From assembly GCA_009928855.1 (NCBI GenBank), contig SABV01000011.1, positions 1 through 32,830 on the forward strand: DNA of 32,830 bases, given 5' to 3'. Below the pieces are notes generated by a model. That model was not told the origin of the DNA, did no database searches, and worked only from the letters and a program-made list of their open reading frames with translations. Every line of letters begins with the position of its first letter. The first letter of the stretch is position 1. This DNA is from Erysipelotrichia bacterium (lineage in GTDB: Bacteria; Muiribacteriota; Ozemobacteria; Ozemobacterales; Ozemobacteraceae). The translations under genes and the position numbers were made by a program. Below are positions 1 through 32,830 of the stretch, in pieces.

Positions 1-126
1 GAGAGTTTAATGACTATTTCTTTTGTTTCCATATTGTTAATCTACCAGATAATAATGCAATATTGTATCAGTTTTTATTCTTTGTCTGTTTTGCATTGTG
101 AATGCCTGCTGTGCTTAAAAAATCAA

Positions 127-156
127 TTGTCATGGGGCGTGGCCAGAGGTTATAAG
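127..156 (+). promoter_or_regulatory. candidate sigma70 promoter of the MoxR/VWA operon
   Basis: TTGTCA at 127-132 (5 of 6 to the -35 consensus) is followed after 18 bp by TATAAG at 151-156 (5 of 6 to -10). A start near 163 would leave a leader of about 25 nt before the ATG at 188, which carries an AGGGG-type ribosome site. Assigned by eye only; no other good pair was found in the first 187 bases. Confidence 0.45.
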
Positions 157-187
157 TATATAGACAGACATTTAAAGCAGGGGTTGT

Positions 188-1705
188 ATGCTTCACAAAA
201 AAATGACTTTGAATGAAGCCGTTAATAAATTGCGACTGCACTATTTTGCAATATCTCTGGCGGTGCAGACCATCTGGTTACTGACCCTCTGTAATTTTTT
301 TGCCGGTCTGTTTTTTTTGATTCTGAGACAGCTGCAGATTGCGGAAGTGAACTTCGTTGGATTTGCTTTTGCATGCGTGCCGGTGTGCGCATTGCTGGCG
401 TCTATCCGGGTCATGCGCCACATGATTTCGCACGCGCAGGGACTGGCAATTATAGATAGCTGTAACCATACCGGCGGTCTGCTTATGGCTACTTACGAAA
501 CCGGCGATCATAGCTGGTCTGATAGATTGCCCGAAAGTTTTATTATTCCCCGTCTCAGGATGAGGGCAAAACTTTTTAAGCGTCTGCCGCCATTTTTTTT
601 GTCTTTGATTTTTTTGCTGCTTTGCATTCATTTGCCATTATACCTGGGCTTTACTGCTATTGACCCGCGAATCAATCTGCAGGAAATCACTAAAAATACG
701 CAAATACAGATAGAAACGCTTGAAGAAACCGCTCTGATGAAAAAAGAAGAGGCCGTTGAACTGAAGCAGGCTCTTGAGCATATTATCGCCAATTCTGATC
801 GCAATAATCCGGCTAAAACTTTTGAGGCCCTTGATCAGCTTCAGGCAAAACTGAAAAAAGAATCCTCAGAAAACGCCCGCTCGATGATTGCTGAACTTGC
901 AAAACTGGGTAAGCTTGACGCCCTTACCGACGATCTCACAAAGAAGGCTGCCGCAGATAACCCTGTAGAATCATCAGAAGCTGCCGCTGCTCTTAAAAAC
1001 AGTCTGAAAAATTCAGATTTAGAAGATGCTTTGAGCGACGCTTCGCGTCAATACCTCGATAAAGCAATGCAGCAGAGTCTTGTTGATAAACAGATTTCTG
1101 CACGAGAATTGTCGAAGCTCGAAAAAGAACTCAAGGAATACATTCAAAAACAGGCAGATAAAAAGCGTCTGATTGCTGAAAAGCTTGCCAAAGCCCGACT
1201 CATAGATAAAAAAACTTTTGAACAGCTCAAAAAAGAGGGCCGAATAAAACCGGTCAGCCGTTCTGATATTGAACAAAACCCTGATATAGATTTGATCATC
1301 GCACCTGAAGAGTTCGGCAATTCTGCAAAAACAGGTGGTGCTGCTGACGATGGTAACGCGCACGGAGCCGCTACTACAGGCGAAAAGCAGGGTGGCGGGT
1401 TCAGTTCCGGGGGAGTAAGTCGGGGCGGTGAATCTGCGCCGCTGAATTTTAATCGTAAAAGTTCTGAGCATAACATCGAATTCAGAAATGAACAGCTTCC
1501 GCCCGCTGATTCACGTTCTCTTGAAAATGCCGTGACGGTTGGTATAGGAGTGAGCGCTCCAGAGGTAGATACAGAAGATTCTTCTGCAAAAACGCCCGCA
1601 GCAGAATCGTTTAAGCAGTCATCCAGAAATGTCGGTGAGTCTGTTATAATTCTTCCCAGACACCGCAGTGCCGTAAAAAAATATTTCGAGAGAACAACGC
1701 CATAA
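188..1705 (+). CDS. membrane protein with long coiled coil, first gene of the MoxR/VWA operon
   Basis: I do not recognise a named family. The 505-residue protein starts with two hydrophobic segments (about residues 21-46 and 55-77) and has a third near 133-155. A long Lys/Glu/Ala-rich, coiled-coil-like region follows (about 165-340), then a Gly/Ser-rich low-complexity stretch (about 375-415). It ends in a short tail, LPRHRSAVKKYFE. Membrane proteins encoded beside MoxR/VWA genes in other phyla often end in a similar Pro..Arg..Tyr-Phe tail; this is from memory of the families. The ATG at 188 has AGCAGGGG just upstream. The next gene begins 16 bp downstream, so it is almost certainly co-transcribed. 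An adaptor or scaffold for the MoxR ATPase is a reasonable guess, not shown by sequence. Confidence 0.85.
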   Translation: MLHKKMTLNEAVNKLRLHYFAISLAVQTIWLLTLCNFFAGLFFLILRQLQIAEVNFVGFAFACVPVCALLASIRVMRHMISHAQGLAIIDSCNHTGGLLMATYETGDHSWSDRLPESFIIPRLRMRAKLFKRLPPFFLSLIFLLLCIHLPLYLGFTAIDPRINLQEITKNTQIQIETLEETALMKKEEAVELKQALEHIIANSDRNNPAKTFEALDQLQAKLKKESSENARSMIAELAKLGKLDALTDDLTKKAAADNPVESSEAAAALKNSLKNSDLEDALSDASRQYLDKAMQQSLVDKQISARELSKLEKELKEYIQKQADKKRLIAEKLAKARLIDKKTFEQLKKEGRIKPVSRSDIEQNPDIDLIIAPEEFGNSAKTGGAADDGNAHGAATTGEKQGGGFSSGGVSRGGESAPLNFNRKSSEHNIEFRNEQLPPADSRSLENAVTVGIGVSAPEVDTEDSSAKTPAAESFKQSSRNVGESVIILPRHRSAVKKYFERTTP

Positions 1706-1721
1706 AAGACCGGAGAAAATA

Positions 1722-2771
1722 ATGAATCAGCCCACAAAACTGGTTGCGCAGCAAGAACTGGAAGCCGCAGCTGCAGAGGCACATCGCATTCTTCAAGAGC
1801 TCAACCGCATTTTGGTAGGGCGATCTGATTTGCACCGAATGGTGCTTGTCGGCATTCTCAGCAAGGGGCATATTCTTCTCGAAGGTCTGCCAGGAGTAGG
1901 CAAAACGGCATTGATAAAGGCGCTCGGTCAGTTGTTGTGCTTAAAATTTAATCGGGTTCAGTTTACGCCTGATTTGATGCCAGGAGACATTCTCGGAGCG
2001 CATATTTTGCAGCAGAATGTCTCTGGGCAAAGACAGATGGAGTTTCAGCCGGGGCCAGTTTTTGCAAACATCCTGCTGGCCGATGAAATCAATAGAGCTT
2101 CGCCCAAGACTCAGTCTGCACTTCTAGAAGCAATGCAGGAACATTCTGTCACACTGCTTGGCACTACACGCACCCTGCCTGAACCTTTTTTTGTTCTGGC
2201 TTCTCAAAATCCCATAGAGCTTGAAGGCACTTACCCGCTACCCGAAGCGCAGCTTGACCGATTTTTGTTTAAACTTGAAGTTAAATCAGCTTCTGCCGAA
2301 ACTTTGCGTGAAATTATATTCTCTCGCAGGCATGGAGAGCCCCCTTTGCCTCAATTCAGCATTTCTTCAGAAAAACTTGCCGAACTGTTTTCGGTAATGA
2401 ACCGTATCTATCTGCCCAGCCCTGTTGCTGATTATATTGCCCGGCTGGTACATGCTACTGACCCGGCTACCTCGACAGCAAGCCCTCAGGTGAAAGAGTT
2501 TGTGCAATATGGAGCCTCGCCACGTGCGGCTATCGCTGTTGCTGAGGCTGCGCGTGGTGTTGCGCTGTTTGCGGGCCGCCCTTCTGTTGGTTTTGAAGAT
2601 GTCAGAGAAGTCTTTATTCCGGCATTGAATCATAGAGTTTTACTTAATTACAAGGCCAGGTTCGAAGGTGTCACTTCTGCAAATATCCTCGAAAAACTGC
2701 TTAAAGTCACCAAAGAGGCTGATCTTGAATTTACTTCCGAAACGGCAGCTGTCATGCCGGCTGAGGCCTGA
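1722..2771 (+). CDS. MoxR-family AAA+ ATPase
   Basis: A 349-residue AAA+ ATPase of the MoxR group, the usual length for the family. Walker A is GLPGVGKT at residues 55-62, Walker B LLADEINR at 118-125, sensor 1 around SQNPIE (161-166), then the family motif PLPEAQLDRF at 172-181, and a sensor 2 region with GASPRA near 264-269. It is cytoplasmic. MoxR proteins are thought to act as chaperones that help VWA proteins fold, bind metal or join complexes. Here the VWA partners are encoded in the same operon (7767-12297), with DUF58 at 6890. The ribosome site GGAGA precedes the ATG, and the gene follows its upstream neighbour by 16 bp. All catalytic motifs look intact. Confidence 0.96.
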   Translation: MNQPTKLVAQQELEAAAAEAHRILQELNRILVGRSDLHRMVLVGILSKGHILLEGLPGVGKTALIKALGQLLCLKFNRVQFTPDLMPGDILGAHILQQNVSGQRQMEFQPGPVFANILLADEINRASPKTQSALLEAMQEHSVTLLGTTRTLPEPFFVLASQNPIELEGTYPLPEAQLDRFLFKLEVKSASAETLREIIFSRRHGEPPLPQFSISSEKLAELFSVMNRIYLPSPVADYIARLVHATDPATSTASPQVKEFVQYGASPRAAIAVAEAARGVALFAGRPSVGFEDVREVFIPALNHRVLLNYKARFEGVTSANILEKLLKVTKEADLEFTSETAAVMPAEA

Positions 2772-2776
2772 ATTTT

Positions 2777-4483
2777 ATGAAACGGCTGTTCTGCCTTTCG
2801 CTGCTGATTCTTTTAATGATCTCAGGTTCTGTCGGATCAGCCCAGACTCTGGATTATGACGGTCTTCGTTTTACTCTTTTACCGGATCTGGCATCCAAGA
2901 ATTATAGCGGTTATGTTTTTGTGCGTGTGCTTATTGCAAATGCTTCCGGGCGCGAGCGCAATCTGAGAATCTTTATTAAATCAGATTATTCACGTGATAT
3001 TGAGGAAGTTTCCCGAAAATTTTCTGTCTCTTCTGGTGGGGTGCGCGAAGAGGCACTCTTTTTGCCCATTTCTGATTTTTCCTCTGCCGGTCTCAGAGTT
3101 GAAGTCGATGGCGTGCTATTGAGAGACACACTTTCAAAGTATTTCAGGTCTTATCGCAATTATTATACGAAAAAGCAGGCTCTTGTTGATTCTGCAATTG
3201 CTCGCACTGATTTTGACGCGGCATTTGCAGGAACTGGAGCTAAGACCGGCTTTGAGCTCGAAATGAATCAATTCGAGGGCAGTTTGTCGCAGTTATACCG
3301 TAACTGGCTCGGCTATTCTCAGTTTGATGCGCTTATTTTTTACGCCGATACAATAAGACAAATGCCGGATACCGTCAGGAGTGCTGTCTACGATTATGTC
3401 AGGGCCGGCGGATTTTTGTTGAGCATCGGAGATGTCGATCTCCCCGCAGATTTCTATAAATGTAACGCACCTGATAACTCTGCTACACCCTGTTATGCCG
3501 GCGGGTTTGGGCGTGTCGCTATTCTCGGTGAGGAATTATTTAAACAAGCCGCTGCCGGCGGGGAGCAGAGCTTTGTTATCGCTAATTTTTTTTCTACTGC
3601 TATTTTTCGCAATGATCCGGCATTGAAGTTCGTTGATGACGAGATTGAAACCGTTTCTGCCAGGTGGCTGATGGCAATTATCTACCTCTTTGCTTTTTTG
3701 ATTGGCCCCGTCAACGTCTTTGTGTTACATCGAATCAGGCGTAAAATCTGGGTTTTCTTTACTGTGCCATTTGCGTCTTTGTTGTGTTGCTCGTTTATTT
3801 ATACGTATTACGTGATTTATGAAAGCTCGACATTTAAAATAAAACGCCAGTCGCTTACATTGCTCGACGAACGCGAAAACCGCGCTATAACTCTGGCTAA
3901 TTATGCCGTGTTTTCTTCTCGCAGCAGACCAGAGGGTTTTCATTACGATATGAACACAGAAGTTTACCCAATTACAAAAGATGATTATCGTTCAAACGAT
4001 GCCGGGCGATATATTTTTCTCGACGAAGATCAGCACTTCGCAGATGGTTGGATAAAACCAAAAGTGCCGCGTTATATGCATATTCGTTCAATCCAGAACC
4101 GCAGAGAGCGTGTGCAGTTGCTTAAAACCGCTGCGGGATATGATCTGGTAAACGGCCTTGGTGAAGACATTCAGGAAATCTGGCTGCTCACCCGTGATAA
4201 CATTTGCTGGAAAGCCAGCTTTGCAAAAGCCGGTGAAAAAACTCAAATGCAGCAGGTCGGGGTCGGGATGCCTGTTGTTAGGTCTTTTGCGGCGATTTAT
4301 GATGACAAATGGTTTAATTGTCTCGAAAGTTTAAAGCGCCATCCGCAAGATTTCTTGTCGTCAGGCACTTATATTGCTCGTCTCAAAGCTTCGCCTTTTC
4401 TCAAACAGGCGATAGAGACTGCTGCCGAAACAACAGATGAGGCTTATGTTATTGGCATTCTCAAAGAGGAGCCGCAGCAATGA
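2777..4483 (+). CDS. secreted/membrane protein with GATase-like segment and C-terminal soluble domain
   Basis: A 568-residue protein with a clear Sec signal peptide (hydrophobic residues about 4-20, cleavage near SAQT). An extracytoplasmic region comes first. It contains a stretch about residues 175-220 (FDALIFYADTIRQMP...GGFLLSIGD) that resembles the class I glutamine-amidotransferase-like folds found beside VWA proteins. Two membrane segments lie at about 297-318 and 325-350, and a roughly 210-residue C-terminal soluble domain follows. No catalytic triad was recognised, so a binding or sensing role is more likely than an enzyme. The ATG is 5 bp after the MoxR stop, with GAGG inside the end of moxR serving as ribosome site. 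It overlaps the ABC ATPase gene by 4 bp (ATGA). Its position between MoxR and an ABC exporter suggests the periplasmic part of that complex. Confidence 0.85.
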   Translation: MKRLFCLSLLILLMISGSVGSAQTLDYDGLRFTLLPDLASKNYSGYVFVRVLIANASGRERNLRIFIKSDYSRDIEEVSRKFSVSSGGVREEALFLPISDFSSAGLRVEVDGVLLRDTLSKYFRSYRNYYTKKQALVDSAIARTDFDAAFAGTGAKTGFELEMNQFEGSLSQLYRNWLGYSQFDALIFYADTIRQMPDTVRSAVYDYVRAGGFLLSIGDVDLPADFYKCNAPDNSATPCYAGGFGRVAILGEELFKQAAAGGEQSFVIANFFSTAIFRNDPALKFVDDEIETVSARWLMAIIYLFAFLIGPVNVFVLHRIRRKIWVFFTVPFASLLCCSFIYTYYVIYESSTFKIKRQSLTLLDERENRAITLANYAVFSSRSRPEGFHYDMNTEVYPITKDDYRSNDAGRYIFLDEDQHFADGWIKPKVPRYMHIRSIQNRRERVQLLKTAAGYDLVNGLGEDIQEIWLLTRDNICWKASFAKAGEKTQMQQVGVGMPVVRSFAAIYDDKWFNCLESLKRHPQDFLSSGTYIARLKASPFLKQAIETAAETTDEAYVIGILKEEPQQ

Positions 4484-5409
4484 TATTCAGAATAAACAAT
4501 CTCAGCAAAAACTTTGGCCAGACACATGCGGTCAGAAATCTGAGTTTTCAGTTGTGCAGCGGTGATATTACCGGTTTTGTCGGTCCTAACGGCGCAGGTA
4601 AAACTACTACCCTGAGAATAATGGCCACCATCGAAGAGCCCACTTCAGGTTTTATCGATATCGATAATCGTTCTATCGTTGCTCATCCAGAATTCGCGCG
4701 ACACATGATCGGATTTGTTCCCGATTCGCTGCCTTTGCAGAATGATATGACGGTTCACGAATATCTCGATTTTTTTGCCCGTGCCTATGGAATTATGGCC
4801 GCCCGCAGGCGAAGTCTTGTCGAAGATCTTGAAGAATTTACCAATCTGACGGGCATCAGAGAAAAGCTTATTCTGGCCCTTTCAAAAGGCATGAAACAGA
4901 GGGTCAGCATTGCCCGGGCCTTGATTCATGACCCGCCTTTTTTGCTGATGGATGAACCGGCGGCCGGCCTTGACCCCCGTGCTAGAATCGAACTGCGTGA
5001 ATTGTTGAGAGTTCTGGCACGTCAGGGGAAGGGTATTCTTATCAGTTCGCACATTCTCAGTGAGCTTGCAGAAATATGTAACTCTGCTCTGATTATTGAG
5101 CAGGGCAGTTTGCTTAAGTTTGGTTCAATAGAAGAGGTGACCAATCATAATGTGACGGTCAGAAAGCTCGTTATAAAGCCTCTTACAGAACTTGAAGCTC
5201 TCAGTCGTTTTTTGTTGCTCGAACCCGGAGTTGAGAATCTGAGCGTGAATGGAAAAATGCTTGAATTTGATTTTGCCGGAAATGATGAAGAAGCCTGCGA
5301 GTTGCTCAATAAAACGATAGCAGCGGGGCACAGACTCGTAGAATTCCGTTTCAGGCAGCAAAATCTAGAATCCGTGTTTATGAATATTACGAAGGGTGAA
5401 GTGCAATGA
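4480..5409 (+). CDS. ABC transporter ATP-binding protein (ABC-2 exporter type)
   Basis: A 309-residue cytoplasmic ATPase subunit. Walker A is GPNGAGKT at residues 35-42, the signature LSKGMKQR at 134-141, Walker B FLLMDEP at 154-160, the D-loop GLDP at 163-166 and the H-loop histidine at 191. The LSKGMKQ form of the signature and the Q-loop region written FVPD are common in ATPases paired with ABC-2 permeases. After about residue 220 there is an extra C-terminal domain of the kind seen in gliding- and bacteriocin-type exporters. It starts by ATGA overlap with the preceding gene and overlaps the permease gene by 4 bp, so the two subunits are translationally coupled. The substrate cannot be read from sequence. 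Confidence 0.96.
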   Translation: MIFRINNLSKNFGQTHAVRNLSFQLCSGDITGFVGPNGAGKTTTLRIMATIEEPTSGFIDIDNRSIVAHPEFARHMIGFVPDSLPLQNDMTVHEYLDFFARAYGIMAARRRSLVEDLEEFTNLTGIREKLILALSKGMKQRVSIARALIHDPPFLLMDEPAAGLDPRARIELRELLRVLARQGKGILISSHILSELAEICNSALIIEQGSLLKFGSIEEVTNHNVTVRKLVIKPLTELEALSRFLLLEPGVENLSVNGKMLEFDFAGNDEEACELLNKTIAAGHRLVEFRFRQQNLESVFMNITKGEVQ

Positions 5410-6893
5410 TTGCCTTAAATGATGTCATTGATCGAATAGACGACCGTCTTAACCCCATTATCGTTAAAGAATTGCGCCAGGTTGTCAGGGGGAAATTTTT
5501 CTGGGGTCTGTTGATTCTTTTTCTTGGTATTCAATGTGTCGTTTTGAGCCTTTCCATTGCCGATCGTGGTTTGACAAATCGCAGCGTTGGTGCTGATACT
5601 CTCTCTTTTCTTTTTGTTATTCTTTTTCTTGCCAGTTTTGCCATGATTCCTCTTTATTCGGGCTTTCGTTTTGCCCGTGAACGTAACGAAGGTAGTGATG
5701 AACTGCTTTTTATAACTACAATCACACCGCAATCGATAATTATGGGCAAATTTTCTGCCAGTATGATTTTTATTCTGCTTATTTACAGCGCTTTTGCCCC
5801 ATTTATGGCTATGACTTTCTTTTTAAGCGGCGTAGATTTCACCGTTACTTTTGTCGTGCTGATTTTCGGATTGCTTGTCAGTGCCTGCGGGACAATGCTG
5901 CAGATCGCCTTTGCCAGCATGGCTGGCGATAACAATGCCATGCAGATTTTTCGTGTAATGGGGTTTGTGTTTCAGATAATCGTGTTTTTCAGTCTGGCCG
6001 GTGTTTGTTCAGATATGGTAAGCCATGGAGTCAGTCGCTTTTTTGGAAGCGCGAATTTTCTTTCTTCGTTTCTTTCGTTTGCGTCTGTCATGGTTATGAT
6101 TACCTATTTTCTTTATATTGCAGCATCGGCAGTAATTTCGCCCGCAGGAACCAACAAGATGTTGCCTGTACGACGTAATTTTGTTTTTCTGTGGGGCCTT
6201 TCGTTCGCTCTGGCAGCATATTGGGCTGTTACTTTTTCGGATGTAAAAATATTTTTTTTCTGGGGTGGTGTGGTAAATGTCGCATTGGGGTGGTTTGCTT
6301 TTGTAGCAGTCTCTGAGAGAGACCACGTAAGCGAAAGAGTTGCTCGTGAACTGCCTTGCGGTTTTTTTAAAAGGCTGTTTGCCTTTGTTTTTTTCAGCGG
6401 TGCAGCCGGAGGGCTGACGTGGGTGTTTTGTATGAGCCTGCTGACTATCTCTTTAGGTTCGCTACTGGGAGAATTAATGCCAGCTGTTTCAACTTCTGAG
6501 CCACTTAGACGAGAATTTGCAGATTTTACAATCGGTCTGATGGCCTATTCGTTTGCTTATTCGCTTATTGCTGCTTTCATTCGCAGAAATTTTCTCGCCG
6601 AATACATTGATATTCGCAATACCTGGGTTATTGCGTTACTCACGTGTGTAGTGTTTTCGATTGCTCCAATATTTGTTGGCATTTTTATGGGCGCAGATTC
6701 GAATCTGTTGATGGTGGGCAATCCAATGATGCTTTTACAGAGCCAAAGCAAAGGTGAGGGGCTACTTTTTGCTTTTATAACAGCCTTGTTGGGTGTGTTT
6801 ATTAATTTAAAATGGTTTTTTGCACAAGTTCGAGAATTTTTTTCAGTTGCTAACCCTTCTGAGTTGCCGCCGGAAGCTGAACAGCCCAGATGA
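5406..6893 (+). CDS. ABC-2 type transporter permease
   Basis: A 495-residue polytopic membrane protein with roughly ten to twelve hydrophobic segments. It opens with a cytoplasmic amphipathic stretch, NPIIVKELRQVVRGKFF, which is typical of ABC-2 permeases whose first helix follows a conserved Lys-Glu-Leu-Arg motif. Segments are visible near residues 33-52, 66-85, 112-136, 143-170, 180-205, 215-240, 260-280, 318-350 and in the last 130 residues. It is the obvious partner of the ATPase encoded immediately upstream (ATGA overlap), and its stop overlaps the DUF58 start in the same way. At 495 residues it is longer than minimal ABC-2 permeases, so one polypeptide may hold two six-helix halves; this is an inference. 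Confidence 0.92.
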   Translation: MIALNDVIDRIDDRLNPIIVKELRQVVRGKFFWGLLILFLGIQCVVLSLSIADRGLTNRSVGADTLSFLFVILFLASFAMIPLYSGFRFARERNEGSDELLFITTITPQSIIMGKFSASMIFILLIYSAFAPFMAMTFFLSGVDFTVTFVVLIFGLLVSACGTMLQIAFASMAGDNNAMQIFRVMGFVFQIIVFFSLAGVCSDMVSHGVSRFFGSANFLSSFLSFASVMVMITYFLYIAASAVISPAGTNKMLPVRRNFVFLWGLSFALAAYWAVTFSDVKIFFFWGGVVNVALGWFAFVAVSERDHVSERVARELPCGFFKRLFAFVFFSGAAGGLTWVFCMSLLTISLGSLLGELMPAVSTSEPLRREFADFTIGLMAYSFAYSLIAAFIRRNFLAEYIDIRNTWVIALLTCVVFSIAPIFVGIFMGADSNLLMVGNPMMLLQSQSKGEGLLFAFITALLGVFINLKWFFAQVREFFSVANPSELPPEAEQPR

Positions 6894-7765
6894 ATGATAT
6901 ATTGAGACAATCGATCAAGCGCGCAGAACTGGCGGGGCAGAGGTTTTATCTCAATGTTTCGTCGAGATTTTCAGGTTTGCAGGGGGGCAGCAGATTTGGC
7001 CGGAATACGGGAAATTCGCTCGAGTTTGTCGATCATCGAGAATATCAGCCCGGTGATGATGTAAGGCATATCGATTGGAACGCAATGGCCCGTTGTGATC
7101 GGCTCACTGTAAAACTTTATCGCGAAGAGGTCTCGCCTCACCTCGACATTCTTATCGATACCTCTGCTTCGATGAATCTGGAAAATTCAAAAAAGCGCGA
7201 AGGAACAGTGGGGCTGGCTGCAATACTTCGGGTTGCTGCCATGAATGCAGGTTATTCTACTGCATGCTGGCTGTTGAATGATCGTTGCAGCCTTGTTGAG
7301 CCCGCCGGTCTTTCGCCAACAGAGTGGCGCAGTGCCGAATTCGATTATTGCGGAAACGTTGGACAGACAATCGCGTCTTTCCCGCCAAAGCTCAAGCCGG
7401 ATGGGGTAAGAATACTGCTCAGTGACCTTTTTTGGAGTCAGGAACCAATGAGTGTTTTACGACAACTGGCAGATGGAGCCGCTTTGCTGGTGGTTGTGCA
7501 GATGCTTGCTCAGGCGGATGTTTCGCCGCCGCTTGCCGGCAACATCATGCTGCTTGATTCAGAAACTTCTGAAACAATTGAGCTGGTAGCGAATGAGTCA
7601 CTGATGCGTGAGTATCAGAGCAGTTTTATTCGGCATCAGGAATACTGGAAAAAATCCTGCACTCGCATTGGCTCAGTTTTTTGCCATTGCATCGCCGAAA
7701 AATTGGTCTCTGAATTTGTCCCTGTTGAGCTTTTAAAAAACGAAATACTGATGACCAGGAGTTGA
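6890..7765 (+). CDS. DUF58 domain protein (VWA-like), MoxR partner
   Basis: A 291-residue soluble protein matching the DUF58 family. It has the hallmark REYQPGDDVRHIDWNAMAR at residues 50-68, followed by a VWA-like metal-site motif DTSAS at 90-94. Many DUF58 proteins carry N-terminal membrane helices; this one lacks them, the common short form. DUF58 proteins are almost always encoded next to MoxR and BatA-type proteins and are predicted to be clients or assembly partners of MoxR. It starts by ATGA overlap with the permease, and the next gene begins after a single base. Family assignment is firm; the cellular function is known only in outline. Confidence 0.95.
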   Translation: MNDILRQSIKRAELAGQRFYLNVSSRFSGLQGGSRFGRNTGNSLEFVDHREYQPGDDVRHIDWNAMARCDRLTVKLYREEVSPHLDILIDTSASMNLENSKKREGTVGLAAILRVAAMNAGYSTACWLLNDRCSLVEPAGLSPTEWRSAEFDYCGNVGQTIASFPPKLKPDGVRILLSDLFWSQEPMSVLRQLADGAALLVVVQMLAQADVSPPLAGNIMLLDSETSETIELVANESLMREYQSSFIRHQEYWKKSCTRIGSVFCHCIAEKLVSEFVPVELLKNEILMTRS

Positions 7766-7766
7766 T

Positions 7767-9527
7767 ATGCCAGTTTTTCTGAATCCCATGGCTTTATGGG
7801 GCGCAACCCTGGCGCTGGTTCTTGCAGCTATATATTTTTTTCGCCGTCAGTCGCATGCCGTAAAAGTTTCATCTCTGATGTTCTGGAGCAAATTCAGAGT
7901 TCCTGCCGATGGCGGAAGACGACTTACCTCGTTGCAAACACCCCTTGTTATGCTGATAGAAATGCTTATCCTGCTGTTGCTGGTTCTGGCAGCCGCAAAC
8001 CCCGGCGTTATCAGCGGCGAAAAATTTGTTCCGCTGGTATTGATTCTTGATGATTCTTTTTCTATGCGGGCAAATGACGAACAAAGTGCCCGAAATACTG
8101 CGATAAAGTTTATTCACGATAATATTTTTGCGCGGGGCATATATAGAATCAGTATGGTAAGAGCCGGGGCTCAACCTGAATTTATTGGCCGACACGATAT
8201 GTCTTCAACTGAGGCAGGCATGCTACTTGAAAACTGGCGTTGCAATGCTTCTTCTGCCGATCTGAAAGCTGCAATCAGGCATGTTCACGAAAGCTTGTCG
8301 CCGGGTAGCAATATTGTCGTTGTTACTGATGCTGTTCCTGAATACGCGCCGGCCCATGGAACCGCATGGCTGGCGTTTGGCAAACCACTCTCTAATCTTG
8401 CCGTCACCGCTGCCAATCGCTATGCCATGGGTGATCTGGATCGCTGTTTTTTTGAGTTTTCAAATTTTGCCTCTGAGCCGGCACGCCTTATCGCTGAAAT
8501 CTCGCTTCCAGAGTCTTCTACAATAATCGAAAAAATAGATACCACTTTGCCGCCGCGTTCTCAGCGCCGTGTAAGAATATCTTTGCGAGATTGCGCGGCG
8601 CTCGTCAAAGCTGAGATAAAAAATGACCCTGTTAAATTCGATAATCTTGCCTGGTTGCTTCCTGTGCGTCGACGGCCTGTTGAAGTCGAACTTGATATTA
8701 AAACAGAAAATATGAAACGGCTGGTTAAGCACTCTGTAGAAGCTTCAGGCCTGGGTGTCATTGTCGCATCTTCTGCTGAAATAGTGTTTCATGAGAATGT
8801 TAAATTGTCACATAACCACAATGGAATATGGCACTTTAACTTTCATAATGCTTCGCAGCCGGTTTTGCTGCGTGGAAACGTTGCAATCGATAAAACACAC
8901 CCGCTTTGTCTGGGCTTGCCGCAGGCCAGGGCCGCCTGGGCCTTTGACAGCAAGTTTGCAGAAAAGGGCCGACCACTGCTCTCGCTCGCAAATATTTCTC
9001 TGCTGACATTGTCTGAAAGCGCGGATGAGAGCTATAATTTTTATTTCAACTTTTCACCGGATTTTTCAAATCTGCAAAATACGCCAATCTGGCCGGTTCT
9101 TTTCTGGAATCTTCTAAACTGGCGCCAACAAGCCAACCCCGGGCCTGAGTCTTTTAATTGCAGAAGCGGTACTCAGGTTGGCGTATCTATTCCCGCTGGT
9201 AACTCTTCTCTTCTGCTTGTTAAACCGAACGGCAAAACTTCTTCGCTCCGTGTTTCTCGCGGTCGGTCATTGTTCTCGGCTGACGAACCTGGACTTTATC
9301 GACTTGAAACAACAGATGCTTCCTGGTCCGTTGCCGTTAATCTAGGTTCACCACAGGAGTCAGACTTAACAGTGTGCAGCACTTCAGCTGCCAGTAATGT
9401 GCTCGATCCGGGTGATATCGCAAAATATTTTGCCGATGCTCGCTGGTGGTTTATAGTTCCGGCTCTGTTGCTGATGGTATTGCATCATTGGCTTATTGGC
9501 AGAAAGAGGTGTGATCGTGTTCACTGA
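7767..9527 (+). CDS. BatA-like membrane protein with VWA domain
   Basis: A 586-residue protein with the N-terminal membrane module of aerotolerance regulator BatA. One helix lies at about residues 8-24, and a second at 52-75 follows a basic loop. Then comes an extracytoplasmic VWA domain whose metal-site motif is DDSFS near residues 94-98. A beta-rich region without recognisable motifs follows, and a C-terminal helix near 563-580 ends in a basic tail. The ATG has a clear AGGAG site 6-7 bp upstream. It follows the DUF58 gene by one base and overlaps the next VWA gene by 11 bp. A membrane-anchored adhesion or scaffold role under MoxR control is expected by analogy with Bat proteins. Confidence 0.9.
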   Translation: MPVFLNPMALWGATLALVLAAIYFFRRQSHAVKVSSLMFWSKFRVPADGGRRLTSLQTPLVMLIEMLILLLLVLAAANPGVISGEKFVPLVLILDDSFSMRANDEQSARNTAIKFIHDNIFARGIYRISMVRAGAQPEFIGRHDMSSTEAGMLLENWRCNASSADLKAAIRHVHESLSPGSNIVVVTDAVPEYAPAHGTAWLAFGKPLSNLAVTAANRYAMGDLDRCFFEFSNFASEPARLIAEISLPESSTIIEKIDTTLPPRSQRRVRISLRDCAALVKAEIKNDPVKFDNLAWLLPVRRRPVEVELDIKTENMKRLVKHSVEASGLGVIVASSAEIVFHENVKLSHNHNGIWHFNFHNASQPVLLRGNVAIDKTHPLCLGLPQARAAWAFDSKFAEKGRPLLSLANISLLTLSESADESYNFYFNFSPDFSNLQNTPIWPVLFWNLLNWRQQANPGPESFNCRSGTQVGVSIPAGNSSLLLVKPNGKTSSLRVSRGRSLFSADEPGLYRLETTDASWSVAVNLGSPQESDLTVCSTSAASNVLDPGDIAKYFADARWWFIVPALLLMVLHHWLIGRKRCDRVH

Positions 9528-12297
9528 AGCGCATTGGCTTATTCTGCTGATTCCTGTAATCTGGCATGTTTTGCGCACTCCATTGCCCTCGCGTAAGATT
9601 CGTTCAATAAGAGCGCTTATGGTTATTTGCGTTCTGCTGGCTCTGGCCGGTTTACAATTGCGCCTGCCGGGGCGTGAAGGCGTCATTGTTGTAGTGGCAG
9701 ACCGTAGTTTGTCGATGCCATCGTTGTCTGACGCTCGAATTGGCGAGACTATGGAATTGCTCAAAAGCCAGATGCCGGCAAATGCAAAACTCGGTCTGGT
9801 ATCTTTTGCTGATGAGGCAAGGGTTGAAATGCCACCTACCAGAAGTGCTTTTACAACGTTCAGTGGCGATATCAATCAGGAGGCCTCAAACCTGAATGAC
9901 GCCATAAATCGTGCCTTGTCGCTTGTTCCAGAAGATCTGTCCGCCAGGATTGTAGTAATATCAGACGGTCTGTGGAGCGGAAAAGATCCGGAAGAGTCCG
10001 CTTTCAAGGCTGCCGGTCGCTCTATTCCCATAGATTATCGTCTGCTTTCGCGGTCAGGCGAGGATGATACTGCAATAACAGATTTTTCTGTACCCAGTAT
10101 GCTTAACCCGGGCGAATCTTTTGTTATCTCTGCCGAAATTCTTTCGCCGTTTGAGCAACAGGCACATATTAACCTGCAATGTTCGGGGCGTAATGTTGCA
10201 GATTTCTCAAAAAAATTGCGGCGGGGCAGAAACAGTGTCATTTTTCGACATACGGCTCCATCTGCTTCTGTAGCCAGATATCGTCTTTCGGTAAAGGGCG
10301 AGAGCGATGATTCGGTGCCAGAAAATAACCAGGCGTTCGCTGTTTCTGAAATTCTCGGTAAAAAACCGGTTCTTATAATTTCAGACTTTCAGGGCAGCCC
10401 GCTTCATGAGCTCCTTAAAAGCGTCGGTCAGGGAGTCGAATCAAGGTCTCCGGGGGGTATAAACTGGAGTATCGAGTTTTTGGCCGGTTATTCGGCAGTA
10501 ATCATCGAAAATATTTCGGCTGATCGCCTTTCATTACATGGAATGCAAATGCTGGCTGCCTGGGTACGCCACATTGGTGGCGGTCTTTTTATCACTGGCG
10601 GTAAAAATTCTTATGGAAACGGCGGTTATTACCAGTCTCCGCTTGAAGAAATATTGCCGGTTTCTCTTGAGTTGCGAAGTGAACATCGCAAAATGGCCCT
10701 GGCAATGATGGTCGTTTTAGATCGCTCCGGAAGCATGGCTGCGCCGACCCGCGGTGACAGAACTAAGATGGATCTTGCAAATATTGCTGCGGCAAGTTCC
10801 ATGGATCTTCTCTCGCAGCATGACGAATTTGGTCTGTTGGCGGTAGACACTGAAGCGCACGTAATAGTGCCATTGCAGCCCCTCGTCGACAAAGAACGGT
10901 GGCGCGATAAAATTTTGCGCGTCGAATCTATGGGCGGCGGAATCTACGTTTATGAGGGAATAAGCAAGGCGGCTGAAATGCTTTTGTCTGCAAAAGCCGG
11001 AGCCAGACATATAATTCTGTTTGCCGATGCCTCTGATGCAGAAGAGCCCGGGCGATACTGGGAGCTTCTGGATAAACTTTGCAAAACCGGCATGACTCTG
11101 AGCGTCATCGGGCTCGGCACAGAAAATGATTCTGATGCAAATCTGCTTGTCAAAATTGCCGAGGCGGGCAAAGGCCGCATCTTTTTTACTCGTGAACCTG
11201 AAGAATTACCGAGATTGTTTGCTCAGGATACTTTTGTGGCGGCCAGAAGCACCTTTGTCGAAGAGATTACTGAAGTTGAGTCTTTGCCAGCCAGCAGCAT
11301 GTTTGCCGATGATAAGCAGTTGGCGTTTAAGACAACAATCGGCGCTTATAACCTGTGTTACCTTCGTCCCGAGGCCACTCTGGTGGCAAAAACTCTAGAC
11401 GAAAATCACGCGCCACTCCTGACGGCGTGGCAGTGCGGACTTGGTCGGGTTGTTTGCTACACGGGAACAACCGAAGGTGCTGCCGGCGGCGAATTTTTGA
11501 GGCAGCCGCAGTCATCTGATATTTTTGCCGGCGTTTGTGGGTGGCTGACTCTAGACAATCGGCAGGATCTGGGCGAAATGATGGTGACTCAACAAATAAT
11601 TGATGGTCGCTGGAAAGCAATTATTCATCTTGATCCTGAACGTGAGCGCGAGTTATTCAGTGATACTCCGGAAATAGACGTTCTGCGTTCTTTTTCTGGC
11701 CGCTCCCCCGAACGCGAAACCATCGCCATGAGCTGGGAAACGGCAGATTCACTTGCTGCTGAATTACCCTTGAAGGGCAACGAAGTTATTGTTGCAATGG
11801 TAAAAAGCGGCCCCAAAAACCTGCGATTGCCTCCCGTCTGTTTACCCTATGCCAGTGAATATGCTTTGCAGTCAAGTAATGCCGGTGCCGAAAAACTCAG
11901 AAGCATTGCTTCAATAAGCGGTGGTCGTGAATTAATAGACCTGTCAAGAGCCTGGGAAACGATGCCGTCGAATATTCAGTTTCGCGGTCTTTCGGGGGAA
12001 CTGTTATTTCTGGCTCTCTTTTTGTTTATTCTGGAGATTGCGGAACGCAGAACTGCTGTTCTTAGCCTCTTTGCCGATAAATTGCGGCGCAGAAGAGGTA
12101 AAAAAAAATCTGCTTCTTTTCGGCGCGCTGCAGATATTGAAGCTCCAGCGACCTCAATCGTGACCTTAGATCAATCGCCAAAAATTGTGGCGGAGATACC
12201 AGACAAGGCAGAGTCATCGCCGGTGAATAATGATTCTGGAGTTGCTGCCGCCCTGAAAAAGGCTAAAAAAGATGCCGGCAAGCGTACCTCCGGTTGA
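9517..12297 (+). CDS. large membrane protein with two VWA domains and a GATase-like domain
   Basis: Translated from the GTG at 9517 the protein has 926 residues. AGAAAGAGG at 9501-9509 lies at the right distance from this codon, whereas an upstream in-frame TTG at 9496 has no ribosome site. Two N-terminal helices (about residues 3-20 and 34-50) are followed by a first VWA domain (metal-site motif DRSLS near 62). Next are a beta-sandwich-like region and a GATase1-like segment near 285-378 with GGGLFITGG. A second VWA domain has the canonical DRSGSM near 401. A helix near 828-845 precedes a very basic cytoplasmic tail ending in a Lys-rich AALKKAKKDAGKR. It is the last gene of the operon and is followed by a strong terminator. 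It is probably the main client of the MoxR ATPase. Confidence 0.92.
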   Translation: MFTEAHWLILLIPVIWHVLRTPLPSRKIRSIRALMVICVLLALAGLQLRLPGREGVIVVVADRSLSMPSLSDARIGETMELLKSQMPANAKLGLVSFADEARVEMPPTRSAFTTFSGDINQEASNLNDAINRALSLVPEDLSARIVVISDGLWSGKDPEESAFKAAGRSIPIDYRLLSRSGEDDTAITDFSVPSMLNPGESFVISAEILSPFEQQAHINLQCSGRNVADFSKKLRRGRNSVIFRHTAPSASVARYRLSVKGESDDSVPENNQAFAVSEILGKKPVLIISDFQGSPLHELLKSVGQGVESRSPGGINWSIEFLAGYSAVIIENISADRLSLHGMQMLAAWVRHIGGGLFITGGKNSYGNGGYYQSPLEEILPVSLELRSEHRKMALAMMVVLDRSGSMAAPTRGDRTKMDLANIAAASSMDLLSQHDEFGLLAVDTEAHVIVPLQPLVDKERWRDKILRVESMGGGIYVYEGISKAAEMLLSAKAGARHIILFADASDAEEPGRYWELLDKLCKTGMTLSVIGLGTENDSDANLLVKIAEAGKGRIFFTREPEELPRLFAQDTFVAARSTFVEEITEVESLPASSMFADDKQLAFKTTIGAYNLCYLRPEATLVAKTLDENHAPLLTAWQCGLGRVVCYTGTTEGAAGGEFLRQPQSSDIFAGVCGWLTLDNRQDLGEMMVTQQIIDGRWKAIIHLDPERERELFSDTPEIDVLRSFSGRSPERETIAMSWETADSLAAELPLKGNEVIVAMVKSGPKNLRLPPVCLPYASEYALQSSNAGAEKLRSIASISGGRELIDLSRAWETMPSNIQFRGLSGELLFLALFLFILEIAERRTAVLSLFADKLRRRRGKKKSASFRRAADIEAPATSIVTLDQSPKIVAEIPDKAESSPVNNDSGVAAALKKAKKDAGKRTSG

Positions 12298-12307
12298 CGA
12301 CCATAAA

Positions 12308-12350
12308 AAAGAGCTCCGCAAATACTTTGCAGGAGCTCTTTGGTTTTTTG
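12308..12350. terminator. bidirectional rho-independent terminator
   Basis: The 10-bp stem AAAGAGCTCC (12308-12317) pairs with GGAGCTCTTT (12332-12341). Inside it, after a single bulged A, GCAAA pairs with TTTGC around a TAC loop. T-rich sequence follows on the + strand (12344-12349) and an A-run precedes it (12305-12310), which reads as T on the - strand. It sits between the convergent VWA and SET genes and can stop both. Confidence 0.9.
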
Positions 12351-12356
12351 TCTTTT

Positions 12357-13046
12357 TCAGCGATTATGGTGATGTCTGTGCCGAGATGGAACTTCGCATG
12401 AGTTCGCCGTTTCCATGCCCATCATCAAGTTGGTAGATTTGTATTCGTGGTTTTCGATATTTCTTTCGCCATAATAGCAGTTCAGTATCGAATCCATTTC
12501 TTCTCTGCCTTCTGAAATGCGCACTGATTTTTCCCATGTTTCCTGCGTAAGCAGCGGCTGAAGAGGTTGCTCAACCTTTGAAAGGTTTTTCATGGCTTTG
12601 ATCAGCTGCTTGTCCCAGGTTTTGTGGTATTTTACCAGATCGTCAGGGTAAACGATTTTGCGACGGGTTCCTTCATCAATGCCTCTGAAAGGCTCATCAA
12701 TGTTCAGATACCCATAATCATCGGTCAGCTCTTCGCCTTCTTTGATGTCTCTTATTGCGATTTCATAATCATACGGTGTAGTCATGCAGTTTGAATGAAA
12801 GCTGTGATTTACGTATCTTCCGTTGTCCCAGCAAAGAATGTGGTTGCCTTTGCTGTTGCGAAAGCAGTATTTATCCATGATTTCTTTAAACATGGGTGCC
12901 AGTAGATCAACCTGATTCTGGGTAAACTCACGGTCGAGTTTGTCAAAAGCCCAGGTAATGGTTCCTTTGGGGATAAATCTTGTTGCAACAACGCCGTAGC
13001 CAATCTCATTGTTGATGAAGCGAAGTTCAGTCCATGGATGTATCAT
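12357..13046 (-). CDS. SET-domain protein (putative protein-lysine methyltransferase)
   Basis: A 229-residue protein with a SET domain in the first two-thirds. It has the entry motif GYGVVATRFIPKGT, then GRYVNHSFHSNC (the family's NHS..PN-type AdoMet/lysine channel motif, with Cys shifted), and AIRDIKEGEELTDDYGY containing the C-terminal catalytic-tyrosine motif. No post-SET cysteine cluster is visible. The reading frame continues 39 codons upstream, but the ATG at 13046 has AAAGG eight bases before it and the protein then begins just ahead of the domain, so I chose it. SET proteins are sporadic in bacteria, where substrates may be ribosomal or histone-like proteins, or host proteins in pathogens; no substrate is suggested here. 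It is monocistronic and ends at the shared terminator. Confidence 0.88.
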   Translation of the reverse strand: MIHPWTELRFINNEIGYGVVATRFIPKGTITWAFDKLDREFTQNQVDLLAPMFKEIMDKYCFRNSKGNHILCWDNGRYVNHSFHSNCMTTPYDYEIAIRDIKEGEELTDDYGYLNIDEPFRGIDEGTRRKIVYPDDLVKYHKTWDKQLIKAMKNLSKVEQPLQPLLTQETWEKSVRISEGREEMDSILNCYYGERNIENHEYKSTNLMMGMETANSCEVPSRHRHHHNR

Positions 13047-13547
13047 AGTTTGCCTTTCAGAATAAGAGGGAAGATCAAAACGCACGAAACCGCGAAGACC
13101 CGCTTTAACTGCCTTGTGACAGCTAGATGTATTTATTTGAACAACGCAATTGTATAGCTGCAATTGTACCTCTTCAATTAGCTAATAAGCTGTTTTTGGG
13201 GGGCTGCAGGCGGCCCTTGTCGGTTATGAGTCTTTTTTGCATATTATTTATTCAAATCAAGTTTGTTCAATGATAATCATCGCGCGATAAAAATAATTTT
13301 GCCTCATGTGGTTTTAAAAAGAACAAGAAAGCGTGAAAAGCCGCTGATATGCGGTTTGGACATGGCCAATACGCCTTTTGCCAAAGCATTTTGTCTGGTA
13401 TTTATGGCTGAAGTCCGGCTTCTGTGGGTAAATAAAATGGCATTCTATTTTATTATGTTGCCGCCTTCTTTTGCAGTTAATCTTGCAACTGTTTATTTCT
13501 GCGGGTATTCTGTTTTTGTAGCCACTTATGTGAGGAGCAGCAAGAAT
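13047..13547. other. 500-bp divergent intergenic region
   Basis: This gap separates the divergent SET and proline-rich secreted-protein genes. A weak + strand promoter candidate is TTGCAA at 13483-13488 and TATTCT at 13506-13511 (17 bp spacing), which would give a 30-nt leader. TGATAATCAT at 13271-13280 matches the core of the Fur consensus but its flanks do not. The frame of the downstream gene stays open back to a TTG at 13263 and would encode an extra hydrophobic segment. There is no ribosome site for it, and the signal peptide at 13548 argues against it. No RNA gene was recognised. Confidence 0.5.
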
Positions 13548-14480
13548 ATGAGAAACTTTTTTATCATAAGCCTTTTAATAATGGGATTAATAAACAGTGC
13601 GCCTTCTGTAATAGCCCAGGAAGCCGTCGACTACCCCCTTTTAAGCCAGGGAAGCATTGAGCCGCCCCCGCCGCCACCAGGTTATGCGGTGACTTTGCCT
13701 CCGCTTGAGCCCGTGGCAAAAACTTCAGAATTTGTGCCACCATCTCCGCCGGTTCAACCCGATTCAGGTGATGCGTCCGAGGTTCCTGAGTCTGGCCGTT
13801 TTTCTCAGTCTTTTCAGCCGGCTTCTTTGCCGGATTCAGCTGTTTCGGTGCAGATCATATCTTCTGAACTGGCTGAGCAGGTCATGAGACTGGTGAGGTC
13901 GCTTAAAACGATGCGGACGCTTCTCGATAAGCCTGAAAGCGCTGTTGAGATTCGACGTATTCAACTCACATCAAGTATTTGTGCTCGCCTGCTCGATTTA
14001 AAAGGTTTTCCCGAGCCAACTATATTCATGGCTGGAGCCGGCGATAAGGTTCTCAGAGACCGCTCCTTTGGTGCGGTTGAATATCGTTACTATGGAGATT
14101 TTGATAACCGTGTCAATGGCTGGGTAAAGCCGGTTGAAACAGCCGTCTATATTGATCTTGTTTTTGATGGACGCAGCAGAAGAAGAACCCATGTTAGAGC
14201 TCATATAACCAGATCTGGCTCTCTGACAGGCGCTTTTTATGCCTATAGCTGGGATGCTCGCGGAAACCCCTGGAAAATGCAGGGAAGCATGGAAGGTATT
14301 TTTGTTCACGATGACGGTCTACCCGCTGGTGGCGTGTTAAAAGTTTACGGCAGTGATCCTTCTGGAAAATCAATGGGGCTTATTTTGAATTTTCCTGTAA
14401 AAATTCATGCGCAGGTAGAACCGCACAAAAAAGACACCCGCCATCGAGAAGGACAGCGGGTGAGCATTGAAAACAGATAA
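13548..14480 (+). CDS. secreted proline-rich protein of unknown function
   Basis: A 310-residue protein with a Sec signal peptide (MRNFFIISLL... cleavage near VIAQ). A mature N-terminal segment very rich in proline (PPPPPPG and PPSPP blocks, about residues 40-75) reads like a flexible wall- or membrane-spanning linker. The rest appears to be one folded domain: a short helical part (about 100-150), then beta-rich sequence with several Tyr/Trp/Gly positions (EYRYYGDFDNRVNGW, SWDARGNPWKM), and a basic tail. I recognise no family. The ATG at 13548 has GAGGAG upstream and gives a clean signal peptide; the open frame reaching back to 13263 is probably non-coding. Export to the periplasm or cell surface is supported; function is unknown. 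Confidence 0.8.
   Translation: MRNFFIISLLIMGLINSAPSVIAQEAVDYPLLSQGSIEPPPPPPGYAVTLPPLEPVAKTSEFVPPSPPVQPDSGDASEVPESGRFSQSFQPASLPDSAVSVQIISSELAEQVMRLVRSLKTMRTLLDKPESAVEIRRIQLTSSICARLLDLKGFPEPTIFMAGAGDKVLRDRSFGAVEYRYYGDFDNRVNGWVKPVETAVYIDLVFDGRSRRRTHVRAHITRSGSLTGAFYAYSWDARGNPWKMQGSMEGIFVHDDGLPAGGVLKVYGSDPSGKSMGLILNFPVKIHAQVEPHKKDTRHREGQRVSIENR
14429..14462 (-). terminator. possible intrinsic terminator for the dfx transcript, inside the end of the facing gene
   Basis: CACCCGC at 14435-14441 pairs with GCGGGTG at 14456-14462 over a 14-nt loop. On the - strand the stem is followed by TCTTTTTT, the usual U-tract. It lies within the last codons of the + strand gene and about 207 bp beyond the dfx stop. 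Confidence 0.45.
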
Positions 14481-14507
14481 AATCGCTCTGCTTTAAAGGA
14501 AAGAGCC

Positions 14508-14541
14508 AGGGTGACCCGTAAGTATTTCAACGGGTCGCCCT
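14508..14541. terminator. GC-rich hairpin between convergent genes
   Basis: AGGGTGACCCGT (14508-14519) pairs with ACGGGTCGCCCT (14530-14541), a 12-bp stem with one G-T pair and a 10-nt loop, 27 bp after the stop of the proline-rich protein gene. Only TTT follows on the + strand, so it could be a weak terminator or an RNA-end-protecting hairpin. The remaining sequence to 14668 shows nothing I can name. Confidence 0.5.
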
Positions 14542-14668
14542 TTACGCATAAACAGGACTTAAATGATATCTCGCATTTGTCAGTCCCCTTCCCTTAGAGT
14601 TTTCCCTGCCTCTTATCTTCTTACGGTCTTATAGCAAGTGACTTTGAGGGAGGGTTACTTACTGTTTC

Positions 14669-15049
14669 TCAGGCTTCACTTTTCCAGAGGCCGTGAACAT
14701 TGCAGTATTCTCTTACGGTGATTGTTGACTGATTGACGCAAAATTCGGCTTCGGCTGGCTGGCCGGGCTTAAGAAAAGCTACAAATTTTTTGTCACCGGC
14801 GATGACTTCGATCCATTCGATAAAATGTTTTTCTTCCATGGGGTGGGGGACGCTGCCAACTTTAACCTTGATGCCGTTTGCTGTTTTTTCAACTACCGGA
14901 ACATGCTTTTCTAAGGTTGAATCGGCAGTTTTTTCTTCCATCAGCTTCATTTCCATGCCGCAACAAACGAGAGCCGGCGCACCCGGGTGAACGACTTCGA
15001 TAATATTTCCGCAGATTTCACACTTATAAATATTGTGAAGTTTTGTCAT
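14669..15049 (-). CDS. dfx: desulfoferrodoxin (superoxide reductase, two-centre type)
   Basis: This 126-residue protein is a complete class I/2Fe desulfoferrodoxin, which reduces superoxide to hydrogen peroxide in the cytoplasm of anaerobes using rubredoxin-type donors. The N-terminal desulforedoxin-like centre I has Cys10, Cys13, Cys29 and Cys30. The catalytic centre II has the EKHVP motif (Glu47, Lys48, His49), then His69, His75, and Cys116 with His119 in YCNVHGLW. All ligands of both iron centres and the catalytic Glu and Lys are present. The start is fixed by AGGAGG a few bases upstream, and a good promoter lies at 15092-15121. It appears monocistronic. Confidence 0.97.
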   Translation of the reverse strand: MTKLHNIYKCEICGNIIEVVHPGAPALVCCGMEMKLMEEKTADSTLEKHVPVVEKTANGIKVKVGSVPHPMEEKHFIEWIEVIAGDKKFVAFLKPGQPAEAEFCVNQSTITVREYCNVHGLWKSEA

Positions 15050-15091
15050 GTTTCACGTCCTCCTGTGATTTTTTTCTTTACTACGCCAGAC

Positions 15092-15121
15092 ATTATATTT
15101 TAAGTCACATTCAATGGTCAA
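15092..15121 (-). promoter_or_regulatory. sigma70 promoter of dfx
   Basis: On the - strand TTGACC (15121-15116, 5 of 6) and TATAAT (15097-15092, 6 of 6) are separated by 18 bp. Transcription would start near 15085, giving a leader of about 35 nt that carries the AGGAGG site of dfx. Confidence 0.65.
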
Positions 15122-15218
15122 TGAGCAAGTTATCAGATAAATTTCGAATTGTGAGTTTTTTCTGTTAGAATTGAGGGCAGGGTTACAGTTCAGAGTGCTT
15201 CGCAAAGGACAAAATACG

Positions 15219-15782
15219 ATGAAAAAAAACATGTTTATCGCGGTCGTTCTTTTTCTGTCGATCATAAATATTGGCCAGGTCTATGCCGGTGAGGATATGC
15301 AGCGGATAATTCTTCGCGATAGATCGGTTATTGTTGGCCAGATTGTCGAAATGAAAAATGGCGTTTATACGATTCAGTCTGACTCCGTTGGTCAAATTCA
15401 GGTGGCTGCAGACAAAATTCTTGAGATTTCGTCGCCTTCTTTGGGTTCTGACCCATCAACTCCTGAAGTCGCAATTCTCGATGGCTCAAAAAGCTCTGCT
15501 AAAAAACCGAGACAGAAGGCTGTTTCCCCAGGCTCAGATGACATAGCCCGCCAACAGGAAGAAGTAAACGCCCGCGTAAAGTCCATGACCATGAACGGCG
15601 ATTTTCTTGATTCAATGATGGATCTTGGAGAGAGTTCTTCGATGATGGATGTCATGAATGACCCAGAAGTAATGGAGGCTATCAGCCGCAACGATTTCGA
15701 TTTTCTTATGAACAGCGATAAAATGAAAAATTTGATGGACAGTGATGAAATAAAGGATCTTCTCGGAGACGTCGAGCCGTGA
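15219..15782 (+). CDS. secreted protein with Sm/SH3-like N-terminal and STI1-like C-terminal segments
   Basis: A 187-residue protein with a Sec signal peptide (MKKNMFIAVVLF..., cleavage near VYAG). Residues about 30-65 (RSVIVGQIVEMKNGVYTIQS, then IQVAADKILEI) have the alternating pattern of a small beta-barrel, as in many secreted proteins that begin with a 'G.v...dG.y.I.t..G.i.v....I' unit. A linker follows. The last 70 residues are rich in Met and Asp, with NDPEVMEAISRNDF and repeated short 'DP/SD..M..LM' units resembling STI1 (Hop/Tic40-type) chaperone-binding repeats. The ATG at 15219 has AAAGGA upstream; an in-frame TTG at 15171 would spoil the signal peptide. It probably shares transcription with the next gene, 64 bp downstream. 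No family was firmly recognised. Confidence 0.82.
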   Translation: MKKNMFIAVVLFLSIINIGQVYAGEDMQRIILRDRSVIVGQIVEMKNGVYTIQSDSVGQIQVAADKILEISSPSLGSDPSTPEVAILDGSKSSAKKPRQKAVSPGSDDIARQQEEVNARVKSMTMNGDFLDSMMDLGESSSMMDVMNDPEVMEAISRNDFDFLMNSDKMKNLMDSDEIKDLLGDVEP

Positions 15783-15846
15783 AGATTTTCTGAAGAATTT
15801 TTTGTTACTGTTAAAAATTGGCAGCCACATGTCGATAGCCTGACCC

Positions 15847-17244
15847 ATGAAAAGAACCGCGCTGTTTTTTACTCTGTTCTCGATCGGCTTGATGCTGGTT
15901 GGTTTTGGACCCAGACCATATTCTGATCTGGCCGAATACCGGCATATGCCTATTGAAACGCGTATCGAACGTTTGCGTAAAGCTGGCGAGGATCTTTTTT
16001 TGCGTCGGCGTTACGAAGATGCTATAACTGTTTTTCAGACAGTCCTGGCGCTTGATGAAGGCGATATGAAGGCAAAACTCTGGATAACCAAAGCACAGAC
16101 CCAGATTTCCGTAGAAAAAAACGAGGCCAATAAAAAGGCGCTTTATCAAAAATACGGCCACCTGATACCGAAAGATAAAATTTACGAAAACTGGCATTGG
16201 GGGCCGTCTGTCGGACATTTTGAAGTTCGTTATTCAGAGCCGAAGCCTTATGTGCCGGCAGTGCGAAAAGTCAGACCAAAAGCTGCTGATGTAGATATCG
16301 AAACCGCCCGTAAAAAAGCAGAGGCTTCAGGTGATGCCGCTGATCTTCACGAACTGTCAATGCTTCACTGGTCGAGACGCGACGACACTGAGGCTCTCAA
16401 AGCTTTTTTTGATGCCTTTGCGGCAAATTCTGAAATTCTTGCAAAAGATGATGAATTCATGCTGTCGACTATTTCAGATGAAATAGCCGCTAAAATTGCT
16501 GATGGTAAGGCTTCTGCTGAAGATTACATGACAAGTGGCAGACTCGGATTGATTCAAGGCGATCGGCCGCGGGCAATAAATCACCTGGTCAAGGCAGCAT
16601 CGCTGGATAAAGCACTGAAAGAACGGGCGCAAAAAATACTCAAAGATTTCGTCTCGACATCGCAAGTTGAAATGGTGAGCGCTCCCCCTGATATTTTAAG
16701 CTTTCGCCAGGCATACGTATTTGACAAGAATTTTGACAAGCTGTATTTGCGCATTGTCATGACGCCCAAAAACAAGGGGCAGATAGTTCCGATCGATTTG
16801 TCACTGACTGCATCAAGCGCCAGAGAGATTGAGCTGGCCTCTGCAGATGTTGCGTTTGCCTATATTCAGCCAGGCATCGACGATTATGCACGCCTGTGGC
16901 TTGTTTTGCCCGAAAAAGAAGGCGAGTTCCCTGAGTATGAAATAAGACTGACGCTGAATGTTGACAGAGCCGTCGTTCAGTCTTTTGAACTTTCCAATTT
17001 TGCTCTGATAACTGAGCAATACGATAACTGGAGCTTTGTGATCAGCTCTGAATTCAATTTTTCTGAGAATATGGCCAAAGGCGAATTCGAAAAGAATTTT
17101 GAGGGAGTGCGTATTGCCGGCTATAATCTCGCCGTTTCAGAGGGCAAGGGGCCTTTTGTTCCCCTTGAAAATTTCAAGGAGCCGTTGCCCAGAAAAATAG
17201 ATATCTGGAAGCTTATTGAGAACGGCAGCGAAGCAAGTCTTTAG
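15847..17244 (+). CDS. secreted TPR-like repeat protein
   Basis: A 465-residue protein whose first 20 residues form a signal peptide. Residues about 38-100 (AGEDLFLRRRYEDAITVFQ, VLALDEGDMKAKLWI) match a pair of tetratricopeptide helices. More helical repeat-like sequence follows at about 155-275, with SAEDYMTSGRLGLIQGD and PRAINHLVKAASLDKA. The last 190 residues are beta-rich with no recognised motif. TPR proteins act as scaffolds, so a periplasmic or envelope assembly role is plausible but unproven. The ribosome site is poor (only GATAG-like sequence before the ATG at 15847), which would fit translation dependent on the upstream gene. The gap to the next gene, 17245-17384, shows no terminator. 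Confidence 0.82.
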   Translation: MKRTALFFTLFSIGLMLVGFGPRPYSDLAEYRHMPIETRIERLRKAGEDLFLRRRYEDAITVFQTVLALDEGDMKAKLWITKAQTQISVEKNEANKKALYQKYGHLIPKDKIYENWHWGPSVGHFEVRYSEPKPYVPAVRKVRPKAADVDIETARKKAEASGDAADLHELSMLHWSRRDDTEALKAFFDAFAANSEILAKDDEFMLSTISDEIAAKIADGKASAEDYMTSGRLGLIQGDRPRAINHLVKAASLDKALKERAQKILKDFVSTSQVEMVSAPPDILSFRQAYVFDKNFDKLYLRIVMTPKNKGQIVPIDLSLTASSAREIELASADVAFAYIQPGIDDYARLWLVLPEKEGEFPEYEIRLTLNVDRAVVQSFELSNFALITEQYDNWSFVISSEFNFSENMAKGEFEKNFEGVRIAGYNLAVSEGKGPFVPLENFKEPLPRKIDIWKLIENGSEASL

Positions 17245-17384
17245 AAAAAATTACATTTTGGCGCTTTCAATTTTATCGCGGATTTGAGATTATTTATTAC
17301 AGTTATCCCATTGCCTGAAAGGAAAACCGTTGCTGGTTTGACCGATCGACAATGACTGCAGATGTTTTAAACAAGGATGCTGAA

Positions 17385-18413
17385 ATGAGAAAACTCTTAT
17401 CTGTGCTGGTTATGATGATTTTATGTATTGCATCGCCCCTTTTGGCCGAATTCTGCCATAATTGCGGTAAAGAGCTGCCCGGGGCCGCTAATTTTTGCCC
17501 CGGTTGTGGGAAGGCTGTTGCCGGAGTTTTTGAGACTGCCAGCCCGCCTGCTGTAGAGCCGGTTAAGACAGAGCCGGCTATGGCCGGTGAAACTGTGCTC
17601 AACGAGTCTTCGCTGGTTGATTATGAAAATATTAATCAAATAGAGCTTTTGCTTACAACCACCAGTAGCACGGTCGCTATGCACCAGGCTGATAAATTGC
17701 GTCGCCAGAACGATGGCCGCATGAAGATTATTGAGGGTAATTATCGCTATTTCAGCCCTTATCGTCGTAAATTGCATGATCTGCATGTTCAGAAACTTGC
17801 TGCGCTTGAAGATTATATTAAAGCCTGGAAACGCTCAGAGTATGGCCCTGATCGCGTGCAGGCTCTTGCCGAAAAAGACAAGGCGTTGTTTGTGCTTTCA
17901 AAAACCAACGAGGCTCTCGATACCTTGCTGACCGGTGGCGGCAGTCTTTCTTCTATTGCCAGTGTTGAAGATATGGAAAAAAGATTGCGTAAAACAACTG
18001 CCAATTTTGTCGTGACTTCTTCATATCTGATGGTTGGTAATCAGCGCCTGAAAAGAGGCGAACCAATATGGGTGATCGACGTGGCCGCTGCTTCTGCAAA
18101 AGTTTTGCACATGGGGCGGGGCTATTATGCAGAACCGGCCTGTGGATGGGTTTCGATTTATGATCTCGAAAGACGAAGCAACTGGCGTTCTGACCCGGCT
18201 TTTTTCTACTCTCCGCCGACGACCGTGATTTACGAAACCAGGCCTCAGCCAACAGTTAAAGTGGTTGTAGTTGGCCAAAGACATTACCCATACCGCTATG
18301 ATCGTCATGACAGGCGTGGCGGGCATGACAAACACGATAAACATCGCCGGGACGGCCCCGATGACCATCGTCGTCGCTATGATCATATCATAATCGACCC
18401 GCGCTTCTGGTAA
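17385..18413 (+). CDS. secreted zinc-ribbon protein with His/Arg/Asp-rich tail
   Basis: A 342-residue protein. The signal peptide (about 1-21) is followed at once by a double CxxC zinc ribbon, CHNCGKELPGAANFCPGCGK (residues about 23-42), the type usually found in cytoplasmic proteins. A helical region (about 95-200) precedes a small SH3-like segment (about 210-265, LMVGNQRLKRGEPIWVID and GWVSIYDL). The last 40 residues are dense in His, Arg and Asp (RHDRRGGHDKHDKHRRD) and could bind metal or polyanions. I chose the ATG at 17385 over the in-frame ATG at 17352 because it follows AAGGA and begins the signal peptide directly. The gene runs convergently into the propeller gene 38 bp away with no terminator visible between them. 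Confidence 0.82.
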   Translation: MRKLLSVLVMMILCIASPLLAEFCHNCGKELPGAANFCPGCGKAVAGVFETASPPAVEPVKTEPAMAGETVLNESSLVDYENINQIELLLTTTSSTVAMHQADKLRRQNDGRMKIIEGNYRYFSPYRRKLHDLHVQKLAALEDYIKAWKRSEYGPDRVQALAEKDKALFVLSKTNEALDTLLTGGGSLSSIASVEDMEKRLRKTTANFVVTSSYLMVGNQRLKRGEPIWVIDVAAASAKVLHMGRGYYAEPACGWVSIYDLERRSNWRSDPAFFYSPPTTVIYETRPQPTVKVVVVGQRHYPYRYDRHDRRGGHDKHDKHRRDGPDDHRRRYDHIIIDPRFW

Positions 18414-18451
18414 AGTAAAAGCAGGCAGCAATATGGCGGCCCAGGTTCTTC

Positions 18452-20809
18452 TCAGCGCGGCACCAGTAAGCGGCGGACCCTGATGTTGCTTGTGGTCCAG
18501 ACGTATTCGTTGTCGATAAAAATGTTTCTTATTCCGGCCATTTTCCATTTATCCCAGGTCAGACCATCGAAAAAGTGCATTGAAGAACCATCGATATCAA
18601 GTTCGGCCACGCGCTTTGTTCCATCGGGGGCGGTGTAGACATTGGGCGGCTGATCTGACCCGTTCAAAAGCGGGTTAAGATCAAAATCGTCGGCGAGTTC
18701 ATCACAGGCGACCCATACGCCCAGCGGCGCGCCGGTATTGAGCGGCAAAGCGCCAACAGCTGTTATGTGATTTGACTCAAACCTGGCGTTGCCACGGGTG
18801 TAAGAATAGACATTGCCTTCGGGAGTTACACGAAAAAGGCCGCCGGTTGAGCCGATCCAGAGGTTGCCTTCGGGGCCGCTGTCGAGGCAGGTATAACGTC
18901 TTTCTCCGCCAAGCCCTATTTTGCTGAAGAACTCGCCATCCCATGCGCTGATTCCTTTGTTATGGCGAATGACCAGCATTTTGCCCTGAGCTGAATTCCA
19001 CTGGGTAAAACCTCTTACATCACTGGCTGGCAGACCATTGTAGATGTTGTAATTTTTCCACTCGAATGGATCTTTTTTCATGTTTTCTGATGCCGGGTTT
19101 GTCAGAATAAAAAAACCGTCGCCGTCTGTGCCGACGTAGATGTAATTCTGCGAATACCAGACCACGTTAAGTTTGGTGCCGTCTGCCCATGGCACGTATT
19201 TGTCGAGCATCTGCCAGTCAAAAACTTCGACCTTCTGACTTTTGCTGCCTTTTTTTACGACCTTCTTTTTCACGCGCATCCGTGCCAGGCGCTTGCCGTC
19301 AAAGATTACCCACAGATAGTCGCTGTTTTTATCTATGGTTATACATGTTACTTTTTGCGAGGGTATCTGGTAAAGATCGGTTGCCGAATCTGGGGCATCG
19401 TAAAACAGATATTCTTTTGTAAAAAGCTGCCAGTAGCCGCGTAGAGCCTCTTCTTTAACTGCATCGACAGGAAGTTCTGGTTCTGTGTCGTCAATTTCTG
19501 AAGCCGTGTCAGCCTGAGTCTGTTCAAGTTTTGAGTTCGTTTCGGGAAAGCTCTGCTCGGCAAAGTTTTTGGGAAAACTGCCTGATTTCCAGCGGGTAAT
19601 GCCGTGAAAATGCGAGAACCAGTAGTTATTGCCTTTGACTATCTGAAAAAAAGGCACCATCGCAGCGTAAAGAGGCGGAAAAGGAAAAAGAGTCTTTGCA
19701 TATTTGTTGCCGATGCCTTCTTTTTTGAATTCATCATGATAATGTGAATCAAGATGAATCAGCACCAGTCCGGCATCTGTGCATACCACGAGCAGGCGGC
19801 CGATAATATACAAGCGATTAATGCAATCTGAGGGCAGGGTGGTGTTTACCGAAAGATACTGTGTCCATTTGCCGCGCTGAAAGCGCCATAATCCGTTATT
19901 GCGCGTTCCCACAAAAAGAGAGCGCTTCATAAGAAAAGCAAAAAGATTCTGCTCGTCATCTGTCATTTCGGGTTTGTCGAGCAGGGCAAAGATTTCGTCT
20001 GGCTCTTTTACGGCCACAACACAGTTTAACCAGGGATCTTCTATCGGTAACGTGATTTCGTGCTGTGTGCTGTTGTTTTTTATCAGGCACAGGTGAGCCG
20101 GCGTAACTGCCAGCGTGTGCAGTTCGCGTGATTTGCCTTCGTAGATATAGAAGTCGTTTATCCATGATTCAGGGGTGCCGTCAACGGCATTTGCTAAAAA
20201 CTCGCTGGCTCCTGAAATTTCGATCAGGCCACCGCCACGGGTGCTGAACCAGCCACGGTTAGCGTCAAGCATCGCCAGTCCCGATATTCCCACTGATTTG
20301 ATTTTAAAGCCGCCGGCATCAGGCCCGGCATCGTAGTTGACAGGCACAAAACTTGCCATGCCGGTCGCCGGCAGCACTGCGCGGGCTACGTATCCGCCAA
20401 AACAGCCGATAAAGATATGCTCATCTTTTATCTGCACACGATCAATATCGATTGTTGGAATCTGGTTGCCTGCGTCGTGTATGTAAATATTTTTGCCCTG
20501 TACGCTTACCAGGCCGCGCCCCGTAGCAAGCCATATATGGCCATACCTGTCAAAAGCAATGTCTTTGACAGGTGTTGATGCCACTTCGTCAGGCAGTTTT
20601 AACGTGGCCCATGAGCCGGTTTCGCCGCTGTATATGCTTGCGCCCTGATCAGTGCCCACGGCCATGATTGTTTTAAAAGAGGCGTAGCAATTGACGATCT
20701 TGCCACATAAGCCATTAGATTCATTAAATACCTGCCAGGTTGAAGCTTCTGTCACTGCTGGCAGAAATAGAGTCAGAAAAAGCCAGACGCCCCAAAAAAC
20801 TCTGCTCAA
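18452..20809 (-). CDS. large secreted beta-propeller protein (regulator-propeller type)
   Basis: A 785-residue exported protein made of many short 'W.. ..G.g.v' blades. An example is DIAFDRYGHIWLATGRGLVSV, matching the two-component-regulator propeller repeat found in the sensor domains of hybrid histidine kinases. Further blades are LWIGSTGGLFRVTPEGNVYSY and LWVIFDGKRLARM. No kinase, HTH or membrane output domain follows, so it stands alone outside the cytoplasm. A Glu/Asp/Thr-rich insert lies mid-protein (near + 19441-19560). I place the start at the TTG at 20809: GGAGA is 6 bp upstream and the signal peptide follows directly. The in-frame ATG at 20866 lies upstream of the predicted transcription start. 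It has its own promoter. Confidence 0.82.
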   Translation of the reverse strand: MSRVFWGVWLFLTLFLPAVTEASTWQVFNESNGLCGKIVNCYASFKTIMAVGTDQGASIYSGETGSWATLKLPDEVASTPVKDIAFDRYGHIWLATGRGLVSVQGKNIYIHDAGNQIPTIDIDRVQIKDEHIFIGCFGGYVARAVLPATGMASFVPVNYDAGPDAGGFKIKSVGISGLAMLDANRGWFSTRGGGLIEISGASEFLANAVDGTPESWINDFYIYEGKSRELHTLAVTPAHLCLIKNNSTQHEITLPIEDPWLNCVVAVKEPDEIFALLDKPEMTDDEQNLFAFLMKRSLFVGTRNNGLWRFQRGKWTQYLSVNTTLPSDCINRLYIIGRLLVVCTDAGLVLIHLDSHYHDEFKKEGIGNKYAKTLFPFPPLYAAMVPFFQIVKGNNYWFSHFHGITRWKSGSFPKNFAEQSFPETNSKLEQTQADTASEIDDTEPELPVDAVKEEALRGYWQLFTKEYLFYDAPDSATDLYQIPSQKVTCITIDKNSDYLWVIFDGKRLARMRVKKKVVKKGSKSQKVEVFDWQMLDKYVPWADGTKLNVVWYSQNYIYVGTDGDGFFILTNPASENMKKDPFEWKNYNIYNGLPASDVRGFTQWNSAQGKMLVIRHNKGISAWDGEFFSKIGLGGERRYTCLDSGPEGNLWIGSTGGLFRVTPEGNVYSYTRGNARFESNHITAVGALPLNTGAPLGVWVACDELADDFDLNPLLNGSDQPPNVYTAPDGTKRVAELDIDGSSMHFFDGLTWDKWKMAGIRNIFIDNEYVWTTSNIRVRRLLVPR

Positions 20810-20854
20810 GTTGGTTCTCCATGTGTTCAAAAGATGTGTTTTATATGTGAAAGA

Positions 20855-20881
20855 ATTATAACACATACCTTTGGGTGTCGA
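20855..20881 (-). promoter_or_regulatory. candidate promoter of the beta-propeller gene
   Basis: On the - strand a perfect TATAAT (20860-20855) is preceded after 15 bp by TCGACA (20881-20876, 5 of 6). The spacing is short but usable. Transcription from about 20848 would begin downstream of the ATG at 20866, which supports the TTG start at 20809. Confidence 0.5.
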
Positions 20882-20982
20882 TTAAATCGTGATTCTCGTG
20901 ATCATGCCGGTTATACAATGATTTGTTGCTTTACTCCGATAATGAGGGCTTTTACTGCTGCTGAAACGGTTTTGGGTGACAA

Positions 20983-21014
20983 AAATGGGCATTCACCTGT
21001 GTGAATGCCCATTT
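20983..21014 (-). terminator. rho-independent terminator of the activase operon
   Basis: A perfect inverted repeat, AAATGGGCATTCAC (20983-20996) and GTGAATGCCCATTT (21001-21014), gives a 14-bp stem with a 4-nt loop. On the - strand it is followed by a T-run and lies 37 bp after the activase stop. On the + strand it has no U-tract. Confidence 0.92.
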
Positions 21015-21051
21015 CATGATGTGTTGCGTAAAAACCTATTTGTAGGCTGGT

Positions 21052-24000
21052 TTAGGCTTTTCGGCCATTCTTTTCGAGATTCTGTTTGGCCTGAAAAACG
21101 AAGGTCGCGAGGTTGGTTTCGCGGTTTGGCAGAATGCTTCCATCGTAGACCATATCTACAAATGGAGCTTGTTTGCGCATGTGAACCTTGAGAATTGCGC
21201 TGGCAATGGTGCTTGGCATACAGGTGAACGGCATTGAGTTAACTACGCCATTAAAACCTTCTTTGGCGAATGCCAGTGCGCCGCCAATGCTGAGAATTGC
21301 TTCGCCGTTGATATGATTCGAGAAAATGTCGTCAACTTCATGCAATATATGCTCTGTTGAATGGTCGAAACGGTTCTTCAGCAGATTTGCAAACGGCTGA
21401 GAAATGAACTTGGCCACCAGTCTTTGATATTTGGCAGTGAGCCAGAATTTTGCAGTTTCGCCAAGATTGCCAAGATTTTTCTGGCGCTTAAAGGCTGCCC
21501 TTGCTTCTTCTATTCCTGTGTGAGTCGTGTATTCAACCCATTCTGCGACCGAAGAGGTGTAGGTTTCACAGCCCATCTCTTCGAGGGTGCGCACCAGTTG
21601 TTGGTTGCTTTCTTTATGAGTTCTTACGAAGATTTCGCCGACAATGCCGATCAAAGGCTTCTGGTCGTTAATTTTCTCTATTGCGGCAAAGGCGCGGGCC
21701 GCTTTTTTAGACGCTTTGATCAGTTGCAGTCCGCCGCCGGCTTCGATTGCATCGATGCCTGATTTCATCGCATCTTCAAAGGCCTTGTCGGCTGAACCTT
21801 TTATTTTTTCGTAAGGTCTGACGTGCCAGAGAGCTTTTTCGACAAGATCAGAATAAACAATCGCCTGCCATGCAAGCTGTCTGAAACGCAGTGCCTGATC
21901 GTCGTTGAAGTAGCCACTGAAACGGTAACTGTCTTCTGAACTTGGCGAAAGAATCGGCACATTCACATATTTGTATTTGTCCAGCAGAATGCGGTGCAGG
22001 CGCGTATATTGCCCAAATCGGCACGGGCCTTCAGTTTCTGGCATGAAAAATGCCAGGCCGTTGTTTACATCCATGCCTTCTGCCATGTGACGATCAATCA
22101 CATCGAACATATCGCCGGTAGTGACGATGCATGGAAAACACTCTTTGCCGGAAGTGTGTTTTTTACCGAATTCTAAACCTGCATTCGTGTAAGTTGGCAT
22201 TACATCGGCTTTGCAGCCAAGATGCCTGAATGCGGCCGCCAGACAACGCGCACCTTCGGCCATTTTGGGTAGATACAGCGTGCGTTCTGTTAAAGGCGCA
22301 GTTGATTTGCGCGGTACAAAGTTAATGTCTTTGCTTGCCAGCACCGTGACCTGTGTCTGGTTCTTTATCGCATCAATAAACGCCAGAAGTCGAGTTTCGA
22401 CCCCGGCGCCGGCAGAGTGTTCGTCGAGTTCAAGTTCGAGATAAGGTCTGCCGGTGCGGTTCATTTCGTGGTTGAAGAAATGGAGCACAAACGAATCGGG
22501 GCCACACGAAAAACTTGTCAGATACAGGCCGAACAGGCGTGGGTCGCGGTTTATAAGCTTGGCGGCCTGCAAAATACGATTGCCAAAGCCCCAATACATA
22601 TTAGGGTATTCAGATTCAACATCTATGCCTGAGAGGTCTAAAAACTCCTGTGGAATAGCATGAACCCCGAGTCTGCTGAATGTGGCGAAAAGATTCAGGT
22701 TGGTGCGCGAATCGTAAGCGCTGTATGGCCGGCCGATCACCACTATTGCGCGGCGGTCTCCGAGATTTTTGAGAATTTCGCGGCCAACGCGCTTTATGTC
22801 TGCATCAAACTGATTGAGAGCCGCCATTGATTCGTCGTAAGCTTTGCTAAACTCTACGTCGCTGAAGCGTAGCCCGAGACGTCTGAATTCTTCGGCAAAT
22901 GACAGGTGCATGTCGATTTTGCCTTTTTTAAAATAAACCGCCGGTTTGATGACTTTGCGTGAGTCAAGACCCAGCGCAGCTATAAGCATATAGGTATTAG
23001 CTTCGACATATGGGCAGTAAAATGAATTGTTGCCCTGGTTCGATTCCATTTCGATAAGCATCGGCATGAACAGATAGTCGCACTGACCTTTGAGTGTTGC
23101 CGCATGGCCATGTGATATCTTGACCGGGAAACACGCCTCGCAGGTCATGGCTGATATGCCACGGTCAACGATTTCGTTGTTGGTTTCGGGGCTTATAACC
23201 ACTTCATACCCCATGCGCGTCAGCAGATGAACCCAGAACAGGCCGAGCTGATGGAACCCGAGTGCCCGCGGAATGCCGATTACCGGTTTGCCGGTTTTTT
23301 CTGCCGGGGCCGCTTCGCCAACGACGCGATAGAGGCCTTTCATGTGCTTAAAGTAAAGTTCCTGTCTGACTCTATTGAAGTCGGGCGCACGTTTGCCTAC
23401 CTGCTGGCGAGATTCATACATGCCGCAGTCGCCGCCATAAATGGCTTCATCACTGCCCACTTTGTAAATTTGCAGTTTACACTGATTATGGCAGTTCGGA
23501 TTGCGCTGGCAGATTTCTTCGTCATGCACAAACGGCTGCTCTACAACTCCCCATCCTCTGAATCTGGTTTTAAATGCTTCTCCGGCAGCTGTTTTTGCTT
23601 TTATTTCGTCCATGGCATGCAGCGCTGCGCCGATCCCGCCCATTACTTCGCGGTGGGGAAGTGTTATGATAGGCTTGCCAACAATGCGTTCAAAGGCTGC
23701 AACTACAGATTTGTTCAACGATGGCCCACCCTGAAAGCTTATTCTGCGGCCAATTTTGCCATCTTGAACCACGCGATTCAGATAATTATGAACGACTGCC
23801 TGAGAAAGCCCTGCCAGCAAGTCTTCTACGGCTCCGCCCATCTGCAGATATGACATCAGGTCTGATTCCATGTAAACAGTGCAGCGTTCTGTCAGACGGT
23901 ATGGAGCTTTGGCTTTCATGGCCATTGTTTCGTATTCGCCAACAATGTTTATGCCAAGCTTATTGGCCGTTTCTTCGAGAAAACTGCCGGTGCCGGCTGC

Positions 24001-25383
24001 ACAGACTTTATTCATGCGGAAATCGACCACATAGCCGTTTCCGAGGGCTGTATATTTGGCATCCTGCCCGCCCAGCTCAAAAATAGTGTCTACTTCTGGT
24101 TCAAAGTGGGTGGTGCCACGGGCGTGTGCGGTGACCTCATTGACAACGTCATCTGCACCGACAAACAGGTTGGCTACTTCGCGCCCTGAGCCAGTGGTTC
24201 CGACGCCGACTACATTGACCCGTGAGACGTCGATGGTCTCGACACAGTTGCGCAAGGCTTTTTTGATAGCAACTACCGGTTGACCCTCAGTTGAGATGTA
24301 ACATTTATATACTACGCGTCCTTCCGGGGTGATCAAAACCAGTTTCGTGGTTGTCGAACCAATGTCATAGCCCATATAAACATCAACTTTGCCCTTGCCT
24401 GACGGCAATCCATCTGCCTTGCCGCATTCTGCAAATGGGTGGAGATTTAGAGCCAGAGGTTCAGTGCGCACTGCGGCAAAAGCCTCAGAGGCTTTAAGCT
24501 GGTTTATCTGAGTCGCAGTAACCGCTTGCCCGCGGTTGCTGCTTATAGCGTTGAGGATTGCGCCAAGGGCTCCCACGCTGGTGTAGTGATCCGGGACGGT
24601 TACTTTTAACCCAAGGATTCGCTCAAAAGACTGTCGTGCAAGCTGGTTTGATGCATAGCCGCCAATAAAAGCAACAGGCTCATGCAGCTCGCGATTGTTT
24701 ATCAGTGTTGATTTATAGTTTTTAGCCACACCTTCGTGAAGCCCCGAAATTATGTGGCGTATCGGTATGCCCTTATTCTGGAGGTGAATCATGTCTGATT
24801 TGGTAAACACTGTGCAGCGGCAGGCAACGCTGGCGGGGCAGTCAGACTTGCGGCCTTCTTCCATGAAACGCATCAAAATTGACTCCATGCGTTTCTGGGG
24901 ATCAGTTATATTGTTGAACTCTTCGACGTCAGAAAAAATGCGCTCGGCCTGCTGATCGATAAAACTGCCGGTGCCGGCGGCGCAGGCTTCATTGAGTTTG
25001 AAATCGTCGAGTATAAAACTTTTTTCGCCTGGTGTAAGAACCAGCAGAGCCGAATCGTGACCGCCAATTGATATTACTGTGCGGGCTTCAGGCATCAATG
25101 CGTGCAGGCCGCGTGTCTGGGCAGTTGTTTCTATCTCAAAGTAGGTTTTAAGTTCTGCTGCCATCGCTTTGCCGTGAGTGCCGGTAAAGGCAACGCGCTC
25201 AATATTTTCGCGACCGTATTTATTTTCGATCTGACTCAATATTCGGCCGCAAAGCTCAAGTGTGCGGCCAAAATGTCGATGATACGGAAATTCTTCTATA
25301 AGGTGCGAGTCTGAATCGCAGACTACTGCGTTTATGCTGACTGATCCTATATCAAAACCTATATTAAGTTTTCTATTTTTCAT
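21052..25383 (-). CDS. giant acyl-CoA dehydratase activase (BadF/HgdC-type) with fused DUF2229 and HgdB-like parts
   Basis: A 1443-residue cytoplasmic iron-sulfur protein. An N-terminal BadF/BcrA ATPase domain has IGFDIGSVS, IGGHDSA, ACAAGTGSFIDQ and CRCTVFTKSD. A second ATPase domain from about residue 336 has YDIGSTTTK, LGGQDAKY, VCAAGTGSFLEE and ERCTVYMESD. A cysteine segment with CQRNPNCHNQC and GGDCGMY comes next (about 621-660), then a DUF2229 part (GIPRALGFHQLG, TCEACFPVK). The C-terminal HgdB-like portion has KECFPC and GPCRFGQYTR. Classical activators use ATP to inject a low-potential electron into 2-hydroxyacyl-CoA dehydratases; the substrate of these giant fusions is uncertain. The start follows AGGAGG with a 4-bp gap; upstream in-frame codons lack this. 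No separate dehydratase subunit genes are in the window. Confidence 0.94.
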   Translation of the reverse strand: MKNRKLNIGFDIGSVSINAVVCDSDSHLIEEFPYHRHFGRTLELCGRILSQIENKYGRENIERVAFTGTHGKAMAAELKTYFEIETTAQTRGLHALMPEARTVISIGGHDSALLVLTPGEKSFILDDFKLNEACAAGTGSFIDQQAERIFSDVEEFNNITDPQKRMESILMRFMEEGRKSDCPASVACRCTVFTKSDMIHLQNKGIPIRHIISGLHEGVAKNYKSTLINNRELHEPVAFIGGYASNQLARQSFERILGLKVTVPDHYTSVGALGAILNAISSNRGQAVTATQINQLKASEAFAAVRTEPLALNLHPFAECGKADGLPSGKGKVDVYMGYDIGSTTTKLVLITPEGRVVYKCYISTEGQPVVAIKKALRNCVETIDVSRVNVVGVGTTGSGREVANLFVGADDVVNEVTAHARGTTHFEPEVDTIFELGGQDAKYTALGNGYVVDFRMNKVCAAGTGSFLEETANKLGINIVGEYETMAMKAKAPYRLTERCTVYMESDLMSYLQMGGAVEDLLAGLSQAVVHNYLNRVVQDGKIGRRISFQGGPSLNKSVVAAFERIVGKPIITLPHREVMGGIGAALHAMDEIKAKTAAGEAFKTRFRGWGVVEQPFVHDEEICQRNPNCHNQCKLQIYKVGSDEAIYGGDCGMYESRQQVGKRAPDFNRVRQELYFKHMKGLYRVVGEAAPAEKTGKPVIGIPRALGFHQLGLFWVHLLTRMGYEVVISPETNNEIVDRGISAMTCEACFPVKISHGHAATLKGQCDYLFMPMLIEMESNQGNNSFYCPYVEANTYMLIAALGLDSRKVIKPAVYFKKGKIDMHLSFAEEFRRLGLRFSDVEFSKAYDESMAALNQFDADIKRVGREILKNLGDRRAIVVIGRPYSAYDSRTNLNLFATFSRLGVHAIPQEFLDLSGIDVESEYPNMYWGFGNRILQAAKLINRDPRLFGLYLTSFSCGPDSFVLHFFNHEMNRTGRPYLELELDEHSAGAGVETRLLAFIDAIKNQTQVTVLASKDINFVPRKSTAPLTERTLYLPKMAEGARCLAAAFRHLGCKADVMPTYTNAGLEFGKKHTSGKECFPCIVTTGDMFDVIDRHMAEGMDVNNGLAFFMPETEGPCRFGQYTRLHRILLDKYKYVNVPILSPSSEDSYRFSGYFNDDQALRFRQLAWQAIVYSDLVEKALWHVRPYEKIKGSADKAFEDAMKSGIDAIEAGGGLQLIKASKKAARAFAAIEKINDQKPLIGIVGEIFVRTHKESNQQLVRTLEEMGCETYTSSVAEWVEYTTHTGIEEARAAFKRQKNLGNLGETAKFWLTAKYQRLVAKFISQPFANLLKNRFDHSTEHILHEVDDIFSNHINGEAILSIGGALAFAKEGFNGVVNSMPFTCMPSTIASAILKVHMRKQAPFVDMVYDGSILPNRETNLATFVFQAKQNLEKNGRKA

Positions 25384-25434
25384 TTTACCTCCTGAATCGC
25401 GAAGAGCGTCAGACATGATACCACTAAACAGCCG

Positions 25435-25452
25435 CTCAGGCAACAGCCTGAG
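25435..25452 (-). other. small hairpin in the leader of the activase gene
   Basis: CTCAGG (25435-25440) and CCTGAG (25447-25452) form a 6-bp perfect stem with a 6-nt loop in the 109-bp gap between the PQQ-propeller stop and the activase start. No U-tract follows on either strand, so it is not a standard terminator. It may affect RNA processing or be incidental. Confidence 0.3.
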
Positions 25453-25492
25453 ATTGGCTTCAATAGAGGGATGCGTCAGGGGTTTTCGGGGG

Positions 25493-26860
25493 TCAGTTGT
25501 TGTCTGTCGGAAAAGCAGCGCCTGGAAAGACGTTGTCGTCGCTGGCAATAGAATTATTGCCGGTTTTAAGGCTTTTTCCATCAGTGGTTCCACTGGCGGT
25601 TCTGTCTTTCCAGAAGATTATTTTGTCGAATGGGTCGGCTTCGGCTGCTTTAAAATCGGCTTCTTTGGGCGCTGTCGAGTTTTTAGCCGGTAACATTGCA
25701 AATTCACCGTTATAGGCCAGTAGAAGGTCTCCGTGCGGCGTTGCCATCGGCTTCATGAAGAGGCTTTGTCCGGAGTGCATCCAGACGCTTTCTGGTGAAG
25801 ACGTTTCTATGTAGCTGCCAAAGGTGTTGCGTGAGAAAAAAGAGTCTTTATGGGTTATAAAAACGCCTTTTTTAAAGGGAAAGACATTGTATATGTCTTC
25901 CAGGTTGCGGTGCCACAGCAGTGCGCCGGTTTGGAGATCAAGACAGCGAAGATTCTTTTTGTCTGCTACCAGCAGCTTATTTTCGTATCTTGCCGCCCCG
26001 GTAAAACCTGATTGCATGGTAGTTGCCCATGAGTTTCCGGTCATAAGTGACATGCATATGAGTCTTGACCCGCCAGATGCAAGCATGATAAGAGTTTCGT
26101 CGATTACCTGAACTGCTTTAAGGCCCTTTACCGGATGTTTGTACCTCATAGATCCGGTTTCCTGTTCAATAACCAGGATTTCACCTTCGTTTGAGGTGAG
26201 TATGCACAGGCCTTGAACAAAAAGTGGATCGTCTGAGCTGAGCGCTTCTTTCATGGTCCAGAGGGTTGAGCCATCGCTTTTGCTGATGGCGGTAGCTTTC
26301 CATTGGGGTGTTTTCAGGTCTTTAAAGCCATGAAGACAGATTATAACATCGTCTGCCGCATAATTAACGAGCGCATCCGTGAATGTTTTATCCCATACTG
26401 CTTCGCCTGTCTGGCTGTTGAGGCAGAATAGAGAATTCTGGCTCGATTGAATAAGAAAATTTTCTTCGTCTATTTTAAGCGGCGCCATTTTGAATGGCTC
26501 TACGGTGCCTGTTTCCCAGGCAATTTTGAGATCTGGCAGTGAAAACCCACGTATAACTTTGGCATAATCGCCCAGCACAATCATTTTATCGAAAACTACC
26601 GGCGAAAACGGCAACATGGTCATTCTTACAGACTCGGCAACATGCTTCCCATTGCTGTCGATGCTATGGAGTTTAAAGACACGCTTGCCTTTGTCGCCTG
26701 CCATAAAAACGTAATTGTCGCCCGCCATAACCGGTTCAGAATATATTTTTGCCGGAATCTGATTTTGCCAGACCGGCGGCGTCGAAGGGCGCGAACCAAT
26801 CAGGTGAAAGGCTGCTATTCCCGCAACTATAAGTATTGTGCCTATCAGCGTCTTAGACAT
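25493..26860 (-). CDS. membrane-anchored PQQ-type beta-propeller protein
   Basis: A 455-residue protein with an uncleaved N-terminal anchor (hydrophobic residues about 4-22) and an extracytoplasmic eight-bladed-type propeller. Blade motifs of the PQQ/BamB kind recur: SQNSLFCLNSQTGEAVWDK, EGEILVIEQETGSMRYK, KKNLRCLDLQTGALLWHR. No cofactor-binding residues of quinoprotein dehydrogenases were recognised and no lipobox Cys is present, so it is not BamB itself. The last 60 residues are low-complexity Ser/Asn/Ala-rich. It begins 3 bp after the stop of the cytidylate-kinase-like gene and precedes the activase gene by 109 bp, so the three are probably co-transcribed. Function is unknown; a binding or scaffold role in the envelope is likely. 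Confidence 0.85.
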   Translation of the reverse strand: MSKTLIGTILIVAGIAAFHLIGSRPSTPPVWQNQIPAKIYSEPVMAGDNYVFMAGDKGKRVFKLHSIDSNGKHVAESVRMTMLPFSPVVFDKMIVLGDYAKVIRGFSLPDLKIAWETGTVEPFKMAPLKIDEENFLIQSSQNSLFCLNSQTGEAVWDKTFTDALVNYAADDVIICLHGFKDLKTPQWKATAISKSDGSTLWTMKEALSSDDPLFVQGLCILTSNEGEILVIEQETGSMRYKHPVKGLKAVQVIDETLIMLASGGSRLICMSLMTGNSWATTMQSGFTGAARYENKLLVADKKNLRCLDLQTGALLWHRNLEDIYNVFPFKKGVFITHKDSFFSRNTFGSYIETSSPESVWMHSGQSLFMKPMATPHGDLLLAYNGEFAMLPAKNSTAPKEADFKAAEADPFDKIIFWKDRTASGTTDGKSLKTGNNSIASDDNVFPGAAFPTDNN

Positions 26861-26863
26861 ATA

Positions 26864-27535
26864 TCAGCTTGCCGCTTTAGCTGCTTCAAGAATCAGTTTT
26901 ATGCAATTGTCAGGTGTTATGCGGCTTGTATTGAGGGTCAGGTTGTAGTGATGCGAGTCGTTCCAGTCTGTGTCGAAAAAATCATAGATAAAGTTTGCGG
27001 CAGCTTCGTCTTTTCGAGTCACCAGTTCTTCAGCTTTGGCGATTTCAAGTTTCTGCTCTTCCATGACGTGCTTCACTCTGTCTTCGCGTGCAGCAACAAT
27101 GCGAACATGAAGAGTGCCGGGGCGGTTTTTAAGAATCTGACTGCCGCCACGACCGAGGATAACCGCATTTGAAGTTTCGGCTATTTCTTTGATTACCTGG
27201 GTTAAAACATCGTAATAATCTTTTTCATGAAAAGAATTGCGCGGATAAGTGCTGAAAATTTCAGCTGAGTCCCAGTCCAGTGGGCCGATTCCAAAGGGAT
27301 GAAAAACCATGCCGCCCTGGGCTATGCTCGCCAGGGCTTCTTGAAAAAATACACCGATGCGGTTGTAATTTTGCTGATCGAAATCTTCAAGCTGTTCTTT
27401 GTTTTTACCCATCTTCTGCGCTATATCGTTGATGATCTGCTGGTCGTAGCAGCTGCAACCCAGAGCTTCGGCCAGCTTGAGCGCGATAAAAGTTCCAGAT
27501 GCACCAAGTTCACGTGAAATTGTAATAACAGGCAT
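26864..27535 (-). CDS. cytidylate kinase-like family protein
   Basis: A 223-residue P-loop protein resembling the cytidylate-kinase-like family (AAK/Cytidylate_kin2), not canonical CMP kinase. It opens with VITISRELGASGTFIALKLAEALGC, where family members usually have a Gly-Ser-Gly-Gly phosphate loop; here it reads ELGASGT. Later motifs include NAVILGRGGSQIL (about residues 109-122), the LHVRIVAAREDRV lid-type stretch, and a C-terminal YNLTLNTSR. These proteins are widespread in anaerobes and usually of unproven substrate. AGGAGG lies just upstream of the ATG. It is the first gene of a likely operon with the PQQ-propeller and activase genes. The upstream region, shared with the 49-codon gene, holds a TTGAAT-ATG-ATTCAA palindrome at 27583-27597. 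Confidence 0.88.
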   Translation of the reverse strand: MPVITISRELGASGTFIALKLAEALGCSCYDQQIINDIAQKMGKNKEQLEDFDQQNYNRIGVFFQEALASIAQGGMVFHPFGIGPLDWDSAEIFSTYPRNSFHEKDYYDVLTQVIKEIAETSNAVILGRGGSQILKNRPGTLHVRIVAAREDRVKHVMEEQKLEIAKAEELVTRKDEAAANFIYDFFDTDWNDSHHYNLTLNTSRITPDNCIKLILEAAKAAS

Positions 27536-27582
27536 CTGATCCTCCTTGTTAATTTTATACTTTACCTATTCTATGACAGAAG

Positions 27583-27597
27583 TTGAATATGATTCAA
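27583..27597. promoter_or_regulatory. palindrome in the divergent promoter region, possible operator
   Basis: TTGAAT (27583-27588), ATG, ATTCAA (27592-27597) is a perfect inverted repeat. It lies between the divergent cytidylate-kinase-like gene and the 49-codon gene. On the - strand the same TTGAAT can serve as a -35 box with TAGAAT 18 bp away. The sequence does not resemble the TTAG/CTAA boxes upstream of feoA. Nothing shows which protein would bind. Confidence 0.35.
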
Positions 27598-27690
27598 TAT
27601 GTTACAAAAAATAAATAAAAAAATGCTTAACCAAACTTATAAATACGCCGATGTTCTTTTTGTAGAAAAATAACTGAGGAGTAAGGCAAG

Positions 27691-27840
27691 ATGGTTCACC
27701 CGGCAATGGTAGGTATTACAGAACTGATGACGGACGACAGTTTTTTGTGTTGGATGGAAGACCAGCAGGAAGACCTTCTTGAAAATCTGACCACTTACGA
27801 AATTTTTAATCTTTACCAGACAAAGCAGACTACTCACTGA
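27691..27840 (+). CDS. 49-residue small protein of unknown function
   Basis: A short open frame runs from an ATG at 27691 to a TGA at 27838-27840. GAGGAG lies at 27676-27681 about 9 bp before the ATG, and a rho-independent terminator begins 17 bp after the stop, so it has the full outline of a small gene. The product starts MVHPAMVGITELMTDD and is acidic in its middle (EDQQEDLLENL), with one cysteine and one tryptophan. It has no signal peptide or membrane helix. I recognise no family. It is convergent with the DtxR-type regulator gene and divergent from the cytidylate-kinase-like gene. Confidence 0.7.
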   Translation: MVHPAMVGITELMTDDSFLCWMEDQQEDLLENLTTYEIFNLYQTKQTTH

Positions 27841-27857
27841 GCTGAAGAGATATACAG

Positions 27858-27880
27858 ATCGGGTGTTTCCCGGTTTTTTT
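27858..27880 (+). terminator. rho-independent terminator of the 49-codon gene
   Basis: ATCGGG (27858-27863) pairs with CCCGGT (27869-27874, one G-T pair) around TGTTT, followed directly by a run of seven T (27874-27880). It abuts the end of the convergent DtxR-type gene and has no U-tract on the - strand. Confidence 0.75.
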
Positions 27881-28319
27881 ATTTTAGCCCGTTATTTTTT
27901 TTAAGAAACTCTTTGAACTCCGCCCGGGTTGCGTCAGTATTTTTTCTGATGAAAGCCAGGTAACTATTCATTCTTTCGATCGTGCACAGCGACACCCGGT
28001 GCTCCAGTCGGCAGGCTTCCTGTTGGGCAAATTCTTCCGGGAAGGCGAGTACATTTTCGAGAAAGTCGGCGAGAATTTCGTGATAGCGGTTAAGCGTCAG
28101 AATGGTTTTTTGCCCCTCTTCTGTCAGCGTGACCGGCCTGTATGACTGATAATGGATGAGCCCTTTTTCGGAAAGACGCTGCAAGGCATTGGTGACCGAC
28201 GAGCGTTTGCAGCCCATCCGGTCAGCGAGGTCGGAGGTTCTGACTGCTCCATATTCAAGCTGCAGTTCTGCTATCTGTTCAAGATACGATTCCAGGGCCC
28301 CGGAAACACGCTCTTTCAT
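27879..28319 (-). CDS. DtxR/MntR-family metal-dependent repressor
   Basis: A 146-residue transcription regulator of the DtxR family in the short form without an SH3 domain. A winged helix (residues about 6-60) includes VRTSDLADRMGCKRSSVTNALQRL as helix-turn-helix and YRPVTLTEEG as wing. The dimer/metal-binding part has YHEILADFL and EACRLEHRVS. Compared with MntR ligands, the position of Asp8 is Ser and that of Glu99 is Cys, as in the iron sensor DtxR (Cys102, Glu105, His106), so Fe(II) is the likelier effector. The ATG at 28319 follows GGGAGAT; an ATG six codons upstream overlaps feoB and has no site. It begins 2 bp after feoB, the last gene of the feo operon. It probably represses the feoA promoter at 30887-30915 when iron is plentiful. 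Confidence 0.93.
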   Translation of the reverse strand: MKERVSGALESYLEQIAELQLEYGAVRTSDLADRMGCKRSSVTNALQRLSEKGLIHYQSYRPVTLTEEGQKTILTLNRYHEILADFLENVLAFPEEFAQQEACRLEHRVSLCTIERMNSYLAFIRKNTDATRAEFKEFLKKNNGLK

Positions 28320-28321
28320 AA

Positions 28322-30610
28322 TTATCTCCCAGAGCAATCATTGCCCTTTGAAGGGCAAGAGTCGCAGCCTGCACACGCCTGACAACGTTTCCCGCTGATG
28401 GTGGCGATGAAGGTTCTTAGCAGATAGGCGCACGAGAGCAGCGAAACCACAATGATTATAGCACTTTCTATTATTGTGTTGCTGTCATTTTTGACTTGCA
28501 AAATTTCACCAATTTTGAGGGCGGCAAAGCTGACGCCATAGGCAACAAAGAAATATACCAGAAACAAAATTGCCGTGAAACGTGCCGAACCACTTTCGCG
28601 CCAGATAACACCCATTGTGGCTATACAAGGTATGTAGAGAAGTGTAAACAGCATGAAAACAAAGGCTGTGAGTTGCGTGAAGCCTGTTTTGCGCATAGCG
28701 TCGCCCAGGTTGTCAGAGTAGGGGAGGTATAAAACAGTCAATGTTGAGACTACAGACTCTTTGGCGAGGAACCCCGGAATAAGGGAGACAGTTTCGCGCC
28801 AGCTGAAGCCAAGAGGAGCCATTACAGGATGTATGAACTTGCCAATTCTCGCCATGTAACGGCCTTCCATTTCTTCTATGTCGCGGCGATGATTGAGTTC
28901 GGCAATTTTATTGCTTGTTTCTACGCTCATAGTTTGCGATTTCAGACTTGCCAGCTCTGTTTCATAGCTAAAACTTAATGGTATTTCGCGTGGAAACACA
29001 GACAAAACCCAGATTAGAATTGCCCCGGCCAGAATTACGGTGCCCGCCTTTTCGATAAAGTGCATGGCTTTTTCCTGGAGCATGTGGAAAACGCTTCTGG
29101 GCGTTGGGAGTCGGTAAGGGGGCATTTCCAGCAGAAAAGGAGAATTGTCGGTCGTTTTGAAGAGAAGACTTGTTATGTGCCCTACAAATACGATCACGAC
29201 CAGGTTTACAAAAAACAGCGAGAACATCCATAAACTGGGGTTTTGCGGAAAAAAAGTGCCGCACAAAAGCACCAGTATTGGTAGACGTGCAGCGCATGTT
29301 ACCATTGGTATGAGCAGCATCGTTAAAAGTCGTTGAAAGCGATTGTCGATAATTCTGGTTGCTAATACTGCCGGAACATTGCAACCGAGACCCATGATCA
29401 TCGGGATGAACGCGCGGCCATGCAGTCCAATGCTGTTCATCATTCGATCCATTATGAAGGCTGCTCGTGACATGTATCCCGAGTCTTCCAGCAGGGCGAT
29501 CCAGAAAAAAAGAATGAGAATGTTCGGTATAAAGATCAATACGCCGCCAACGCCGCTGACTATGCCATCTATCAGAAGGTCTTTGAGCATGCCGTCTTGC
29601 ATGCTGCCTTTTATTAAGGCGTTTAGCGCTTCGATCAGAGATTCCAGCCAACCCATAGGGATTTCGCCCACCGAAAATGTTGTCCAGAAAACGAATGCCA
29701 TCATCATGGCAAAAATTGGCAGCCCAAATAAGCGGTGTACCAGTAAAGAGTCGAGTTTTTCCTGCCATGGGGGAATGTTTTTACCGGGAATGCTTGCGCA
29801 GGCAGAAATCAGCGCTTCGATGCGTCTATAACGGTCTGTCGCCAGTTCGCAGGCCATATCTATTGATCTTAGTGGCTTTTCTCTGCCTTTGCTGAGCGTT
29901 TCGGCCAGGCGACTGCGGATTTCCTGTATTTTTATGTCTGATTCGAAGGGCTTAAGGCATATCAGCTCTCGTATTGCATTGTATCTCTGCGTTGGAGAGG
30001 CTTTTTCCCAGGTCGTGTTCTGTATGATTAATATTTCTTCTGCGGCTTTTTGCCATAATTCTGGTAGCGAAAGGGAATTTTGACGAAGTGTTCCGGCCGC
30101 ATAATCCGGGCGTCCGAGATGCTCTATCATAGAGCTGACACCTTTTCCGCTTCTTGCCACTGTTGGAAAAGCGCTGCTGCCAGTAAAAACAGAGAATTTT
30201 TGCAGATCTATGATTCCGCCGGAGGCAGAGAAAGAGTCGTAGCAGTTCAGGCTTATTACCGGGTTAACGCCAAGTTCGATCAACTGTGTCGTTAAAAACA
30301 GATTGCGCTCAAAATTGGCAATGTCGACAACATTGATGATTATGCCAGAAGCAGCTTCATCAAGAGTTTTTAATACGATTTCTTCTTCGGGGGTAGCCGG
30401 GGTGAGGGAGTAGGTTCCGGGGAGGTCGTTTATGATAAAACAACCTTGCTCTGTGCGTGTTGTTCCTTCAATTTTCTGAACAGTCACGCCCGGCCAGTTG
30501 CCGACACGGTGTCTCTCGCCCGTCATGGCGTTAAACAGACTTGTTTTGCCACTATTCGGGTTGCCGACCAGAAAAACATTGCGGGCGGCCTGCTGTGGGT
30601 TATTTGACAT
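28322..30610 (-). CDS. feoB: ferrous iron transporter FeoB with fused C-terminal cysteine-rich tail
   Basis: A 762-residue inner-membrane Fe(II) importer. The N-terminal G domain has G1 GNPNSGKT (residues 16-23), G2 GVTV (41-44), G3 DLPG (62-65) and G4 NCYD (122-125). A helical insert follows. The polytopic core has two Gate motifs, MGLGCNVPAVLATR and the later repeat around GFLAKESVVSTL. The last roughly 55 residues add one hydrophobic helix (TIIESAIIIVVSLLSCAYLL) and a cysteine tail, CQACAGCDSC, resembling the separate small FeoB-associated Cys-rich membrane proteins of Firmicutes. No feoC is present. It overlaps feoA by 11 bp and lies 2 bp before the regulator gene. Confidence 0.97.
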   Translation of the reverse strand: MSNNPQQAARNVFLVGNPNSGKTSLFNAMTGERHRVGNWPGVTVQKIEGTTRTEQGCFIINDLPGTYSLTPATPEEEIVLKTLDEAASGIIINVVDIANFERNLFLTTQLIELGVNPVISLNCYDSFSASGGIIDLQKFSVFTGSSAFPTVARSGKGVSSMIEHLGRPDYAAGTLRQNSLSLPELWQKAAEEILIIQNTTWEKASPTQRYNAIRELICLKPFESDIKIQEIRSRLAETLSKGREKPLRSIDMACELATDRYRRIEALISACASIPGKNIPPWQEKLDSLLVHRLFGLPIFAMMMAFVFWTTFSVGEIPMGWLESLIEALNALIKGSMQDGMLKDLLIDGIVSGVGGVLIFIPNILILFFWIALLEDSGYMSRAAFIMDRMMNSIGLHGRAFIPMIMGLGCNVPAVLATRIIDNRFQRLLTMLLIPMVTCAARLPILVLLCGTFFPQNPSLWMFSLFFVNLVVIVFVGHITSLLFKTTDNSPFLLEMPPYRLPTPRSVFHMLQEKAMHFIEKAGTVILAGAILIWVLSVFPREIPLSFSYETELASLKSQTMSVETSNKIAELNHRRDIEEMEGRYMARIGKFIHPVMAPLGFSWRETVSLIPGFLAKESVVSTLTVLYLPYSDNLGDAMRKTGFTQLTAFVFMLFTLLYIPCIATMGVIWRESGSARFTAILFLVYFFVAYGVSFAALKIGEILQVKNDSNTIIESAIIIVVSLLSCAYLLRTFIATISGKRCQACAGCDSCPSKGNDCSGR

Positions 30611-30851
30611 CCGGCTTTAACTCCACGTCTATTAAGATTGATTCTGAGCGTCTTAAGCCAACCTGATAACCACGAATTTCGAAGGTGGTCGGGTCTCCCA
30701 TTGGGGCTTTTTTTATCGCTCTTATCTGGGTGCCAGGTACAAAGCCCATGTCCATAAGGCGTTGTGATGTTGGCGATGCTGCGTCTATGTCGCGAATGGT
30801 CCCGGTGTGGCCCTCTGGCAGTTCCGCAAGACTGACTGTTGTTCTAACCAT
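30600..30851 (-). CDS. feoA: FeoA, SH3-like partner of FeoB
   Basis: An 83-residue cytoplasmic protein of the FeoA family, the usual size. It has the core pattern of an SH3-like barrel: GHTGTIRDID, QRLMDMGFVPGTQI (the family's 'RL..MGi.pG..i' signature) and GYQVGLRRSESILIDVE. FeoA assists Fe(II) uptake by binding the FeoB G domain. The start has GAGG about 8 bp upstream. Its stop overlaps the feoB start by 11 bp, so the two are translationally coupled. It is the first gene of the feoA-feoB-DtxR operon. Confidence 0.95.
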   Translation of the reverse strand: MVRTTVSLAELPEGHTGTIRDIDAASPTSQRLMDMGFVPGTQIRAIKKAPMGDPTTFEIRGYQVGLRRSESILIDVELKPDVK

Positions 30852-30864
30852 AGTTTTGCCTCAA

Positions 30865-30880
30865 ATTAGATTCGTCTAAT
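30865..30880. promoter_or_regulatory. candidate iron-repressor operator 1 (start-site proximal)
   Basis: ATTAGA-TTCG-TCTAAT is a perfect inverted repeat and contains TTAG-N6-CTAA. It overlaps the predicted transcription start of feoA. The repeat lies 19 bp from a similar box at 30884-30899, on the same face roughly two helical turns away. The encoded DtxR-type protein is the likely binder. Confidence 0.7.
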
Positions 30881-30883
30881 ATT

Positions 30884-30899
30884 GTTAGTATAGTCTAAC
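30884..30899. promoter_or_regulatory. candidate iron-repressor operator 2 (over -10)
   Basis: GTTAG-TATAGT-CTAAC has perfect 5-bp arms and again contains TTAG-N6-CTAA. It completely covers the feoA -10 hexamer (30892-30887), a placement expected of a repressor that blocks RNA polymerase. Confidence 0.7.
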
Positions 30900-30915
30900 T
30901 TTTTTGGAATGTCAA
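30887..30915 (-). promoter_or_regulatory. sigma70 promoter of the feoA-feoB-DtxR operon
   Basis: On the - strand TTGACA (30915-30910, perfect) and TATACT (30892-30887, 5 of 6) are 17 bp apart, the best promoter in the window. Transcription would start near 30880, about 29 nt before the feoA ATG. Confidence 0.88.
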
Positions 30916-30969
30916 GTTTTTCAGAGACGGCAAAACAGGTTTGTTTTTATCTTGCAAATTGTTGTTGCT

Positions 30970-30996
30970 GCGCTAATTGCGCTAATTACGCTAATT
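30970..30996. repeat. three tandem 9-bp units in the feoA upstream gap
   Basis: GCGCTAATT at 30970-30978, the same at 30979-30987 and ACGCTAATT at 30988-30996 form a near-perfect 3 x 9 bp tandem array. Each unit contains CTAA, the half-site of the feoA operators. It lies about 55 bp upstream of the -35 box and downstream of the Ycf46-like gene. It may be a simple slippage repeat. Confidence 0.8.
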
Positions 30997-31027
30997 GAAG
31001 ATGGCGTCGGGGGGTGTTATTGGGGGG

Positions 31028-32539
31028 TTATTTGTCTGATTTTGAGGCCGAAACGGCACGTTCGCTGGCCCAGTTTTTGATGAACTTTATCTGTTCTGAC
31101 ATGGTGCGTGAAAGCGGTACAGTGCTTCGAATGATTGTGTATAAGTCGTCCTGGGTCAGTTGAGAACCTCGGTGAAAAGCCTCTACAGTTGCGGCTTCTA
31201 CTACGTGCTCTATTTCAGCTCCATTCCAGAATTCAGTTGCCACACTCAGCAGTGGCATGTCAAAGTCTTGTATCTTGTTGCCACGCCTGGTTAAATGAAC
31301 TCGAAAAATCTGTTCACGTTCGCTGTCGTTTGGCAGGTCGATAAAAAATACCTGGTCAAAACGGCCTTTGCGTATGATTTCGGCCGGCAGCAAATCGATA
31401 CGGTTGGCGGTCGCGGCAACGAATACATCAGCTGATTTTTCCTGCATCCAGGTCAGAAACGCCGAGAAAATATGTGAGCCTGTTCCGCCGTCTTTGGCAG
31501 TGTTGCTGCTGATGCCGCCTTCTATTTCATCTATCCAGAGTATTGCGGGAGCGACCGACTCTATGCTTTTTATTGCGCGATAAAATGTGCCTTCTGGGCT
31601 TCCAAAGTTGCCTGAATAGACCTTATTCATGTCGAGTCTGAAAAGGGGAAGCCCCCACAGAGCGCTTATTGCTTTTACAGAGAGTGATTTCCCGCATCCT
31701 GAAATACCCATCATGAGAAGTCCTCGCGGTGGGCGGATTCCAGCCTGAGCGGCCTCGGGGGAAAAAAGGCGGCGCCTTTTTACAAGCCAGTCTTTGAGAT
31801 TCTCGAGCCCGCCAACGTCATCTAGAGACTCAATGCTGCGTACGTATTCAAGAACGCCGTCTTTGCGGGCGAGTTGTTCTTTTTCGTCGTGTAGCAGCGG
31901 CAAAATTTCTTTGTCGATTATTTTTCGACTCCAGCATGTTTTGTTCAGGGCATACTTCATTTCGGCAGCAGTAAAGCCTTTAAGAGAAATAACCGCTTGA
32001 TCCATTTCTTCGTGGGTGAATTCTACTTTTATGCCGCGTTTTGTTGCCGCCTGCATGTGTTCGTCAATTATGGCCGCTGTTTCGGAGGCATCAGGGAGCT
32101 GGTAGGTTATCAGGAGTATGTCTTTGCGGATTTCTACGGGCAGCATAAACTCAGAGCCGGTAAGTAATAAAAATCGATTCTGACCCCTGAAGGCGTAATG
32201 AATGTTTTTTATGCGCCGCTGGATCTCAACGTCGTTAAGACTGCCACCCAGGTCTTTAAAAACGAAAAAACCCGGTTTGTCATACTGCTGAATCTTGTCG
32301 AGCGCCTCGATGGCGGAAAGTTTGCTGCCAGAAGCGGCAGCTGTTTCAACCAGGCCCGTCTGGAGGTCCCAGGTGATGAAGCAGCCACGATTCTGAAATG
32401 CGTTCGCAAAAAACGCATTCAATGCCAGAATGGTTGAATCTTCTTCCCAGGTTTCTATGGCGATGATTGGGTAACCGCCGATCAGGGCCTCTTTTAAAGC
32501 TTTGAGAGCCGGCTGTCTTTGCGGGCTCGAACTGCTCAT
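31028..32539 (-). CDS. Ycf46-like AAA+ ATPase
   Basis: A 503-residue AAA+ protein. An N-terminal degenerate ATPase-like half (about 1-225, with GGYPIIAIETWEED and PGFFVFKDLGG) is followed by a complete FtsH/Cdc48-type AAA domain. Walker A is GISGCGKS at residues 278-285, Walker B ILWIDEIE at 333-340, sensor 1 ATANR at 376-380, RKGRFDQVFF around 390-399 with the arginine finger, and sensor 2-type GAEIEHVV at 440-447. This two-part layout is that of Ycf46 proteins, known from cyanobacteria and plastids and also many other bacteria; in cyanobacteria one has been linked to CO2/photosynthesis regulation. No transmembrane helix or protease domain is present. Its ATG overlaps the stop of the small upstream gene (ATGA). 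No obvious terminator follows the TAA at 31028. Confidence 0.93.
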   Translation of the reverse strand: MSSSSPQRQPALKALKEALIGGYPIIAIETWEEDSTILALNAFFANAFQNRGCFITWDLQTGLVETAAASGSKLSAIEALDKIQQYDKPGFFVFKDLGGSLNDVEIQRRIKNIHYAFRGQNRFLLLTGSEFMLPVEIRKDILLITYQLPDASETAAIIDEHMQAATKRGIKVEFTHEEMDQAVISLKGFTAAEMKYALNKTCWSRKIIDKEILPLLHDEKEQLARKDGVLEYVRSIESLDDVGGLENLKDWLVKRRRLFSPEAAQAGIRPPRGLLMMGISGCGKSLSVKAISALWGLPLFRLDMNKVYSGNFGSPEGTFYRAIKSIESVAPAILWIDEIEGGISSNTAKDGGTGSHIFSAFLTWMQEKSADVFVAATANRIDLLPAEIIRKGRFDQVFFIDLPNDSEREQIFRVHLTRRGNKIQDFDMPLLSVATEFWNGAEIEHVVEAATVEAFHRGSQLTQDDLYTIIRSTVPLSRTMSEQIKFIKNWASERAVSASKSDK

Positions 32540-32742
32540 GGCGTGGCGTTACTGATCAGCTGCTCAATGGTTGAGTTGAAAATGGTATTTTCGGCATCCT
32601 GCAGGTTATGCCAGCATTCTTTATACAACTGGGTCTCAAAAAGGTCGCAGTAACCAACGGCGTTACTGGCAAAGTGTTTATCGAGAACTGTGTTCTGGGA
32701 GACAACTTCAAATTCTGCTGCGCAGAGTTCCATGTCGTTCAT
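32536..32742 (-). CDS. small protein coupled to the Ycf46-like ATPase, function unknown
   Basis: A 68-residue protein beginning MNDMELCAAEFEVV, with three cysteines (one in KECWHN) and no signal peptide or membrane helix. Its TGA overlaps the ATG of the AAA+ gene, so the two are translationally coupled and may act together. I chose the ATG at 32742 because AAAAGGA lies upstream (about 12 bp, rather far) and a sigma70-like promoter at 32786-32813 would transcribe it. The frame is also open upstream through a TTG at 32824-32826 to the edge of the window, so a longer protein that starts outside cannot be excluded. No family recognised. Confidence 0.65.
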   Translation of the reverse strand: MNDMELCAAEFEVVSQNTVLDKHFASNAVGYCDLFETQLYKECWHNLQDAENTIFNSTIEQLISNATP

Positions 32743-32785
32743 AAACTTAAAATATCCTTTTGAATTGTTAATTACCCTTAGTCTG

Positions 32786-32813
32786 ATTATAAACCAATTT
32801 GGCTTTTCATCAA
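32786..32813 (-). promoter_or_regulatory. candidate promoter of the Ycf46-like operon
   Basis: On the - strand TTGATG (32813-32808, 4 of 6) and a perfect TATAAT (32791-32786) are separated by 16 bp. It lies inside the open frame extending to the window edge, which supports the shorter protein starting at 32742. Confidence 0.5.
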
Positions 32814-32827
32814 GAGAAAAAGCCAAA
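32798..32827. repeat. 10-bp inverted repeat over the -35 region
   Basis: TTTGGCTTTT (32798-32807) and AAAAGCCAAA (32818-32827) form a perfect 10-bp stem with a 10-nt loop that contains the -35 hexamer. It could be an operator, or the AT-rich terminator of a gene outside the window; neither strand has a convincing U-tract. Confidence 0.55.
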
Positions 32828-32830
32828 AGT

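Follow-up and report, generated by a model that had tools for sequence, protein, structure and literature searches.

A predicted autoregulated DtxR-type operator on the feoA promoter of a Riflebacteria-like genome

How are feoA and feoB controlled in a bacterium whose feoA promoter carries two palindromes of the form TTAG-N6-CTAA, and is this motif an operator of its own kind or a known box in another arrangement? The DNA analysed here, a stretch of 32,830 nucleotides (the window), comes from a genome assembly of 4.47 Mb in 753 contigs (contamination 8.8%), whose closest named relatives are Candidatus Riflebacteria, including Rifleibacterium. By far the best reading of this sequence is a predicted autoregulated DtxR-type operator; the palindromes very probably serve a feoA-feoB-dtxR operon and are bound by the operon's own DtxR/MntR-type regulator.

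The feoA promoter and its operon

The promoter, the palindromes and the three genes lie on the same strand of the window:

30910..30915, minus strand: -35 box TTGACA, from the promoter scan; TTGAC is invariant in eight aligned promoters
30887..30892, minus strand: -10 box TATACT, from the promoter scan; equals positions 7-12 of operator 1
30885..30898, minus strand: operator 1, TTAGACTATACTAA (minus strand), an exact TTAG-N6-CTAA at about -18 to -5 that holds the -10 box
30866..30879, minus strand: operator 2, TTAGACGAATCTAA, an exact TTAG-N6-CTAA at about +2 to +15, 19 bp downstream of operator 1
30600..30851, minus strand: feoA, 83 aa; Pfam FeoA 1.7e-20
28322..30610, minus strand: feoB, 762 aa; TIGR00437 at 541 bits against a cut-off of 316
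27879..28319, minus strand: dtxR/mntR-like regulator gene, about 146 aa, two domains; Pfam Fe_dep_repress and Fe_dep_repr_C

The scan of 30700-31100 returned a single promoter, TTGACA and TATACT separated by 17 bp (30915..30887), which matches the consensus at 11 of 12 positions; shuffled sequence averages 0.5 sites at the scan's lower threshold. The first-pass annotation had described two palindromes 19 bp apart on a near-consensus promoter, one over the -10 box and one at the start site, and this description holds. The start site, near 30880, was placed by rule of thumb, and the operator positions relative to +1 follow from that placement. These two copies are the only exact ones in the window, and the host genome as a whole contains five. 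Three near-perfect 9-bp direct repeats, TTAGCGTAA-TTAGCGCAA-TTAGCGCAG, lie about 120-140 bp upstream of feoA (window 30968-30994, minus strand); the other five genomes of the genus show no such repeats in the 220 bp ahead of feoA.

As the annotation had also stated, the regulator gene ends the same operon. feoA shares 11 bp with feoB, and dtxR probably starts at the ATG at 28319, 2 bp past the feoB stop (the mechanically called ORF begins at a TTG at 28337 and encodes 152 aa). Of eight FeoB matches in the host genome, the one above the family cut-off is the operon's feoB. A 49-aa ORF (window 27691-27840, plus strand) is convergent with the regulator gene and is followed by a GC hairpin and a T run, identified by eye.

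The mechanism that we propose begins with sufficient cytoplasmic Fe2+, at which each of the two 14-bp palindromes would be occupied by one metal-loaded regulator dimer. With operator 1 over the -10 box and operator 2 predicted to lie over the first transcribed bases, RNA polymerase would be shut out, and uptake and regulator would both be turned down. At low iron the dimers would leave and the strong promoter would fire. The dimers may also aid each other's binding and thereby sharpen the response, because the 19-bp register is that reported for MntR on mneP. The fewest assumptions are needed if repression is steric and feeds back on the regulator. The negative feedback on both uptake and regulator that had been predicted thus finds support in silico, from a promoter-blocking operator of the operon's own regulator, and presupposes that dtxR has no internal promoter.

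Conservation of the motif and of the pair

Our family set comprised 24 genomes including the host, 22 of them with a FeoA match (none in G016 and G017); a second, weaker FeoA of G015, which has no site, was excluded from the count. In 20 of the 22, TTAG-N6-CTAA lies no more than 150 bp upstream of feoA; these genomes, like those behind the genus and g8 counts below, are related and so are not independent events. Each of the sixteen other spacers (0-5 and 7-16 bp) was found upstream of feoA in at most 2 of the 22. Across 500 Markov-sampled sets the number of genomes with the motif averaged 0.118 and never exceeded 2, so that chance is excluded as the source of this conservation. The two misses are G013, with a one-mismatch site only, and G010; in the latter, dtxR stands ahead of feoA and the motif begins 38 bp before the dtxR match.

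The position of the motif was also compared with gene order. Where dtxR comes first in the cluster (G010, G030) the motif is upstream of dtxR; where it is located elsewhere (G021) the motif is upstream of feoAB. The order in G009 is dtxR and then feoA, with the sole exact site between them, so this dtxR is not obviously under the operator and feedback on the regulator is not universal. All five genomes of the phylum that have feoA and no regulator homologue (E 1e-3) lack the motif within 300 bp upstream of feoA; one of the five has a site elsewhere, within its feoB match (L219).

Operator 1 is kept at the same place in 6/6 genomes of the genus and 2/2 of g8, and an alignment of these eight promoters shows no change in TTGAC, in either arm of operator 1 or in the TTAG of operator 2, whereas most of the remaining columns vary. 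A -35 box with five or six of the six TTGACA matches stands exactly 17 bp from operator position 7 in 12 of the 20 genomes with an exact site. G022 makes a thirteenth, falling outside the 150-bp window and seen in longer upstream sequence, and the remaining 7 have no good -35 box at this distance. A second copy with at most one mismatch at exactly 19 bp is present in 13 of the 22 family genomes, namely all six of the genus, both of g8, the single one of g10 and all four of g11, degenerate second copies included; base composition predicts 0.036 genomes per offset, with a maximum of 2 in 2000 draws. The g11 promoters carry operator triplets with steps of 22-24 and 19 bp. Given that nine of the 22 are without a second copy at 19 bp and seven of the 20 without a good -35 box, the pair and the exact promoter fit are both dispensable.

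A genome scan for motif pairs had been proposed as a check. Exact pairs with gaps of 0-30 bp occupy 18 places in the 24 whole family genomes, 11 of them at feoA, against a single place for the reversed control. Of the seven other places, G014 has one ahead of a DUF3793-flavodoxin gene pair (15-bp step), G018 two ahead of a small secreted protein and G005 one ahead of a Flp pilin; of the last three, one is within an ORF, one precedes a methyltransferase-like gene and one is distant from every ORF start. A relaxed search for 19-bp pairs, allowing two mismatches, found 39 places in 22 genomes, where the reversed pattern found 91, and was not used to define the regulon. In the phylum of G052, for which one genome was searched, no pair was found.

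Two of these contexts are recorded as observations in their own right. In G018 (L186, contig C229, 3017-3068) three operators in the 19-bp register lie directly upstream of a Cys/Gly/His repeat protein of about 100 aa, apparently secreted and with no Pfam match, a possible metal-binding peptide. In G005 (L160, contig C78, 3592-3624) a 19-bp operator pair lies about 39 bp upstream of the Flp-type pilin gene.

Sites elsewhere in the host and in other phyla

The annotation had offered the motif as a means of finding the rest of the regulon, which proved apt for relatives and for a second phylum and not for the host, where exact sites mark this operon only. None of the other three exact host sites is at a recognised iron gene: two fall within ORFs, and the third precedes by 56 bp a protein without a Pfam match. 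As far as exact sites go, the switch is therefore local in the host, and a large host regulon was not seen with them. The six genomes of the genus hold 53 exact sites, 12 at feoA, 16 inside ORFs of at least 80 aa and 25 between ORFs. With 3-24 sites per genome as compared with 77-171 for the reversed pattern, the motif is rare. When the contexts of the 41 sites away from feoA were read by eye, no conserved iron gene was recognised. A flavoprotein-like gene lies 198 bp downstream of one site (L166), an anaerobic ribonucleotide-reductase-like gene about 480-490 bp downstream of another (L164), and several sites of G005 resemble a repeated element of the TTAGAGCC type.

The motif was then considered in named genomes at 58 loci, of which 20 Riflebacteria-like ones largely repeat the family genomes. 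It occurs 41-89 bp upstream of the dtxR match in 20 of 21 loci of Algoriphagus/Cyclobacteriaceae, and upstream of a dtxR or feoB match in 3 of 7 loci of Verrucomicrobiota. Among loci with a related regulator, a nearby site was found in 0 of 8 from Actinobacteria and 0 of 2 from other Bacteroidota (Cytophaga, Dysgonomonas). In addition to the 58, seven loci from other phyla (L060-L064, L067, L068) were examined, and four of them have the motif ahead of a dtxR or feoB match.

A broader search covered 198 genomes of a second phylum, that of G055, for two motifs 0-30 bp apart. It returned 74 places in 49 genomes, and every place was classified. At 39 of them a gene for FeoA, FeoB, DtxR, flavodoxin or DUF3793 follows, as first or second gene, no more than 350 bp downstream; 20 are otherwise intergenic and 15 are inside ORFs. 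Flavodoxin genes are typical iron-starvation genes. The flavodoxin and DUF3793 classes are in part after the fact, since they were added once 15 of the 74 places had been viewed, and their queries were proteins of the Riflebacteria genome G014, in which both genes follow a pair; feo and dtxR by themselves account for 17 of the 74, all outside family f34. In the same genomes the reversed pattern gave 24 places, none at feo, dtxR, flavodoxin or DUF3793 genes (39/74 versus 0/24, Fisher p 5e-7, with places that are not independent and some of the 74 having longer flanks than the controls). Of the 39, 17 are one orthologous DUF3793-flavodoxin promoter of genus g46 within f34, a family with 29 places; outside f34, 22 of 45 places are at these genes, representing 20 distinct promoters by our own count. 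Seven places show the 19-bp register, six of them at feo, dtxR, flavodoxin or DUF3793 genes.

In the 17 g46 loci (for example L234, L240 and L269) the two operators are spaced 43-44 bp apart and flank a TTGACA-like box. At another locus of the second phylum (L261, G101:C103, 2110-2142) a 19-bp pair lies 31 bp upstream of a 707-aa ORF with a lipoprotein-like N terminus.

The suggestion that the motif is a lineage-specific operator does not survive these results: it is ruled out by the sites in Bacteroidota, in Verrucomicrobiota and at iron genes of the second phylum. We tentatively entertain a wider reading, on a balance tipping slightly against it, in which TTAG-N6-CTAA would be the elementary one-dimer word of DtxR/MntR regulators, tiled differently by lineage (interleaved at 5 bp in actinobacterial IdeR; at 19, or about 21-24 and 43-44 bp, in Riflebacteria and the second phylum) and marking an iron regulon of feoAB, flavodoxin, DUF3793 and regulator genes in both of the latter. 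If so, the uncharacterised DUF3793 family would be an iron-starvation protein. The pairs tie DUF3793, a family of unknown function, to iron genes, and offer a simple DNA signature for iron control in mostly uncultured bacteria.

The regulator, its signal and related systems

The regulator matches PF01325 (7.8e-14) and PF02742 (2.2e-14) and thus has the DtxR/IdeR N-terminal helix-turn-helix and dimerisation domains; PF01325 has one match in the host genome, this protein. The third, SH3-like domain of DtxR/IdeR is absent, as the 152-aa ORF ends soon after the two domains with no further C-terminal Pfam domain. By sequence the nearest solved structures are those of MntR (phmmer to 1on1, 142 aa, query residues 14-148), and the two-domain layout and size match MntR (about 142 residues). 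The protein nevertheless missed the NCBIfam MntR equivalog cut-offs, scoring 84, 83 and 79 bits against 153, 138 and 350. All 28 aligned regulators share Cys109, Glu112 and His113. Cys109 aligns with MntR Glu99 and Ser17 with MntR Asp8, so that both of these metal-site residues are replaced, and MntR Tyr22, an interdimer contact, corresponds to Ala31. The MntR residue numbering used for this alignment is in part that of PMC4805248. Of the two sulfur ligands of DtxR, Met10 and Cys102, the cysteine would correspond to Cys109 (equated via Glu99) and the Met10 position to Ser17 (via Asp8); position 17 is Ser or Thr in 20 family rows and Asp in the 8 rows that are outside the family or from G010.

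Could the palindromes belong to something else? That they arose by chance or form an RNA hairpin is hardly credible: palindromes are common, yet the Markov sampling, the spacer scan and the statistics of the 19-bp register contradict this explanation, and operator 1, upstream of the predicted start site, would not be transcribed. Ownership by Fur or another regulator is very improbable. Fur controls feo in other bacteria and is predicted to do so in delta-proteobacteria (PMC545781, in part); in the host genome no Fur match was found by a search that was positive in 13 of 14 control genomes, and the motif is a DtxR half-box that occurs at dtxR genes. More weight attaches to the view that operator and regulator are as proposed while the metal sensed is Mn2+, or Mn2+ and Fe2+, with Feo importing manganese or both, although we still consider it unlikely. 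In its favour, the best solved relatives are MntR, the family is without Met10, and PgMntR, which has a Cys ligand, is described in the available part of PMC4805248 as binding both metals and its own upstream region, and not the feoB1 promoter. Against it, Cys and Met ligands raise Fe2+ selectivity and Cys is the iron-type ligand (PMC10317159), and the paired motif precedes flavodoxin genes in the second phylum. The cysteine, the feo target and the flavodoxin targets elsewhere favour iron, not manganese, as the probable signal.

A different doubt concerns operator 2, which may be a weak helper without cooperativity, so that operator 1 alone would matter. We regard this as a substantial possibility, if a somewhat doubtful one. 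It accords with the nine family genomes that have no recognisable second site at 19 bp, with the one-dimer binding reported in PMC8464063, and with the Ala at the position of Tyr22, a residue needed for MntR cooperativity (PMC11275975, in part). It is opposed by the persistence of the 19-bp step in all six genus genomes, both g8 genomes, g10 and all four g11 genomes, even where the second copy is degenerate. The register makes cooperativity plausible, though the Tyr22 contact of MntR is replaced by Ala31 here.

The preferred reading, an operator of the operon's own DtxR-type regulator, can be set beside known systems. Among the titles and abstract openings listed by searches of the open-licence PMC literature, none described this operator in Riflebacteria or these pairs; a description may exist in subscription journals, for example in a 2015 comparative study of archaeal DtxR regulons.

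In the available text of PMC8464063, the 19-bp IdeR box contains four CCTAA repeats, with dimers on repeats 1 and 3 and on repeats 2 and 4, and the 14-bp consensus TTAGGNNNNCCTAA is proposed for one-dimer sites. TTAG-N6-CTAA is therefore this known half unit. The claim that its N6 spacing departs from the DtxR box fails accordingly, and an operator thought distinct from that box turns out to be its half, rearranged. The DtxR/IdeR iron box TTAGGTTAGSCTAACCTAA (PMC8464063 and PMC10317159, both in part) shares the outer TTAG...CTAA, its single-dimer unit TTAGGNNNNCCTAA likewise having six bases between, and in repressed genes overlaps the start site and/or the -10 region, as here. It differs in that its units are interleaved at a 5-bp offset and in its fifth base, a G where both host sites have A (minus strand). 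The 19-bp interleaved box is absent at the host promoter, which instead carries two separate 14-bp units. What is unusual is the layout, with half-boxes side by side at 19 bp, the MntR register.

Two further systems share parts of the arrangement. P. gingivalis PgMntR (PMC4805248, in part) is likewise a DtxR-family protein; it has a Cys ligand, binds both Mn and Fe, and was tested on its own promoter region; in contrast to the host regulator, it has two C-terminal FeoA domains, and the feoB1 promoter is reported there as not bound. For methanogens, it is proposed that Fe(II) binding leads a DtxR homologue to turn down FeoAB (PMC8516115), a proposal that is archaeal and proteomics-based and, in the portion available, does not describe an operator.

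A parallel for the register is MntR (PMC11275975, a preprint, in part). Its dimers occupy 18-bp sites with 1 bp between them on B. subtilis mneP, and E. coli mntS is equally spaced; 18 bp plus 1 bp gives, by our arithmetic, 19 bp centre to centre. MntR is also a two-domain protein of similar size. However, its metal site has Glu99 and Asp8 where the host regulator has Cys and Ser, and at mneP it activates an exporter, whereas repression of uptake is predicted here. The feoA promoter thus joins DtxR-type half-boxes with the register of MntR, and raises the question of whether a Cys-type, presumably iron-directed regulator shares the tandem register of the manganese regulator for cooperative binding.
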